From positions 434,001 through 498,000 of the forward strand of contig NZ_JALHLS010000001.1 in assembly GCF_022844445.1 (NCBI RefSeq): a stretch of 64,000 nucleotides of DNA, written 5' to 3'. The notes under the pieces were generated by a model. That model worked only from the letters and a program-made list of their open reading frames with translations, ran no database searches and was not told the origin of the DNA. The translations under genes and the position numbers were made by a program. Positions within the stretch are counted from its first letter, which is position 1, and every line of letters begins with the position of its first letter. The DNA comes from Hyphomonas sp. Its GTDB lineage: Bacteria > Pseudomonadota > Alphaproteobacteria > Caulobacterales > Hyphomonadaceae. This document shows, piece after piece, positions 1 to 64,000 of this stretch.

Positions 1-624
1 CGCTCCGTAAGTGCGCAGGAATGCCGCCGACTGGTCGGCGCAGAAGCCTTCCTTTACCGGCGCCCGCATAATCGTCAGCCGGTGGAAAATCGGTCCGAGG
101 AGCTGCTCGATAACGTCATCCAGCTCGAAATCGCGCCGAATCACACGTTTCGCGGCCAGTTCCGCCAGCAGCATGCGCAGCGGCTGGCGGATGTCGCGGC
201 CCACCCAGGCGCGCCAGACTTCGCCGGCTTCCTTGTCATCGGCGGCCGCCAGCAGCGCGACGCGGAGCACGGCATGGCCCTGGCCCGTCCGGGCAGCGGC
301 TTCCAGCGGGATGATCAGCGCAGTGATTCGCTCCTGCGGGTCGCGCCCGCCTTCCGGGGCGTCGGGGATCAGGGCGAGGGCCGCATCCACACACATCGCC
401 CCGATAGAGGGCCACCAGCGATAGATCGTCTGTTTTGAGGCGCTTGCGCGCTTGGCAACCGAATCGACGCTGAACCCGCGCCAGCCATTCTCGGCCATTT
501 CCTCGCGAGCAGCTTCCAGGATCGCGGATTTCGACACTTCGCTCCGCGTTGGCCCCTTCCTCGACTTTGCCGGGGCGCCTCCCGCGGCGGGGGCAGCGTT
601 CTGCGTGTCGGTCGGCGTATCCAT
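1..624 (-). CDS. TetR family transcriptional regulator (partial, runs off window start)
   Basis: The reading frame is open from an ATG at 624 down to base 1, so the C-terminus lies outside the window (208 codons visible). After a roughly 27-residue polar leader comes a TetR-type DNA-binding domain: an ILEAAREEMAENGW helix, then the recognition-helix region VAKRASASKQTIYRWW. The rest is helical and matches the ligand-binding/dimerisation half usual for this family. It is divergent from the carbonic anhydrase gene, with about 160 bases between the starts, so it could repress itself or that gene; this is inference. The ligand cannot be read from the sequence. Confidence 0.85.
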   Translation of the reverse strand, partial: MDTPTDTQNAAPAAGGAPAKSRKGPTRSEVSKSAILEAAREEMAENGWRGFSVDSVAKRASASKQTIYRWWPSIGAMCVDAALALIPDAPEGGRDPQERITALIIPLEAAARTGQGHAVLRVALLAAADDKEAGEVWRAWVGRDIRQPLRMLLAELAAKRVIRRDFELDDVIEQLLGPIFHRLTIMRAPVKEGFCADQSAAFLRTYGA

Positions 625-785
625 CGTGAACTCCTTGGGCCCCGCACGGGTTATAGCCGGAATCGGCGGCGGGGCGAAACAGATCGTTCCGTTCTAGATG
701 CCAATTGGTTTCGAAATCGCTTGCGGCTGGCGAGGAATTGCGTATCTCGCCAGCGGTCCATAAGAAAAAACTATCAGGAGCAGAG

Positions 786-1409
786 ATGAAAACTGTGGAC
801 GATCTCATCGCCGGCTATCGCCGGTTCCGCGCCGGCGTCTATGCCGAACAGGCCCAGCTCTACAAGGAACTCGGCGAGGGCCAGGACCCCGGTGTCATGC
901 TGATCGCCTGCGCCGACAGCCGGGCCGAGCCTTCCGACATCTTCAACGCCGCTCCCGGCCAGATGTTTGTCGTGCGCAACGTTGCAAACCTTGTCCCCCC
1001 TTACAAGCCGGATGGCGGCCTGCACGGGGTCTCGGCCGCGCTCGAATTTGCCGTTCGCGTGCTGAAAGTGCGCCATATCGTGGTCATGGGCCATGGCGGG
1101 TGCGGCGGCGTCACCGCCTCGCTCATCGAATCGAAGAGCCCGCTTATTGGCGAATTCGTGACCCCCTGGGTCAAGCTGTTGGAAGCCGCCCGCGCCCGCG
1201 TGATGGAAAGCGGTTCGCTGAACCCGCAGTTTGCCCTCGAACTCGAAGGTATCGAAACCTCACTGGAAAACCTGATGAGCTTTCCCTGGGTCGCCGAAGC
1301 GGTTGCAGGCGGAGACCTCGAACTCCACGGCGCCTGGTTCGCCATCAAGCACGGCGAACTCCACTGGCGAAACCCGAAGACCAGGCGCTTCGAGATCGTC
1401 GCGCCCTGA
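786..1409 (+). CDS. Beta-class carbonic anhydrase
   Basis: Reversible hydration of CO2 to bicarbonate in the cytoplasm. The zinc site of the beta class is visible: CADSR (first Cys ligand plus the Asp/Arg dyad) and GHGGCGG (His and Cys ligands). Translation probably starts at the ATG at 786, which has AGGAG at 776-780; an upstream in-frame start at 705 lacks a comparable site. The 207-residue product fits the bacterial family. No operon partner: a tRNA gene follows 68 bases downstream and the TetR gene is divergent. Confidence 0.93.
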   Translation: MKTVDDLIAGYRRFRAGVYAEQAQLYKELGEGQDPGVMLIACADSRAEPSDIFNAAPGQMFVVRNVANLVPPYKPDGGLHGVSAALEFAVRVLKVRHIVVMGHGGCGGVTASLIESKSPLIGEFVTPWVKLLEAARARVMESGSLNPQFALELEGIETSLENLMSFPWVAEAVAGGDLELHGAWFAIKHGELHWRNPKTRRFEIVAP

Positions 1410-1477
1410 CAGGGAAGGGGGCAGCCCCGCGCCCACTTCCACTCTGAAAAACGGATCGCTATATCTCCCTCCGGAAT

Positions 1478-1553
1478 GGGGACGTAGCTCAGATGGTAGA
1501 GCGCGGCGTTCGCAATGCCGAGGTCGGGAGTTCGATCCTCCTCGTCTCCACCA
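1478..1553 (+). tRNA. tRNA-Ala (anticodon CGC)
   Basis: A complete cloverleaf can be folded by eye: acceptor stem GGGGACG/CGTCTCC, D arm GCTC/GAGC, anticodon stem CGGCG/TGCCG with loop TTCGCAA (anticodon CGC, reading GCG), and T arm GGGAG-TTCGATC-CTCCT. The acceptor stem has the G3-U70 wobble that marks alanine tRNAs, and the 3' CCA is encoded at 1551-1553. The lysE-type gene on the other strand ends only 5 bases away. Confidence 0.97.
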
Positions 1554-1558
1554 TTCCG

Positions 1559-2179
1559 CTAAATGCTTGTCATCACCGCCGCGAACAGCGCCGACAGAAA
1601 CATTGCCGCCCCGGCGCCCCGGTTGAACCAGCGCACGAAACCCGGTGACTGGAAGCGCGCATTCATGGTGTCGGCTAGCCAGGCATAGACCGCCAGCCCG
1701 AACATCTCGCACACCGTAATTGTCGCCATCATCACCAGCGTCTGCGGCATCACTGGCCTCGACACATCGAAATAGGACGGCAGCAGCAGGCCGAAGAAGA
1801 CCAGAGCGTTCGGGTTCAGCATCTGCAAGCCCACACCGCGCAGGAACAGCTGACCTCTCGGCGGCGCATCTTCCGCCCGTGCGCGCGGCCGCGATGGGTC
1901 AGCGGTCGCGATCGACCAGGCCAGCCAGGCAATAAAGCCGACGCCGACGATCTTCAGTATAAGGAGCACTTGCGGAAACTGCGCCGCGAACGCGGCAAGC
2001 CCGGCCGCCGCCAGCGTAATCCAGACGAGGTTGGCGGCAGAGACGCCCAGCGCCGCAATCATCGCCGGCCCGAAGCGGTAGCGCAGCGACGTGCTCATCA
2101 CCAGCATTACCGCCGGTCCGGGCGTCAGCCCGCCCGCAACGAACAGCGCCGCGAGGGCGGCCCAGATGGTGATATCCAT
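1559..2179 (-). CDS. LysE/RhtB family amino-acid exporter
   Basis: A 206-residue inner-membrane protein with the family start: an N-terminal hydrophobic helix followed by GGLTPGPAVMLVM, which carries the conserved PGP, then several further hydrophobic helices, consistent with about six. Such proteins export amino acids or small metabolites; the substrate cannot be told here. It is transcribed from the pyrophosphatase side (32 bases between the genes) and may share its transcript. Confidence 0.85.
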   Translation of the reverse strand: MDITIWAALAALFVAGGLTPGPAVMLVMSTSLRYRFGPAMIAALGVSAANLVWITLAAAGLAAFAAQFPQVLLILKIVGVGFIAWLAWSIATADPSRPRARAEDAPPRGQLFLRGVGLQMLNPNALVFFGLLLPSYFDVSRPVMPQTLVMMATITVCEMFGLAVYAWLADTMNARFQSPGFVRWFNRGAGAAMFLSALFAAVMTSI

Positions 2180-2211
2180 GGCCGCGCCGTTCTATGTCCC
2201 GGGATGAGGCT

Positions 2212-2745
2212 TCAGCCTGCTGCCTTCGCCCGCTCGACGGCGTCACGGATCAGCTCGCGCGCCTTGTCGACGCCGTACCAGCCCTCGACCTTCGTCCACT
2301 TGCCGGTTTCGAGATCCTTGTAGTGCTCGAAGAAGTGCTGGATCTTGTCGATCAGGATCTGCGGCAGGTCGTGGTAGGTGGCGATCTTGTCGTAATAGGC
2401 GGTCAGTTTCGGGTGCGGCACGGCCAGCACCTTCTCGTCCGGGCCCTTGTCGTCGGTCATTATAAGAACGCCGACCGGGCGCACGCGCAGGACCGAGCCC
2501 GGCACCAGCGGGCGGTTGCCCACCACCATCACGTCGATCGGGTCGCCGTCGAGGCTAAGCGTATGCGGCACGAACCCGTAATTACAGGGGTAGCGCATCT
2601 CGGTATAAAGGAACCGGTCCACGAACATCGCGCCGGATTCCTTATCGATCTCATACTTGATCGCGTCGCCGCCTAGCGGCACCTCAACCAGCACGTTGAC
2701 GTCATCCGGCGGATTGTTGCCCGTCTTGATCTTGGAAAGGTCCAT
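2212..2745 (-). CDS. ppa: Inorganic pyrophosphatase
   Basis: Hydrolyses pyrophosphate to phosphate, pulling biosynthetic reactions forward. Family I signature: the Asp-rich block DGDPIDVMV, the preceding YNYGFVP-like segment (CNYGFVPHT) and the EVPLGG / KYEIDKESG region. The frame is open to an ATG at 2853, but the ATG at 2745 has a strong GGAGG seven bases upstream and gives 177 residues, the usual bacterial length, so I place the start there. The extra 36 codons upstream look less protein-like. Confidence 0.95.
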
Positions 2746-2880
2746 GTCGCGCGTCCTCCGGAGCAGGAAAGTTTCAGCCGCCCCGATGACGCGCCGCAGC
2801 AATTTGGTCAAGGTGTCGGGGTCATCCGATGCGTTAATGCGGTTGTCAGCCATTCAGTAAGGCCGCGTCAGATTGGCGGG

Positions 2881-3999
2881 ATGCGAAGCCTGAGCCTGAC
2901 GTTGTTCGTCCCACTGCTGGCGGCCTGCGCTGCCGAGCCGGCTGGCCCGCCGCCTTCGGCGCTCCCTTATACCGAACTCGCGATCGCCGGCGAAAAGGGT
3001 GCCAATGGCATCTATGATCCTTCGGTAGAGTACGATCCTGCAGGAACGGGGTGGATGGCCTATTCCGGCGTCCGGGCAGGCCCTCAAGGCGAAGTCGAAA
3101 CCCACATCGCCCGATCCACCGACCACGGCGCCAGCTGGCAGCATGTCACAACCGTCAACACCGTCTCACCGGCCACCGCCGTGCTGCCGACCGGCAAGAC
3201 CGTCACCGGCAAATGGTGGCAGGAAGTATCGACACTCGTTCACGATCCGGCAGATTCCGGGCGGGAATGGAAGCTCTTCTGGCATCGCTACATCACGCAA
3301 ATGCCGTACCGGACCGATGAAGACCGGCTGTTCGCCTACGGATGGATCGCCGTGCGCCACGCGCCTTCGCCTGAAGGACCATGGTCAGAAGAAACCGCGT
3401 TGATTGGCGCCGGACCATTTCCGCTGCCGCCCTTCGAAACCGCGTTCGACATCCGCGACCTGGGTGAGGCCTATGCGGACTACATCGTCCTGACCGAACC
3501 GGGCGCCCTGCACCATGAAGGCACCCTTTATCTCGCCCTGCAGGCCGTACGCGATCCGGCAAAGGGCGTGCACAAGCATGACATCATCCTCATTTCCAGC
3601 CCCGATCACGGGAAAACATGGTCCGGTGCCGGCAAGCCGCTCACCGCCGAAGCCGCAGCCGGATTCGGCGCAGCATGGTTCACCGGTCCAAGCCTTGCCG
3701 TCGAGGATGGCCGCACCTTCCTTCTCGTCTGTCCCGAGACGGTCTCCGAGGGCATGCAGGGACACCGGGGGACGCTCGTCTTCGAATTTGAAGACCTCGC
3801 GGCCGGGCGCCTGCGCAGGGATGCCGCCGGCGCGCCGCTGGTCGTGAAACAGATTGCTTCGACGCTTAGCGTCGGGGGGCAGGCAGACTATGATGGGCAG
3901 AACACCGCCGGCGGCGTTGTCGTTCCGCAGTTCGCCCTCGGCAACCTGCCGCGCGCCTTCCGCATTTACAACACGGGCGAAACCCTCACCGGCGACTAG
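2881..3999 (+). CDS. Lipoprotein with Asp-box (BNR) repeats, sialidase-like fold
   Basis: The N-terminus is a lipoprotein signal peptide (lipobox LLAAC, Cys about residue 16). Two Asp-box motifs, STDHGASW and SPDHGKTW, are typical of beta-propeller sialidases and related glycosidases, and the 372-residue length suits one propeller. I cannot recognise a full sialidase catalytic set (Arg triad), so activity is uncertain; it may be a glycoside hydrolase-like or binding protein in the periplasm or on the outer membrane. It converges with the hydrolase gene, the stops overlapping by 4 bases. Confidence 0.7.
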   Translation: MRSLSLTLFVPLLAACAAEPAGPPPSALPYTELAIAGEKGANGIYDPSVEYDPAGTGWMAYSGVRAGPQGEVETHIARSTDHGASWQHVTTVNTVSPATAVLPTGKTVTGKWWQEVSTLVHDPADSGREWKLFWHRYITQMPYRTDEDRLFAYGWIAVRHAPSPEGPWSEETALIGAGPFPLPPFETAFDIRDLGEAYADYIVLTEPGALHHEGTLYLALQAVRDPAKGVHKHDIILISSPDHGKTWSGAGKPLTAEAAAGFGAAWFTGPSLAVEDGRTFLLVCPETVSEGMQGHRGTLVFEFEDLAAGRLRRDAAGAPLVVKQIASTLSVGGQADYDGQNTAGGVVVPQFALGNLPRAFRIYNTGETLTGD

Positions 4000-4829
4000 C
4001 GGGCCCCTCTGGCTTCCAGCCAGCCGAGGATCAGCGCCAGCGCCTCGTCCCGGTCGAGATCGTTGAGCAACTCGTGATACCCTTCCGGGAAAATCCTCAG
4101 TGTCTTGTCGGTCGCCCGGATCATCCCGAAAAAGCGCTCGGAGCCCGAGGCGGGCGTCGCCGCATCCTTTGCTCCATGCACCACCAGCACCGGCACGCGC
4201 CAGTCATCATATCGGCGCCAGCCCTCTTCGGCCACGGAAACGGCGGTTGCGCCGAGCCGGGCAGGGGGCGGGAGCAGGCAGATCATCGGGTCTTCCCGGT
4301 AGGCCGCCACCTCCTCGGGAATGCGCGACAGGCTGTCCGGCGAAATCGGCGGCGTCAGCCGCGCGGCGGGCGCCACACTGGCCACGATCCCGGCCACCGC
4401 TTTCAGCATTGGGCTGATCGGCACCTCGATGGCGGGCGCGCTCAGCACCACGCCTGCCACCCCGGCGGGAGATTTTGCCACGCTCGCGGCCGTCAGCAGG
4501 CCGCCGAGGGAATGGCCCAGCAGGAACAGCGGCGTGCCATCTTCGGTCAGCGCCGCCCGCGCCGCGATATGCTCCCCCAGCGCCCGGCGCATGTCGGTCA
4601 CCCCGCGCGTGCCCTCGGTGCGGCCATGGCCTTCCAGATCAAAGGCATGCACATCGAAGCCTGCCGCCGTCAGGTGCGGGATCAGCCGGTGGTAATGGTC
4701 GATGTAACGTTCGGCATACTCGCCATAGCCATGCGCCAGCAGCAGGCGCGCCTTCGGCGCGGGGCTGCGCCAGAGGTAGCCCGCCCGCCCGCGTCCGAAA
4801 TCCCAGGCTTCGGTTTCAGGTGTCTGCAT
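3996..4829 (-). CDS. Alpha/beta hydrolase (monoacylglycerol lipase / S33-like)
   Basis: A 277-residue serine hydrolase. Nucleophile elbow GHSLGG; catalytic Asp in VVHGAKDAATP and His in GYHELLND complete the triad in the expected order. The HGYGEYAERY oxyanion strand resembles lysophospholipase/monoacylglycerol lipases (Hydrolase_4). I start it at the ATG at 4829, with AGGAGG about 8-10 bases upstream, rather than at the longer frame from 4883. No signal peptide is seen, so it is cytoplasmic. The substrate is unknown; small acyl esters are likely. Confidence 0.88.
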   Translation of the reverse strand: MQTPETEAWDFGRGRAGYLWRSPAPKARLLLAHGYGEYAERYIDHYHRLIPHLTAAGFDVHAFDLEGHGRTEGTRGVTDMRRALGEHIAARAALTEDGTPLFLLGHSLGGLLTAASVAKSPAGVAGVVLSAPAIEVPISPMLKAVAGIVASVAPAARLTPPISPDSLSRIPEEVAAYREDPMICLLPPPARLGATAVSVAEEGWRRYDDWRVPVLVVHGAKDAATPASGSERFFGMIRATDKTLRIFPEGYHELLNDLDRDEALALILGWLEARGAR

Positions 4830-4887
4830 GCTTGCGCGCCTCCTGTCTCGGCCTTGATCCTGCGCGACTTTCGCGCCGGACACCAGA

Positions 4888-5184
4888 TCAGGGGCGCGTC
4901 TCTTCGGCTGAATAAACGGTCATGTGGGTGCGCCCCGTCGACAGCGCCCGGATCTCCCGTACGAACGCATTGCTTTCCGGCACTGCAAAATGGGCTTTCA
5001 GCGCCGCCATGTCCGCCCACTGTTCCACGAACACCAGTCGCGCCGGGTTCTCGCAGTCGACATGCACATTGTGCGCGAAACAGCCAGGCTCCTTGCGTGA
5101 GCGCGCCGAATGTTCCGTGCACAAACGGGTAATTTCCGCTGCCGTTTCCGGCGAGGTCATCACATGGCCGATGACAAGGATCAT
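4888..5184 (-). CDS. Antibiotic-biosynthesis-monooxygenase (ABM) domain protein
   Basis: A 98-residue dimeric ferredoxin-like fold of the YgiN/ABM kind: an initial beta strand, the EPGCFAHNVHVD segment, then FVEQWADMAALKAHF. Members include quinol monooxygenases and small-molecule-modifying enzymes, many uncharacterised. Its ATG overlaps the TGA of the upstream 2OG oxygenase gene (5181-5184), so the two are translationally coupled and probably act in one process. A second ABM protein is encoded at 36999-37295. Confidence 0.82.
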   Translation of the reverse strand: MILVIGHVMTSPETAAEITRLCTEHSARSRKEPGCFAHNVHVDCENPARLVFVEQWADMAALKAHFAVPESNAFVREIRALSTGRTHMTVYSAEETRP

Positions 5185-5789
5185 GCCGGTCGCACCGCGT
5201 AATTGAAGCTTACGGAAATCCGCGCCTCTTCGGTCTGGCTCGGCATCACTTCATGCCGCAGCCAGCTTTCCCATAGCAGGCAGTGTCCTTCTGCCGGTGA
5301 CACATACACGAACCGGCGCGCTGCCTCCGGCGCGGTATCGGTCAGCTGCGGCGCTGCCATCATCATCGCCAGGCGCGGGTCCTCGAACCTGATCCGTCCG
5401 GCGCCCTCGGGCACGCAGACATAATAAGTGCCTGAAATGACAGACCCCGGATGGATATGGCCCGAATGGTGTCCGCCTTCGCCCAGCACGTTTACCCAGA
5501 TCGCATCCAGCTCCAGCGTAAGGGAGTCCATGTCCCAGTGCAGCGCCTTGGCATACTTCGCCGCCGCCTTGTCGAGATGCTTCTTCAGCGCCCCAACTTC
5601 CGGAAACCGTTGGGGCAGATCGTCAAGCGAAGCATACGACGTATACCCCGGATAGCCCTCGCGCTCGCACCAGTCATTCCCGGCCGTGTCGTCCTCGGAT
5701 AATACCCAGATGGCGCGCTCGAGGCTTTCCCGAAGCGCCGCGTCGCCCACGGCAATTTCTTCGATCAGGGTGGTAAACAGCTGTCGCAT
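5181..5789 (-). CDS. Putative 2-oxoglutarate/Fe(II) dioxygenase (TIGR02466-like)
   Basis: The central NVLGEGGHHSGHIHPGSVISGTYYV segment, quoted here as the blocks NVLGEGGHHSGHIHPG and SGTYYV, is the signature I associate with the TIGR02466 group of putative 2OG-Fe(II) oxygenases; the histidines there and LRHEVMPS near the C-terminus would bind iron, with an Arg in EARISVSFN for 2-oxoglutarate. The start at 5789 is chosen because GGAGG lies six bases upstream (202 residues); the frame extends to 5837. It is coupled to the ABM gene. The substrate is unknown. Confidence 0.78.
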   Translation of the reverse strand: MRQLFTTLIEEIAVGDAALRESLERAIWVLSEDDTAGNDWCEREGYPGYTSYASLDDLPQRFPEVGALKKHLDKAAAKYAKALHWDMDSLTLELDAIWVNVLGEGGHHSGHIHPGSVISGTYYVCVPEGAGRIRFEDPRLAMMMAAPQLTDTAPEAARRFVYVSPAEGHCLLWESWLRHEVMPSQTEEARISVSFNYAVRPA

Positions 5790-5924
5790 GTGCGCCTCCG
5801 GTCTTGCGCCGTTACAGGCTCTTGCTCCTCGCTTCAAGCAGGCCTCCCATACGCGAAACGGCGATTGAACATCTCTTGATCGGGAGCTACAATTCCGGAC
5901 AATAATTATCCGGAGTCCCCGCTC

Positions 5925-7106
5925 ATGACCCTCCGCCTGCAGGCCCTGTTCTCTGCCGCTGCCGCGCTTCTCCTCCTCAGCCTGCCCCAGCCAGCGTCCG
6001 CGCGGAACTATCCTTGTCCCTCAGGCCCCGGCCCCGGCGAACAACAGATTGGTGTTACCGGCGGCTCGCACGGAATCGCCGCGACGCCGATCTGCGCGCA
6101 GACGGGCGGCGGCTACGGTTATGGAGATGGCGGCCCGGACGCCCCTCAAGGCCCGGCCTCTCCGCCGATTGACGTCGACAATTTCGTCGCCGTGGCCGGC
6201 CATCCCAAACAACGCGATGTCTGGGCCACCTGGGGTCAGTATTATCTCGGCGCCTCGGAGAAGGTCGTTCTTGCTGCCTGCGCCGCCACGATGGGGGAGG
6301 GGTGCTATATCATGGTCTCCGGCAAGAACATGTCGGTCGCCGCCGGAACCGACAAAACAGGCATCACTCACGCCGCGTTCGCGGAAACACCAAGGAAGGC
6401 AAAGGATGCGCTGTCCGCGCTCTGCAAGTCGCGCGGACAGTCCTGCAAGGTGATCGATGTGTTCGATGCGCAGATGCGCTCGGAGTTCATCGAAGTTGCC
6501 ATTCTGTTGCGCGAGGATTTTGACCGGGAAGGCGTCTGGAAGTCCTACCACTTCCCGAAAGAGTCTGCCGTGACGCCGCCCGAGCCGGGTCAGCCGGATG
6601 CCGGCTTCGGCACGCTCACCGCGCAGGACTATGTTCTCAAGAAGATCAAGGTGGACGGCGCCGAAGTCGTTTCCTACTCCGTGAGCGGAACGTGGCTCAT
6701 GAAGCGGGAAGGCACGAAGAAGGAAGCGAAGAAAGGCCTCGGCTGCTCCATCGCCTATCTGAACGCCGACCAGCGCCTCATCTTTGCGGGGCCAACTGGA
6801 ACCCGCAAGGAAAGCGGCATCATGATCTCCGGCCCGGACATTCCGGCGGTGCCCGGGCCGCTTCAGGCCACCGCCACCCTCACCTCATCCTCGGGCACGC
6901 AGGACATTCCGGTCGTCATCCTTCCCGTCACCGGCACGGAATCGGCCTTCATTCTCGTCAGCGTAGACATCGACGCGACCGTGGCCAACTTCACGGATAC
7001 GACGCCCTACAAGCTGGTGCTCGATGGCAACACGGTCCTCGACATGCAGGTCGAGGGCGGCATCAAGGCGAAGAACTTAATGCAGCAGTGCCGCCGCGGG
7101 AAGTGA
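5925..7106 (+). CDS. Secreted protein, DUF4189-like N-terminal half
   Basis: 393 residues with a clear Sec signal peptide (hydrophobic ALLLLSLPQ, cleavage after PASA about residue 26). The mature start YPCPSGPGPGEQQIGV and the later block with ACAATMGEGCYIMVS plus further Cys resemble proteins carrying DUF4189, found in the periplasm or secreted; I cannot confirm this without a profile search. The C-terminal half (about residues 230-393) is a separate beta-rich region resembling an invasion-associated protein B-type fold, with TWLMKREGTKK and LIFAGPTG; that reading is weak. Divergent from the 2OG-oxygenase gene. Confidence 0.6.
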   Translation: MTLRLQALFSAAAALLLLSLPQPASARNYPCPSGPGPGEQQIGVTGGSHGIAATPICAQTGGGYGYGDGGPDAPQGPASPPIDVDNFVAVAGHPKQRDVWATWGQYYLGASEKVVLAACAATMGEGCYIMVSGKNMSVAAGTDKTGITHAAFAETPRKAKDALSALCKSRGQSCKVIDVFDAQMRSEFIEVAILLREDFDREGVWKSYHFPKESAVTPPEPGQPDAGFGTLTAQDYVLKKIKVDGAEVVSYSVSGTWLMKREGTKKEAKKGLGCSIAYLNADQRLIFAGPTGTRKESGIMISGPDIPAVPGPLQATATLTSSSGTQDIPVVILPVTGTESAFILVSVDIDATVANFTDTTPYKLVLDGNTVLDMQVEGGIKAKNLMQQCRRGK

Positions 7107-7129
7107 GACGCTGGAGCGACTTCGCCGGC

Positions 7130-7250
7130 GCGTCCTGCTGCGCCGCCGCCATGCCCCAGCCATCATGGAAGCCCATCGCCTCGTGTTCCTAAAGGGTCTC
7201 CTCGTTCCAGTGCAGCGCGCGCCAGGGAACGTCTCCTTGTTGCTCCATAC
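7130..7250 (-). pseudogene. Decayed C-terminal fragment of an AHSA1/SRPBCC-family gene
   Basis: Reading the minus strand from an ATG at 7248 gives ...WRALHWNEETL, an in-frame TAG at 7189-7191, then EHEAMGFHDGWG in the same frame. HW-x(n)-HEAMGFHxGWG is the characteristic C-terminal end of AHSA1-type SRPBCC (START-like) proteins. The N-terminal two thirds are absent: a terminator hairpin sits immediately upstream at 7289-7316. The frame has also run into the 3' end of the gene on the other strand. I read it as a truncated gene with a nonsense codon, not as a functional short ORF. Confidence 0.6.
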
Positions 7251-7288
7251 CAACCAGTCGGTGGTAACTGCGGCCCCCGGAACAGAAA

Positions 7289-7316
7289 AACCGTCCACAC
7301 CTGCGCGTGGACGGTT
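7289..7316 (-). terminator. Rho-independent terminator of the BVMO gene
   Basis: Perfect 10-base stem AACCGTCCAC/GTGGACGGTT with an 8-base loop. On the minus strand it is followed by a run of T (TTTTT), placing it 28 bases after the stop of the monooxygenase gene. Confidence 0.85.
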
Positions 7317-7344
7317 CATAATCTCTCTTCCGGTCGCCCCGGCG

Positions 7345-9087
7345 TTACTCCGCGGGCAGCAGCCCTGCCGCCATCAGGCGCTCCATGATGATAGGCGCCA
7401 GCTTCTCCGGAATCTCCCCCGGCTCCGGCAGGCTCGTGAACACCCGCGACTCCGACAACACGCGCTCGCCCTGCCGGATCATGAAGCCCTCATAATCCTT
7501 CGCAGCCACCTGCCGGCAGATTTCGGTGTATTTATTCAGGCCTCCCGCATACGGCATGAACATCCGCGGCTTGCCCGGCACATTCGCGCCCATGTACCAG
7601 CTGTTGGCCTGAGGCAGCAGCGACGGCGTCACTGCCTCGGCCGAGTGCCGGCACCAGGCGGCTTCCGCCTCTTCGCTCGCCTCGATGCTCGTCTGCTGGC
7701 GCTGCTTCAGCGCCACGAGGCAATCGGCGACCCATTCCACATGCTGCTCGATCGAGTTGATCATATTGGTCAGCACCGACGGGCTGCCCGGTCCGGTGAT
7801 CGTGAACAGGTTCGGGAATCCGGCCACCATCAACCCCAGATACGTGCGCGGCCCTTCGGCCCAATGGTCCTTGATCTGGCGTCCGCCGCGCCCGCGCAGA
7901 TCGATCCGTTCGATCGCTCCGGTCATCGCGTCAAAGCCGGTCGCCAGCACAACGGCGTCAAACGCATACTCGCGCGCAGTGGTCTTTATGCCTTCCGCGT
8001 TGAAGCCGGCCAGCGGCTCCGCGCGCAGGTCCACAAGCGACACGTTCGGCCGGTTGAACGTGGCGTAATACCCTGTGTCCACGCACGGCCGCTTGGTGCC
8101 GAACGGATGGTCCTTCGGCGTCAAGAGGTCGGCTACCGCCGGGTCTTTGACCTGCTCGCGGATTTTCTCCGCGACGAATTCCTGGATGATGCGGTTGGCT
8201 TGCGGGTCAATCGACGTGTCGGCATAGGCGCCGAGAATGCGGAAACCGCCCCAGGCCCAGCGTCGTTCCAGCTCTGCGCGGATCTCCTCCGGCGCCGTCT
8301 CGGTGGCCATTGCGTCGGAGGCCTCGTTCTGGAAACCGCCCACCGTATCGCGCGAGGCGGCGCGGTAGCCGCGGGGGTCCTTCGACCAGGCTTCGAAGTC
8401 TGCGTCCGGAATCGGGCCGTTATGCGCCGGCATCGAATAGTTTGGCGTGCGCTGGAACACGGTCAGGTGTTCAGCTTGGCCGGCAATGATCGGGATGGAC
8501 TGGATCGCAGAGGATCCCGTGCCGATGATGCCGACGCGCTTGCCGGAAAAATCTACCCCCTCGTGCGGCCAGCGCGAGGTGCGATAAACATCGCCCTTGA
8601 ACGTGTCGATACCGGGGAAAGTGACATCCGTCGGAATCGACAGGCATCCCGTCGCCAGGATCAGGTGCCGGCAACGCACCGCCGGGCCCTTTTCCGTCTG
8701 AACAGTCCAGACCTGCGCCGCGTCATCCCAGTGCGCCGCCGTCACGCGTGTGTTGAAGCGGATGTCGCGCTTCAGGTCGAAGCGGTCGGCCACGTGCTCG
8801 GCATAGCGCAAGAGTTCTGGCTGCGGCGCATACCGCTCGGACCAGCGCCATTCCTTCTCCAGCTCCTCATCAAACCCGAAACTGTATTCCAGGCTCTGGA
8901 TGTCCACGCGCGCGCCGGGATACCGGTTCCAGAACCAGGTGCCACCCACGCCGCTGCCCGATTCCACTACGGCGGCATTGAGCCCGAGCCCGCGCAGCTT
9001 GTGCAGCATGTACATGCCGGCAAACCCCGCGCCCACGATCAGGGCATCAATCGGCTGGGCAGAGGTGGACGGCGACGAAGTGGCCAT
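7345..9087 (-). CDS. Flavin-dependent monooxygenase, Baeyer-Villiger type
   Basis: 580 residues with two Rossmann motifs: GAGFAG at 19-24 for FAD and GTGSSA at 189-194 for NADPH. Between them lies the BVMO fingerprint region, FKGDVYRTSRWP (163-174); the family consensus FxGxxxHxxxW(P/D) is met except that Arg169 replaces the His. GGTWFWNRYPGARVD is typical of cyclohexanone/phenylacetone monooxygenase relatives. It would oxidise ketones (to esters or lactones) or soft heteroatoms; the substrate is unknown. It is monocistronic, with its own terminator and a roughly 260-base upstream region. Confidence 0.9.
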   Translation of the reverse strand: MATSSPSTSAQPIDALIVGAGFAGMYMLHKLRGLGLNAAVVESGSGVGGTWFWNRYPGARVDIQSLEYSFGFDEELEKEWRWSERYAPQPELLRYAEHVADRFDLKRDIRFNTRVTAAHWDDAAQVWTVQTEKGPAVRCRHLILATGCLSIPTDVTFPGIDTFKGDVYRTSRWPHEGVDFSGKRVGIIGTGSSAIQSIPIIAGQAEHLTVFQRTPNYSMPAHNGPIPDADFEAWSKDPRGYRAASRDTVGGFQNEASDAMATETAPEEIRAELERRWAWGGFRILGAYADTSIDPQANRIIQEFVAEKIREQVKDPAVADLLTPKDHPFGTKRPCVDTGYYATFNRPNVSLVDLRAEPLAGFNAEGIKTTAREYAFDAVVLATGFDAMTGAIERIDLRGRGGRQIKDHWAEGPRTYLGLMVAGFPNLFTITGPGSPSVLTNMINSIEQHVEWVADCLVALKQRQQTSIEASEEAEAAWCRHSAEAVTPSLLPQANSWYMGANVPGKPRMFMPYAGGLNKYTEICRQVAAKDYEGFMIRQGERVLSESRVFTSLPEPGEIPEKLAPIIMERLMAAGLLPAE

Positions 9088-9280
9088 GACGATGTCCCTT
9101 TTTCATGCGGAATGCGGAGCCCGCATCCAGATCGATCGCCCCTATTGATGCATGAATGTGGTCCGCCGGTATAGTCAGGCGCCCGGTTCACCTTGCGTCA
9201 GAGCATGAAAACTCTCGTGGCGCCTGGTTGCCTTGCAAGCTGGCCGGCTTGGCGCACGAGAGGACACAACCCACAAAGGA

Positions 9281-9310
9281 AAACCGTCCACACGCTTGTG
9301 TGGGCGGTTT
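9281..9310 (-). terminator. Rho-independent terminator of the methyltransferase lipoprotein gene
   Basis: Stem AAACCGTCCACAC/GTGTGGGCGGTTT (13 pairs, one G-T) with loop GCTT, followed on the minus strand by TTTTCC. It shares the 14-base string AAAACCGTCCACAC with the terminator at 7289. Confidence 0.8.
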
Positions 9311-9350
9311 CCGGGCGGATCCGCAAATCCGCAGGCAAGGGACCGCTTGC

Positions 9351-10241
9351 CTATTCGGGCTTGCGGAATTTAAGGGTCATGCGGTCGCTTTCGCCGATGG
9401 CCTTGTATTTCGCCGGGTCGAAGCCTTCCGGCGTCTTGCCTTCACGGTCGGTAGTCGCGCTGTTGGGCGGCAGGGTCCAAACGCCGAAGGGGTGGTCGGC
9501 GGTGTCGGCCGGATTGGCGTTGATTTCGCTGGATTCCACGAATTCGAAGCCGGCCGCCGTGGCCAGCGCCTTTACATAGTCCTCATGCACATAGCCGCTC
9601 GTCGCTTTCGGGTCCTGCGCCTGGGTGGAGGGCAGGCGGTGTTCCACCACGCCCAGCACGCCGCCCGGCTTCAGGGCCGAATAGGCGTCGGCGAAGAATT
9701 TCTCGGTATAGCCAGCCGACATCCAGTTATGCAGGTTGCGGAAGGTCAGCACCACGTCGGCGGTGCCTTCGGCGGTCAGCGGGCCGGAGGCGGCGGAGAA
9801 GGCAGTGTGTTCGATGGTGCCGAATTTCGGGTCGGCATAGGCCGCCTTGAACTCGGCAAGGCGCGCCTCGGTGCGCGCGCGGCGCTCCGGATCTTCGATT
9901 GAGGCGGCGTCGAAGCCAGCCGCGACCAGCGTGCCGCCGCCCGAGGCGAGCCAGGGGGCGAGGATATTGGTGTACCAGCCGCCGCCGGGCCACACCTCGA
10001 CGACCTTGTCATCGGATTCCACGCCGAAGAATGTCAGCGTCTCGACTGGGTGGCGCCACTGATCGCGCGCTTTTTCCTCGGCGCTGCGGGCGTCGGAGGC
10101 GACCGCCTCGGCCAGCGTCATCGTGGGGGCTTCCTCGACCACGACCGCAGCGGCTTCCACCGAAGCGGGGGCAGGGGTTTTCGCCGGTGTGCAGGCGGCA
10201 AGGGCGAGGGCCGATACGGCCACGAGCAAAAGTGTTTTCAT
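9351..10241 (-). CDS. Predicted SAM-dependent methyltransferase lipoprotein (COG4798-like)
   Basis: The N-terminus MKTLLLVAVSALALAACT is a lipoprotein signal with lipobox LAAC. The body is a class I methyltransferase-like fold: VEVWPGGGWYT is the Gly-rich motif I of the COG4798 group, then DVVLTFRNLHNW, and LKPGGVLGVVEH as the post-motif strand. An exported methyltransferase would lack the usual cytoplasmic SAM supply, so the real activity is uncertain. The start at 10241 (GGAG upstream) is preferred over the longer frame; 296 residues. Divergent from hsp20. Confidence 0.8.
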   Translation of the reverse strand: MKTLLLVAVSALALAACTPAKTPAPASVEAAAVVVEEAPTMTLAEAVASDARSAEEKARDQWRHPVETLTFFGVESDDKVVEVWPGGGWYTNILAPWLASGGGTLVAAGFDAASIEDPERRARTEARLAEFKAAYADPKFGTIEHTAFSAASGPLTAEGTADVVLTFRNLHNWMSAGYTEKFFADAYSALKPGGVLGVVEHRLPSTQAQDPKATSGYVHEDYVKALATAAGFEFVESSEINANPADTADHPFGVWTLPPNSATTDREGKTPEGFDPAKYKAIGESDRMTLKFRKPE

Positions 10242-10266
10242 CGGTGTTTCTCCATCCCCGGGGGCT

Positions 10267-10295
10267 CTTGATAGACCCCATACGCTACCCACATA
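10267..10295 (+). promoter_or_regulatory. Possible heat-shock (RpoH-type) promoter of hsp20
   Basis: CTTGAT at 10267-10272 and CCCACATA at 10288-10295, with 15 bases between, resemble the alphaproteobacterial sigma-32 consensus (CTTGAA / CCCCAT-like). It would give a leader of about 140 bases. The match is by eye and imperfect. Confidence 0.45.
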
Positions 10296-10394
10296 GGTCT
10301 TGTCACGGTGCCGCAAAGCGGGCCGCGGCTGGGGACGACCCTCCAGCGCCGGGTATCCGGGCCGGAGTTCTGTGCGTCCACACGTTTTGAATCC

Positions 10395-10438
10395 GGGCGG
10401 TAATTTACCACCCACAGTTGCTTTAAGCGAAAGGACTG
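10395..10438 (+). promoter_or_regulatory. ROSE-type RNA thermometer in the hsp20 leader
   Basis: The terminal hairpin (10415-10438) pairs CAGTTGCTTT with AAAGGACTG: four outer pairs, T-G, a bulged G at 10420, then C-G and three T-A pairs around a loop of about 5 bases. This is the ROSE signature, UUGCU opposite the AGGA Shine-Dalgarno (10432-10435), leaving the G unpaired; the ATG is at 10445. A second hairpin (GGGcGGTA/TACCaCCC, 10395-10413) abuts it upstream, as in known ROSE leaders. Expected effect: the ribosome site is masked at low temperature and opens on heating. Confidence 0.82.
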
Positions 10439-10444
10439 TAAGAA

Positions 10445-10939
10445 ATGAGCACGATTGACCTCACCCCCCTCTACCGCACGATGGTCGGCTTCGACCGCCT
10501 CGCCGGCATGATCGATCAGGCTTCCCGCCTCGATGGCACGCAGGGCTACCCGCCCTACAACATTGAACGCGTTGATGAAAATGCCTTCGCCATCGAGATT
10601 GCGGTCGCCGGTTTCACCGAGGCTGAACTCGACATCGAAACCAAGGAAGGCCTGCTGACGGTCGCCGGCAAGAAAGCGGAGAACGAAGATGCGGGTGGCC
10701 GCAATTTCCTCCACCGCGGCATCGCTCAGCGCAGTTTCATCCGCCGCTTCCAACTCGCCGATCACGTTCTTGTGACCGGGGCGAGCCTCGAGCATGGCGT
10801 GCTGCGCATCGACCTGATCCGCGAGATCCCGGAAGAGAAGAAGCCGCGCAAGATCGAGATCGGCGCCGCGGTTGCCCAGGGACAGGTTCCCGCCGAGCCG
10901 CGCCTGATCGGCAAGAAGAAGGCGAGCGACGCCGCCTAA
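10445..10939 (+). CDS. Small heat-shock protein, Hsp20/IbpA family
   Basis: 164-residue cytoplasmic holdase chaperone that binds unfolding proteins. The alpha-crystallin domain spans about residues 35-130: PPYNIERVDENAFAIEIAVAGF at its start, LLTVAGKKA, RNFLHRGIAQRSFIRRFQLAD and the GVLRIDLIREIPE end. The leader carries a ROSE-type thermosensor and a possible RpoH promoter, so both transcription and translation look heat-controlled. Followed by its own terminator. Confidence 0.95.
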   Translation: MSTIDLTPLYRTMVGFDRLAGMIDQASRLDGTQGYPPYNIERVDENAFAIEIAVAGFTEAELDIETKEGLLTVAGKKAENEDAGGRNFLHRGIAQRSFIRRFQLADHVLVTGASLEHGVLRIDLIREIPEEKKPRKIEIGAAVAQGQVPAEPRLIGKKKASDAA

Positions 10940-10967
10940 TCCAGCGCATACCCTCCGCGCACGGACG

Positions 10968-10999
10968 AACCCCCGCAGACTCCCCTGCGGGGGTTTTTC
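10968..10999 (+). terminator. Rho-independent terminator after hsp20
   Basis: Stem AACCCCCGCAG/CTGCGGGGGTT with a 6-base loop, followed by TTTTT. It sits 29 bases after the hsp20 stop and directly before the converging GST-like gene. Confidence 0.92.
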
Positions 11000-11002
11000 G
11001 TT

Positions 11003-11995
11003 TCAGCGGAAGAAGGTGGTCGCGCCGGCCGCTTCGAGGAAGGCGGGCAGGGCGGGGTTGCTCATGCGCGCCGCTGCCTCGGCTCGCACATTGCCAAAGG
11101 CCCGCGCGGCATAGGTTTGCGTGGCCTGCTCGAACAGGCCGTCATCGAAGGTGACCGAGAAGCGCTTCTTCTCGCGCGAGGCACTCGCGCCATTGGCGAA
11201 AGCCCAGGGTAGGTAGGTGCGTGAAACCTCGCCTTCAAAGATCGGCAGCAGCGTGGCCTCGAGCACCGACAGCGGCTCGAACGGCCCGGACGCTTTCGGG
11301 TTTTCCATATGCCCGCACCACGCGACCAGGAACGGCGCGCGCTCTTTCAGCCAGGTGCCTGGCGTCGGATCGGTCAGCATTTGCTGGTACTGCGCGGCAA
11401 TCGCGAAGTCGGCGGCAGACGGGCGACCTCCGAAGATGAAGAGGTGGTTTTGCAGGTGCGTGTTGAGCCGCAGCGCAAAGCGCCGGTAGGAGCTTTCCAG
11501 CGTCGGGGCATTCTCGGGCTCCGCGCCCACCAGCGGCAAGCGGGCGAGCATGCGGGTCGCGATCTGTTTCGCCGGCGCCTTGAAGGCGCGTGGGCGCTTG
11601 CCGTCATTCAGCTGCACCAGAACGCGCAGCGCGGCCGCGTCGCGGTCGGGCTGCTGGCCCCAGCGTTGCTGGAACATGCACTTGTTGAGCCACTCGTCAC
11701 CGTAGTCCTCGAGGATCAGCGACACGGCCTGCGCGGCAGGCTCTTCCGGCTGGGCGGGCGGGTCGGGGTAGGCGGCTTCCAGCGCGGCGAGGATCAGGGT
11801 CGAATCCTGTGCGGGCGGATGGGTCGGCGAGAGCAGCAATGGCACGGTCGGCGTCGCCGCGTTCTTGCGGAACTCGGCCTCGTTCGCCACCGAACGCGAC
11901 ACCCAGTCGAACGCCACCCCCTTGTACAGAAGCGCGGATCTCACCTTCAGCGAGTAGGGAGACGTCTCGGCGCCGAACAGGCGGTAGGCGGTCAT
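11003..11995 (-). CDS. Glutathione S-transferase family protein
   Basis: 330 residues from the ATG at 11995. The N-terminal thioredoxin-like domain begins YRLFGAETSPYSLKVRSALLYKG, with the Ser/Tyr patch where GSTs hold glutathione, and continues VPLLL...DSTLI for the cis-Pro and gamma-glutamyl site. The C-terminal half is all-helical (about residues 90-240) with an added tail of about 80 residues, making it longer than a standard 200-230-residue GST. Role unknown; detoxification or isomerisation is possible. Confidence 0.8.
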   Translation of the reverse strand: MTAYRLFGAETSPYSLKVRSALLYKGVAFDWVSRSVANEAEFRKNAATPTVPLLLSPTHPPAQDSTLILAALEAAYPDPPAQPEEPAAQAVSLILEDYGDEWLNKCMFQQRWGQQPDRDAAALRVLVQLNDGKRPRAFKAPAKQIATRMLARLPLVGAEPENAPTLESSYRRFALRLNTHLQNHLFIFGGRPSAADFAIAAQYQQMLTDPTPGTWLKERAPFLVAWCGHMENPKASGPFEPLSVLEATLLPIFEGEVSRTYLPWAFANGASASREKKRFSVTFDDGLFEQATQTYAARAFGNVRAEAAARMSNPALPAFLEAAGATTFFR

Positions 11996-12137
11996 CGGTT
12001 CACTCTTGATTGCTGGGGCCTGTCTAGGCAGTTCACGCCGGGCTGCCAAGCGCCGTTTGCCCGCGGCGCTTTTCGCCGCTAATCGCAGATGCGACAGGTT
12101 TGCGCCAAGGGACCGGCGCGGGGATCAGGAGATGGCA

Positions 12138-13187
12138 ATGCGTGTCCTGCACGTGATGGCCGGCGCCGAAGAGGGCGGCGCCGAGAATATCATGCTCGAA
12201 TCCGTGCTCGCCCTAGCGGCGGCCGGGCATGCGCAGCATGTCGTCACCCGCCCCGAGAACACATTCCGCATCGAGCAATTCACTTCGGCTGCCATTTCGG
12301 TCGACACCGCCAGCTTCAACCGCGCCTGGCCCTTCCCGACCCGCAAGGTGATCGAAAGGGCGGTTGCGGCCTTCAAGCCGGACGTCATCGAATACTGGAT
12401 GGGGCGTGCCGGGCAGTTCGCCCCGGAGGCGCACCGCGCGCGTTCGATCGGCTGGTATGGCGGCTATTACAAGCTGGCGCGGTTCCGGAATTGTGACTGG
12501 CACGTCGGCCTGACGATCGACCTGCTCCGCCACATCCGGGAACAGGGCGTTGCCGAAGACCGCTCTGACATTATCCACACTTATGCGAACTTCCAGGGAG
12601 TGGCCCCGGCTGACCGCGCGGAGCTGACGACGCCGCCGAAAGTGCCGGTGGCGCTGTCGCTTGCCCGCCTGCACCAGAAGAAGGGTCTCGATACGCTACT
12701 GGAGGCCGCGGCAAAATTGCCCGACCTGTATCTCTGGATCGCGGGGGAGGGGCCGCTCGAGGCGGAGCTGAAAGCGCAATCGAAGCGTCTTGGCATCAAC
12801 CACCGGGTGCGTTTCCTTGGTTGGCGCAATGACCGGGGCGCTTTGCTGGCGGCATGCGATGTGGTGGCGTTTCCGTCCCGGTACGAACCATTCGGCACGG
12901 TCATCGTGGATGCCTGGGCGGCGAGCCGCCCGCTGGTGGCAGCCGATGCGGTCGGCCCGGCGGCCTATGTGAAGGACGGGGTTAACGGCTTGCTGGTGCG
13001 GAAGAATGATGTCGACGCGCTCGCGGCGGCGCTGGGCCGGGTGATCTATGACCGGCAGCTGGCCGAGAAACTGGTGGCGGGCGGGCGCATGAGTTACGAG
13101 GCTCAGTTCACACGCGCTGCGTTCATCCGCGATTCCGAGGCGTTTTACGAGCGGGTCCGCGCATTTGCCGGACCCTTCGAGGGCTGA
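12138..13187 (+). CDS. Glycosyltransferase family 4
   Basis: 349 residues, GT-B fold. N-terminal domain MRVLHVMAGAEEGGAENIM (nucleotide-sugar transferase start) and C-terminal donor-binding domain with LARLHQKKGLDTLLEA, WIAGEGPL, VRFLGWRNDR and RYEPFGTVIVDAWA. The start at 12138 is chosen over the longer frame because AGGAG lies six bases upstream. It probably adds a sugar to a cell-surface glycan. A second GT4 gene follows 105 bases later on the same strand, suggesting a small glycan module. Confidence 0.88.
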   Translation: MRVLHVMAGAEEGGAENIMLESVLALAAAGHAQHVVTRPENTFRIEQFTSAAISVDTASFNRAWPFPTRKVIERAVAAFKPDVIEYWMGRAGQFAPEAHRARSIGWYGGYYKLARFRNCDWHVGLTIDLLRHIREQGVAEDRSDIIHTYANFQGVAPADRAELTTPPKVPVALSLARLHQKKGLDTLLEAAAKLPDLYLWIAGEGPLEAELKAQSKRLGINHRVRFLGWRNDRGALLAACDVVAFPSRYEPFGTVIVDAWAASRPLVAADAVGPAAYVKDGVNGLLVRKNDVDALAAALGRVIYDRQLAEKLVAGGRMSYEAQFTRAAFIRDSEAFYERVRAFAGPFEG

Positions 13188-13292
13188 TCACTTTCCATTT
13201 ATTCCGAAGAACCTGTCATAAAGGCTCCGCTACCTTGATTTCGCGGCGGGCCTCCCATACGGCCAAGAGCGTAAAACACAGCCTGGGTAAGC

Positions 13293-14429
13293 ATGAACGC
13301 GCACAACTTCCTTGCCTATGCCGACACGCTGTTCACGCCATCGGAGAGTTTCATCGTGCGCGGCTACCGCGCCTTCGATGCGCTGACGCCTATCTATGCG
13401 GGCCATGATGTGCGCGGGCCGGGACCGGCCGGCGCACATGTACTCGCGCTCGGCGCATTGCATGGGCTCACGGGCGAGGCGGGTTTCAAGCAGTTCGGGA
13501 TCGTGTCAGCACGCCTGAAGAAAGAACTCGACCGCTGCAAGCTGGTGGCGATCCATGCCAGTTTCGGAAAGTCCGGCGCCTATGCTTTGCCGCTCGCGCG
13601 CCAGCTCGGCTTGCCCCTGGTGGTTACCTATTATGGCGGCGACGCGACGAAGCACAGCAATACGCGTGACAGCCTGCTTCGGGTATACAACCGGCGGCGG
13701 GAAGCGCTCTGGCGCGAGGCTGCCCTGATCCTTCCGTGTTCGGATTTCCTCCGGCGCGAACTGGCCGCGAAGGGCTGCCCGGAAAGCAAGATGATCGTGC
13801 ATCACAATACCGCCGATGCCGAGCAGTTCCAGCCCGGCGCGAAACATAAGATCATTCTGTTTGCTGGCCGGTGGACGCACAAGAAGGGGATCGACACGCT
13901 GATCGGAGCCCTGGCGCGGCTGGGCCCGGCGCTGGCGGGCTGGCGCGTGCGCCTGCTTGGCGACGGCGAACTGAAGGGGCCCCTGATGTCCGAGCTGGCG
14001 GCGGCAGGTGTTGTTGCCGAATTGCCAGGATGGATTCCGGCGGACGAGATGCCGCGCCATTTTGCCGAGGCGATGATCGTCTGTGTCCCGTCGAAGCGCG
14101 CGCCGTCAGGTGACGCCGAAGGTCTGCCGCTCGTCTGTATCGAAGCGATGCTTTCCGGCTGCGCCCTGGCAGCGACACGGCATGCGGGCATTCCCGAATG
14201 TGTTCGTGACGGCGAGACCGGCTATCTCGTTGAGGAGAACGACGTCGAAGCGTTGGCAGACCGGATCGGAAAGATGATCGCCGATCCGGAAAGAACGCTT
14301 GAGATGGGCCGCAAGGGCCGCGCCCTGGCGCTGGCGGACTTCAATCTCGCTCACCAGTCACGCAAACTGCAGGATCATTTGCTGCGCGTGGCGCGTGAGG
14401 CCGGGACGCTGCCAAAGAACCAGGCATAG
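13293..14429 (+). CDS. Glycosyltransferase family 4 (WcaL-like N-terminus)
   Basis: 378-residue GT-B enzyme. The start FTPSESFIVRGYRAF resembles exopolysaccharide transferases of the colanic-acid type. In the C-terminal domain: FAGRWTHKKGIDTLIGA, LLGDGEL, LPGWIPADEMPRHF and EGLPLVCIEAMLSGC with the E-x7-E pair. It follows the other GT4 and likely acts on the same glycan. Its last 55 bases overlap the end of the RibD-like gene on the opposite strand. Confidence 0.88.
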   Translation: MNAHNFLAYADTLFTPSESFIVRGYRAFDALTPIYAGHDVRGPGPAGAHVLALGALHGLTGEAGFKQFGIVSARLKKELDRCKLVAIHASFGKSGAYALPLARQLGLPLVVTYYGGDATKHSNTRDSLLRVYNRRREALWREAALILPCSDFLRRELAAKGCPESKMIVHHNTADAEQFQPGAKHKIILFAGRWTHKKGIDTLIGALARLGPALAGWRVRLLGDGELKGPLMSELAAAGVVAELPGWIPADEMPRHFAEAMIVCVPSKRAPSGDAEGLPLVCIEAMLSGCALAATRHAGIPECVRDGETGYLVEENDVEALADRIGKMIADPERTLEMGRKGRALALADFNLAHQSRKLQDHLLRVAREAGTLPKNQA

Positions 14430-14854
14430 AGACGCGCGGCGCGGCGGCTGCCGATGCCGGTTTCAACACGCACGCAGGCGTCACGCAGGATGCGGATGCC
14501 ATCGCGGGCGGTCGGGTGTGGGTCTTCGATGGCCACAACGACGCGGACGATACCGGCGCTGACGAGCTTGCTCGAGCAGGACGGCGCGCCGGTGGAGCGT
14601 TCGCGGCAGGGTTCAAGCGTGACATAGGCGGTCCCCCCCTTTGCCCGTAAGCCTGCCTCGTCCAGCGCGACCTCTTCCGCGTGCGGACGGCCGCCCTGGC
14701 CGGTAACGCCTTCGCCTACAATGTGTCCGTGCGCATCGAGAATCACGCAGCCGACAGACGGGTTTGCGTCCGTGAGGCCCTGGTTGAGTCCAGCCAGCGC
14801 CAGCGCGCGGCCCATCAGCCTGCGGTCGCGGCGCCGGGAGGACTTGAGGCTCAC
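14375..14854 (-). CDS. Riboflavin-pathway deaminase, RibD N-terminal domain only
   Basis: 159 residues of the cytidine-deaminase fold. [18 protein letters not shown] (zinc His and catalytic Glu) and [16 protein letters not shown] (two zinc Cys) match the diaminohydroxyphosphoribosylaminopyrimidine deaminase half of RibD. The protein ends where bifunctional RibD would begin its reductase domain, so that domain is missing here. It begins with GTG, which overlaps the TGA of gpmA (14851-14854), so it is translationally coupled. It may deaminate the riboflavin intermediate with a separate reductase or act on another pyrimidine. Confidence 0.82.
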
Positions 14855-15564
14855 GGCAGCGCCGGAAGCTTCTGGGCGCGAGCGGCGTCGAGGTACTTCA
14901 CTGAGATGGGCTTCAGCGCCGCGTCGAGTTCGATCAGCAACGGATTGCCGGTCGGAATCTCGAGGCCGGTGATCGTCTCGTCCGGCACATGGAAGAGATG
15001 CTTCACGAGGGCGCGCAGAGAATTGCCGTGCGCAGCGATCAGCACGTCATTGCCTGCCTTGAGTTTCGGCGCGATTCGTTCCTGGAAATAGGGGAGCACG
15101 CGGTCCAGCGTGGTCTTCAGGCTTTCCGTGTCCGGAATATTGATTCCGCGGTAACGCGGATCGGTCGAAAGATCCCAGGTGCTGCCGACTTCCAGCGGGG
15201 GCGGTGGGATGTCGTAGCTGCGGCGCCAGACATGCACCTGTTCCTCGCCATGCTTGGCGGCGGTCTCGGCCTTGTCGAGACCGGTGAGGCCGCCATAGTG
15301 GCGCTCGTTCAGATGCCAGTCCTTCTCGACCGGGATCCAGGCGCGTTTCATTTCAGTCAGTGCCAGCCAGAGGGTGCGGATGGCGCGCGTCTGGACGCTG
15401 GTGAAGGCATACCGAAAATCCGCGCCCGTGGCGGCGAGCAGCAGGCCCGACGCCTTCGCTTCCGCTTCGCCCTGCGCGGTGAGGTCGGCGTCCCACCAGC
15501 CGGTGAAACGGTTTTCGAGGTTCCAGGCGGATTGTCCGTGGCGGATGAGGGCAAGCTTGGTCAT
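14851..15564 (-). CDS. gpmA: 2,3-bisphosphoglycerate-dependent phosphoglycerate mutase
   Basis: Interconverts 2- and 3-phosphoglycerate in glycolysis and gluconeogenesis. 237 residues. [10 protein letters not shown] holds the phosphorylated His; [28 protein letters not shown] and the second-His block [14 protein letters not shown] are all present. It is the first gene of a two-gene unit with the RibD-like deaminase. Confidence 0.95.
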
Positions 15565-15625
15565 GCGGGTCCTGATGGGTCTGGCGAAGAGCTGGGCGCG
15601 TTATGCGTCGCAATCTGTGGGGAAT

Positions 15626-16768
15626 TCAAGCGTCCATGACGCGGATCAGCTCTGCAAATGCGAGCACGACATGGTAGCCGGTGGAGGCGGGCATGTCGGT
15701 TGCGAGAACTGTGCCGTCGGCGGCGAAATGGTCGATCCAGCCGCCGTCTTCGGTGAGGTAGTCATCCATCAGCACATCAAAGCTGCGGCAGGCGGCAGCG
15801 GCGTAGCGGGCATCGCCGCGCTGTTCGTACATGGCGAGATGCGCCTTCAGCGCCTCGGTCTGCGGCCAGGTGCGGCGGGAAGGATCATGCGGCGCGCCCG
15901 CGCGCGTCACTTCCTGCACCGCGCGGCCCGCGTCATCGAGGGTCGAGACGGCGAAGGCGTAAAGGCGCTGCGCGGCATCGGGCAGGGGCTTGCTCGCGAG
16001 ACGCGACCAGGTGTGGAGCAACCAGACCCATTCGAACTGGTGGCCCGGCTCGACAATGAGAGCTGCATCGCCGTCCGGCGGTGACCAGTCGGCTTTGAAC
16101 GTCTCGCCGAGGAGGCCGCCGCCGCCGGCGGTAAAGCGGCTCTCGAACAGGCCGACGATTTCGGAGGCGCGGGCGAAATGGCCTCCGTCCGGATCTGCGC
16201 GGTGCAGCGCCAGGCAGGCTTCCAGAAGGTGCATGTGCGGGTTCTGCAGGCGGGTTGCGGGCGCGGGCAGTGTTTCGGCATAGCCGCCGTGGACCCTGTC
16301 GCGCGCCAGCCGATCGAGCGCGCCGAGGATGGCCCCCGCGGCGGTGAGGAGTGGCGCAGCGGGCGCTGGCCCGCGCGCCGCTTCGGCCAGCGCATAGAGG
16401 ACGAAGGCGGTGTCGTAGAGATCGGCCGCGGCATCAGCGAAACCGCTGCCGTCGGCGCGCAGGATCCTGCCGGGCAGGCCATTTGGCGCAATTGCCGCGC
16501 CGGTGAGGACAGCGACGCCAGACTGGACGAGGCGGGCAGCGGTGTCGCGCTTCCAGCCGAGCCGCCAGGCTTCGGTAAAGACGTAGGTCTGGCGGGCCTG
16601 TACGCGCACGCGGGTACCCTCGCGGGCCAGCTCGTCATGATTGAGCGACAGGACTTCCGGGAAGTATCCCGCCGGCGTCAGGCCATGTTCCGCCCAGAGC
16701 GGGAAACAGCTTTCTGAGAGCCAGGAGCGCGCTTCCTTGGCACGTCGCTTGAGAGCGCTTGTCGTCAT
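15626..16768 (-). CDS. AGE family sugar epimerase/isomerase
   Basis: 380 residues from the ATG at 16768; the frame continues upstream to 16891 without a better ribosome site. The alpha/alpha-barrel family of N-acylglucosamine 2-epimerases and mannose isomerases is recognised from RVQARQTYVFTEAWRLGW near residue 55, MHLLEACLALH in the middle, PGHQFEWVWLLHTW and WPQTEALKAHLAMYE, including the conserved His and Glu/Trp residues. It probably isomerises mannose/fructose-type sugars; exact substrate unclear. It may supply the nearby glycosyltransferases. Confidence 0.85.
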   Translation of the reverse strand: MTTSALKRRAKEARSWLSESCFPLWAEHGLTPAGYFPEVLSLNHDELAREGTRVRVQARQTYVFTEAWRLGWKRDTAARLVQSGVAVLTGAAIAPNGLPGRILRADGSGFADAAADLYDTAFVLYALAEAARGPAPAAPLLTAAGAILGALDRLARDRVHGGYAETLPAPATRLQNPHMHLLEACLALHRADPDGGHFARASEIVGLFESRFTAGGGGLLGETFKADWSPPDGDAALIVEPGHQFEWVWLLHTWSRLASKPLPDAAQRLYAFAVSTLDDAGRAVQEVTRAGAPHDPSRRTWPQTEALKAHLAMYEQRGDARYAAAACRSFDVLMDDYLTEDGGWIDHFAADGTVLATDMPASTGYHVVLAFAELIRVMDA

Positions 16769-16889
16769 CTTGTGCCAGGTCTCCCGAAGGCAGGCGGCGC
16801 GGTGCAAATGGCTCGCCAATCGGCCCGAGACCCTGCTAACAGGAGCGTCCGGCCTTGGCCAGCCGGGCCAGAACCGCGGAAGGACAATC

Positions 16890-17471
16890 ATGCCCGATCG
16901 GATTTTCTTTCCACTCGCCGGCCTGCTGATACTGGTGATGGTTTACCTGGGAATCCAGCCGGGCATCGGCCAGCTACCGACCGGGCCGGTGGCGGGCGAC
17001 GGGGTCAATTATGACCGGCTCGTGATCGACGGGACCTATCTCAACAAGGTGATCGCGGGGGGTGAGGCGCGCACAAAACTGCTGCGCACGCAGGATCGCG
17101 GCTATGTGTTGCAGGTCGACGCGGCAAAGGACGCTCTGGATGTCGAGCCGGAACTGGGTCCGCACTTCCGGCTGGCGCCTGATATAGAGACTCAGATGTC
17201 CGGGCGCACGATCCGCGTGACCGTGCGGGCGCGGCCGGCGGGGCAGCAGCCCGCGGCGCAGATCCAGGTGAACTATTCGGCCGGGCGTGTGGGCCAGTCC
17301 GGCTGGAGGGTGTTCGACCTGAAAAAAGGGTCTGCCGAATACAGTTTCGAATATGCGGTGCCGGTCATGTCCGGGGAGCAGGGGGTCGACTATATCGGCG
17401 TGCGTCCCGTGGTGACCGAAGGACGGCGCGGCGTGCTGGTCGACGCCGTGATCGTCGAACGGCTGTCCTGA
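16890..17471 (+). CDS. Membrane-anchored protein of unknown function
   Basis: 193 residues beginning at the ATG at 16890, with GGAAGGA upstream. Residues about 5-22 form a hydrophobic anchor (FFPLAGLLILVMVYLGIQP), and the rest is a predicted beta-rich periplasmic domain (about residues 40-193) with alternating charged and hydrophobic residues. I do not recognise the family. Followed 66 bases later by the prolyl oligopeptidase gene on the same strand. Confidence 0.6.
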   Translation: MPDRIFFPLAGLLILVMVYLGIQPGIGQLPTGPVAGDGVNYDRLVIDGTYLNKVIAGGEARTKLLRTQDRGYVLQVDAAKDALDVEPELGPHFRLAPDIETQMSGRTIRVTVRARPAGQQPAAQIQVNYSAGRVGQSGWRVFDLKKGSAEYSFEYAVPVMSGEQGVDYIGVRPVVTEGRRGVLVDAVIVERLS

Positions 17472-17537
17472 GCGGTTTGCCTATCACGCCGGGCCTGCCT
17501 AATTACACGTGAGCAGAGATTGCGAGGAGACGCCGCG

Positions 17538-19703
17538 ATGCGTTCGATCATCACCCTTTTCAGCGCGGCCGTTCTGGCGGCCTGTGCCAACAGCCCCGTT
17601 CCGGAGACCCAAGTGACCGCCGATCCCGCCGCGAAGACTGTCCCGTTTGATGCCGCCACCCATCTCTGGCTCGAAGAGGTGGAAGGCACCGAGGCGCTCG
17701 CCTGGGTGACGGCGCAGAACACGCGCACGCTGGCAGAGCTGGAAGCTGATCCCCGCTATGCCGGCTTCGAGAAGGCGGCGCTGGACGTGCTGAACTCGAG
17801 CGAGCGGATTCCGTACGGCTCGGTGCGCGACGGCTTCGTCTACAATTTCTGGCAGGACGACGTGAACGTGCGCGGGCTTTGGCGCCGCACGCCGGTCGCA
17901 TCCTACAAGACGGACGCACCGGCCTGGGAGACGATCCTCGACTTCGACAAGCTGGCCTCAGACGAAGGCAAGAACTGGGTTTTCAAGGGCGCGGACTGTT
18001 TCCGTCCGAAGTCAGGCGCGAAGTATAGTTGCCTCCTGTCGCTGTCAGACGGCGGCAAGGACGCGGTGGTCAACCGCGAATTCGACATCGATACGAAATC
18101 CTTCGTGGGCGGCGGGTTCGTGACGCCGGAGGCGAAGCAGGGCCTGGCCTGGGCAGGTGCCGACACGCTGCTGATCGCGACCGACTGGGGCGCGGGCACG
18201 CTGACGGAGTCGGGCTATCCCTTCGTGGTGAAGCGCTGGGCGCGCGGCACGGCCCTGGAGAGCGCAGCCGAAGTGCTGCGCGGCAAGGTCACGGATGTCG
18301 GCGTATGGCCGATGGTGATGAAGCTGGAAGATGGCCGCGTGCTGCAGGGCGCGGTGCAGGCTGAGACTTTCTTCACATCGAAGTATTTCTGGCTGCCGGA
18401 CGGGGAGAGCACGGCCGTACAATGGCCGATCCCGCTGAAATCCTCGCCGAAGGGTATCTACAAGGGCCAGTTCCTGTTCTCGCTGGAGCAGGACTGGACG
18501 CCGGACGGGCAGGACGCCTTCAAGGCGGGCGACCTCGTCGCCTTCGAGCTTGAAAAGTTCCTCAGCACACGGACACTTCCACCGGTGAGCTTGGTCTTCC
18601 GCCCGACGGAAACGCAGGCGGTAGACGGCGTGGCGGTGGCCAAGGGCGCTGCGCTGCTGGCGATCAGCGACAATGTGGTGGGTAAGGTGTTGCGGCTTGA
18701 GCCCTCCGTCGGCGGATGGACGACCACGCCGGTCAACCTGCCGGGCGCGGGCCAGGTGTCGATCGCGTTCTCGGATGAGGACGAGACGGCGGTGTTCCTG
18801 AACTATGAGGATTTCCTGACGCCGTCCTCGCTGCTGGACTATGACATCGCGACCGGCGCAGTGACGAGCCTCAAGAGCCTGCCGGCGAAGTTCGACACCA
18901 CCGGCCTCAAGGTCGAGCAGTTTTTCGCGACCTCGAAGGACGGCACGCGGGTTCCCTACTTCATCATCCACCGCGCAGACATGAAGCTCGATGGCACGAC
19001 GCCGACCCTGCTCTATGGCTATGGCGGGTTCCAGGTGTCTATGACGCCGGCCTACAGCGCCGTGATGGGCCGCAACTGGCTGGAGCAAGGCGGCGCCTAT
19101 GTGATGGCGAACATCCGCGGCGGCGGCGAGTTCGGGCCGAACTGGCACCAGGCGGGCCTGAAGCTGAACCGCCAGCGCATCTATGACGACTTCATCGCGG
19201 TCGGCGAAGATCTCGTGGCGCGCAAGGTCACCGCGCCGGAGCATCTCGGCATCATGGGCGGCTCAAACGGCGGCCTCCTGATGGGCGTGATGCTGAACCA
19301 GCGGCCGGACCTCTGGAACGCCGTGGTCGTGCAGGTGCCGCTACTCGACATGCTGCGCTATCACCTGCTGCTGGCGGGCGCGTCCTGGGTCGATGAATAT
19401 GGCTCGCCGGAGGTGCCGGAAGAGCGCGCCTTCCTGGAGACGATTTCGCCCTACCAGAACTTTGATCCGTCGAAGGCCTATCCGGTGCCCTTCTTCGTGA
19501 CCTCGACGAAGGACGACCGCGTGCACCCCGGCCATGCCCGCAAGCTGGCCAAACGCTTTGAGGAAGCCGGCCTGCCGTTCTACTATTTCGAGAATATGGA
19601 CGGCGGCCATGCCGCAGCGGCGGACCAGACCGCGCGGGCGAAGCGCTCGGCGCTGGAATACACCTACCTCGCGCGGCAGCTATTTTCGACGGCGGGGGAG
19701 TAG
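17538..19703 (+). CDS. Prolyl oligopeptidase family (S9A) lipoprotein
   Basis: 721 residues. The N-terminus carries a lipobox (LAAC, then NSP), so it is exported and lipid-anchored. An N-terminal beta-propeller region precedes the alpha/beta hydrolase domain (about residues 440-721): nucleophile MGGSNGGLLMG, Asp in TSTKDDRVHPGH and His in DGGHAAA make the triad. YGYGGF and NIRGGGEFG are family hallmarks. It cleaves short peptides after proline, probably in the periplasm for nutrient peptides. Start at 17538 because GAGGAGA lies just upstream. Confidence 0.93.
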   Translation: MRSIITLFSAAVLAACANSPVPETQVTADPAAKTVPFDAATHLWLEEVEGTEALAWVTAQNTRTLAELEADPRYAGFEKAALDVLNSSERIPYGSVRDGFVYNFWQDDVNVRGLWRRTPVASYKTDAPAWETILDFDKLASDEGKNWVFKGADCFRPKSGAKYSCLLSLSDGGKDAVVNREFDIDTKSFVGGGFVTPEAKQGLAWAGADTLLIATDWGAGTLTESGYPFVVKRWARGTALESAAEVLRGKVTDVGVWPMVMKLEDGRVLQGAVQAETFFTSKYFWLPDGESTAVQWPIPLKSSPKGIYKGQFLFSLEQDWTPDGQDAFKAGDLVAFELEKFLSTRTLPPVSLVFRPTETQAVDGVAVAKGAALLAISDNVVGKVLRLEPSVGGWTTTPVNLPGAGQVSIAFSDEDETAVFLNYEDFLTPSSLLDYDIATGAVTSLKSLPAKFDTTGLKVEQFFATSKDGTRVPYFIIHRADMKLDGTTPTLLYGYGGFQVSMTPAYSAVMGRNWLEQGGAYVMANIRGGGEFGPNWHQAGLKLNRQRIYDDFIAVGEDLVARKVTAPEHLGIMGGSNGGLLMGVMLNQRPDLWNAVVVQVPLLDMLRYHLLLAGASWVDEYGSPEVPEERAFLETISPYQNFDPSKAYPVPFFVTSTKDDRVHPGHARKLAKRFEEAGLPFYYFENMDGGHAAAADQTARAKRSALEYTYLARQLFSTAGE

Positions 19704-19843
19704 GGTCTGGACACGATTAGAGTGGCGGCTTTTGGCGGACTTTTTCAACATAATCGGCTATTTCCCGTCGTTCGAGATTCGCATCGCCCCGCTCCCCGCC
19801 GGTGTGAATTGTCCGGCCCCGGCGAATGTGGCACTCTGCTGAC

Positions 19844-20434
19844 ATGAGACTGGACGCGCCCGGCCTGACCGTTGCCGATGTTCGGCTGGACCTCCTGTCG
19901 GAGGCACACCGGGTCGCACTGGCGGCGTCGGGCGCTGTGGAGGCGATGTGGGACTGGATGCCCGTCATCCCCACCGGCACCAATTTCGATGCCTATTTCG
20001 ACCACACGCTCGCCGATGCGAAGGATGGCCGCTCGATCCCGTTTGCCGTGACGCGGGTGTCTGACGGCGCGTTTGCAGGCGTCGCGGCCTACCTGGAAGT
20101 CTCGCGCACCCACCGGCGCCTCAGGATCGGTTACCAGTGGCACCCGGAGGTGATGCGCAGCGGCGTCGTGCCAGCGGCCACCGCCCTTGCCCTGATCGGC
20201 CGGGCAAAGGCCTGCCGTATCCGCCGCATCGAATACATGATCGATGAGGAGAATGTCGCGGCGATCAAGTCGGTCGAGCGGATCGGTGCGGCCCGGGAAG
20301 GGGTCCTGCGCAGCCATATGCGGGCCGCAAAGGGCACATGGGCGAATATGGCCTTGTATTCTTTGGTGGATTCGGAGATCCGGACCGCCATGATCCTGCT
20401 GCAGGAAAGGGTCCGGGCGCTGCAGATTGCTTGA
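19844..20434 (+). CDS. GNAT family N-acetyltransferase (RimJ/RimL-like)
   Basis: 196 residues. RIGYQWHPEVMRSGV is the acetyl-CoA pyrophosphate-binding region; RIEYMIDEENVAAIKSVERIGAAREGVLR is the family block, quoted here in parts (EENVAAIKSVERIGA, then REGVLR), which ends acetyltransferases of the RimJ/L kind. Target unknown: ribosomal protein, amino acid or drug. No clear Shine-Dalgarno; the ATG at 19826 is an alternative start. Confidence 0.83.
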   Translation: MRLDAPGLTVADVRLDLLSEAHRVALAASGAVEAMWDWMPVIPTGTNFDAYFDHTLADAKDGRSIPFAVTRVSDGAFAGVAAYLEVSRTHRRLRIGYQWHPEVMRSGVVPAATALALIGRAKACRIRRIEYMIDEENVAAIKSVERIGAAREGVLRSHMRAAKGTWANMALYSLVDSEIRTAMILLQERVRALQIA

Positions 20435-20602
20435 CCTATGGAAAAGGTCATGCTTTAGGCCCGCCCACATCTCGCGCATTGAAGAAGCGCGCCCTGACCA
20501 GCACATGTTCCTAGGGGAACGGGAGGCGGCGGGGCCCCCTGCCTGGCGAAGTCTCGCTCGGCGGGGATTTTCTGCTTTGTGTCCGATGAGGAGAAATTTG
20601 CG

Positions 20603-22108
20603 ATGTTCGACGCCCTGAGCGAACGCCTTGGAAGTATCTTTGACGGCCTGACCGGGCGCGGTGCGCTGTCGGATAAGGACGTGAACGAAGCGCTGCGCGA
20701 AATCCGCGTCGCGCTGCTCGAGGCGGACGTCGCGCTGCCGGTGGTGAAGGACTTCATCGACAAGGTGCGGACACGCGCTGTCGGCGAAGAGGTTATCCGT
20801 TCGGTGCGCCCCGGCCAGCAGGTCATCAAGATCGTCTATGACGCCCTCGTCGAAATGCTCGGCGCGGACGAAGAGGAATCCCACCTTCGCGTCGACGTGC
20901 CCCCGGCAGTCGTGATGATGGCAGGCCTCCAGGGCTCGGGTAAAACGACCACGACCGGCAAGATTGCCAAGCGCCTCGCCGACCGCGGCAAGAAGCGCGT
21001 GCTGCTCGCCTCGCTGGACGTGCGCCGCCCGGCGGCGATGGAGCAGCTCGCGATCCTCGCGCAGCAGGCCGGGCCGAATGTCAGCTCACTGCCGATCATC
21101 GCCGGCCAACTGCCGGCAGACATCGCGCGCCGCGCTGTGCAGGCCGCCAAGATCGGCGGCTATGACGTTCTCTTCCTCGATACTGCAGGCCGCACCTCGA
21201 TCGACGAGCAGATGATGAGTGAGGCGGCCGAGATCGCCGCCATCGCCAATCCCTCGGAAGTGCTGCTGGTCGCCGATGCGCTGACCGGCCAGGACGCCGT
21301 CGAGACCGCCCGTCGCTTCCACGAACGCCTGCCGCTGACCGGACTCGTCCTGACACGGATGGACGGCGACGGACGCGGCGGCGCCGCGCTCTCGATGCGC
21401 GCCGTCACCGGCCTGCCGATCAAGTTCCTCGGCGTCGGCGAGAAGCTTGACGGGCTCGACAATTTCGACGCCAAGCGCGTGGCAGGCCGCATCCTCGGAC
21501 AGGGCGACATCGTCAGCCTCGTCGAGAAAGCCGCCGAGCAGATGGACGCGGAAAAAGCCGAGCGGATGGCCGCGAAGCTGAAGAAAGGCGAATTCGATCT
21601 AGACGATCTGGCTGAACAATTGCGCCAGATGCAGCGCATGGGCGGCATGAGCGGCATCATGGGCATGATGCCGGGCGTACGCAAAGCCAAGGAAGCGATG
21701 GCGAACATCGACGACCGCATGCTGAAGCGCCAGGAGGCGATCATCCTCTCGATGACGAAGGCGGAGCGGCGCAAGCCGGCGCTGCTGAACGCCTCGCGCC
21801 GCAAGCGCATCGCGGCGGGCGCGGGCGTCGAAGTGTCGGACGTCAACAAGCTGCTGAAGATGCACCTGCAGATGTCCACCATGATGAAACAGATGCGCAC
21901 CAAAGGCGGCATGAAGAACATGCTCGGCATGGCGCAGCAGGCGGGCCTGAAGCCGGCAGACCTCGCCAAGATGGGCGGCATGGGCGGCGGCGGAATGCCA
22001 GGCGGCCTGCCGGGTGGTCTGCCCGGTATGGGCGGACCCTCTGCAGGCGGACTACCCGGCCTCGGCGGCGGCACGCTGCCCGGCCTTCCCGGGAGCAAGA
22101 AGAAATGA
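20603..22108 (+). CDS. ffh: Signal recognition particle protein Ffh (SRP54)
   Basis: GTPase that binds signal peptides on ribosomes and, with FtsY and 4.5S RNA, targets proteins to the membrane. N-terminal helical bundle, then G domain with GLQGSGKTTT (P loop), DTAGR and LTRMDGDGRGG, then a Met-rich M domain (GGMSGIMGMMPG and later repeats) for the RNA and signal peptide. A Gly/Pro-rich tail ends it. 501 residues. The start at 20603 has GAGGAGA eight bases upstream. First gene of the ffh-chorismate mutase-rpsP unit. Confidence 0.97.
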   Translation: MFDALSERLGSIFDGLTGRGALSDKDVNEALREIRVALLEADVALPVVKDFIDKVRTRAVGEEVIRSVRPGQQVIKIVYDALVEMLGADEEESHLRVDVPPAVVMMAGLQGSGKTTTTGKIAKRLADRGKKRVLLASLDVRRPAAMEQLAILAQQAGPNVSSLPIIAGQLPADIARRAVQAAKIGGYDVLFLDTAGRTSIDEQMMSEAAEIAAIANPSEVLLVADALTGQDAVETARRFHERLPLTGLVLTRMDGDGRGGAALSMRAVTGLPIKFLGVGEKLDGLDNFDAKRVAGRILGQGDIVSLVEKAAEQMDAEKAERMAAKLKKGEFDLDDLAEQLRQMQRMGGMSGIMGMMPGVRKAKEAMANIDDRMLKRQEAIILSMTKAERRKPALLNASRRKRIAAGAGVEVSDVNKLLKMHLQMSTMMKQMRTKGGMKNMLGMAQQAGLKPADLAKMGGMGGGGMPGGLPGGLPGMGGPSAGGLPGLGGGTLPGLPGSKKK

Positions 22109-22416
22109 CCAACCCTGATCAGACCCTCGCCCTGTTCCAGCTGAACCAGCTGCGCAGCTCGATCGACAACATGGACTCGATCCTGATCCACACGCTCGCC
22201 GAGCGCTTCAAGCTGACCCAGCAGGTCGGCAAGCTGAAGGCGCTGCACAATATGCCGCCAGCGGACAAATCCCGCGAGGCCCAGCAGATCGAGCGCCTGA
22301 CTCGGCTCGCCCATGAATCCGGGCTCGACCCGGCCTTCGCCGAGAAATTCCTTACTTTCATCGTGGCGGAAGTCATCCGCCATCATGAGCAGATCCGCGG
22401 CCGCGAGGCCGAGTAA
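22105..22416 (+). CDS. Chorismate mutase (AroQ class)
   Basis: 103-residue all-helical enzyme converting chorismate to prephenate, the entry to phenylalanine and tyrosine. [30 protein letters not shown] and the C-terminal [13 protein letters not shown] carry the charged residues typical of AroQ-type active sites. The ATG overlaps the ffh stop (ATGA), so it is translationally coupled. Chorismate mutase at this spot between ffh and rpsP is a known alphaproteobacterial arrangement. Confidence 0.88.
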
Positions 22417-22459
22417 CACCGAACAAGAACCCCGAGAGACAATTCAACAGGAGATCTCC

Positions 22460-22861
22460 ATGTCACTCAAAATCCGGCTCGCCCGTGGCGGCTCGAAAAA
22501 ACGCCCCTTCTACTCGATCGTCGTGGCCGACGCCCGCGCGCCGCGCGACGGCCGCTTCATCGAGAAGATCGGCACCTATGATCCGCGCCTCGCCAAAGAT
22601 TCGGGCGACCGCGTGAAGGTCGATGCGGCGAAAGCCGCCGACTGGATCAAGAAAGGCGCCCAGCCGACCGACCGCGTCGCGCGCTTCCTGTCGAAAGTCG
22701 AAGTTGACGGCAAACCGGTGGCCACCTGGACCAACGGCAACAACCCGAACAAGGCAGAGCCCGGCAAGAAAGCCCAGGAGCGCGCGAAGGAGCGCGCCGG
22801 CAAAGCCGCTGCCCGCGCCGCTGCTGCGGCCGCTCCGGCTGAAGCTGCCGACGCCGAGTAA
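22460..22861 (+). CDS. rpsP: 30S ribosomal protein S16
   Basis: Ribosomal protein S16 that stabilises 16S rRNA folding. The start [18 protein letters not shown] and [22 protein letters not shown] are diagnostic. Length is 133 residues, against about 80 in E. coli, because of a C-terminal Lys/Ala/Glu-rich extension. AGGAG lies six bases before the ATG. Transcript ends at a strong terminator directly after. Confidence 0.97.
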
Positions 22862-22892
22862 GCCCGCACGGGCGGCCTCAATGGCTGAAACG

Positions 22893-22925
22893 AAAAGGCC
22901 GGCGCTTTCGGGCGCCGGCCTTTTT
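22893..22925 (+). terminator. Rho-independent terminator after rpsP
   Basis: Stem AAGGCCGGCGC/GCGCCGGCCTT (GC-rich, about 11 pairs) followed by TTTTT. It separates rpsP from the crystallin genes and rimM, so the usual rpsP-rimM-trmD-rplS transcript is broken here. Confidence 0.92.
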
Positions 22926-23009
22926 CTTGCGCCGCAGCACAAGTTGGTGGGAACGGATCGCGATGTGGTTCGTTGGGGAGTTAATGTTCCTCAACCGGAG
23001 GCGTCGCCC

Positions 23010-23654
23010 GTGACCCATCGTTCCAGACTTCTCGCCGGCGCCGCCTGTGTGGCCGCGCTTCTCGTGCCTGCCTGCGCCTCCGATGGCTACGGGCTGGGGT
23101 ATCCTGACCGGGATGCGGTAATACTGTACGACGGCGAAAACCACACCGGCACGGCCGTTCCGGTGAATGGGCCGGTGGCGGATCTGGTGCCACTCCGATT
23201 CAATGATGCGGCCTCTTCGGTCGTGATCTACTCCGGCAGCTGGGAAGTGTGCGAGAATGCGGACTTCGGTGGCCGCTGTGAGGTCTTGACCGGCAGCGTG
23301 ACAAGCCTGCGCGGCATCCGACTGAATGACGCAATCTCCTCGATCCGGCCAGCCGGCGGCTCTGTCTATCCGCCGGTCGGCGGCGGCTATGGTTCAATCA
23401 CCCTGTTCTCCAGCGATGGCCTGCGCGGCGAGGCGCTGACGATTGATCGCAACGAACCGGACCTCGCCCGCGCCGGATTCAACGACCGCGCCCGCAGCAT
23501 CGATGTGCGCGGCGGCGCGTGGGAAGTGTGCGTCGACGGCGATTATCGCGGCCGTTGCGCCACGATTGACCGGCCGGTGGCAGACCTGCGCGACATCGGC
23601 CTGTCGGGCAACATTTCCTCAGTGCGCCTGCTGGACAGACCGCGCGGCTATTGA
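23010..23654 (+). CDS. Beta/gamma-crystallin lipoprotein, two domains
   Basis: 214 residues starting at GTG (GGAGG seven bases upstream). Signal peptide with lipid Cys about residue 22 (LVPAC). Domain 1 (about 36-114) holds two Greek-key motifs with NDAASS (65-70) and NDAISS (106-111), an exact match to the microbial crystallin calcium clamp (N/D-N/D-x-x-S/T-S). Domain 2 (about 129-208) repeats this less exactly, NDRARS (158-163) and SGNISS. Cys pairs (81/90, 174/183) suggest disulfides. It probably binds calcium at the cell envelope; role unknown. Confidence 0.85.
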   Translation: MTHRSRLLAGAACVAALLVPACASDGYGLGYPDRDAVILYDGENHTGTAVPVNGPVADLVPLRFNDAASSVVIYSGSWEVCENADFGGRCEVLTGSVTSLRGIRLNDAISSIRPAGGSVYPPVGGGYGSITLFSSDGLRGEALTIDRNEPDLARAGFNDRARSIDVRGGAWEVCVDGDYRGRCATIDRPVADLRDIGLSGNISSVRLLDRPRGY

Positions 23655-23737
23655 GGCTGAACGGCGGCCAACGGGCCGGGCATTGGCCATTCAGGTGAAG
23701 CAAGGCAAAGGAGTCTCCGAAATCTGGAGACGTCTTC

Positions 23738-24619
23738 ATGCCCCGCGCCTTCCTCCCCCGCTCCGTTCTGGTCGCCGCGCTCGCCTTGGTCGCGGCCGCC
23801 CCCTTTGCCGCCGCGCAGAAGGATGACTACGAGGCCTCGCGCCGCAGCCCGCTGCCGTCAGGCCCGGCGTCCATCGTTCTGTATTCCGACACGAACCTGC
23901 GCGGCACGTCGGTGGAGCTGACTGCCGACCAGTACCGCCTGGCCGCGGTCGGCTTCAACGACAAGGCCCGCAGTGTCGAAGTCAAGGGCGGCGTCTGGCT
24001 GCTCTGCGCCGACGCGAACCTCAAGGGCAACTGCGAATACATCGACCGCACGGTGCGCAATCTCGGCGAGATCGGCCTGTCGGCAAAAATCTCCTCGGCG
24101 CAGGTGACCGCCTACGACAAGGGCCCGCGCAGCTATGACATCGCCTTCTTCGCCGAGACGGATTTCCGGGGGCCCTTCCTCGGCTTCGACTATGGCGAAG
24201 CCAGCCTCGACCAGTTCCGCTTCAATGACACGGCCGGCTCGGTCCTCGTCAATCGCGGCGACTGGCTCGTCTGCGCTGACAACGACTATCGCGGGCAGTG
24301 CGAGTTCCTGGACGCCTCGGTCAGCGACCTCGGCAGCGTCTACCTGAACAACAAGATTTCCTCCTTCCGCAAGTATGACGTGCGCCGGGAGGGGCCCTGG
24401 TTCAGGCCGGTCGACCCGGTCTACCCGCCGCCCGGCGGCGGCCCCGGCGCCGGCGGCGTGCGCGGTGAGGAGACAATGTTCTTCCCTGCGCCGACCTATC
24501 GCGGCGCGCGCATTGCCAACCGCGACGGCGCCGCCACCCGCTTCTGCCAGGACCAGGGTTTCGACGAGGCCGTGTATAAAGCACCGGCAAGTGTTCTCTC
24601 GGACGTCCTCTGCCGCTAA
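23738..24619 (+). CDS. Secreted beta/gamma-crystallin protein
   Basis: 293 residues; signal peptide cut at about AAA/QK. Two crystallin domains: the first with NDKARS and SAKISS, the second with NDTAGS and NNKISS; NNKISS fits the calcium motif exactly. WLLCADANLKGNC and WLVCADNDYRGQC mirror the paralogue upstream. A Pro/Gly linker then leads to a C-terminal stretch of about 60 residues with two Cys. The stop lies 10 bases before rimM, so it probably shares the rimM transcript. Confidence 0.85.
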   Translation: MPRAFLPRSVLVAALALVAAAPFAAAQKDDYEASRRSPLPSGPASIVLYSDTNLRGTSVELTADQYRLAAVGFNDKARSVEVKGGVWLLCADANLKGNCEYIDRTVRNLGEIGLSAKISSAQVTAYDKGPRSYDIAFFAETDFRGPFLGFDYGEASLDQFRFNDTAGSVLVNRGDWLVCADNDYRGQCEFLDASVSDLGSVYLNNKISSFRKYDVRREGPWFRPVDPVYPPPGGGPGAGGVRGEETMFFPAPTYRGARIANRDGAATRFCQDQGFDEAVYKAPASVLSDVLCR

Positions 24620-24629
24620 AGAGCGGCTC

Positions 24630-25187
24630 ATGACCAAGACCGGCAAAGACAAACTGATCGCTGTGGGCGTCCTTAGGGGCGCCCATGGTGTGCGCGGCGA
24701 AGTCCGCGTGAAGAGCTATACCGCCGATCCGGAAGCGCTGTTCACCTACGGCCCGCTACTGGACGAGGCCGGCGCGGTGTTGCTCACGCCGAAGTCTGCC
24801 CGGCCGGGCAAGGACCATTTCATCGTCCGCACGAAGGAAAACCTCCAGAAGGAAGAGTGGGACGCCCAGCGCGGCAAGCTGGTCTACGTGCCCCGCGCGC
24901 GCCTGCCGGCGGCGGAGGAAGACGAGTTCTATATTGAGGATCTTGCCGGGCTGGACGTCTATTCCGGCGGGGAGTCGCCTGCCGGGCGAGTGCGTTCGGT
25001 ACAGAATTTCGGCTCCGGCGACCTGCTGGAAGTGGAGATTCAGGGTGCGGTCGCGACCGTCTTCGTGCCCTTCACGCTGGCAGATGTGCCGGTGGTGGAC
25101 ATCGCCGCGCGCCGCGTCGTGATCCCGGAACTCGCCATGTGGAGCGACCCCGGCAACGAGACGCCCTCGGGCGATACCGACGAATAG
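24630..25187 (+). CDS. rimM: Ribosome maturation factor RimM
   Basis: Assists late folding of the 30S subunit head. 185 residues: N-terminal RimM barrel with GVLRGAHGVRGEVRVKSY, then a PRC-barrel with DEFYIEDLAGLDVY and LLEVEIQG. Usually next to rpsP and trmD; here it lies between crystallin genes. Its transcript must start upstream of the crystallin genes or within them, since a terminator follows rpsP. Confidence 0.94.
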   Translation: MTKTGKDKLIAVGVLRGAHGVRGEVRVKSYTADPEALFTYGPLLDEAGAVLLTPKSARPGKDHFIVRTKENLQKEEWDAQRGKLVYVPRARLPAAEEDEFYIEDLAGLDVYSGGESPAGRVRSVQNFGSGDLLEVEIQGAVATVFVPFTLADVPVVDIAARRVVIPELAMWSDPGNETPSGDTDE

Positions 25188-25265
25188 CAGTTACAGGCAC
25201 GCATGTTGCGTGCGGTTCATATCGCCCGTGGCATTTTGCAGGTGTAATGGACGAAAGGGTCCCAC

Positions 25266-26654
25266 ATGCGCCGCTTGTCTTTGCGCACCGTTATTGCCGT
25301 CACGGTTCCCGCCCTCTTTTCAGGCCCCGCCGCCCTCGCGCAGGGCTATGACGATGCGCCCGCCGCCATCGCGCTGTTCAGCGAGGAAAACTTCTACGGC
25401 GATATCCGGGATGTCTACGATCCCTTCGCGACGATGAACGATCTCGCTTTCAATGACCGCACCCGCTCCATCGCGGTGTTCGCCGGTCAGTGGGAAGTTT
25501 GCGAGCATAAGAACTTCACCGGCCGCTGCGCCTTTATCACGGAAGATGTAAGCGATCTCGGCTGGTTCGGCCTTGCCGGGCGGATTTCGTCCGTACGCCC
25601 CATTTACGAGTATACCGAGGCCAGCCACGGCCTCCTCTTCACGCGCGACAAGTATGGCTACATCCGCTACGCGCACAACGAATCCTACGGCTATGACACC
25701 TGGAACTATGGCTATGCCAGTTCCTGGGGCCTGAGCGTGTCGCACTATGGCTATTCGCCGGACTATTACCGCTACGGCTATTACAGCCCGACCTGGGGCT
25801 ATGATCCCTACGGCTTCGCCTGGGGCCCGCGCGGCACGATCCGCTACACCACGACCTATCGGCGCCATCCGCGCCCGTCGGTGCTCAACCCTTACTGGTC
25901 AGGCTGGGACTGGCACCGCACTGATTGGAGAAAGGGCCACTGGAGCTGGCGCGACGGGCGCGATGGCTGGCGTGACAATGATGACTGGCGCCGCGACGGC
26001 CGTGACGGCTGGGGTGGCCATGGTGGTGGTGGACGCGACTGGCGCCGTGGAGACGACGATGGCCGTGACGGACGCGATGGTCGTGACGATAGCGATGATC
26101 GTCCGCCGCCGCGCGATGTACCCGGTGACCGCTGGGGCCCTGGTGCCGGTGGTTCTGGCTCCGTGACACCGATTCCAACCGACCCCAGGCCCGGCCGCGA
26201 TGGAAGAGGCGGGCGGGACGGTTGGTCCGGCGGCAGTGGTGGTAGCTGGACCCCCGATGGAGGCAGCGGCGCCACGATAGTAACCCCGCCGGCAGATTTG
26301 CCGCGCGAACCCCGCTCGGGCTGGGGCGATGAGGGCCGGGGAGGGCGTGGCGACGATGCCGGCGGCCTGCTCGGTGGTCCGGGTACGGATGGCTGGGGCA
26401 GAGACCGTCCGCGCGGCGGCGGTGATGGCGGGCGCGGTGACGGCGGTGGCCGCTTTGACGGGATGTCCGGCGGCGGAATATTTGGCACGGATGGCGGCTC
26501 AGGTCGCGGCGCGAGTATCGCTTCGCCGCCCCCGCCGCCACCAAGCGAATCGCGCCGGGGCCCAGACGGCGATGGTCCATGGGGCGGGGATGGTGAAGGT
26601 GGTCGTGGCGGCCGCTTCGACGGCGCCAGCGAATCGCGCCGCGACGAGGACTAA
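25266..26654 (+). CDS. Secreted beta/gamma-crystallin protein with a low-complexity tail
   Basis: 462 residues, signal peptide cut near ALA/QG. One crystallin domain (about 30-112) with NDRTRS and AGRISS, WEVCEHKNFTGRC as in the paralogues. Residues about 115-215 are Tyr/Gly/Trp-rich (SYGYDTWNYGY). The remainder (about 220-462) is Asp, Gly, Arg and Trp-rich, with runs of GRDG/DGRDG, then Pro/Gly. Such a tail could bind calcium or stick to a surface, but is also easy sequence for disorder. Convergent with GT2. Confidence 0.75.
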   Translation: MRRLSLRTVIAVTVPALFSGPAALAQGYDDAPAAIALFSEENFYGDIRDVYDPFATMNDLAFNDRTRSIAVFAGQWEVCEHKNFTGRCAFITEDVSDLGWFGLAGRISSVRPIYEYTEASHGLLFTRDKYGYIRYAHNESYGYDTWNYGYASSWGLSVSHYGYSPDYYRYGYYSPTWGYDPYGFAWGPRGTIRYTTTYRRHPRPSVLNPYWSGWDWHRTDWRKGHWSWRDGRDGWRDNDDWRRDGRDGWGGHGGGGRDWRRGDDDGRDGRDGRDDSDDRPPPRDVPGDRWGPGAGGSGSVTPIPTDPRPGRDGRGGRDGWSGGSGGSWTPDGGSGATIVTPPADLPREPRSGWGDEGRGGRGDDAGGLLGGPGTDGWGRDRPRGGGDGGRGDGGGRFDGMSGGGIFGTDGGSGRGASIASPPPPPPSESRRGPDGDGPWGGDGEGGRGGRFDGASESRRDED

Positions 26655-26676
26655 CGACGCCTAAGGAGAAAGCGGA

Positions 26677-27426
26677 TCAGCCGCCGCGTGGGTCATTCCA
26701 CTCGGCGGCGACGCCGTAACCGCCCCGGCGGACCAGCCAGAACATGCCGACCAGATCGAAGACACCGGCGCCAAGCCGGCCAAGAAACCCATACTTCGAC
26801 TGACCCGCCAGCCGCTGGCGGTCGTTCACCAATTCTTCGCGCACATCCCATCCGGCCCGTTTGATCAAAGCCGGCAGGAAGCGGTGCATGGAGGCGAAAT
26901 AGGGCAGCTCGCGAAAGGCCTCGGTGCGGATAAGTTTCCAGCCGCAGCCCGTATCGGTCGCATCATCCTGCAGCACGAAACGGCGCACGCCATTGGCCAC
27001 CCGCGACTGTACCCATTTAAAGCCGGAATCGTTGCGGCTGTTGCGCTTGCCTGCGATGATACCTAGGCGGGGCGGGGCGCTAGGCGCGATCACCTGCGCC
27101 CAGAGGCGCGCTGTATCGCTGGGATCATTCTGTCCGTCGCCGTCGAGTAGCTGTACCCAGGTGCCGCGCACGGACTTGAGGCCGGTATAGAGCGCCGCCG
27201 ATTTGCCCCGCCGGGCGACATGGGTCAGGACGGTGACCGTCCCCGGATGAGCGGCTTTCGCTTCGGCCAGTTCCGCCCCGGTCGCGTCGCCCGAGGCGTC
27301 GTTGACGCAGATCACCTCGAAATCGATGCCCGCCAGCACCTGATGCACCTCGTCGATGACGGGGTGCACATTGCCCGCCTCATTGAAGAAGGGGATAAGC
27401 ACGGAAAGGGCAGGGGCGCGGTCCAT
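26677..27426 (-). CDS. Family 2 glycosyltransferase (polyprenyl-phosphate transferase-like)
   Basis: 249 residues. SVLIPFFNEAGNVHPVIDEV is the GT-A start; VNDASGDATG and LDGDGQNDPSD carry the nucleotide-sugar and metal Asp residues, the latter like DPM1/GtrB enzymes. GCGWKLIRTEAF follows. The C-terminus has at most a weak hydrophobic stretch. It may put a sugar onto undecaprenyl phosphate or a related lipid. It sits alone between the crystallin and antiporter genes. Confidence 0.87.
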   Translation of the reverse strand: MDRAPALSVLIPFFNEAGNVHPVIDEVHQVLAGIDFEVICVNDASGDATGAELAEAKAAHPGTVTVLTHVARRGKSAALYTGLKSVRGTWVQLLDGDGQNDPSDTARLWAQVIAPSAPPRLGIIAGKRNSRNDSGFKWVQSRVANGVRRFVLQDDATDTGCGWKLIRTEAFRELPYFASMHRFLPALIKRAGWDVREELVNDRQRLAGQSKYGFLGRLGAGVFDLVGMFWLVRRGGYGVAAEWNDPRGG

Positions 27427-27536
27427 GCCCCTTGCCTAGTCCAGCCCGCGGCCGATTCCAACGGGCCTTCGCCGCTGGCGGTTTGCGGGATGGCGGATCA
27501 GCTGTAAGGCTGGGGCCTCGCAACGGGGAAAGAGGC

Positions 27537-29342
27537 ATGGCTGCTGAAGTCGCGCACGGGCCGGATCTCGGCGCACTGGTTGTCCTGCTCGGTTCAGCCG
27601 TGCTGGCCGTTCCAATCTTCAAGCGCATCGGGTTCGGTTCGGTGCTCGGCTATCTCGCCGCCGGCCTCGTCATCGGCCCCTTCGGCTTCCGTATCTTCAC
27701 CGAGCCCGCCGAAATCCTGCACGTCGCCGAGCTGGGCGTGGTGATGTTCCTCTTCATCATCGGCCTTGAGATGCAGCCCTCGCGGCTTTGGGGGATGCGG
27801 CAACAGATCTTCGGTCTCGGCCTGGCGCAGGTGGTCGTCTGTATTCTCCTGCTCTCCTGGGTCGGTGTCGCGCTTGGCTATTCACCTCAGACTTCGCTTA
27901 TCGCGGGGACCGGCTTCGTGCTGACATCCACCGCGATCGTCATGCAGATGCTGCAGGAACGCGGCGACCTCGCGAAGGAGAAGGGGCAGAAGATGATCTC
28001 CATCCTGCTCTTCGAGGATCTCGCGATCGTGCCGCTTCTGGCGCTGGTCGCCTTCCTCGCGCCCGGGGCAGGCGAAGTGACCATGACGGAGCGGCTGACC
28101 AGTGTCGCCATCGGCCTCGGCGCCATCCTCGCGCTCTTCATCGCCGGGCGGTACCTGCTGAACCCGATCTTCCGAATCCTCGCCGCTGCCCGCGCGCGCG
28201 AAGTGATGACCGCCGCTGCGCTCCTCGTCGTGCTGGGCGCCGCCTGGGGCATGCAGCTCGGCGGCCTTTCGACCGCGCTGGGCGCGTTCCTGGCCGGCGT
28301 GCTTCTTTCGGAGTCTTCCTACCGCCATGAACTCGAAGCGGACGTGGAGCCGTTTCGCGGCATCCTGCTCGGCCTGTTTTTTCTGGCCGTCGGCATGTCG
28401 CTGGACCTCAATGTGGTCGCCGACAACTGGCGGCTGATCGCCATCAGCGTCGTCGCCTTCACGCTGCTCAAGGCCGCCGGTGTCTACGGCGTCGCACGCG
28501 TGTTCAAGGCCAGCCACCGGGAGGCCCTCGAGCGCACCGTTCTGATGACGCAGGGCGGAGAGTTCGCCTTCGTGCTCTACGCCGCCGCGCTCGCAGTCGG
28601 TATCATCGATCCCGAAGGCAGTGCGATTCTGACAGCGATCATCATCGTCTCGATGGTGATGACGCCGCTCTTCGTGCTGATCCATGACCGGCTGATGCCG
28701 GAAGTTGAGGTCGATGCCAGCGGGACCGAGACGCCGAAGGAGGTGTCCGGCACGGCGCTGCTGATCGGCTTCGGCCGCTTCGGCCAGATCGTAAGCCAGC
28801 CGCTGCTGGCGCGGGGGTATTCCGTCACCACCATCGACAATGATCCGGAGATGATCCGGGTTGCCGCCTCGTTCGGGTTCAAGGTCTATTTCGGCGATGG
28901 CCAGCGGCTCGACATCCTGCACGCCGCCGGCGCGCATCATGCCTCGCTCATCCTCGTCTGCGTAGACGACCGGCCCGCCGCGACGCGCATCGTGCAGCTC
29001 GTGCGCCACGAATTTCCGAACACGCTGCTGCTCGCCCGCGCCTATGACCGCGAGCACGGCCTCGAACTCGTCAAGGCCGGTGTGGACTATCCGGTGCGCG
29101 AGACGTTCGAGTCCGCCATCAAGTTTGCCCGCGCGGCGCTCGACCGGCTGGGCGAGCCGGAAGGCGCCATCGATGATGCGATCGAGGAACTCCGCCGCAG
29201 GGACGAGGAGCGCTTTGCGTTGCAGCTGACAGGCGGCATGCATGCGGGGCGGGAGCTGATGTTTGGCAATGACGGCAGCGAGAGCCCAAAGGATACGCCG
29301 GACCGTATGCCCGGCTCGGAGGATCGCTCCGTGGGGGGGTAG
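27537..29342 (+). CDS. Kef-type monovalent cation/proton antiporter with RCK domain
   Basis: 601 residues. About 12 transmembrane segments (residues 1-380) of the CPA2 family, with the GLEMQPSRLWGMR and SETALGAF-type motif region (LSTALGAFLAGVLLSESSY). Then a TrkA-N/RCK domain starting LLIGFGRFGQIVSQPL (Rossmann GxGxxG-like) that binds NAD(H), with DRPAATRIVQLVRHEF. It would export potassium in exchange for protons, gated by nucleotide or glutathione adducts; the KefB/C label is by domain layout. Start at 27537. Confidence 0.9.
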   Translation: MAAEVAHGPDLGALVVLLGSAVLAVPIFKRIGFGSVLGYLAAGLVIGPFGFRIFTEPAEILHVAELGVVMFLFIIGLEMQPSRLWGMRQQIFGLGLAQVVVCILLLSWVGVALGYSPQTSLIAGTGFVLTSTAIVMQMLQERGDLAKEKGQKMISILLFEDLAIVPLLALVAFLAPGAGEVTMTERLTSVAIGLGAILALFIAGRYLLNPIFRILAAARAREVMTAAALLVVLGAAWGMQLGGLSTALGAFLAGVLLSESSYRHELEADVEPFRGILLGLFFLAVGMSLDLNVVADNWRLIAISVVAFTLLKAAGVYGVARVFKASHREALERTVLMTQGGEFAFVLYAAALAVGIIDPEGSAILTAIIIVSMVMTPLFVLIHDRLMPEVEVDASGTETPKEVSGTALLIGFGRFGQIVSQPLLARGYSVTTIDNDPEMIRVAASFGFKVYFGDGQRLDILHAAGAHHASLILVCVDDRPAATRIVQLVRHEFPNTLLLARAYDREHGLELVKAGVDYPVRETFESAIKFARAALDRLGEPEGAIDDAIEELRRRDEERFALQLTGGMHAGRELMFGNDGSESPKDTPDRMPGSEDRSVGG

Positions 29343-29639
29343 GTCAGAAGATGGCCGTGGCGGCTTCGGTGCCGGCGATGCGCCGGCAGGCAGCCGGAGA
29401 ACGCGACGAACAACAAGCCGAACAGAGCCATCGCGGTAAATACCAATCCCGCAATACCCCGTTCCGGTTGACCTTGTTGATGTCGTCCAGCGTTTAGAGT
29501 TTCGTCAGGATCTTTTCCGCCGCGACCTGACACCCCCTGTCAAGAAAGATCCACCCAGAGTTTATTGTTTGCAACTTTCAATCGATCGGCCGGGTGAAGG
29601 TTATGGCAAGTCTGGGCGGGATGGATTAGGCAGGCGCCC
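29343..29639. other. Intergenic region between the antiporter and trmD
   Basis: 297 bases without a convincing gene. It holds a hairpin TGCCGGCG-ATG-CGCCGGCA at 29370-29388 that may help end the antiporter transcript (no T run). On the minus strand a hydrophobic stretch (LVFTAMALFGLLFVAFSG) is readable but only as part of a frame running through the antiporter gene; it may be the relic of a small membrane protein. The AT-rich 29540-29590 part may hold the trmD promoter. Confidence 0.4.
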
Positions 29640-30365
29640 ATGTTCACCGCGACCTGCATAACCCTCGTCCCCGAGGCATATCCCGGCCCGCTCGGCGTCT
29701 CGATCCTTGGCCGGTCGCGCGCCGAGGGGCTGTGGGCGCTGGAAACGGTGGACTTGCGGACCTTCGGCCTCGGCAGGCACCGGAAGGTGGATGACACGCC
29801 GGCCGGAGGCGGGGCGGGCCTAGTCCTGCGGGCAGATGTGGCCGGCGCCGCCATCGACAGTGTGCCCCGGAATGGCCGCCCCCTCGTCTACCTTTCCCCC
29901 CGCGGCCCCCGGTTTAACCAGCAACAGGCCCGCGATTGGGCGGCTGGGCCGGGCGTCATCCTGTTCTGCGGCCGGTTCGAAGGGCTGGACGAGCGCGCTA
30001 TCGAAGCACGGGGCATGCAGGAGGTCTCGCTGGGCGATTTTGTCCTTGCGGGCGGGGATGTGGCGGCGATGGCGATGGTTGAGGCGGCGGTCCGGCTTCT
30101 GCCTGGTGTGGCGGGCAATTCGGCCTCCCTCACGGGGGAATCCTTTGAGACCGGCCTCCTGGAACACCCGCAGTATACCCAGCCCAGGGACTGGGAAGGG
30201 CATCCGATTCCCGACATTCTCCTCTCCGGCGACCATAAGCGTATAGAAGAGTGGCGTTTGGACCGCTCAAAGGCGTTGACTTTTGACCGCCGCCCCGATT
30301 TATACGCCGCTTACTCCCGACCCCCCACTTCTGTTGCGCCGGAGACTGGCGATGAACCTGATTAA
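29640..30365 (+). CDS. trmD: tRNA (guanine-N1)-methyltransferase TrmD
   Basis: Methylates G37 next to the anticodon, preventing frameshifts. 241 residues with the knotted SPOUT fold: [39 protein letters not shown] and the C-terminal [12 protein letters not shown] and [13 protein letters not shown]. The usual partner gene rplS begins inside its 3' end (14-base overlap). Confidence 0.96.
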
Positions 30366-30915
30366 AGAGCTTGAGACGGCCGAAATGGCCCGCGTTCTCG
30401 GCGACAAGAAAATTCCCGCGTTCTCGCCCGGCGACACGCTGGCGGTGAACGTGAAGATCAAGGAAGGCGACCGTGAGCGCGTCCAGCGCTATGAAGGCGT
30501 CTGCATCGCCCGCGCCGGCCAGGGCCTCAACGAGAGCTTCACGGTTCGCAAGATCTCCTTTGGTGAAGGCGTCGAGCGTGTGTTCCCGGTGGTCTCGCCG
30601 CTGATCGACTCGATCGAAGTTGTCCGCAAGGGCCGCGTCCGCCGCGCGAAACTCTACTATCTGCGTGACCTGCGCGGCAAAGGTGCTCGTATCGCCGAGC
30701 GCACCACGGGCCACGGCATCGAAACACAAGAAGTTGCCGTCTCGAAAACCGAGCGCCGCCGCCAGAAGGACGCCGAAAAGGTCGCCCGCAAGGACACCGC
30801 TGCCAAAGCCCGCGCCGAAGCTGCTGAAGCCGCGGCTGCTGCCGAGGCCGTCGCCGCCGCAGAGGCCGCTGCCGCAGAAGCTGCTGCCGCCGCTGAAAAG
30901 CCCGCCGAGCAATAA
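30352..30915 (+). CDS. rplS: 50S ribosomal protein L19 with Ala/Glu-rich extension
   Basis: L19, at the 30S-50S interface. Core residues 1-120: [58 protein letters not shown]-terminal extension of about 60 residues, mostly Ala and Glu, brings the protein to 187 residues against about 115-130 usual. GGAG seven bases upstream. Overlaps trmD by 14 bases, so coupled. Confidence 0.97.
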
Positions 30916-30948
30916 GATTTCCGGCCTTCGGGCTCTTGAAATCAACAG

Positions 30949-30983
30949 ACGCCCCTGCCTCACGGCGGGGGCGTTCTGCTTTT
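30949..30983 (+). terminator. Rho-independent terminator after rplS
   Basis: Stem ACGCCCCTGCC/GGCGGGGGCGT (11 pairs, loop TCAC) followed by TTCTGCTTTT, a weaker T-run. It ends the trmD-rplS unit ahead of leuC. Confidence 0.8.
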
Positions 30984-31134
30984 GGCACTATGTCCGCAAG
31001 AAAATTTCCTGGCGCGCGCTGAACGGCGCCCCGAGAGGCAGAATCTTGCGCCGCGCATGGCCGGTCTGCAGGTCTGCGGGCTTTCCTCCGCCGCATCTGC
31101 CGCTATGGTGCGGCGCGCCAACAACGAGACTGAA

Positions 31135-32532
31135 ATGCCCGGCAAGACCCTCTACGACAAGATCTGGGACGCGCATGTCGTCCACACTGACCCGGCCTCG
31201 GGTGAGAGCCTCCTTTATATTGACCTCCACCTCATCCACGAGGTGACAACGCCGCAGGCATTTGACGGTCTTAAGGTCGCTGGCCGCCGCGTGCGCCGCC
31301 CGGAGCTGACCCTTGCTGTGGCCGATCACAACACCCCGACCGAAAACCAGTCTCTCGGCCTCGCCGGCGTCAGGGATTCCGAGGCGCGCAACCAGCTCGA
31401 GACGCTGACGCGCAATGTCGCTGAGTATGGCATCCAGTACTTTCCAATGGGCGACATCAATAACGGCATCGTCCACGTCGTCGGCCCGGAGCAGGGGCGC
31501 ACCCAGCCAGGCATGACAATCGTCTGCGGCGACAGCCACACGTCCACGCACGGCGCCTTTGGCGCGTTGGCGCACGGGATCGGCACTTCGGAGGTGGAGC
31601 ACGTACTCGCCACGCAGACGCTCCGGGCCCGGAAGATGCTGAACATGGCGGTGGATGTCTCCGGACGCCTCCGCGAAGGCGTCACCGCCAAGGACCTCGC
31701 GCTCCACATCATCGCGATCACCGGCACCGCCGGCGGCACCGGCTACGTCATCGAATATCGCGGAGAGGCTGTCCGCGCGCTTTCGATGGAAGGCCGCATG
31801 ACCTTGTGCAATCTTTCCATCGAGGGCGGCGCCCGCGCCGGTCTCGTTGCGCCGGACGAGAAGACCTTTGCCTATGTGAAGGGCCGCCCCTCCGCGCCCA
31901 AGGGCGGCGCCTGGGAAATGGCGGAACGCTACTGGCAGACGTTGCGCTCGGATGACGATGCGGCGTTCGACCATGTGCTCTCCATCAAGGGCGAGGATGT
32001 CGAGCCGACCGTCACCTGGGGTACGAGCCCCGAGCAAGGGATTGCCCTCTCCGGCATCATTCCGCGGCCGGAGGATTTTTCCGATCCCGTGAAGGCCGGC
32101 GCCTGCGAACGCGCGCTGGCCTATATGGGCCTCGAAGGCGGCAAGCCCATCGCCGGCACGCCGGTGCAGCGCGTCTTCATCGGCTCGTGCACGAACTCCC
32201 GGATCGAAGACCTGCGCGCGGCGGCGGCCGTTGCCAAAGGCAACAAGGTCGCTGCCGGTGTGCGCGCCATGGTCGTGCCGGGCTCCGGCCTCGTGCGCGC
32301 GCAAGCAGAAGAAGAAGGCCTCGACCTCGTCTTCCTCGAGGCCGGTTTTGAATGGCGCGAGCCCGGCTGTTCGATGTGCCTCGGCATGAACCCGGACATC
32401 CTCGCCCCAGGTGAGCGCTGCGCATCCACGTCCAACCGCAACTTCGAAGGCCGTCAGGGCCGGGGTGGCCGCACCCACCTGATGAGCCCCACCCTTGCTG
32501 CCCGCGCCGCCATCAACGGCGTCATCGGTTAA
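31135..32532 (+). CDS. leuC: 3-isopropylmalate dehydratase large subunit
   Basis: Leucine synthesis: with LeuD isomerises 2- to 3-isopropylmalate. Aconitase-type 4Fe-4S protein of 465 residues, matching the usual length. Cluster Cys lie in [14 protein letters not shown] and [31 protein letters not shown] and [13 protein letters not shown] are hallmarks. Start at 31135; upstream in-frame codons look non-coding. The leuD and leuB genes lie downstream on the same strand, separated by other genes. Confidence 0.96.
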
Positions 32533-32558
32533 TCCGTCTTCTGAACAGGTGACTCGAC

Positions 32559-33518
32559 ATGGCCTATGATCTCACTCCCCGCCAGGATTGGACCCGCGAA
32601 GAGATCGCCGCTGTCTATGAGCTCCCGCTCGACCAGCTGATGGCCCGCGCGCTCGCCGTGAAAGCTGCCAACTGGAAGGACGGCGCCGTCCAGAAATCCC
32701 AGCTCCTGTCGATCAAGACAGGCGGCTGCCCGGAGGACTGCGGCTATTGCAGCCAGTCCGCCAAGTTCGACACCGGGCTGAAGGCCGAGAAACTCCTTCC
32801 CCTCGGCGAAGTCGTAGAGACTGCCCGCCGCGCCAAAGCCAACGGCGCCGACCGGTTCTGCATGGGCGCCGCCTGGCGCTCGCTGAAGGACCGCGATCTG
32901 CCGAAAGTCGCCGAGATGATTTCCGCGGTGAAGGCTGAGGGTCTTGAGACCTGCGTTACGCTCGGCATGCTGGAAGAGGGGCAGGCCGAAGCGCTGAAGG
33001 CCGCCGGGCTCGACTATTACAACCACAACCTCGACACCTCGCGCGAGTACTATGGCGATGTCGTCAGTACGCGTACATACGATGACCGGCTAGAAACGCT
33101 TGGCCGTGCGCGCAGGGCGGGCATCAAGCTCTGCTGCGGCGGCATCCTTGGCATGGGCGAATCCCGCGCCGACCGCGTCGGCCTCATCCACGAACTTTCG
33201 AAACTGACGCCGCATCCGGAAAGCGTGCCCGTCAACAAGCTCGTCCCCATCAAGGGCACACCGCTTGGGGGCAGCGCCGAACTCGATACGCTCGAACTCG
33301 TCCGCGCCATCGCTACCTGCCGCATCGTCTTCCCGCAAAGCTGGGTGCGCCTTTCGGCGGGGCGCGAGTCGATGAGCTCCGAAGGCCAGGCGCTCTGTCT
33401 CCTGGCCGGCGCCAATTCCATTTTCGTCGGCGACCGCCTCCTCACCACACCGAACCCCGGCATGGACAAGGACGCAAAGCTGCTGGAGTCGGTGGGTGGT
33501 GGATGTTCTAAATGCTGA
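32559..33518 (+). CDS. bioB: Biotin synthase
   Basis: Radical SAM enzyme inserting sulphur into dethiobiotin. 319 residues. [11 protein letters not shown] is the CxxxCxxC cluster motif, and [28 protein letters not shown] and [11 protein letters not shown] follow as in BioB. It lies 26 bases after leuC, probably co-transcribed. No other biotin genes are in the window. Confidence 0.96.
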
Positions 33519-33519
33519 G

Positions 33520-33546
33520 CTGAAGGCGCCTTCAGTTTAGCTAAAC
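33520..33546. promoter_or_regulatory. Two adjacent palindromes between bioB and cysK
   Basis: CTGAAGGCGCCTTCAG (33520-33535) and GTTTAGCTAAAC (33535-33546) are perfect inverted repeats sharing one base. The first may be a bioB terminator stem (no T run follows except TTTAG); the second looks like a dyad operator about 75 bases upstream of the cysK ATG. The factor is unknown. Confidence 0.4.
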
Positions 33547-33620
33547 ACGCCCATCGGTTGCGTATCCCCGCGCGCAGGCCGATATTCCCCCTTCAAGTTC
33601 ATCTCTGAAGGGAGACCCCC

Positions 33621-34604
33621 ATGTCCGGAACCGTGAAACTCGATGGCGGCGTCACGCTCGATGGCCCGCGCGGCCGCGTCTACGGCTCGATCCTGGAAAC
33701 CATCGGGTCGACCCCGCTGGTGCGCGCCGAGAAGTTTGCCAAGGCCGAAGGCGTCGGCGCTGACCTTCTCTTCAAGCTCGAATTCTTCAATCCGCTCGCC
33801 AGCGTGAAGGACCGGATCGGTCTTGCCATGGTCCTTGGCCTCGAGGCTGAAGGCAAACTGAAGCCCGGCGGCACGCTGATCGAGCCGACTTCGGGAAACA
33901 CGGGCATCGGTCTCGCTTTCGTCGCCGCTCAGCGCGGCTATCGCCTGATCCTCACGATGCCGGAATCGATGTCGATCGAGCGGCGCAAGATGCTCGCCTT
34001 CCTCGGCGCCGAACTCGAGCTCACACCGAAAGAGAAGGGGATGGGCGGCGCCATCGCCAAGGCGAAGGAATTGCTGGATTCGATCCCAGGCGCCGTTATG
34101 CCGAGCCAGTTCGACAATCCGTCGAATCCCGCCATCCACGAAAAGACGACCGCCGAGGAGATCTGGGCCGACACGGCCGGCAAGGTCGATGCCATCGTCT
34201 CCGGCATCGGCACCGGCGGCACCTTCACTGGAACAGGCCGCGTGCTTAAGCCGCGCAAGACATCTCTGAGGATGTATGCTGTCGAGCCCGCCGCCTCACC
34301 GGTCCTTTCCGGCGGCGCGCCGGGCCCGCACATGATCCAGGGCATTGGCGCCGGCTTCGTGCCCGGCAATGCCGACACCAGCCTCATCGACGAAGTGCTC
34401 AAAGTGTCGAACGAGGACGCCATCGCAACAGCGCGCAGGCTCGCCAGGATTGAAGGCATCCCCGGCGGCATCTCCTCCGGCGCCGCTGCCTGTGCGGCGG
34501 TACAGCTCGGCAGGCGCCCGGACATGGCGGGCAAGACCATTGTGGTTATCCTCGCCAGCTTCGCCGAGCGGTATGTTTCGACCGCGCTGTTCGAAGGCCT
34601 CTGA
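33621..34604 (+). CDS. cysK: Cysteine synthase A (O-acetylserine sulfhydrylase)
   Basis: PLP enzyme making cysteine from O-acetylserine and sulphide. 327 residues; [11 protein letters not shown] holds the PLP Lys, [13 protein letters not shown] the substrate loop, and [16 protein letters not shown] the phosphate-binding Gly loop. ISSGAA follows near the C-terminus. GGGAGA precedes the ATG. Confidence 0.93.
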
Positions 34605-34686
34605 CACGCAAACGATCCCGGCGGCAGGGCTCGCCAAGTTCCGGGCCATGGTGGTAACAGCGGGCAAGAAACTCCGAGGAAACATT

Positions 34687-35322
34687 ATGGCTCGCTACAC
34701 CCTTCACGGCATCTTCGCCTCCGGCCCCACCTATAAGGTAGCGCTGATGCTGCGCCTCACCGGCACGGCGTTCGATTATGAGCATGTCGACCTGCGCGCC
34801 GGCGCCCACAAGGCCGACGCCTTCCTCGCCCGCAACCGCTACGGCCAGGTGCCGGTGCTGGAAGACAGCCAGACAGACTATTGCCTCTGTCAGTCCTCCG
34901 TCATTCTCGACTATCTCGCCGACGAGATCGGCAAGTTCGGCGGCAAGGACCGCGGCGAGCGCCTGCGCGCGCGCGAATGGCAGCTCTGGGGCGCCGGAAA
35001 CCTCACGACCGGCATTTACCGCACCCGCGCCGCCAAGCTCGGTTTCTTCAAGTTTCCTGAAGCGATTGCCGAAGCCAACCTGCAGACGGCGCTGGCCGCA
35101 CTCAAAGAGCTGAACGGCTTGCTCGACGGGCGCGACTGGCTCGTCGGCAAAGGTGCCACCATTGCCGACATCGACATCTATGGCATCGCTGCCTACGCGC
35201 CGCAGGCCGGGATCGATCTCGCCGCCTATGGCAATGTCCGCAAATGGCTGGCGCGTGTCGAGGCGCTGCCCGGTTTCAAGGGCGTGGGTGACTGCCTGCC
35301 GCAAGCGAGCGTGAAGGCATGA
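34687..35322 (+). CDS. Glutathione S-transferase
   Basis: 211 residues, usual GST length. Thioredoxin-like N-terminal domain: YTLHGIFASGPTYKVALML (glutathione-binding Ser/Tyr region), then GQVPVLEDSQTDYCLCQSSVILDYL with cis-Pro and the QSS glutathione contact. Helical C-terminal domain with ATIADIDIYG, the usual folding motif. Stop overlaps the start of the next gene (ATGA), so the pair is coupled. Confidence 0.87.
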   Translation: MARYTLHGIFASGPTYKVALMLRLTGTAFDYEHVDLRAGAHKADAFLARNRYGQVPVLEDSQTDYCLCQSSVILDYLADEIGKFGGKDRGERLRAREWQLWGAGNLTTGIYRTRAAKLGFFKFPEAIAEANLQTALAALKELNGLLDGRDWLVGKGATIADIDIYGIAAYAPQAGIDLAAYGNVRKWLARVEALPGFKGVGDCLPQASVKA

Positions 35323-36167
35323 TCAACGGCGTCGATCACATCGTGATCCTGGCGCCCGAGATTGACATGGGCGTGGCGGTCTATGCCGCCTTGCTCGGCC
35401 GCGCGCCGGACTGGCGCGCCGTCAGTGATGCCGGCGTCGCCACGGCGCTGTTCCAGCTGGGCAATACTGCGCTCGAACTCGTCGCACCGTCCGGGCACGG
35501 ATCAAGCGCGGAACACTTGCGGGCGCGGATCGCCGAGGAGGGCCCAGGCCTCAAGTCGCTCGCGTTTCGCTCCGCGGATCTTGCCGGAGATCACCGCGCC
35601 CTGTCCCGCCTCGACCTCGCGCCGACTGCGATCGAAGATGCTCTCAGCGAAGACATGAACCGCGAGGCGCGCCGCACCTGGCGCAGCTTCCGCACGCCGC
35701 CGGAGCGCACGGCGTCCATTCGCTGGTTTTTCGTCGAGCCGCTCGAAGGCGCGCTGGAGCCGGCCGAAGTGCCCCTCGGCCATGTCCATGCGCTCGACCA
35801 TCTCGTCATCAACACGCCGAACCCGGACCGTGCGATGGCCCTCTATGGCGCCAAGCTCGGCCTGCGTCTGGCGCTCGACAGGTCTGCGCCGGAATGGGGC
35901 GTGCGCCTCATCTTTTTCCGCACCGGCGGGCTGACGGTTGAGATCGCCCACCGGCTGGGGCAGGCGGAGGATGCCGCCGGGCCCGACAATTTCTGGGGTC
36001 TCACCTGGCGCGTCGGCGACATCGAGGCGGCGCATGACCGCCTCGCCGCCAAGGGCTTCAACATCTCGGATGTGCGCACGGGCCGCCGCGCGGGAACGCG
36101 CGTCTTTACCGTTCGCGATGGCACGATGGGCGTGCCCACCCTGTTCATTTCCGGCGTGGCCGACTAA
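35319..36167 (+). CDS. VOC (glyoxalase-like) family protein, two modules
   Basis: 282 residues. Residues 1-100 form one vicinal-oxygen-chelate module ([22 protein letters not shown]) and residues about 150-280 another ([25 protein letters not shown], then [13 protein letters not shown]). His and Glu residues that could bind metal are visible. Coupled to the GST gene upstream, which suggests a glutathione- or aldehyde-related role, but the substrate is unknown. Confidence 0.8.
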
Positions 36168-36177
36168 AAGACTTCAC

Positions 36178-36807
36178 ATGACCCCATTCACTGCTCTCAC
36201 CGGAACCGCCGCGCCCCTTCTCGAGAAGGGCAAGCCGATGTCGAACGTCGACACGGACATGATCATCCCGAAACAGTTCCTGAAAACGACGACCCGCACC
36301 GGACTCGCCACAGGTCTGTTCCATGAGCTGAAAACCAAGTCGGACGGCTCGCCGAACCCCGACTTTGTCCTCAACAAGCCGGCCTACGACAAAGCCTCAA
36401 TCCTGATCGCCGGCGAGAATTTCGGCTGCGGCTCCTCGCGCGAGCACGCCCCTTGGGCGCTGCTGGATCAGGGCATTACCTGCGTCATCGCGCCGAGCTT
36501 CGCCGATATCTTCCACAACAACTGCTACAAAAACGGCATCTTGCCTGTCCGCCTTCCAGTGGATGTGTGCGAAAAACTAGCGAAGGAAGCTGGCGGCGCC
36601 AACCACGTCTTTGCTGTGGACCTTGCGACGCAGACCGTCACCACGCCGGATGGCGAAGTGCACAGGTTTGAGATCGACCCCGGCCGCAAGTCCAACCTCA
36701 TGGCCGGCCTCGACGAGATCGGCGCCTCGCTGACAGCTGCGCCGCAGATCGACACGTTCGAGGCGCAGCGCCGCCTTGCTACCCCCTGGCTCGAACCCGC
36801 CCGCTGA
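36178..36807 (+). CDS. leuD: 3-isopropylmalate dehydratase small subunit
   Basis: Partner of LeuC, 209 residues. [29 protein letters not shown] and [16 protein letters not shown] are the conserved swivelling-domain motifs. It lies 10 bases after the VOC gene, so it is probably transcribed with it, though separated from leuC by four genes. Confidence 0.96.
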
Positions 36808-36840
36808 TCACAGATCGGGCTGCAACCGGAGACACATCCT

Positions 36841-37002
36841 ATGCCCCGCGCCGCCCGCCTGATCCTGCCGCTGATCCTGCTCTCCGGCCTCGCCGGCTGT
36901 CTCACCGATCCGTTCGGCACGAAACCCGAAGTGCGCGGCGTGAAGATCCCGGAGAAGCCCGCAGAAACCCAGACGGCCGAGCCGGAGAAGCCCCAACCAT
37001 GA
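36841..37002 (+). CDS. Small lipoprotein
   Basis: 53 residues. Hydrophobic signal LILPLILLSGLAGC with lipobox LAGC, then a short Lys/Glu/Pro-rich tail. The stop overlaps the ATG of the ABM gene (36999-37002), so they are coupled. No family recognised. Confidence 0.65.
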   Translation: MPRAARLILPLILLSGLAGCLTDPFGTKPEVRGVKIPEKPAETQTAEPEKPQP

Positions 37003-37295
37003 TTGTCATCGAAGGCACTGTCCGCATCCCGCCGGAAAACCTCGAAGCCGCCCGCCCGGTGATGGAGCAGATGATCCGTGCCAGCCGCGCCGAGCCGGGC
37101 TGTATCGATTACGCCTACGCGGTCGATGTGCTGGATCCGAGCCTCATCCGCGTCACCGAGCGGTGGGAGAGCCGCGCGGCGCTGACGGCGCATTTCTCTG
37201 CAGCTCATATGGCCACCTGGCGGTCCTTCTTCCCGCAGCTTGGCATCACGGACCGGTCCCTGCGCCTCTACGAGGCCGCTCCCGAGCCCATCTGA
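36999..37295 (+). CDS. ABM-domain protein (putative quinol monooxygenase)
   Basis: 98 residues of the ABM fold: VIEGTVRIPPENLEAARPV, then EPGCIDYAYAVDV and VTERWESRAALTAHF. Function unknown; related to small-molecule monooxygenases such as YgiN. Second such protein in the window. Confidence 0.83.
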   Translation: MIVIEGTVRIPPENLEAARPVMEQMIRASRAEPGCIDYAYAVDVLDPSLIRVTERWESRAALTAHFSAAHMATWRSFFPQLGITDRSLRLYEAAPEPI

Positions 37296-37372
37296 CTTTC
37301 CGGTCCATTTCCGGCTTGCCCACCGGTTTTCCGGCCGGTAGCCATGGCCGCTGCCGCAGAAGGGAGTGACCC

Positions 37373-37624
37373 ATGAGCTATCCGATTGTTGTTGCCGCTC
37401 TGGCCGTCAGCCTTTCCGCCTGCGCGGGTAGCCCGGCTATGCGGGCCGACGAAGAGCCCGGCGTGGAAAAAGTCTGCCGCGCTGCCCCGATGCCCGGCTC
37501 CAACATTATCAAGCGTGAGTGCCTCACGCCGAAGCAGTGGGCCATCCGGGATGAAGAAGACCGCGCCCGCAATGTCGGCCTCTATGACAACTCGAAGCAA
37601 GACGCCAATCCCGCCACGATGTAA
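37373..37624 (+). CDS. Small lipoprotein, paralogue of the next gene
   Basis: 83 residues with a lipobox (LSAC). The mature part has two Cys in VCRAAPMPGSNIIKRECLTPKQW, followed by an acidic stretch and GLYDNSKQ. The next gene has the same C-x(n)-TGS-x(n)-K-x-C-x-T pattern, so they arose by duplication. The pattern recalls small proteobacterial proteins of unknown function; the two Cys could form one disulfide. Confidence 0.7.
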   Translation: MSYPIVVAALAVSLSACAGSPAMRADEEPGVEKVCRAAPMPGSNIIKRECLTPKQWAIRDEEDRARNVGLYDNSKQDANPATM

Positions 37625-37685
37625 GTTCTTGCCTCGATCAGCCGCGTCCGATAGCGGGTCCGGCAAACTTGCTATGGAGATACCA

Positions 37686-37922
37686 ATGACCCGAACTGTT
37701 GGAGTTGCCGCAGTCCTGGTGGTGGCGCTGACTGGTTGCGCCGGCACGCCCAAGGAACTTGCAGCCAACGAACGAGAGGAATGCCGTTCCATCGAGGTCA
37801 CCGGCTCGAAGTTTCCGAAAAAGGACTGCCGCACGGTCGAAGACTGGGCCAAGCATGATGAAGACGAGAAGGCGCGTAGCGAAGGCTTGCTGAGCACGTC
37901 CCGTCAGGGCGTTCAGCCCTGA
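37686..37922 (+). CDS. Small lipoprotein, paralogue of the preceding gene
   Basis: 78 residues from the ATG at 37686 (GGAGA five bases upstream). Lipobox LTGC; mature part [23 protein letters not shown] then [12 protein letters not shown], matching its neighbour position by position. Role unknown. Located directly upstream of leuB. Confidence 0.72.
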
Positions 37923-37968
37923 TCTGCCTTGCCCCACGTTCCGAGCGCACTCCAAGAGATTTGCCCAC

Positions 37969-39021
37969 ATGAAACGCACCCTTCTCCTCCTGCCTGGCGA
38001 CGGCATCGGGCCCGAAGTTGTCGCCGAGGCACGCCGCATTGCGGAGCTGCTTGTCTCCGACATCGTCATTGAGACCGGCCTCGTCGGCGGGGCGAGCTTC
38101 GATGCGCACGCTACGCCGCTGACGGACGCGGTGCTGGAGCAGGCGCGCCAGTCGGATGCGGTCTTGCTCGGCGCCGTCGGCGGACCGAAATGGGCTGGCG
38201 CAGCGCGCGACAAGCGCCCGGAAGCCGGCCTCCTTGCCTTGCGCAAAGGCCTTGATGTATTTGCCAACCTGCGGCCCGCCTTTTGCTTCCCGGCGCTCGT
38301 GGACGCCTCCAGCCTGAAGCGCGACCGCGTCGAAGGCCTCGACATCATGATCGTCCGGGAACTGACGGGCGGCGTCTATTTTGGCCAGCCACGCGGCATC
38401 GACGAAGCCGGCGGCCTGCGCCGCGGCTATGACACCGCCATCTACACCCATCCGGAAGTCGAACGCGTCGCGCGTGTCGCGTTCGACATTGCGCGCGGCC
38501 GCGGCGGCCGTGTCTGCTCGGTCGAAAAATCGAACGTGATGGAATCGGGCCTGTTCTGGCGCCAGGAAGTTACGCTCGCCCATGCCGAGTTCGGCGGCGG
38601 CGTCGCCCTCAGCCACATGTATGCCGACGCCTGCGCCATGGAACTCGTGCGCCAGCCAAAGCAGTTCGACGTGATCCTCGCCGACAACCTGTTCGGCGAC
38701 ATCCTCTCAGACGAAGCTGCGATGCTTACCGGCTCGATCGGCATGCTGCCGTCGGCCTCGCTCGGTGCGCCGGGTGTGCCCGGACTCTATGAGCCCGTAC
38801 ACGGCTCGGCGCCGGACATTGCAGGCCAGGGCATCGCCAACCCCTGCGCCGCCATCCTCTCGCTTGAGATGGCGCTGCGCTGGTCGCTCGGGAAGGAAAA
38901 GGCGGCGGACGCCCTCCTCGCGGCCGTCGGCAAGGCGCTCGACCGGGGCGCCCGCACCCGAGATCTCGGGGGCGGCCTCACCACCCGCCAGATGGCCGAC
39001 GCGATCATCGCCGCGCTCTGA
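37969..39021 (+). CDS. leuB: 3-isopropylmalate dehydrogenase
   Basis: Third step of leucine synthesis, NAD-dependent oxidative decarboxylation. 350 residues: [26 protein letters not shown] and [28 protein letters not shown] are the family motifs with the metal-binding Asp residues. Terminator follows. Confidence 0.96.
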
Positions 39022-39032
39022 GGTCCGACATG

Positions 39033-39063
39033 AAAAACCCCGCAGCACGCTGCGGGGTTTTCC
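39033..39063. terminator. Bidirectional terminator between leuB and the TonB receptor
   Basis: Stem AAAACCCCGCAG/CTGCGGGGTTTT with T runs on both sides, between two converging genes. Confidence 0.9.
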
Positions 39064-39085
39064 TTCTGGACTGTCCGTATCCGGA

Positions 39086-41452
39086 TCAGAACGTCTTGCG
39101 CAGCGTGATGCCGAAGGTACGCGGCTGGTTGCCGTGGAAGCCGAGGCGGGCACGGCCGCCGCGTTCACGGTCGAAGGAGAGCTGGGCGTCCTCGTCCGTG
39201 AGGTTGTTGGCAAACAGTGTCACCGACCAGGTCTCGAACTCGAGGCCCGTGCTGGCGTTCAGCGTCGTGTAGGCGCCGAGGTTCAAGTCCACCAGGTTGC
39301 GCGGGTTCTCAAGGCCCGTGAGGGCGCCGAGTGCGAGCCCGGTGGCAGCCGGCAGGCCTTGCGTCGGCAGCTGATCGCTCGGCTGCGTGTAGCGGTCGCC
39401 GATATGCTGCACGGAGCCGGAGACGAACGCATCGGCGTTCACCCAGCCAGGGGTCCAGCGATAGGTGCCGGCTGCAGACAGTTGCAGTTCCGGCACGGAG
39501 GGCAGACGGTTGCCATCCTCGATGCCGCCGATGACGTTGCCGTTGCCCGCCCGCACGGTGGAGTCGAACTTCGCTTCCAGCACGCTGGCCGAAAGGTTGA
39601 GGTCGAGACCTGCCACCGGGCTCCAGCCGAGTTCTGCCTCGACGCCGGCCGTGTGCGCCTTGTCGACGTTGAACACGATGCGCGAGGAGCAGGAGCCGGC
39701 ATCAAGCGTGACCTGCAGGTCCTTGATGTCGGTATAGAAGGCCGCCGCATTGAACGTGACCGTTCCGGTCTGCGCCTTCAGGCCGGCTTCGTAGTTCCAC
39801 AGCTTCTCGTCGCCATAGCTCTGGAAGCCGCCGAAGATCGCCTGGTCCTGCGGGGTGCAGAGCGGCACGTTCAGCGGATCATTGACGCCTCCGAGACGGA
39901 AGCCCTGGCTGGCCTGTGCGTTCAGGGTCACCGTGTCGTTCAGCTCATAGCTGGCCAGCACGCGCGGGGTGAAACCGTCCGAGGACGTCGTATCCTGGAC
40001 GTTCGAGTCGCCGTTGGCGAAGAGGCCGCCCGAGGAGATCGTGCGGTCTTCCTCGAAGTCGTAGAAGCGCCCGCCTGCCGTCACCGTCAGTTGCTCGGTG
40101 AGGTCATAGCTCGCCTCGCCGAACGCCGCCCACTGCGTCAGTGAGTAGAAGAGGTCGGAGTTGAACGGCGAGTTGAGCGGGAAGCCATTGGCGACCGCGG
40201 CAGATGTGCCGGCACCGAGGGCCGCGTCCGTAAATGCGTCATAGCCGGGCGTCGGCAGGCGCTGGTTATAGTCACGGTCATTGGTCGAGTAGAACACGCC
40301 GCCGAGCCATTTGAACGGGCCGTCGGAGTTGGAGCTGAGGCGTACTTCCTGCGTGAGGCTCTCATAGGTCGTCACGTCCCGCAGGTTCGAAGGCAGGGCG
40401 AACGCTGCCGGATTGAAGCCGAGGTCGAACGATACGCTCTGCGTCAGCGCGCTGGCATCGCGGCTCACCAGGATGTCGCGGTCGATATAGCTTGTGACCG
40501 AGGTCAGCGTCACGGCCCCGAGATCAAGGCTTGCGGTCAGGTCCGCGATCATCGTCTCGTCGGAGAATTCCTCCTCGCGCAGCAGGAACTGTGTGTCCTT
40601 CGGCAGCGTCGTGGTGCGCGAGAGCCAGTTGAACGCCTCCGAGCGGTTGAAGCCATCCGCTCCGATTTCCTGGTAAAGGATGCGCGGTGTGATGGTCAGC
40701 GTATCGGTCGGCTGGAAAGTCAGCGCGATGCGCCCGCCGGTGCGGCTGCCGCTGTTGACATCCTCGTCGGCCGCCGGACCCGTCGCGTCGATCCACCCAC
40801 CATACTCGGTGTGATAGCCGACCGCGCGCAGCGCGACCGTCTCACCCATCGGCAGGTTGACCATGCCCTTGATGTGGCCGCCGGTTCCGCCGTCCTTGAT
40901 CGTGTTGAGGCTCGCCTCGAGGCTGCCTTCCTGCGTGCCCAGCACGGGCTGGTTAGTAATGTAGCGCACCGTGCCGCCGACCGAGCCGGAGCCGAACAGC
41001 GTCCCCTGCGGCCCGCGCAGCGTCTCCACGCGGTTGAGGTCGTAAAGGTCGATGTCCGGCGTAAACAGCGAAAGCGAGACGACCGACTCGTCGAGATACA
41101 CGCCCACCTGTTCCTTCACGCCCGGCTGGTCGCGCACGATCTGGCCGGCCGAGACGCCGCGTACGGCGACCTGGCTCTGGCCCGGCCCGAGGTTCTGGAT
41201 CGACAGGCCCGCCACCGAGCGGGCCACGTCTTCAAGATTGCCGGCGCCGGTCCGCGCGATGTCCTCGGCCGTCTGCGCATTGATTGAGAACGGCACGTCC
41301 TGGATTGTCTCGGCGCGCTTGGTCGCCGTCACGATAACCGTCTTCTGCCGCGCTTCGGCGTCTTCGGACGCTTCCTGCGCAAAGGCATGCGGCGTGGCCA
41401 CCATCAGCGCCAACGCCAGCGCTGAGGCGCTGAACTTCATGTAGGTTTTCAT
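39086..41452 (-). CDS. TonB-dependent outer-membrane receptor
   Basis: 788 residues from the ATG at 41452 (GGAGG upstream). Signal peptide ALALALMVATPHAFA, then a plug domain beginning VIVTATKRAETIQDVP, with VETLRGPQGTLFGSGSVGGTVRYI (plug end; key part LRGPQGTLFG) and a large beta-barrel ending in the C-terminal aromatic residue (RKTF). It imports a large or scarce nutrient driven by TonB; the substrate cannot be told. Hyphomonads carry many such receptors. Confidence 0.93.
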   Translation of the reverse strand: MKTYMKFSASALALALMVATPHAFAQEASEDAEARQKTVIVTATKRAETIQDVPFSINAQTAEDIARTGAGNLEDVARSVAGLSIQNLGPGQSQVAVRGVSAGQIVRDQPGVKEQVGVYLDESVVSLSLFTPDIDLYDLNRVETLRGPQGTLFGSGSVGGTVRYITNQPVLGTQEGSLEASLNTIKDGGTGGHIKGMVNLPMGETVALRAVGYHTEYGGWIDATGPAADEDVNSGSRTGGRIALTFQPTDTLTITPRILYQEIGADGFNRSEAFNWLSRTTTLPKDTQFLLREEEFSDETMIADLTASLDLGAVTLTSVTSYIDRDILVSRDASALTQSVSFDLGFNPAAFALPSNLRDVTTYESLTQEVRLSSNSDGPFKWLGGVFYSTNDRDYNQRLPTPGYDAFTDAALGAGTSAAVANGFPLNSPFNSDLFYSLTQWAAFGEASYDLTEQLTVTAGGRFYDFEEDRTISSGGLFANGDSNVQDTTSSDGFTPRVLASYELNDTVTLNAQASQGFRLGGVNDPLNVPLCTPQDQAIFGGFQSYGDEKLWNYEAGLKAQTGTVTFNAAAFYTDIKDLQVTLDAGSCSSRIVFNVDKAHTAGVEAELGWSPVAGLDLNLSASVLEAKFDSTVRAGNGNVIGGIEDGNRLPSVPELQLSAAGTYRWTPGWVNADAFVSGSVQHIGDRYTQPSDQLPTQGLPAATGLALGALTGLENPRNLVDLNLGAYTTLNASTGLEFETWSVTLFANNLTDEDAQLSFDRERGGRARLGFHGNQPRTFGITLRKTF

Positions 41453-41602
41453 TCTTTCCTCCCGGATGGACAGGGCGTCCCGGTTTTCCGGATTGACGTC
41501 TCCTGCCTCTGGACCGGAAACTAACGCGCTGGGCGCACCGGACAAATATCCCGGCCCGCCGGAAAGCGCTTGCGCCGCGAAATTACTTTGGGACAGGCAA
41601 AA

Positions 41603-42142
41603 ATGTCACGCGATTTTCCCCCACCGGCAGGTACCTTGCCTCGCGGCATTCGCCTGCGAAGCGACTGGCGCCCGGGCGACCGTGATCTGATCGTCGACCT
41701 GCACCGACGCGGCTATGCCGGAGAAGGCCTGCGGTTCGCTGCCGGGTTCGCCGATTATGTAGATCTGACGGTTGCTGAAGCCGGCCTTGGTGCCCCCGGA
41801 AACGCCAGCCGCGTCTGGTTCGCCGAGCGCGGCGCCGAGGCCCTCGGCTGCGCTGCGATGATCGACCGGGGCGCGCGCGGCCAGCTGCGCTGGGTCGTGC
41901 TCCTGCCTGAGGCGCGCGGGTTCGGCCTCGGCAAGGCGCTGTTTGGCGCGGCCATGGACCACGCCGCCGCGCAGGGCTGGCGGGAGGTTTATCTGGAGAC
42001 CACGGACGGCCTGGCGGCCTCGATGCAGATGTATCTCGCCGATGGCTTCGCCGTGACCCGCGATTCAGAAGAAGAGCTCTGGGACGGCCCCGGCCGGATG
42101 ATCGTGATGACCCGCCGTTTGGACAAGCCTGCGCCCTTGTGA
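41603..42142 (+). CDS. GNAT family N-acetyltransferase
   Basis: 179 residues. LRWVVLLPEARGFGLGKALFGAAM contains the acetyl-CoA site (core RGFGLGKAL), followed by YLETTDGLAASMQMYLADGF. Divergent from the TonB receptor, with a roughly 150-base intergenic region. Substrate unknown. Confidence 0.85.
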   Translation: MSRDFPPPAGTLPRGIRLRSDWRPGDRDLIVDLHRRGYAGEGLRFAAGFADYVDLTVAEAGLGAPGNASRVWFAERGAEALGCAAMIDRGARGQLRWVVLLPEARGFGLGKALFGAAMDHAAAQGWREVYLETTDGLAASMQMYLADGFAVTRDSEEELWDGPGRMIVMTRRLDKPAPL

Positions 42143-42183
42143 CATCTTCCTGCAAAACTAGAAGACCCGGGAGGAACCACGCA

Positions 42184-43374
42184 ATGTCATACGCCGCCGG
42201 ACGGTTGATTCACGACGCCGACAGCCACCTGATGGAAATGACCGACGTACTCGACCCCTATTTCGAGAAACGCCTGCTCGCACGGTATCACGATCTGCCG
42301 GTCTACCAGTGGAAACACGCCCATGCCGACCGTATGAACGAAGAACGCGCCCGCCATGAGGACGCCGCCTACCGCGCTGCCGCAGCTGATGCGATCCTGC
42401 TCAACAAGAATTATACCGCCCTCGGATCATTCCGCCGCGAGGACCGTCCTGCCGCACTCGACCGGCTCGGCTTCGCCAGCCAGCTTGTGTTCACGACTTT
42501 CTGCCTCGGCAATTTCGGGCTCGACCAGTCGGATGACATGGAGCTCTGCTACGCCGCCGCCGATGCGCACAACCGGATGATGACGGACTTCTGTTCGATC
42601 GACCGGCGCCTGCTGCCGGCCGCCTATGTGCCGCTCGAAGATTTCGCGCGCGCGGAGGCCACCGCTCGCCTCGCGATCAGGCTTGGCGCCAAGGCGATCA
42701 TGGTGCCGTCCGTGTGCCCACAAAAGCATTCGCCCAGCCATATCGGCCTCGACCCCGTCTGGCGCCTTGCAGAAGAGGCGGGCCTGCCGATCCTCCTGCA
42801 TGTCGGCGGCGAGGAGAAAATGAACCCGGTCTACAAGGCCAACGGCCTGCCACCGGTGCCGGACTTCCATGGCGGCGACGACAATTTCACCTCGGTCTCC
42901 TACATGCCGATCCCGCAATCGGCGATGCAGACGCTAGCGACGCTGATCTTCGACGGCGTGTTTGACCGGTTCCCGAAGCTGAAATGGGGCGCCATCGAGC
43001 TTGGCGCGGCCTGGGTGCCCGGATGGATGCGGTCCATGGATTCGGCTGCGCATGCGTTCGTCCGGAATGAGGAGCGGCTGCAGAAGCTCTCCGCGAAGCC
43101 GTCCGAGATTGTACGCCGGAGTTTCCGCGCAGCGCCGTATCCGCATGAGGATGCCGGCTGGATCATCCGTAATGCCGGCGACGAAATCTGCCTCTTCTCG
43201 TCGGACTATCCGCATGTCGAAGGCGGCCGAAACCCGCTCAAACGCTTTGATGAAACCCTCGCGGGCTGCACGCCGGCGCAGGTTACGAACTTCTACTCGG
43301 AAAACTTCATCGACCTGATGGGCGAGGGGCTCGCGGCGGATCTGCGGCGGCCGAAACTGCAACAGTCGGCCTGA
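42184..43374 (+). CDS. Amidohydrolase family 2 (ACMSD-like TIM-barrel) protein
   Basis: 396 residues. It begins IHDADSHLME, the HxD/DxxxH-type start of these metal-dependent barrels; FSSDYPHVEGG near the C-terminus holds the conserved Asp. Related enzymes decarboxylate or hydrolyse aromatic/heterocyclic acids. GGAGGAA upstream. The DUF1801 pseudogene follows directly. Confidence 0.88.
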   Translation: MSYAAGRLIHDADSHLMEMTDVLDPYFEKRLLARYHDLPVYQWKHAHADRMNEERARHEDAAYRAAAADAILLNKNYTALGSFRREDRPAALDRLGFASQLVFTTFCLGNFGLDQSDDMELCYAAADAHNRMMTDFCSIDRRLLPAAYVPLEDFARAEATARLAIRLGAKAIMVPSVCPQKHSPSHIGLDPVWRLAEEAGLPILLHVGGEEKMNPVYKANGLPPVPDFHGGDDNFTSVSYMPIPQSAMQTLATLIFDGVFDRFPKLKWGAIELGAAWVPGWMRSMDSAAHAFVRNEERLQKLSAKPSEIVRRSFRAAPYPHEDAGWIIRNAGDEICLFSSDYPHVEGGRNPLKRFDETLAGCTPAQVTNFYSENFIDLMGEGLAADLRRPKLQQSA

Positions 43375-43379
43375 ACCAG

Positions 43380-43805
43380 ATGGCGAAAGAGACAAAGCCC
43401 GCGAAAGTCGTCCTTCTTTCCGGCGGCAATCCGCAGATCGCCAAGGGCGAGGGCGACGCGCCGGTGCAGGCCTACATCGCGGCCATGCCGGGCTGGAAAC
43501 GGGAAGTTGGCGCGCGCCTTGACGCGCTGATCGTCAAGGCCGTGCCCAAGGTGCAGAAAGCCGTAAAGTGGAACTCGCCGTTCTAGGGCATGGAAGGGCA
43601 GGGCTGGTTCGTCACCTTCCATGTGCTGACGCGGTATGTGAAGGTTACCTTCTTCAAGGGCGCCGAACTCGACCCGCCGCTACCCGGATTCACGCCCAAG
43701 AGCGGTGAAGCCCGCTGGATCGATCTCTACGAAGGGGAGTTCGACGAGGCCCAGCTGGCAAAATGGGTGAAACAGGCTTCCAGGCTTCCAGGCTGGAAAC
43801 CCTGA
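43380..43805 (+). pseudogene. DUF1801-family gene interrupted by an in-frame amber codon
   Basis: One frame of 142 codons spans the region except for a TAG at 43584-43586. On its two sides read ...AVPKVQKAVKWNSPF and GMEGQGWFVTFHVLTRYVKVTFFKG (core GQGWFVTFHVL); family members read WNSPFYG at this point, so a single base change from a Tyr codon (TAT/TAC to TAG) explains it. The domain is otherwise complete up to LPGWKP. Probably a recent nonsense mutation, unless readthrough occurs. Confidence 0.8.
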
Positions 43806-43901
43806 ACCACTGAGCTGTCAGCGCTTCTGGCAAAGGGCTATTGCCTCCGCCGGAGTCTGGCCTATCCATCCTCGGCAAAAGCCGGGTCGGGGATCTTGGG
43901 G

Positions 43902-46406
43902 ATGCAAGTCGGGTTTGGTGCGGGGCCATTGGCTGATGAGCAGGCGCTGATCGCGGCGCTGCGTGAGGGGGCCTGGGCGGACCTGACATTGGCACCGGGA
44001 TATGACGCCGAGGTCAAACCGGTCGTCTCGGCCCGGTTCCTCCGGGACATGCTGCTCGGGCTCGATAGCCGCGTTGCCGGTCTCCCGTCGGGCCTGCGGA
44101 TTCGGGGTCTCCGGGTGGACGGCGATCTCGACCTCGCAGACTGCACCGCGCCGGGCGGCGGTGGCTTTGGCGTTGTCGCCCTTGAGCAGTGTGATTTCAC
44201 CGGCCGCATTGACATTACCAATGCGGAACTCTCCCGCTTTTCGATCCGCCAAAGCCGGTTTCGCGAACTCTGGGGTGAAGGCGTCAAGGTCAGCGGAGAC
44301 TTTGACTTCAGGGGCGCTTCTCCGTTGCCGTCGCCGGATGAGCCGGTGGCGTATATCCGCCTGCGGGCGGCACGGATCGGCGGCGATCTGTGGGCGCGCG
44401 GGGCATTGCTGAAATGCCCCGGGGACGTGCCGCGCGGCCTGACAATGGTGCCCCCGGCCTTGAACCTCTGGCTTGCCCGGATCGAGGGCAGCGCCCTGTT
44501 CGAGATGGGCTTCGTCGCTGAGGGCGTTGTGCGGATGTCGAGCGCCTTCATCGGCGGCGACCTTGCATTCAACGGCTCCACGATCAAGGGCCGCGACGGC
44601 CTCGCGCTCGATGCGGCCGGCGTCAACATCGGCGGCGAGGCAACCTTCGACCTGCTCGACGAGCGCCGCTTTGTTGCTGAAGGTGAAGTGCGCCTGTCAA
44701 ACGCCAGCGTCGGAAAGAATCTCAGTTTTTACGGCGCCTCCGTATCAAACCCTGACGGAGACGCGCTCGATGTCAGTGCCAGCACAATCGGCGGGCACGT
44801 TCGCCTGACCGTCGCCAGAGGTTACCGGTTCGAGGCTTGTGGCCAAGCGATCTTCTGGGACACGAAAGTCTCCGGCGACTTCATCTGCAACGGCGCGCGC
44901 CTGTCTGCGCCCGGTCGCACTGCGCTTGCGGCTGCAGGCATCCAGGTGGGTGGGCGGGCCGGCTTCGACATGGTCGATGGTTCGCGCTTTGAAGCTGAGG
45001 GCGAGGTGCAGCTCTCGAACTCGACCATCGGCAAGGACCTCGCTTTTTTCGGTGCGAACCTCCGCCATCCCGGCGCCGACGCGCTGGATGCCAACGCCTG
45101 CAGCGTCGGCGGCCATGTTCACCTGATGCCGATCGACGGGACGCGGTTCGAGGCCGAAGGGGCGTGCCTGTTTTGGGACGCGCGGGTCGCCGGGGACTTC
45201 GCGTGCCACGGCGCACGTTTGAACAATCCTGGCGGGCTCGCGCTCGCCGCCGCCGGTATCGAGATTGGCGGCCTTGCCAACTTTGATGCCTATGAGGATT
45301 TCCGGTTCGAATCTACCGGTGAAGTCAGGCTGGCCAATGGAAGCATCGGCAAGTCGCTCAGCTTTTTGGGTGCAGCGCTGAGCCATCCGGACGGCGACGC
45401 GCTGGATGCCAGCGCCTGCGCCGTCGGCGGCCATGTCCGGCTCGTCGCGATGAACCACCACAAGTTCGAGGCGGACGGCACGACCATTTTCTGGAAGGCG
45501 CGGGTGGCTGGAGACTTCGTCTGCCAGGGCGGCCGGTTCACGCGGCCCGACGGTGTAGCGTTCAATGCAAGCGCATGTTCCGTAGACGGCGGACTTTACG
45601 CGCATGACAACACGCTTGATGGTATCGTCGATCTGTCGAATGCCCGGATCGATACGCTGGGCAGCTTTGCCGACTCCGCCTGGTCCGGCGCCCGCCGCAT
45701 CCGCCTCGACAGTATCAGCCTGCGCCAGATCGAAGTAGACTCGTCCGACGGCGTGCCATGGCAAACCCGGACCCGATGGTTGAAGCGCAGCAGCGACCAG
45801 ACCGCCAAGGGCCATCGGATCGTATCCCCGCATCCGTGGCAGGAGTGCGCCGTCGCCTTCGCGCGGTCGGGCCGCCATACCGACGCACGCCGGATCCAGC
45901 GCGAAGGCTACCGTGAGGAAAACCGGGCCCGTCCGCTCTGGATCCGGCCGTTCGTCTGGGTGTTTGCGGAAGTTCCCTTCGGCTTTGGTCTTTCGGCGCT
46001 GCGTGCGACCGTGACGCTGATTGCATTCTGGATCGGCGGCATCGTGGGTGCCGAGGCCATGCTCGCGCGAAACGTGCTGGTCGACCTCTCGAGCCGCGGC
46101 GACCCGCAAGCCTGCCTGTCGCTTGTGCCGGCGCTTTACGCCCTGGATACGGCCATTCCGATCATCGACCTGCGTCAGGAGTCGCTTTGTGATCCGGCGG
46201 ATATCGGCCAGGCTGGCCTGTTCCCGGGTATCCCGCTCTCGCGCCTGGCCGGGGACATGGCTTTCCTGCCAGCCATGCCGGCGGTGACCTTGTTCGACGA
46301 AGTTACGCTTTGGACCTGGGCCAAGGCGGTTTACGCCTTGCTGGGCACCTTCCTCGTCAGCTTCGCGGGCATAACCTATTCGGGCGTATTCAAACCGAAA
46401 GAGTAG
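43902..46406 (+). CDS. Large repeat (beta-helix-like) protein with C-terminal membrane anchors
   Basis: 834 residues. Residues about 60-590 consist of repeats such as GDF-x-C-x-GA-x-L, EAEGEVQLSNSTIGKDLAFFGA and DALDAN-x-CSVGGHVHL, with a superperiod of 106 residues (counted between FEAEGEV and FESTGEV) made of two similar halves. This kind of repeat occurs in proteins annotated only as membrane-associated oxidoreductases. Two C-terminal transmembrane segments follow: around LRATVTLIAFWIGGIVG and KAVYALLGTFLVSFAGI. No signal peptide. A TTG six bases upstream is an alternative start. Function unknown. Confidence 0.75.
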   Translation: MQVGFGAGPLADEQALIAALREGAWADLTLAPGYDAEVKPVVSARFLRDMLLGLDSRVAGLPSGLRIRGLRVDGDLDLADCTAPGGGGFGVVALEQCDFTGRIDITNAELSRFSIRQSRFRELWGEGVKVSGDFDFRGASPLPSPDEPVAYIRLRAARIGGDLWARGALLKCPGDVPRGLTMVPPALNLWLARIEGSALFEMGFVAEGVVRMSSAFIGGDLAFNGSTIKGRDGLALDAAGVNIGGEATFDLLDERRFVAEGEVRLSNASVGKNLSFYGASVSNPDGDALDVSASTIGGHVRLTVARGYRFEACGQAIFWDTKVSGDFICNGARLSAPGRTALAAAGIQVGGRAGFDMVDGSRFEAEGEVQLSNSTIGKDLAFFGANLRHPGADALDANACSVGGHVHLMPIDGTRFEAEGACLFWDARVAGDFACHGARLNNPGGLALAAAGIEIGGLANFDAYEDFRFESTGEVRLANGSIGKSLSFLGAALSHPDGDALDASACAVGGHVRLVAMNHHKFEADGTTIFWKARVAGDFVCQGGRFTRPDGVAFNASACSVDGGLYAHDNTLDGIVDLSNARIDTLGSFADSAWSGARRIRLDSISLRQIEVDSSDGVPWQTRTRWLKRSSDQTAKGHRIVSPHPWQECAVAFARSGRHTDARRIQREGYREENRARPLWIRPFVWVFAEVPFGFGLSALRATVTLIAFWIGGIVGAEAMLARNVLVDLSSRGDPQACLSLVPALYALDTAIPIIDLRQESLCDPADIGQAGLFPGIPLSRLAGDMAFLPAMPAVTLFDEVTLWTWAKAVYALLGTFLVSFAGITYSGVFKPKE

Positions 46407-46412
46407 AGCGGC

Positions 46413-46784
46413 CTAACTATAATCCGCGATCCGGCAGAGCAGGGGCCCGCGGAACTCGAAAAAGCTCGCCCCGCGCACTTTTACGGTTTCGCCCGCCCGC
46501 ACGCCGTTTGGCAGGTCCACCGCCGCGCGGCCCTCGAACTCGATCTCCGCCGCCGCCTTGGCTTCGCTGGTCACCAGGTTGATCAGCCGCTGGCGGCGGT
46601 ACGAGAATGCATTGCCGGAGACTTCCGCCACCTGCCGCATCATGCCCTTGCCATCGAGGCGCATCGACTGGCCGGCATTCGAGATGTTCTCAAACACCAC
46701 ATCATCGGTCACGCAGGCCAGCATCGCGTCGATGTCCCGGTCATTATAGCTCGCGATGTAACGGCGGATGATCTCGTCCAGCAC
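46413..46784 (-). CDS. NTF2/SnoaL-like protein
   Basis: 123 residues from a GTG at 46784, chosen because AAGGA lies seven bases before it; the frame extends to another GTG at 46829. ASYNDRDIDAMLACVTDDVVFEN is the SnoaL-type cone-fold start (core DIDAMLACVTDDVVFEN). Members are enzymes or binding proteins of diverse roles. Divergent from the TIR-protease gene (about 120 bases apart) and convergent with the repeat-protein gene. Confidence 0.8.
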   Translation of the reverse strand: MLDEIIRRYIASYNDRDIDAMLACVTDDVVFENISNAGQSMRLDGKGMMRQVAEVSGNAFSYRRQRLINLVTSEAKAAAEIEFEGRAAVDLPNGVRAGETVKVRGASFFEFRGPLLCRIADYS

Positions 46785-46903
46785 TTGGTTGTCCTTGCCA
46801 CAGACCGAGTTACCTGCCTCACCGGGCACTAGCGTGCAAGCAATTCTGACTTCACCTTATCGCATCTTTGCGTATGTTTCAGAGGGGTTGTGGGAGAAGC
46901 GCA

Positions 46904-48652
46904 ATGGCGGATGTTTTTTTGTCTTACAGGAACACAGACGAGCGGCGGGCTATTGTCGCGCGTTTGGCGACCATTCTGCGAGCGCACGGCTTGTCGGTTT
47001 GGTGGGATTACGGTCTTGAAGCTGGAACTTCATTCAAGCAGCAAATCGAAGTCGAAATCACATCCGCAAAACTAGTCATTCCGGTTTGGTGCGAACAAAG
47101 CATCAAGTCTGATTGGGTAAAGCGGGAAGCGACGCTTGCTGAGGCCAAGCTACTTCCCATTCGTTTGCAGAAAGTCCAGCCTCCAGCAGGATTTGAGCAT
47201 CTGCATGCGCATCATCTCGAGCGTTGGGATGGCTCAATACTGGACCCGCAGCTCGATTCGTTAGTCAAAGAGATTTGTGAACGAACCGGACATGCATCCG
47301 AGTTATCTCCCGACACAAAGTCGGAACTCGCCAAGCTCCCACGGATCAACCCGCTGCGGTCTCCTGCAAGCGGCACGAGTTTGCCAAGGCGATTGGTGCA
47401 GGTTGCCGCAGCTTTTGCGCTAGCTGCTGGTGTATTGATCGGTGCATGGCACTTTGTTCCGGTGGTCCCGGAGGGTGCGTCCACAATTGAGCCTGATCCC
47501 ATCGCTTCATTGGCAGAGCCAGCGGATGTATCCAACACCAACTCTGCGGCGGCGGATGTGCCTTTTCATAAGCTTCAGTGGCACTTGGGTCCGGCTGAAA
47601 ACGGTGGCTCAGGCATTCAGGAGTATCGTCAGCGCACAGGAGCCAGCGGCAAGGGCGTGGTGATCGCGCAGATCGACACGGGCATCTATTTCCAGCACAA
47701 CGAATTCGTCCGGCACCCGGGATTTCTGCAAGGATTTGACTTTGTTTCTGATCCGGAAATGGCTGGTGATGCCGACGGCCCGGACAGTGACCCTTCGGAC
47801 ACTGGCATCATGTGTGATGCGCTTAACACTGACGGTGGTTCTGAGCTTCACGGGAGTTTTCATGCATCGGTTCTTATCGCCCGAGGCGAAGGGCGATCAA
47901 AGATGATTGGTGTCGCACCTGACGCGAGCATCGTACCCATCAGGGTAGTCGGAAACTGCGGCGGGAAGCTATCAGAGGTCAATCGCGGAATACTATGGGC
48001 AGCTGGCCTGGATGCGGGCCCAGGTGCCCCGATAAATCAGAACCCCGCAGATATCATACTTATCTCTCTTAGCCTGCCGTCTGAGTGTCCCGCATCTCTT
48101 CAGCGAAACATTGACGCTGCGCGCGCGGAAGGCGCGATTGTCATTGCAGGGGCGGGAAATACGCGGTCCTCAAAAAGCGAGACAGCGCCCGCTAGTTGCC
48201 GCGGTGTAATTTCAGTGGGCGCGACCGATCCGAGTGGGAAGCCAGCGCCATATACAAACAGCGGCGCCGATCTGATGGCGCCCGGAGGCGATAATACGGT
48301 TGATCGGAACCTCGATGGCTACCCAGATGGCCTAGTTGGGGCGAAGTATTCTGTAGACTGCCGAGCGGAAAGCGGGGCTAAAACCGAAGACTGCGACTAC
48401 TCGATCGAGACTGGGACTTCAGCGTCAGCAGCGATTGTGGCTGGAGCCATATCACTGGTAAAGTCAGCCAATCCGGACCTTTCGACAAAGGATGCGGCAG
48501 ATGTCGTGCTTCGAGCCACGCGCTCGATGGATGCCCGCCAATGTAGTCTTCCTTGTGAAGGCCGGTCCGATTTGCAACCGATACCCGGCCTTACGGATGT
48601 GTGCTTTGCAAACTGTGGCTTGGGCAGTTTGGATCTCTCGCAGGTTCCGTGA
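46904..48652 (+). CDS. TIR domain - transmembrane helix - subtilisin-like (S8) protease fusion
   Basis: 582 residues; GGGAGA precedes the ATG. Residues 1-135: TIR domain, MADVFLSYRNTDERR, WWDYGLEAGTSF, SDWVKREA with the Glu (75) expected for NADase TIRs. A basic PRRL then a helix (about 164-185) form one membrane span, so TIR is inside. Residues 250-540: S8 protease facing outside, with D258 (QIDTG), H316 (LHGSFHAS), oxyanion N419 (AGAGN) and S506 (GTSAS). Ten Cys in the protease half suggest disulfides. A sampled 60 bases (47041-47100) is 45% G+C against 63% in asd, hinting at transfer. Confidence 0.85.
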   Translation: MADVFLSYRNTDERRAIVARLATILRAHGLSVWWDYGLEAGTSFKQQIEVEITSAKLVIPVWCEQSIKSDWVKREATLAEAKLLPIRLQKVQPPAGFEHLHAHHLERWDGSILDPQLDSLVKEICERTGHASELSPDTKSELAKLPRINPLRSPASGTSLPRRLVQVAAAFALAAGVLIGAWHFVPVVPEGASTIEPDPIASLAEPADVSNTNSAAADVPFHKLQWHLGPAENGGSGIQEYRQRTGASGKGVVIAQIDTGIYFQHNEFVRHPGFLQGFDFVSDPEMAGDADGPDSDPSDTGIMCDALNTDGGSELHGSFHASVLIARGEGRSKMIGVAPDASIVPIRVVGNCGGKLSEVNRGILWAAGLDAGPGAPINQNPADIILISLSLPSECPASLQRNIDAARAEGAIVIAGAGNTRSSKSETAPASCRGVISVGATDPSGKPAPYTNSGADLMAPGGDNTVDRNLDGYPDGLVGAKYSVDCRAESGAKTEDCDYSIETGTSASAAIVAGAISLVKSANPDLSTKDAADVVLRATRSMDARQCSLPCEGRSDLQPIPGLTDVCFANCGLGSLDLSQVP

Positions 48653-48728
48653 GCTCCAGCCAACCCTGCTTTGACTTTGCTACCACTTGCGCCATAAGGC
48701 CCCGAAATGACCTGAGCAGGAGAGTATC

Positions 48729-49769
48729 ATGGGCACACGCATCGCAGTCGTCGGCGCCACCGGCAATGTCGGGCGGGAGCTGTTCAACATTCTCGACGAG
48801 CGCCTGTTTCCGGCAGACGAAGTCTACGCCATCGCCTCGCGCCGCTCGATCGGCCAGGAAATCTCCTATGGCGACCGTACGCTGAAGTGTCATGACCTCG
48901 AACAGTTCGATTTCAGCCGCGTTGACCTCGTGCTGATGTCGGCCGGCGGGAAGGTGTCGAAGGAATGGGCGCCCAAGATTGCCAAGGCCGGCGCCATCGT
49001 GATCGATAACTCCTCCACCTGGCGGATGGACCCGGATGTGCCGCTGGTCGTGCCGGAAGTGAACGCCGATGCCGTGATGGGCTATGCCAAGAAGCGCATC
49101 ATCGCGAACCCCAACTGCTCGACCGCCCAGCTGGTCGTCGCGCTGAAGCCGATCCATGACGCGGTCGGCATCAAGCGCGTTGTTGTTGCCACCTACCAGT
49201 CCGTCTCCGGCGCCGGGAAGGAAGCGATGGACGAGCTGTGGAACCAGACGCGCGGCATCTTCGTCAATGACGAGCCCGCGCCGTCGGTCTTCCAGAAGGA
49301 GATCGCCTTCAACGTCATCCCGCAGATCGATGTCTTCATGGATGACGGCTACACGAAGGAAGAGTGGAAGATGAGTGTCGAGACGAAGAAGATTCTCGAC
49401 CCCGCCATCGAACTCGTCGCGACCTGCGTGCGGGTGCCGGTTTTCGTCGGCCATTCCGAGGCCGTACACATCGAGCTCAACGGCCCGATGAGCGCTGCGC
49501 AGTGCCGCGCCCTGCTGCGCGAAAGCCCCGGCCTGATGGTGGTCGATGATCCGAAGGAAGACCTGTACATCACGCCAAAGGAAGCTGCTGGCGAATGGGC
49601 GACCTATGTCAGCCGTATCCGGGCCGACACCACGGTCGAACATGGCCTCGCTTTCTGGTGCGTCTCTGACAACCTGCGCAAGGGCGCCGCCCTCAACGCC
49701 GTCCAGATCGCCGAGGAACTTCTGAACCGCGGCATCCTGAAGCCGGAAACGGCCAAGGCTCGGGCCTAG
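48729..49769 (+). CDS. asd: Aspartate-semialdehyde dehydrogenase
   Basis: Makes aspartate semialdehyde for lysine, threonine, methionine and cell-wall diaminopimelate. 346 residues: VVGATGNVGRELFNIL (NADP site), NPNCSTAQLVVAL (catalytic Cys), VSGAGKEAMDEL and RVPVFVGHSEAVHIEL. AGGAGA lies six bases before the ATG. Confidence 0.96.
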   Translation: MGTRIAVVGATGNVGRELFNILDERLFPADEVYAIASRRSIGQEISYGDRTLKCHDLEQFDFSRVDLVLMSAGGKVSKEWAPKIAKAGAIVIDNSSTWRMDPDVPLVVPEVNADAVMGYAKKRIIANPNCSTAQLVVALKPIHDAVGIKRVVVATYQSVSGAGKEAMDELWNQTRGIFVNDEPAPSVFQKEIAFNVIPQIDVFMDDGYTKEEWKMSVETKKILDPAIELVATCVRVPVFVGHSEAVHIELNGPMSAAQCRALLRESPGLMVVDDPKEDLYITPKEAAGEWATYVSRIRADTTVEHGLAFWCVSDNLRKGAALNAVQIAEELLNRGILKPETAKARA

Positions 49770-49829
49770 TCCGTCAAGACTTCGCCCGTCTTCGCTCCAC
49801 AAAGGGGAGGGGACGGGTGAAGGGCTTCC

Positions 49830-50336
49830 TCACAGGACCGAAAAATCCACCACCTCGAACCCATGCCCGGTCGCCGCCACGAAGCGCCGGAAATCGGCCT
49901 GGCTGATGGCCGTCGTGCCGGTGTTTACCAGCGGATGGAAATTCACGGCTTCTTCCCCCGCCAGCAGCGCATCGACCAGGAAGCGCACGCGGCGCGTGCG
50001 GTCATTCATCAGTGCAAACGCCGTCACCGATCCCGGCACCACGCCGAGCACTTCGGTCATCAGTTCTGCCGGCCCGAAGGACAGGCGCTTCGTGCCGATG
50101 AACTTGTGCAGCTGGTTGAGCTTCAGCTGGTTGTGGGCCTCCGCCGCGATCAGCACGAGGGTGCCTTCGCCGTCCTTGAGGAACAGGTTCTTGGTATGCG
50201 CGCCCGGCATCTCGGCTTTCAGCGCGCCGGACTGCTCGACCGTGAACAACGGCTCGTGCCACACGGTCGAATGCGCGATGCCGAGGGAATCGAGATAGGC
50301 AAAGAGGTCATCAGGGCTTGCTTGCATGGCGCCCAT
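49830..50336 (-). CDS. Prolyl-tRNA editing protein (ProX/YbaK family)
   Basis: 168 residues (163-165 if the ATG at 50327 is used; no clear Shine-Dalgarno for either). GAHTKNLFLKDGEG and LMTEVLGVVPGSVTAFALMND are typical of YbaK/ProX trans-editing domains, which remove misattached alanine or cysteine from prolyl-tRNA. NFHPLVNTGTTAIS is the C-terminal block. Divergent from the DUF6065-like gene. Confidence 0.88.
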   Translation of the reverse strand: MGAMQASPDDLFAYLDSLGIAHSTVWHEPLFTVEQSGALKAEMPGAHTKNLFLKDGEGTLVLIAAEAHNQLKLNQLHKFIGTKRLSFGPAELMTEVLGVVPGSVTAFALMNDRTRRVRFLVDALLAGEEAVNFHPLVNTGTTAISQADFRRFVAATGHGFEVVDFSVL

Positions 50337-50382
50337 TCGCCAAGACTTGCCCGTCCCGTCAAGAAGCTAGAGCGACCCCGCG

Positions 50383-51117
50383 ATGCGCCTCGAATGCTAC
50401 AAGATCTACGATGTCGCCCCCGAAATCGTCCCCGGCCGGTCGGACCGCGCCTGGATGGACGCCTTCGTGGACCGCCATCCCTATCGCTGCCTGCCGCTCA
50501 CCATGGCGAACTCCACGGGCTGGGAAATCCTCTGCCCGATGGACATCAAGATCATCTGGAATGGCGGCCCGCGCATCGAGGACATTGACCTGAAAACCAC
50601 CGGCGATCCGCGCGCCATCGCGAGCTTTGCCGACAGCCATTTCATGCGCGGCATCGTCACGTTCCACACCGGGCACCTCTTCCGCACGCCGCCCGGCTGG
50701 GGCGTCTGGGTGACCGGCCCGCCGAACTGGCCGAAGGACGGCATCACGCCGCTCACCGGCCTTGTGGAGACTGACTGGCTGCCGTTCCCGTTCACGATGA
50801 ACTGGCAGATGACGCGGCCGGGCGAAGTGATCTTCCGCAAGGGCGAACCCTTCGCCTTCATCACGCTGATGGAACACAAGCGCCTCGAGGAGATTGAGCC
50901 CGAGCGCAAACTGTTGAGCACCAACCCGGAGCTTGTCGACGAATACAATGCCTGGCGCGACAGCCGCGCGGACTTCAACACGCGCCTGAAAGGCGGTGAG
51001 CAGACCGCGATGAAGGAACGCTGGCAGCGCCACTACATGCGCGGCGAAAAGCCGACTGGCGACAAGGCGGAGGCGCACCAGACGAAGCGCAGGCTGAAGG
51101 CGCCGAAGAACACGTAG
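50383..51117 (+). CDS. DUF6065-like protein
   Basis: 244 residues. PYRCLPLTMANSTGWEILCP and GHLFRTPPGWGVWVTGPPN are the parts that make me think of DUF6065, a family of unknown function; I cannot check the match. Rich in Trp, no signal peptide or membrane segment. The C-terminal about 40 residues are basic. Confidence 0.7.
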   Translation: MRLECYKIYDVAPEIVPGRSDRAWMDAFVDRHPYRCLPLTMANSTGWEILCPMDIKIIWNGGPRIEDIDLKTTGDPRAIASFADSHFMRGIVTFHTGHLFRTPPGWGVWVTGPPNWPKDGITPLTGLVETDWLPFPFTMNWQMTRPGEVIFRKGEPFAFITLMEHKRLEEIEPERKLLSTNPELVDEYNAWRDSRADFNTRLKGGEQTAMKERWQRHYMRGEKPTGDKAEAHQTKRRLKAPKNT

Positions 51118-51160
51118 TGTGCATCGGGCCTGAGGCCGCAATGCACCGTTGATGACCGGC

Positions 51161-51191
51161 CCGCTGATCCCGCCTTCGCGGGGATCAGCGG
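51161..51191. other. Hairpin between DUF6065 gene and argG
   Basis: GATCCCGC/GCGGGGATC-type inverted repeat (stem about 12 pairs with one bulged G, loop CTTC) in the gap between converging genes. No T run on either strand, so it is not a standard terminator; it may be a repeated intergenic element. Confidence 0.4.
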
Positions 51192-51200
51192 ATCAGGATC

Positions 51201-52442
51201 TCAGTTTTTCCCGAATTTCCGGTCGCGGCCGGCCATCAGCCTCAGGCGCAGCGCATTCAGCTTGATGAAGCCTTCCGCGTCTTTCTGGTCGTAAGCGCCG
51301 TGGTCGTCCTCGAAGGTCACGATTTTCTCCGAGTAAAGACTATAGGGCGAGGTGCGGCCGATTAGGTAGGCGGTGCCCTTGTACAGCTTGATCGTCACCT
51401 CTCCGGTCACCCAGCGCTGCGAATGGTCGATGGCGGCCTGCAGCATCTCGCGCTCCGGGCTCCACCAGAAGCCGTTATAGATGAGCTCGGCATATTTCGG
51501 CATCAGTTCGTCTTTCAGGTGCGCTGCGCCGCGGTCGAGGGTTGCCTGTTCGATGCCGCGATGGGCGACAAGCAGGATGGTCCCGCCGGGCGTCTCGTAG
51601 ATGCCGCGGCTCTTCATGCCGACGAAGCGGTTCTCCAGAAGATCGAGGCGGCCGATGCCGTGCTTCTTGCCATAGGCGTTCAGCGCGGTCAGCAGCGTGG
51701 CCGGGCTCATCGCCTCGCCATTGATGGAGACCGCGTCGCCACGCTCGAAGCCGACGGTGATGACCTCCGCCTTGTCGGGCGCTTCTTCAGGCGAAATCGT
51801 CCGCATATGGACGAACTCCGGCGCAGGTTCGCCGGGGTTCTCCAGCACTTTACCCTCGGAAGAGGAGTGCAAAAGGTTCGCATCTACAGAGAAGGGGGCG
51901 TCGCCGCGCTTGTCCTTGGCGATCTCGATGCCGTGCTCTTCGGCAAACTTAAGCAGGTCCGTCCGCGACTTGAAATCCCAGTCCCGCCAGGGCGCGATTA
52001 CCTTGATGTCCGGGTTCAGGCCGTAATAGCCAAGCTCGAACCGGACCTGGTCATTCCCTTTGCCGGTCGCGCCATGGCAGACGGCATCGGCGCCGACCAT
52101 GTCGGCAATCTCGATCTGGCGCTTGGCGATCAGCGGCCGGGCAATCGAGGTGCCGAGGAGATAGACGCCCTCATAAACAGCGTTGGCCCGGAACATCGGG
52201 AAGACGAAGTCGCGCACGAATTCCTCGCGCACGTCCTCGATGAAGATGTTCTCTGGCTTCACGCCGGCCGCCAGCGCCTTTTTCCGGGCCGGCTCCAGTT
52301 CCTCGCCCTGACCAAGGTCGGCCGTAAAGGTGACCACTTCGCAGCCGAATTCCACCTGCAGCCATTTCAGGATGATCGACGTGTCGAGGCCTCCGGAATA
52401 GGCAAGAACAACCTTTTTCGGGGCAGTACGTGGCTTGGCCAT
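51201..52442 (-). CDS. argG: Argininosuccinate synthase
   Basis: Joins citrulline and aspartate with ATP in arginine synthesis. 413 residues. [18 protein letters not shown] is the ATP-pyrophosphatase loop; [13 protein letters not shown] and [13 protein letters not shown] (core ARPLIAK) follow, and [17 protein letters not shown] near the C-terminus is typical. Start at 52442, AGGA five bases upstream; the longer frame to 52505 looks non-coding. Confidence 0.97.
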
Positions 52443-52617
52443 GGGATTCCTGACGTATTTTTCGGCGGAGGAGGGAAAGTGTTGCCATAAAGTCCCGCCC
52501 TGCACCTGACAAGAAGGACAGGTTCGGGGATTCCTGTGGTTTACAGCTTCTTGAGCCGTTATAGTAAATTTGCTGGATCAGGGCGGCCTCCGGGCCGCCG
52601 GACACAAGGTGGCTGAA

Positions 52618-54546
52618 ATGCTGAACGACCCGATGGATCAGGCAGCCCGGACCGGGCCCGCGCTGCCGGACAGCCTTCGCCAGGCCGTCCGCGACGCCCA
52701 GGCGACCGGCCGGGCGGCGGAAGACCGCGCCCAGTCTGCCATGCCCTTCCGCGCGCGCCTGCGCGCCCGCGACGCTGTCCGTCCTCAGCCGACCCTGTCG
52801 ATCCTGACCGACGCGGCTCCGATCACCTCCGGCCCGGTTTCGCACAATGCCATTTCCGAGGTCCGCCTGCTTCGCAAGCCGCCCGCGACACCCGGCAAGC
52901 CCGCCAATAAGGCGCCGTTGATCCCGGTCGCGGCCACCGCCGGCGGCATTGCGGTCATAAAGGACACTGGCCCAAAGGGCGGCTCTCGCGATGACGATGA
53001 CGAAGCCCGCGCTGGCTTCTTCACCCGGATGGGTGACTTTTCACAATTCGCCTTCGCTGGCCTTGCTGTGCTTGGCCTCGCCGGCCTGTCGGTCATGGCG
53101 GCGGAAAACGCACTCGGCGCGAAGACGAACACGGATGATGCGGACGCCGACGGCAATGTGAGCACTGCCGGCCTCGAAACGGCTCCGCTAGCCTCGAGCG
53201 TTTCGGCCGCTGCTGTCGAGCAAGCCTCGGTGCCAGCCGGCGCGGTTACGACGCCTTGGTTCGATTATCGCGGCACGGCCGATTTCCTGAAAACCCGCGT
53301 CGCCGAACTTCAGGCGGCGGATGCGGAAGCTGCCCGCCTTGCCTCGGCAGACGCCGATCGCGTCGCCGCCACCGCGATCGCCAATGCCGAAGCAGCCCGC
53401 GTTGCCGCCGAACAACCCGCCGCAAGCGAAAGCGGCCCGGCCATGATCGATGCGCGTCTGCGCGACCGTCTGGCTACGGAAGAGGCGATGCGGGCCTCTC
53501 AGGCCGAAGCCGCCATGAAGGCGCAGGCTGAAGCGGCCGCCGCGGCCGCGAAAGTGGAAGCTGATCGTCTGGCGGCGGAGGAGGCTGCGCGTGCCGCTGC
53601 CGTGGCTGCCGAACAGGAACGCATCGCGCAGGTCGCCGCGCAGCGCGCCGCCGATGCCGAGGCGAAACGCGTTGCCGATCTCGCCGCGAAGAAGCAGGCT
53701 GCTGACGCCGAGGCGAAGCGCCTCGCGCAGGTCGAAGCCGACAAGGCCGCGAAGGCGGCCGAAGCCAAGCGCCTCGCCGACCTTGAAACGAAACGGGCCG
53801 CCGACGCGGAAGCCAAGCGCCTTGCCTCGCTCGAAGCGAAGCGCGCGTCCGATGCGGCCGAAGCCAAACGGCTTGCCGGGCTTGAAGCCAAGCGGCTCGC
53901 CGACGTGGAAGCCGCGCGCCTCACAGCGGCCGCGGCAGCAACCGCAACCGTTGCTGTTCCGAAGCCGAAAGTCTGGACCAACCCGCCCGGCCGCGCTTCG
54001 CTGAAACCGGCCCGTCCGGCGGTCACGATCGCAGCGGTCGATGGCGCCGCCTTTGGCGATCCGGTCACGCGCGCGGCGCCGCCTTCTCTGTCCGCGTCGC
54101 CGCCGGAAGTGCGCACGCTCGCCGCGCTGCCGCGCCCCGTGGATGACTTTATCGCTGAACGTGCTGAATACACCGCCGGTCGCGCGCTCGATGCTGAAGC
54201 CTTGGCGGTGCTGAAGTCTGACTTCATCGCGCTTGTTGAGGCTAGCCCGGACGGCGCGCATCACGAGTTGACGACGCCGGATGGCCGTTCGCTGCTTATC
54301 CATTTCGAGCGCACGATCACAGTCGATCCAGCGAAAGCCTCCATCCACGCCATCGGCTATGTTCCGACGGCTGAGGGTTTTGTCACGCGCGCCTATGTGC
54401 AGCCGATCGAGGTCAACGTCTCGGTTATGTGCCGCGATGTCGCCTATGCCTTCCCGGGGCAGGAGCGTGGCCGCTTCGCCGCCTGTGAGGGCGCTGACGG
54501 CACCTGGACGATGGCCCGTGCCTCGGCCAACGGCACGCCGATCTAG
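52618..54546 (+). CDS. TolA-like membrane protein with long Ala/Glu/Lys coiled coil
   Basis: 642 residues from the ATG at 52618 (AAGG eight bases upstream). An N-terminal cytoplasmic part of about 140 residues, a membrane helix (FAFAGLAVLGLAGLSVMAAE), then a coil of about 220 residues rich in AEAKRLA/DAEAKRLAxLEAKR repeats like TolA or TonB-linked proteins, then a globular C-terminal domain of about 170 residues with two Cys (MCRDVA, FAACEGADG). Role unknown; perhaps links inner and outer membrane. Converges with the DUF4112 gene, stops overlapping. Confidence 0.7.
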   Translation: MLNDPMDQAARTGPALPDSLRQAVRDAQATGRAAEDRAQSAMPFRARLRARDAVRPQPTLSILTDAAPITSGPVSHNAISEVRLLRKPPATPGKPANKAPLIPVAATAGGIAVIKDTGPKGGSRDDDDEARAGFFTRMGDFSQFAFAGLAVLGLAGLSVMAAENALGAKTNTDDADADGNVSTAGLETAPLASSVSAAAVEQASVPAGAVTTPWFDYRGTADFLKTRVAELQAADAEAARLASADADRVAATAIANAEAARVAAEQPAASESGPAMIDARLRDRLATEEAMRASQAEAAMKAQAEAAAAAAKVEADRLAAEEAARAAAVAAEQERIAQVAAQRAADAEAKRVADLAAKKQAADAEAKRLAQVEADKAAKAAEAKRLADLETKRAADAEAKRLASLEAKRASDAAEAKRLAGLEAKRLADVEAARLTAAAAATATVAVPKPKVWTNPPGRASLKPARPAVTIAAVDGAAFGDPVTRAAPPSLSASPPEVRTLAALPRPVDDFIAERAEYTAGRALDAEALAVLKSDFIALVEASPDGAHHELTTPDGRSLLIHFERTITVDPAKASIHAIGYVPTAEGFVTRAYVQPIEVNVSVMCRDVAYAFPGQERGRFAACEGADGTWTMARASANGTPI

Positions 54547-54977
54547 CCCGCCTGTTTCACGCGCCGAACGCCCGCCTGCTTTGCGGCGCGCTCCAGCACG
54601 TGATGCTCCACCAGCCGGAAGTTGCGCTTGTGCGAGCGGAAGAAAAAGTCAAACGCGTCGCCGAGAATCGGGATCGCCCCGATCCCGGCATCGGTAAGAA
54701 GGTTCAGGACCACCCGCGTATGCACATGCCAGGGCAGTTTCAGTCGCACCGACGTATACAGCGCTGTCGTACCGGTAATCAGCGTGACGGCGTCGCCCGC
54801 CACCGGGAGCAGTCCAACAATGGCATCGGCGCCGAACCGGACGCCCATCACCTCGAACTGGTTGTCGAGGATGCGCGAGAACCGGCGCAGCGCAGCAAGC
54901 TCCTCCGCCACGGTGCGCCCGCTGCCCAGGCGCATCTGCATGAGATCCTCGTCTGTGATCGTTTCCTTCTTCGGCAC
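54543..54977 (-). CDS. DUF4112 family protein
   Basis: 144 residues starting at GTG (54977) with GGGAG eight bases upstream. Core FGADAIVGLLPVAGDAVTLITG with the short membrane-spanning GDAV/TGT motif, then LLTDAGIGAIPILGDAFDFFFRSHKRN. The family is found in many bacteria; function unknown, probably small integral membrane protein. Confidence 0.87.
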   Translation of the reverse strand: MPKKETITDEDLMQMRLGSGRTVAEELAALRRFSRILDNQFEVMGVRFGADAIVGLLPVAGDAVTLITGTTALYTSVRLKLPWHVHTRVVLNLLTDAGIGAIPILGDAFDFFFRSHKRNFRLVEHHVLERAAKQAGVRRVKQAG

Positions 54978-55045
54978 GGCTGTGCTCCCTTGTCCGAAGC
55001 GCGCATGATTGCACAAGCCGTCGAAGCCTGCGACAGGACTTCGCC

Positions 55046-55387
55046 ATGAGAACACGCGCTGTTTACAAGCTGCTGACCGAGGCGGATTGGGCTGCCGCCG
55101 AAGCCTCGGGGACGACCGCTACGGCGCTCGATATCGCAGACGGCTATGTTCACCTGTCGACCTATGCACAAGTGCGCGAAACAGCGCGGCGGTACTATGC
55201 AGGGCAGGCGCGGGTGCTGCTTTTACGGTTCGACTTTGCAGCGCTCGGTGATGTGCGCTGGGAGACAAGCCGGGGCGGCGACCTGTTTCCGCACTTGTAT
55301 GGCGCGCTGGAGATTTCAAAGGCGGATGGCAGCTGGTGGCTCGCGCCGGGGCTGGATAATGCTCCCGTTTTCCCGGAGGACTTCTGA
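55046..55387 (+). CDS. DUF952 family protein
   Basis: 113 residues. DGYVHLSTYAQVRETARRYYAG and WETSRGGDLFPHLYGAL are hallmarks. The family resembles a glutathione-free or ADP-ribosyl-type fold of unknown role. Last base shared with the pyrD start (TGATG), so coupled. Confidence 0.87.
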   Translation: MRTRAVYKLLTEADWAAAEASGTTATALDIADGYVHLSTYAQVRETARRYYAGQARVLLLRFDFAALGDVRWETSRGGDLFPHLYGALEISKADGSWWLAPGLDNAPVFPEDF

Positions 55388-56436
55388 TGCTGGTAGAATT
55401 GGGCACGAAGGCGATCCGCCTCTTGCCGCCGGAAGCGGCGCACAATGCAACCCTTCGCCTGCTCACGAAAGGCATCGGTGTGCCAGGGCGGGCGCCGGCG
55501 TTTCCGCCCGGCTTATCGCTCACGCTGCCGAAGTCCGGACTGAAGATCGCCTCGCCCGTGGGGCTCGCGGCTGGGTTCGACAAGAACTGCGAAGTGCCTT
55601 CGGCAATGGCGAAGTTCGGGTTCGGCTTCGTGGAGTGCGGCACGGTCACGCCGAAGCCGCAGCCCGGCAATCCGAAGCCGCGCCTTTTCCGGCTTGATGA
55701 GGACCGCGCGGTGATCAACCGGATGGGGTTCAACAATTTCGGGCTCGACTATTTCGTGCGCCGGCTCGGGAAATACGATCACGCCGTGCCGATCGGCGCC
55801 AATGTCGGCGCCAATAAGGACAGTGCAGACCGCGCGCAGGACTACGTCACCGGCATAGAGGCGGTTGCGCCCCAGGCAGACTATATCACGATCAACATCT
55901 CCTCGCCCAACACGCCGGGTCTGCGCGGCCTTCAGGACAAGGCCTCCCTGTCGGATCTTCTCGTCCGCTGCGGGGCGGCAGACCGGAAGGGCAAGCCTGT
56001 TTTCCTGAAAGTGGCGCCGGATCTGGACGCCGAAGCCATTTCGGACATCTGCGGCGTGGTGCGCGGGGAGGGGGCCTGGCTCTCCGGCCTGATCATCTCC
56101 AACACGACGCTGGCGCGGCCATCGTCTCTGAAGAGCGATCATAAGAGCGAAGCGGGCGGGTTGTCCGGCGCGCCGCTGTTTCATCCGTCTACGGCGGTTC
56201 TCACGCATTTCGCGCGCAATCTCAAAGGCGAGTTCGACCTTATCGGCGCGGGCGGCATTGCCTCCGGCGCAGACGCTTACCGAAAGCTGCGCGCGGGCGC
56301 GCACGCGGTTCAGCTTTACTCGATGCTCGTCTACGAAGGCCCGGGCCTTGCTTCCCGGATCGCGGAGGAACTGGACTCCCTCCGCGAACGCGATGGTCTG
56401 GCCTCGATTGCCGAAGCGACCGGCAAGGACCTTTGA
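55387..56436 (+). CDS. pyrD: Dihydroorotate dehydrogenase (class 2, quinone-linked)
   Basis: Pyrimidine synthesis step at the inner membrane. 349 residues: AAGFDKNCEVPSAMAKFGFGFVECGTVTPKPQPGN contains the class 2 FMN site (core GTVTPKPQPGN), NRMGFNNFG, ISSPNTPGLRGLQ, VAPDLDAEAI and GAGGIASGADAYRKLRAGA. N-terminal helices would contact the membrane. Coupled to DUF952. Confidence 0.95.
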   Translation: MLVELGTKAIRLLPPEAAHNATLRLLTKGIGVPGRAPAFPPGLSLTLPKSGLKIASPVGLAAGFDKNCEVPSAMAKFGFGFVECGTVTPKPQPGNPKPRLFRLDEDRAVINRMGFNNFGLDYFVRRLGKYDHAVPIGANVGANKDSADRAQDYVTGIEAVAPQADYITINISSPNTPGLRGLQDKASLSDLLVRCGAADRKGKPVFLKVAPDLDAEAISDICGVVRGEGAWLSGLIISNTTLARPSSLKSDHKSEAGGLSGAPLFHPSTAVLTHFARNLKGEFDLIGAGGIASGADAYRKLRAGAHAVQLYSMLVYEGPGLASRIAEELDSLRERDGLASIAEATGKDL

Positions 56437-56442
56437 TTCAGC

Positions 56443-57540
56443 TCAGAGAACAACAACCTGGCGGGCGACGGTGCCCTTGTTGTTCTTGAGATTCTGCATG
56501 GCGCCGGTGATGCCGTCGAGGCCGATACGGTCCGAGATGAGGTCATCGAGGTGCAGTTTGCCCTGGCGATAGAGATCGACGAAGCGCGGGAAGTCGATCC
56601 GGAAACGGTTCGAGCCCATCACGGCGCCTTGCAGGCGTTTTTCGGTGACGAGAAGTTCTATGCCCGGAATCTCAATATTCACGCCCGGCGAGATCATGCC
56701 GATGATGGTGGCGACGCCGCGCGGACGCAGCATGTGATAAGCAAGTTCGGCGGTCTGCTTGCTGCCAACGCATTCGAAGGAATAGTGGACGCCGCCCTTG
56801 GTGAGTTCCTTCACCGCCTCGATGGCGTTGCCGGATTTCGGGTTCACGGTGTCGGTCGCGCCGAAGCGGGTGGCGAGTTGCAGTTTCTCCGGCGAGAGGT
56901 CGACGGCGATGATGCGCGAGGCGCCGGCAATCGCGGCGCCGTTGATGGCGGCAAGGCCAACGCCGCCGCAACCGATGACGGCGACGGTGGAGCCAGGCTC
57001 AACCTTGGCGGAGTGGAAGACGGAGCCGACGCCGGTGATGACGCCGCAGCCAATGAGGCAGGCGCGGTCCAGCGGCATGTCCTTGTCGATGGCGCAAAGG
57101 GCGTTCTCGTGGACGAGAATCTGCTCGGCGAAGGAGGAGAGGTTCAGGAATTGGCCGACCTTTTCCTTGCCGATGGACAGGCGCGGCGCTTCATCCGGGC
57201 GGCGCTTGAATTGCTCTCCATTGACTGTGTGGCAGACCGACATGTGGCCGGTGAGGCAGTATTCGCAGACGCCGCAGAAGGGCGAGAGGATGGAGATGAC
57301 ATGGTCGCCTGGCTTCACGGCCGAGACCATTGAGCCGACTTGTTCGACGACGCCTGCGCTCTCGTGGCCGAGGATAACGGGCATCTCGGTCGGGAAATTG
57401 CCGTCCCAGAAGTGAACGTCAGAATGGCAGACGCCAATGGCCTTGAGGCGCACGAGAACCTCACGGGGACCGGGCTTCGAGATGGTGACGTCCTCGATCG
57501 ACAGAGGCTTGTTGGCCTCGCGCATCACGGCAGCTTTCAT
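56443..57540 (-). CDS. Zinc-dependent alcohol dehydrogenase (MDR family)
   Basis: 365 residues. GVCHSDVHFWDG (catalytic zinc Cys), GHESAGVVEQVG and PFCGVCEYCLTGHMSVC (four structural zinc Cys), then VAVIGCGGVGLAAINGA for NAD(P). SGVH-type signature of formaldehyde dehydrogenase is not obvious; it resembles the NDMA-dependent or aryl/class III group. Substrate unknown. Confidence 0.9.
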   Translation of the reverse strand: MKAAVMREANKPLSIEDVTISKPGPREVLVRLKAIGVCHSDVHFWDGNFPTEMPVILGHESAGVVEQVGSMVSAVKPGDHVISILSPFCGVCEYCLTGHMSVCHTVNGEQFKRRPDEAPRLSIGKEKVGQFLNLSSFAEQILVHENALCAIDKDMPLDRACLIGCGVITGVGSVFHSAKVEPGSTVAVIGCGGVGLAAINGAAIAGASRIIAVDLSPEKLQLATRFGATDTVNPKSGNAIEAVKELTKGGVHYSFECVGSKQTAELAYHMLRPRGVATIIGMISPGVNIEIPGIELLVTEKRLQGAVMGSNRFRIDFPRFVDLYRQGKLHLDDLISDRIGLDGITGAMQNLKNNKGTVARQVVVL

Positions 57541-57634
57541 GGCGTGGTTTCCTCCCGGTTGGACCGCCTGTTTTCAGGCTGTGCTTTGCAGAAGTGTCGC
57601 GCAAGGCGGGCGCTTTGGCCAGAGTGACGCAGCG

Positions 57635-58435
57635 TTAGGCCGCAAGTTCCCGCAAAGCGGTCCGGGTGGCGTCATCGGCGGGAAAAAGGAGTTCGAGGCG
57701 CAGGTCGCGGACAGTGACGTCCTCGCTGGTCCCGAAATGCGCGATCGTGGAGAGGAAGCTCAGCTGGCCGCCGGGCGCGTTGACGACCAATGGCACCAGC
57801 GGGCGGCGCGGCGCGCCGCCAGGAAGGGGGCGGCGCTGGCCGGCGGCTTCTAGCGCCTCAAGGAGTTCGCGCAGTACGGGGTCGTTGCCGGCCTCAAGGG
57901 CTTCGAGGGCGATGCGGCCGCGCATTTCGTGGATGACTTCAGGAAGGTTTGCGATCATTGCTTCGGCGACTGGACTATCCGTCAGCATACGGATGAGGCT
58001 GTTCTCGCCGTGTGCCTGCAGCGGGGCGAGCAGCTTTGCGGCGGAGGCATTGGCGCCTCGCACGCGCCAGTGACGATCGGCAAGGATCGCGGGCCAGGGG
58101 GCGTGGCGATCCATCATTTCCTGCAGCACGGCGCGGAACGGGCCGAGCGCTTCGGATTCAAGCGGCGAGGCGGGAAACACGGCGGCGAAGCCGGCCGCCA
58201 GAAGCAGCGCGTTCTGGCTGCCGAGGGGCAGGACGAGGCCGTCAGCGATCTGCAGGACCATCTCGCGGCTCGGCCTGGCGCGGCCGGTTTCGAGGAAGGA
58301 AAGATGGCGGGCGGAAATCTCGCAGGTGAGGGCAAGGTCCAGCTGGCTCATCCGGCGCGCGGCGCGAAAACGGCGCAGGAGGGTGGCAAAGGCGTCGCCT
58401 TCGGCGGCTGGCAGGGCGGGTTCACGCAGGCTCAT
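57635..58435 (-). CDS. XRE family transcriptional regulator with MmyB-like domain
   Basis: 266 residues from the ATG at 58435 (frame continues to 58471; no clear Shine-Dalgarno). Helix-turn-helix: LLRRFRAARRMSQLDLALTCEISARHLSFLETGRARPS (core MSQLDLALTCEISARHLSFLE). The C-terminal about 170 residues resemble the MmyB ligand-binding domain with the WRVRGANASAAKLL start. It may control the divergent membrane-protein operon at 58545. GCATGCATGC just upstream of the start is a candidate operator. Confidence 0.88.
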   Translation of the reverse strand: MSLREPALPAAEGDAFATLLRRFRAARRMSQLDLALTCEISARHLSFLETGRARPSREMVLQIADGLVLPLGSQNALLLAAGFAAVFPASPLESEALGPFRAVLQEMMDRHAPWPAILADRHWRVRGANASAAKLLAPLQAHGENSLIRMLTDSPVAEAMIANLPEVIHEMRGRIALEALEAGNDPVLRELLEALEAAGQRRPLPGGAPRRPLVPLVVNAPGGQLSFLSTIAHFGTSEDVTVRDLRLELLFPADDATRTALRELAA

Positions 58436-58544
58436 GCATGCATGCTCGCAGGGACGCGCGCGCAAGTCCATGACCTGCGAGGTAATTGCACCGCTTACGC
58501 TCCCGGGGTCAATTCACGTTCAGGCCCAACGAAGGAGACCGGCA

Positions 58545-58970
58545 ATGACTGCATTCTGGAAAACATGGATCACGCTCTGGTGTTGGGGCGTCATCGTCTT
58601 TGGGGCGCTGCTGGCGGCAGGCGGCCTTCCCGCGACGGACGGTATCGTGCGGACGCTTTATGGTATCCTGAGCAGTGGCCCGCTGCCGGCGGACTTCCTG
58701 GATGCGCCGGGAATGCGCTTCTCGGTGGCGCTGATGGGCGCGGTAACGATGGGATGGGGCTTCACGATCCTCTTCCTGCTTCCCGCGATCCATGCAGCTG
58801 GGGCCCGCGCCTGGCGGGGGCTGACCGCGGCGATGGTCATCTGGTTCGTGATCGATGGCGCGCTGTCGGCGGCGACCGGCTTTGCGCTCAACAACCTACC
58901 GAATGCGGCGCTGGCGATTGCCTACCTCGTGCCGCTGTTCGCTAGCGGCGCGCTGAAATCAAAAGCCTGA
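58545..58970 (+). CDS. Four-helix membrane protein of unknown function
   Basis: 141 residues with about four hydrophobic segments: WITLWCWGVIVFGALLAAGG, ALMGAVTMGWGFTILFLLPAI, TAAMVIWFVIDGALSAATGF and ALAIAYLVPLFASGAL. AGGAG seven bases upstream. It precedes the epoxide hydrolase-like gene on the same strand and is divergent from the XRE regulator. Family not recognised. Confidence 0.75.
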   Translation: MTAFWKTWITLWCWGVIVFGALLAAGGLPATDGIVRTLYGILSSGPLPADFLDAPGMRFSVALMGAVTMGWGFTILFLLPAIHAAGARAWRGLTAAMVIWFVIDGALSAATGFALNNLPNAALAIAYLVPLFASGALKSKA

Positions 58971-58993
58971 ACCCTGCGGAACGGAGAGAGACC

Positions 58994-59386
58994 ATGCAGA
59001 CCCAACTCCTTGATGCCGCGGGCACGGTTCATGCCTTCCTGAATGCCGTGAAGGCGTTCGACTATGATGCTGCGATGACGCTGATTGCCGAGCATTGCGA
59101 CTACGAGAACATGCCGCTCGGCAAGGTGACCGGGCCGACCGGTGTGCGCGGGGTGCTGGAGCCCTTTTTCTCGCCTACGATCGCCAACGAGTTCATCATT
59201 CTCCGTGAACTGACGGACGGCAAGCGCGTGTTCCTCGAGCGGCTCGACCGCCACCAGCTGGAGACAGGATGGGTCGAGCTGCCGGTGGCGGGGATCTTCG
59301 AGGTCGAGAACGGCCAGATCACCGTCTGGCACGATTACTTCGACGCCGCGACGATCCTGCCAAAATGGCCGGCGCCGCCGGGGTAA
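58994..59386 (+). CDS. Limonene-epoxide-hydrolase-like protein
   Basis: 130 residues with the NTF2-like cone fold. VFLERLDRHQL, GWVELPVAGIFEVENGQITVWHDYFD are the LEH-type blocks (core LPVAGIFEVENGQ): Arg/Asp in ERLDRH and Asp in HDYFD fit the catalytic Asp-Arg-Asp arrangement. Enzyme role plausible; substrate unknown. Confidence 0.82.
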   Translation: MQTQLLDAAGTVHAFLNAVKAFDYDAAMTLIAEHCDYENMPLGKVTGPTGVRGVLEPFFSPTIANEFIILRELTDGKRVFLERLDRHQLETGWVELPVAGIFEVENGQITVWHDYFDAATILPKWPAPPG

Positions 59387-59389
59387 ACC

Positions 59390-60976
59390 CTACTGCGCCG
59401 AAGACACCGGGGCCGGTGCGCCGGTGAGGCCGAGGGCGCGGGCCATGACGTGGAAAATTTCGCTCTGCTCGATTACGCCGGTGACGAGATTGGCGCCGGG
59501 ACCGGAGGCGAGGGCGGCAACGTCCTCGCCTCCATGCGTCTCCGAGTACAGCGGGACGAGGGCGGGCTGGCGGAAATCAGGAGCGAGCGTATCGACGCCG
59601 GTGAGGTCCTGGCGGGTGCAGTCGAACACCGGCTTGCCATCGGCGTCCTTGCCGGTTTCTCGGCAGGCCCCGGGGCCGTTGGCATAGCCAAGCGTTGTGT
59701 AGGGAAGGCCGTCGGAGCCGGTGGAGCCGCCTTCGCCGCCGATGCCAGACGTGGAGATGCCGAGGATCGGATTATTGCGCTGGGCGTAGCCGGCAATCGT
59801 CAGTGTGTGCGAATGGTCGGCGGTGACGATGATCAGCGTCTCTTCGGGATTGGTCATTTCGACCGCCGCGGCGATGGCGGCGTCGAAGGCTATCGCGTCT
59901 TCCAGCGCGCGGATGGCGTTGCCGCCGTGGTGGGCATGGTCGATGCGGCCGCCTTCCACCATCAGGACATAACCGTCCGTGTCCTGAGAAAGGCGTGTAA
60001 TCGCAGCGCGGGTCATGTCGGCGATGTGGGGCTCACCGGCCTTGTCCTTGTCCCGGTCCAGTTCGTACTGCATATGGCTCGGCTCGAAAAGGCCGAGGAC
60101 TTTCACGCCCGTGCTGAAGTCTGTCGCGTCGAAGCCGGCCTGGTCATAGATGAATATGTGATCCGGCGACTTGGCCGCCCACTCGGCCGTCAGGTTGCGC
60201 CCGTCACCACGGTCGCCGCTCTTGCCGTCATATTCCGGGTCCTGAACCTCCCTGGGAATGAATTTTGAGCGCCCACCACCGAGGAGGAGGTCGAAGCTGC
60301 CTTCCGGCCATTCGATCAGCTGGCGAGCGATGTCCTTGCAGGTGTCGGACGAGGCGCCTTTCATGTCCGTGTCGGCTTCCCAGTCACGCAGTGGCGCCTT
60401 GGCATAGGCGGCGCCGGGGGTGGCGTGCGTGAGGCGTGCAGTGGAGACAAGGCCGGTTGAAAGGCCTACGCGGGCGGCGAGTTCGAACAGGGTGTCGACC
60501 TCATTTCCGGCGACCGTGGCGCAGTTGCCATAGCTGACATTGCTGTCGACGCCGAGCACGCCAGAGAGCGTTTTAAGGCCGCTCGTCATGGCGACGGCGG
60601 TGCCGGCGGAATCGGCGATCTGGAAATTGTGGCTGTAGGTTTTCGACAAGGCCGAATACGGCAGGTCGTCCATTGCGAGGTGATAGCTTTCACCGTCGAG
60701 CCCGGCGGACTGGCCGGCATAGATGCGGGCGGCGGTGATTGTGGAGATGCCCATGCCGTCGCCGATGAAGAGGATGACGTTTTTGGCAGGCTTCACGCCG
60801 CGCGCGGCGATGCGGGCCTCCACAGAAGCGGCGGCGGCAGTGTAGTAGCCATCATCCGCCTGCTGAGGAACCTGCGCCATTCGGGCTGGGGCGGCGGGCT
60901 GAAGTTCTGCGGCGGGCGTCGCCGGAGCAGTGGTGCACCCGGCGAGGACGGCGAGGGCGAGAAGGGCGAGGCGCAT
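59390..60976 (-). CDS. Alkaline phosphatase lipoprotein
   Basis: 528 residues; lipobox LAGC. The PhoA-family chain: VILFIGDGMG (metal Asp), the catalytic Ser in QIADSAGTAVAMTSG, MVEGGRIDHAHHGGN, IIVTADHSHT and SETHGGEDVA (metal His). It releases phosphate from monoesters at the cell surface. Convergent with the epoxide hydrolase-like gene. Confidence 0.93.
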   Translation of the reverse strand: MRLALLALAVLAGCTTAPATPAAELQPAAPARMAQVPQQADDGYYTAAAASVEARIAARGVKPAKNVILFIGDGMGISTITAARIYAGQSAGLDGESYHLAMDDLPYSALSKTYSHNFQIADSAGTAVAMTSGLKTLSGVLGVDSNVSYGNCATVAGNEVDTLFELAARVGLSTGLVSTARLTHATPGAAYAKAPLRDWEADTDMKGASSDTCKDIARQLIEWPEGSFDLLLGGGRSKFIPREVQDPEYDGKSGDRGDGRNLTAEWAAKSPDHIFIYDQAGFDATDFSTGVKVLGLFEPSHMQYELDRDKDKAGEPHIADMTRAAITRLSQDTDGYVLMVEGGRIDHAHHGGNAIRALEDAIAFDAAIAAAVEMTNPEETLIIVTADHSHTLTIAGYAQRNNPILGISTSGIGGEGGSTGSDGLPYTTLGYANGPGACRETGKDADGKPVFDCTRQDLTGVDTLAPDFRQPALVPLYSETHGGEDVAALASGPGANLVTGVIEQSEIFHVMARALGLTGAPAPVSSAQ

Positions 60977-61045
60977 GGGCTGGGTTCCTGACGAATCCGA
61001 TTTTCCGGAAGGAGTTTAGCGCAGGTTTGCAACAGTTGCGACCTG

Positions 61046-61963
61046 CTACGTTTCGGCGGCGAGGCGGACGCGCTGCTTCTGCTGGGCGAGCCAGACAGCG
61101 ATGAGGATCGCAGCAGCGCCGCCGGCCTGAATCGCGGTCAGCGGCTCCTTGAAGAGAGACCACGAGATAGCTGCAGCCACGACCGGCTGCGCGAGGACGA
61201 GGATGCCGGCGACGGCGGTGTCCGTGGAGCCGAGGCCGGAGATGATGAGGCCTTGCCCCGCGACCTGCACGACGATGGCGAGCGCCAGCGGCGCAAGGAA
61301 ACCGGCGGGCGTTTTCGGCATGAAGTCTTCCCCGGACGCGAGGACAACGAGAAAGGCGAGGCCGCTTTCGAAGACGCTGAGCCAGAACATTGCTTCCAGG
61401 CCGCCGAGCGTGCGCCGGGCGAGTTTCGAAAACAGCATGTAGAAAGAGACGAAGACCGCCGCGGCCAGTGCGAACAGGTCACCGCGCAGGGCGCCGGGAT
61501 GCGTATGGTCGCCGCCGAGGGAGAGGGCGCCCGCGCCGAGGATGGCGAGGCCGGCGGCGAGCGCCCAGTTGAGGCCGGGGCGTTCCTTCAGGAAGGCCCA
61601 GGCGGCAAGGCCGACGAGAACGTTGCCAAGGTTCACGATGAAGGTGGCATTCGAGACGCTCGTCATCGTCAAGGCCCAATGCCACAGCGCCATGTCGAGC
61701 GTGAAGAAAAGTGCAGCGAGGAAGATCGCGGTGTTGGGCTTCGAGGGCAGGCGCCGGTCGACCGCTAAGACGAGGACCAGCAGCATGGGCACGGCAAAGA
61801 GATAACGCCAGAACGCGATGGCCTGTGGGCCGAGTTCATCCAGGCCGAGGCGCAGGCCGATCGGCGCAAAACCGAGGGCGATGCCGCCGCCGAGGACCAT
61901 CAGGGGGCCGATCCAGGCACGCGGCTGGACGACGGGGCGAGGCTGGGGGACGACATTGGTCAT
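61046..61963 (-). CDS. EamA/DMT family transporter
   Basis: 305 residues with about ten membrane helices in two EamA repeats (for example FWRYLFAVPMLLVLVLAV, and LALAIVVQVAGQGLIISGLG). It would export or import metabolites; direction unknown. Its ATG overlaps the stop of gluQRS (61960-61963), so it is coupled to it. Confidence 0.9.
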   Translation of the reverse strand: MTNVVPQPRPVVQPRAWIGPLMVLGGGIALGFAPIGLRLGLDELGPQAIAFWRYLFAVPMLLVLVLAVDRRLPSKPNTAIFLAALFFTLDMALWHWALTMTSVSNATFIVNLGNVLVGLAAWAFLKERPGLNWALAAGLAILGAGALSLGGDHTHPGALRGDLFALAAAVFVSFYMLFSKLARRTLGGLEAMFWLSVFESGLAFLVVLASGEDFMPKTPAGFLAPLALAIVVQVAGQGLIISGLGSTDTAVAGILVLAQPVVAAAISWSLFKEPLTAIQAGGAAAILIAVWLAQQKQRVRLAAET

Positions 61964-62829
61964 TCGGCGCGCGTCATTGCGCGAATATCGTCCGGCGTCA
62001 TCCCTTGTTTGCGATAGTCCCCGAGGCTTTTGTCGCCGAAGCGCTTGGACAGCTTCTTGCCGTCGGCGCCGAGGATCAGGGGATGGAAGCGGTAAAGCGG
62101 GCGCGGCCAGCCCATCAGCGCCTGCAGGAGGGCGTGGATCGCGGTCACCTCGCGCAGGTCTTCGCCCCGGATGATGTGGGTTATGCTCTGGAGTGCGTCA
62201 TCATGACAGCAGGCAAGGTGGTAGCTGGTCGGCGTGTCCTTGCGGGCGAGGACAACGTCGCCGCACCGGTCCGGCCGGGCGGGAACGGTGCGGGCGCCGG
62301 CCACCGTCCATTCGGTATAGGCTAGGGCGTTATAGGCCGGGCCGAGAGCCGTGCGGGCCGCGTCGAGCGACAGGCGCCAGGCGAAAGGGGCATTGTGAGC
62401 GAGGCGTTCGACTTCCTCGGCGGCGGGCAGGGGCCGGCTGACGAGGCCGCCCTCTTCGGGATCGGCCCCGGCGGGCAGCCGGGCCGCAATCTCGCGCCGG
62501 GTGAGAAAGCAGCGGTAGACCAGTCCCCGAGCGCGAAGCAAGTTGAGAACTTCGGCGTATTCGGCGAAGTGGTCCGACTGGCGGCGCACCGGGCCGGTCC
62601 AGCCAAAGCCAAGCCAGTCGAGGTCCTCCAGAATTGCGCCTTCGTAGTCCGGGCGGCATCGGGTCTGGTCGATATCCTCGATCCGCAGCAGCACCTCGCC
62701 GCCTTCCGCCCGGGCGGCGTCCCAGACCGCGAAGGCGGACGCGGCATGCCCAAGATGCAGGCGGCCGGTGGGCGAGGGGGCAAAGCGGGTGCGCAAGGCC
62801 GGCAGGCTCCTGAGAATAGAGAGTTTCAC
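61960..62829 (-). CDS. gluQ: Glutamyl-queuosine tRNA(Asp) synthetase
   Basis: Attaches glutamate to queuosine in tRNA(Asp). 278-289 residues. TRFAPSPTGRLHLGH (ATP-binding HIGH-like), LLRIEDIDQTRC and SKRFGDKSLGDYRKQG (KMSKS-like) match; the anticodon-binding domain of GluRS is absent, as expected. Start is uncertain: GTG at 62829 (annotated), or TTG at 62796 with AGGAG 10 bases upstream. Overlaps the EamA gene. Confidence 0.92.
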   Translation of the reverse strand: MKLSILRSLPALRTRFAPSPTGRLHLGHAASAFAVWDAARAEGGEVLLRIEDIDQTRCRPDYEGAILEDLDWLGFGWTGPVRRQSDHFAEYAEVLNLLRARGLVYRCFLTRREIAARLPAGADPEEGGLVSRPLPAAEEVERLAHNAPFAWRLSLDAARTALGPAYNALAYTEWTVAGARTVPARPDRCGDVVLARKDTPTSYHLACCHDDALQSITHIIRGEDLREVTAIHALLQALMGWPRPLYRFHPLILGADGKKLSKRFGDKSLGDYRKQGMTPDDIRAMTRAE

Positions 62830-62887
62830 AATTGCAAGGATTTGGTAAGAAACGTATCGCCTTGAGGCGCTGGAGGACAGGCTCAGA

Positions 62888-63955
62888 ATGTTGATCACCG
62901 GCTGGCTGCAAACCGCCGATACATGGCTGAAGACGAACGTGCCCGGGGCCGAATGGCTGGCCCTGTTCGGCGCCGGCATGGCTGTGCTCGCAGGCCTGTA
63001 CCTGCTGGTGAAGGTGGCGGGCGGGCTGATCCGTCTTTGCGGCAATGTGATGAACGTGACGCGCGCGGCGCGGGCCAAAGCCAGCCGCGCCCCGGGCTTC
63101 CGCATCCTGATCGCCCATCCGGCCGGCTCCTCCGCGGGGCGCACCTCAAAGTGGCTGTCCGGCGCGCTGTCGCGCCATCTGCCGGTGTTTGCCTTCGGCG
63201 CGCCGTTCTCGCTGGTGCCGATGGGCCGCCTGAACGGCGGTCTCGGGACAGAACCGGTGGCCAGGGCCCGCAAGCGTATGGCGACGGCGGATGCCGACCT
63301 GTTCGTCTGGGCCAGCCGTCAGGGCAAGGGCGAGCGCGGACTGGAAGTGCATGGCCTGAGCCGCGGGGGCGGGCTTTCGGCCGCCGATGCACGCCTGTTT
63401 ACCATTGCGCTGCCTGGCTCGCGCAAGGCGCAGACCGAAGATGTGGCACGCCTCGCCGCCTACCTGATTGCCAAGCAGCTGCAGCCGGCCTTGTCTGATC
63501 CGCAGGCCTTCCGGGCCGAGAAGATCCGCGATCTCGCGAACGAACTCGAAAGCGTATTGGCAAACGACTTGCCGGTGTCGCAGACGCTGCGGAGTGAAAT
63601 TGAGGCCGATTTCTGCGCCGCAGGCGTGCGGGTGGCCGAGGACCTCGGTGAACTGTCGGCGCTGGACAAGGTGATCGCGATGCGCCGGGGCCATCTGGAA
63701 GCGGCGTCGCTGACCGCTGATACCGGACGGATCATCCAGGCGAAACTGGAACTGGGCCGAGCGCTGATCGTGCGGGCAGAGAAATCATTCGACCAGAACG
63801 TGGTGAAGGAAGCCATCGCGCATCTCGCCCAGGCGGTGGAAGGCCTGCGTTCCGATCCAGTGATCCAGCGCGCGCAGTCGGCCTCCGATGCGCTGTTCAA
63901 GGCGCAGGCGATGATTGAATCGCGCAAGCGGTTTTCGCTGAACTTCGGGTCTTAG
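62888..63955 (+). CDS. Membrane protein with tetratricopeptide-like C-terminus, unknown function
   Basis: 355 residues. One membrane helix at about 25-50 (LFGAGMAVLAGLYLLVKVAGGLI). A middle region (FRILIAHPAGSS, WLSGALSRHL) is of unknown fold; the C-terminal 100 residues are helical (LELGRALIVRAEKSFDQNVV) like TPR repeats. GGAGGA about 11 bases upstream. Divergent from gluQRS. After its stop, the last 45 bases show nothing. Confidence 0.6.
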   Translation: MLITGWLQTADTWLKTNVPGAEWLALFGAGMAVLAGLYLLVKVAGGLIRLCGNVMNVTRAARAKASRAPGFRILIAHPAGSSAGRTSKWLSGALSRHLPVFAFGAPFSLVPMGRLNGGLGTEPVARARKRMATADADLFVWASRQGKGERGLEVHGLSRGGGLSAADARLFTIALPGSRKAQTEDVARLAAYLIAKQLQPALSDPQAFRAEKIRDLANELESVLANDLPVSQTLRSEIEADFCAAGVRVAEDLGELSALDKVIAMRRGHLEAASLTADTGRIIQAKLELGRALIVRAEKSFDQNVVKEAIAHLAQAVEGLRSDPVIQRAQSASDALFKAQAMIESRKRFSLNFGS

Positions 63956-64000
63956 GGGCTCGGCTACTTTTCCGGAAAGCGCGCGACCTTAACCCTCCCC

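Follow-up and report, generated by a model that had tools for sequence, protein, structure and literature searches.

What use would a bacterium have for a single protein that joins a TIR domain, a membrane helix and a subtilase of family S8? The question is raised by a gene in a 64,000-nucleotide stretch of a Hyphomonas genome (the window, by which we mean the whole stretch analyzed), which an earlier reading of the sequence alone had described as a one-gene TIR-transmembrane-subtilase protein. That layout is borne out: the ORF is unbroken from the ATG at 46904 to the stop at 48652, encodes 582 residues, and has matches to the Pfam families TIR_2 and Peptidase_S8 that both exceed the curated cut-offs. 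What can be read from the sequence of this protein, here called TIR-S8, is its architecture, predicted topology, catalytic residues, derived active-site changes and probable recent arrival as one gene. The interpretation that we favor, at a probability of roughly 0.45, is that TIR-S8 is a single-pass inner-membrane receptor that works from the outside in, with a retooled periplasmic subtilase as input and a cytosolic, NAD-consuming TIR as output. The features of the locus are as follows.

46904..48652, + strand: TIR-TM-S8 gene, 582 aa (ORF and Pfam domains)
46913..47224, + strand: TIR_2 domain, residues 4-107, with W71 and E75 (Pfam E 5.9e-18)
47393..47449, + strand: predicted single membrane helix, positive-inside, residues ~164-182 (hydropathy 2.04; Lys/Arg 3 before, 0 after)
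47450..47545, + strand: short linker, residues ~183-214 (sequence comparison with core subtilases)
47546..48649, + strand: S8 domain with D258, H316, N419 and S506; altered F319, S322, L386, S390, A510 and I511; ten Cys
46785..48680, no strand: inferred insertion; relatives have a non-homologous SnoaL/asd spacer here (blastn, two flanks separately)

The Peptidase_S8 match (E 3.4e-36) covers residues 249-539. Asp258, His316, Asn419 and Ser506 are all where the sequence-only reading had placed them, which gives the protein the Asp-His-Ser triad and oxyanion Asn of S8 peptidases, and Glu75 of the TIR is likewise retained at its position. The 15 residues before the helix (164-182) contain three Lys/Arg and no Asp/Glu, and the 25 residues after it no Lys/Arg and four Asp/Glu. 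These hydropathy and charge counts agree with the earlier prediction of a single helix preceded by basic residues, with the TIR inside and the protease outside, and the structure model has a low-confidence helix at residues 163-171. The S8 part contains the ten Cys counted previously (304-571), and the TIR part another two (63 and 125). Since the ten are shared with core subtilases that look like exported lipoproteins (see below), an oxidizing compartment is likely for the S8 part. Hydropathy, charge and the shared Cys predict a cytosolic TIR and an extracytoplasmic C-terminal domain. The structure model is weak at about 300-318, 326-334 and 477-503, stretches that span the catalytic His316 and end just before Ser506. 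Fold comparison covered the S8 part (rows 226-582), and the TIR fold is taken from sequence and model confidence.

A search for the architecture, which had been proposed as a check, found, among the matches listed, one further full-length TIR-S8; it belongs to another genus of the same family.

G047:C9:308774-310588 (loci L022/L087): second TIR-S8 copy, 50% identity over query residues 1-579

The identity value is that of the search tool, which reads through one TGA near the end of this copy (hereafter the G047 copy). Its frame stops some 32 residues short, at what is residue 550 of the window protein, which costs it three of the ten Cys. The two copies are 64% identical in the TIR and 50% in the S8 part, and both have positive-inside charges around the helix. 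The G047 copy has the composition of a native gene (GC3 0.839) and lies between flagellin-like and MaoC-like genes (named by eye). Because the same fusion occurs in another genus, a sequencing or assembly join is strongly disfavored, and together with the single open frame this led us to reject a frameshift or two separate genes. A third TIR-S8 was absent from the matches listed in 150 genomes, in the order (398) and in the class (385); these matches extend to about E 1e-23 in the order, with up to three candidates scored per genome in the order and class searches, and the genome sets of the family, order and class searches overlap. One candidate, in G149:C10 (match 1-280, frame of 821), proved to be a TIR-TM-TPR protein and another, in G273:C14, an S8 protein without TIR. 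The query matched 21 phage records, none with a single place covering 80% of it, and the best 15 of the 21 fell entirely within the S8 part. Among plasmids, 35 records matched, none of them covering 80% or reaching the TIR, and viral contigs contained no relative of TIR-S8.

How did the gene reach the window? Its overall G+C content is 0.56 (0.514 in the TIR part and 0.572 in the S8 part), and the sampled value of 45% reported earlier does not hold for the whole gene. The transfer deduced from it is nevertheless upheld on other grounds, namely a GC3 of 0.545 versus 0.772-0.851 in six neighboring genes and insertion into an otherwise conserved spacer. Homology of the flanks to relatives (blastn) is lost at about 46784 and found again from about 48670-48687, and the inserted segment contains the TIR-S8 gene alone. 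A SnoaL-like gene is found close to asd, with no TIR-S8 match, in 29/29 loci of other genus members; these loci were taken from a search for asd, a gene present in all 37 genus genomes searched, own included, with 30 loci at most being opened, our own among them. The low GC3 and the absence of the gene from this spacer in relatives make recent acquisition probable, and the simplest reading is that a single gene was inserted recently in place of the SnoaL/asd spacer. The listed start of the SnoaL ORF (window 46413-46829) is at 46829, within the inserted segment. As homology to relatives stops at about 46784, the true start is probably there and the promoter has probably been replaced. Beyond it, window positions 43896-46406 encode an 836-aa protein with internal repeats and a weak match to a pentapeptide family, its C-terminal part being hydrophobic. 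Among the 29 short loci, most of whose flanks stop short of this gene, three had a match to it near SnoaL.

The sequence-only reading had suggested a defense setting, and here the neighborhoods gave little. The window neighbors (SnoaL-like, asd, pentapeptide-like, amidohydrolase and others) had no match to PADLOC models in 12/12 cases scanned, and no thsA, the Thoeris partner, was found beside the gene among them by Pfam and PADLOC. Seven of the eight scanned neighbors of the G047 copy were also unmatched, a TIR ORF about 6 kb away lying outside the scan. Thus, apart from a weak PDC-M28B match (E 1.6e-4) in a ParA-like neighbor of the G047 copy, no other defense genes of an anti-phage island were detected among the scanned neighbors of either copy. 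Membership of Thoeris or another multi-gene system was rejected, as no partner genes were found beside either copy among those scanned. Since the scanned neighbors offer so little, it is domain class and rarity that would point to a role in defense. The short TIR ORF (L087:13570-14004), a second one about 6 kb downstream of the G047 TIR-S8, groups with the TIR of an own-genome TIR-TM-OmpA protein.

The S8 half belongs to a core subtilase lineage, which is present in 76/91 family genomes and 40/42 of the genus, both TIR-S8 hosts included, and S8-lineage matches at E 1e-25 or better occur in 82/150 genomes searched, own included. Most core subtilases are open frames of 650-940 residues that match the query only from about 184-232 onward, i.e., in the S8 part. 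Seven of these proteins examined whole have an N-terminal hydrophobic stretch with a lipobox-like Cys, which makes them putative lipoproteins, and a long N-terminal region whose end resembles an I9-type propeptide (by eye). The own-genome core copy (G000:C1:253332-254486), in which Pfam recognizes only Peptidase_S8, shares the S8 domain (42% identity) and the ten Cys with TIR-S8, and has about 355 residues from its lipobox-like Cys to the point where homology begins. It differs from TIR-S8 in its lipobox-like N-terminus, its long N-terminal region with a propeptide-like end, its motifs HGTHVAG and GTSMAAP, and the lack of a TIR; in TIR-S8, the place of the lipobox-like N-terminus and long pre-S8 region is taken by the TIR, the helix and a linker that is only about 32 residues long.

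We compared both fusions with 32 core-lineage S8 domains, two of which (L089 and L091) are from other families of the order. Each of the ten Cys of the window protein is kept in 31 or 32 of these domains, and D258, H316, N419 and S506 are invariant in all 32 and retained in both fusions. At 157 positions the core domains are at least 95% conserved; the window protein keeps 94 of these and the G047 copy 108. Both fusions depart at 36 of the 157, with the same residue at 19 and gaps in both at 3, one departure being due to the G047 truncation and the others leading to differing residues. Changes near the active site in both are H->F/L at 319, G->S at 322, N->L at 386, P->A/S at 510 and H->I at 511, as well as G->S at 390, where Ser is also found in one of the 32 core domains. 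Counted from the catalytic His64 and Ser221 of subtilisin, residues 319, 510 and 511 are its His67, Pro225 and His226, and residue 390 is what we take to be Gly127. Instead of the canonical HGTHxAG and GTSMAxP, the window protein has HGSFHAS and GTSASAA, departures from the HGTHVAG and GTSMAAP forms that had been spotted from the sequence; both motifs are also altered in the G047 copy (HGTLNAS and GTSMAAS), and the second His and the Pro are canonical in 32/32 core domains. Their recurrence in the second copy makes these alterations look like shared traits, not noise. The retained catalytic Ser, together with the shared active-site changes, points to altered chemistry more than to plain loss. 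The S8 half thus appears to be a conserved retooling of a core lipoprotein-type subtilase, without the long N-terminal region.

This origin lends itself to a modest explanation, in which TIR-S8 descends from the core subtilase and has some ordinary role in the envelope as an anchored protease, its TIR being only a membrane-side interaction module. The core enzyme is indeed common and present in both host genomes, and the window copy keeps all ten Cys. Such a protein would hardly be expected to have lost the long N-terminal region, to have changed 36 conserved positions, to have been acquired, probably recently, in one strain, and to have retained W71 and E75 of the TIR, and we regard this explanation as quite unlikely.

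The active-site changes also allow a chemical variant of the receptor, which we raise by analogy and consider rather improbable: a covalent sensor, whose Ser would attack a peptide while the altered residues slow or divert the second step, so that an acyl-enzyme or ligation product would cluster the TIRs and lead to NAD+ consumption. The residues concerned would be the Pro225 equivalent, replaced by Ala/Ser, and the changed equivalents of Gly127, His67 and His226. According to PMC7921005, the engineered ligase subtiligase combines P225A with S221C, and in a Cys221 background both Ala and Ser at 225 favor synthesis over hydrolysis relative to Pro. We offer the likeness as analogy rather than prediction, because the nucleophile Ser506 is still Ser.

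As for the TIR half, among 44 aligned related TIRs W71 is present in 41 and E75 in 41 (both together in 38/44), and both fusions retain the two residues. They line up with the W and E of four solved bacterial TIRs, including AbTIR, and both AbTIR and SARM1 use the counterpart Glu in catalysis. The residues expected of a TIR NADase, E75 with the neighboring W71, are therefore in place. The sequence match to solved TIRs (the AbTIR NAD(+) hydrolase, 8g83, and others) extends over residues 3-76; no protease is joined to the TIR in the solved chains, and TIR-S8 itself is a putative NADase.

A query with the TIR only (1e-20) found 36 places in 23/105 family genomes, two of them the TIR-S8 genes (G000 and G047); partners were counted at the 30 of 36 places whose loci were opened, the other six standing outside the count. 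By hydropathy only, a hydrophobic helix follows the TIR (at about 136-290) in 27/37 distinct TIR ORFs. These ORFs are from the own genome, family matches and some others, with the window protein excluded and the G047 copy included. Pfam analysis of 18 TIR proteins, the G047 copy among them, identified FGE-sulfatase, OmpA, WD40, Sel1 (in one case below the cut-off), TPR, CARDB, DnaJ_C and ParA/MinD-like partners, and named no family for the partner in several. The TIR-TM-TPR protein is from an order member, and its helix was checked separately. TIR-S8 shares with these TIR-TM-X proteins of the same family and order an N-terminal TIR_2, a membrane helix and a variable C-terminal part, extracytoplasmic by prediction in TIR-S8. 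It differs from them in that X is a subtilase with a full triad, found in 2/105 family genomes. DnaJ- and MinD-linked TIRs have no helix directly after the TIR, and L010 and L011, whose TIRs are close relatives linked to a MinD-like or FGE part, also lack a membrane helix there, so the membrane is not indispensable to this TIR clade.

The repertoire has some further peculiarities. At a threshold of E 1e-5, 18 TIR_2 matches are found in the own genome, versus 0-11 in 18 other genus members, although some of the weaker matches may be other flavodoxin-like proteins. One of its genes (L018:5889-9506/L007; G000:C2, ~309936-314600), coding for a long TIR, a helix and WD40-like repeats (by eye), adjoins the TIR-TM-OmpA gene. 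In an order member, five consecutive same-strand TIR ORFs have TPR-like C-terminal parts, again by eye (L090:5838-16002). A TIR is fused to DnaJ C-terminal and central domains at L061:1498-2850, and to a MinD/ParA-like ATPase at L010:8001-9554; in the DnaJ-linked TIR and its relatives L068 and L069, Gln replaces the TIR Glu.

Trees were built for both halves. In the S8 tree the two fusions group together (support 100/99) on long branches, which suggests that the S8 part arose once. Their position in the tree depends on a weakly supported fork (77/35), and in the clustering shuffle 180/500 were as low, as expected with two rows. In the TIR tree, the clade that contains both TIR-S8 TIRs (100/98) also takes in MinD-linked and FGE-linked TIRs, and exclusive sisterhood of the two TIR-S8 TIRs occurs in 0% of 200 bootstrap trees. 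A single fusion event thus receives no support from the TIR tree, and partner swapping by the TIR is evident from this shared clade. The long S8 branch (4.4), the motif departures and the truncated C-terminus of the G047 copy might also mark a chance fusion that is decaying and has no present function. We consider this very unlikely: the long frame is open in both genomes, the catalytic residues of both domains are retained across 50% divergence, and derived changes are shared.

We return to the outside-in receptor. In this mechanism, the periplasmic, propeptide-less subtilase would bind or cleave a peptide or protein signal, an event that would cluster the cytosolic TIRs; the clustered TIRs would probably cleave NAD+, and the outcome may be growth arrest or death under envelope attack by a phage or competitor. 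The direction of signaling, the NADase activity, the ligand and the arrest or death are what we infer. That the TIR would be the output and X the input is suggested by the constancy of the TIR across a changing X that looks mostly like binding modules, a view of X that is itself interpretive, since an FGE domain can be an enzyme and Pfam names no family for several of the X parts. The higher conservation of the TIR than of the S8 part between the copies also counts for this reading, as do W71 and E75 in both fusions, the positive-inside charges and shared Cys, the shared departures of the S8 part, the rarity of TIR-S8 and its probably recent acquisition. Counting against it are the retained triad, which fits an active protease effector too, the detection of two copies only, one of them shortened, the close TIR relatives that do without a helix, the TIR tree with its 0% for one fusion event, the weak stretches of the structure model, and the lack of defense genes near either copy among the neighbors scanned.

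The main rival turns the direction around, with a cytosolic TIR that senses or oligomerizes and a periplasmic subtilase effector that cleaves envelope or incoming proteins. The catalytic D/H/N/S are retained in both copies, and with no propeptide-like region left to restrain the protease, other control would be needed, which the TIR could provide under this scheme. Predicted conflict systems include subtilisin-family peptidases (PMC7159879). The X domains of other TIR-TM-X proteins are not obviously enzymes, and substrate-strand and active-site positions are changed in both copies, which is why we hold a TIR-controlled protease to be unlikely, if worth keeping in mind.

Among known systems, BlaR1/MecR1 offer a precedent for an exported enzyme domain turned sensor with an inner effector on the same protein, but their domains are unrelated to those of TIR-S8 and the comparison is an analogy only. 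Thoeris (ThsB TIR and ThsA) has the TIR class in common, TIR-S8 being a weak match to the ThsB model; unlike it, TIR-S8 is membrane-anchored and no second gene was found. Toll/IL-1 receptors are single-span proteins with a cytosolic TIR (PMC7075850), as is predicted for TIR-S8. Rather than an LRR or Ig ectodomain at an extracellular N-terminus, TIR-S8 has its TIR first, so the chain order is reversed, and an ectodomain derived from an S8 protease. No account of the TIR-TM-S8 layout, nor of the TIR-TM-X kind, was found among the papers listed on TIR architectures, mostly ones open without subscription, in keeping with the earlier statement that no named system is known to have this layout. Locally, TIR membrane proteins form a common family, and within it TIR-TM-S8 is a combination both rare and new.

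Should the outside-in reading prove true, bacteria build one-gene membrane receptors by swapping ectodomains onto an NAD-consuming TIR. Such proteins would be a counterpart of Toll-type receptors with the chain order reversed, a protease could then be recruited as the sensing part, and the TIR-TM-X repertoire would provide a tractable set for studying the envelope signals that they read.
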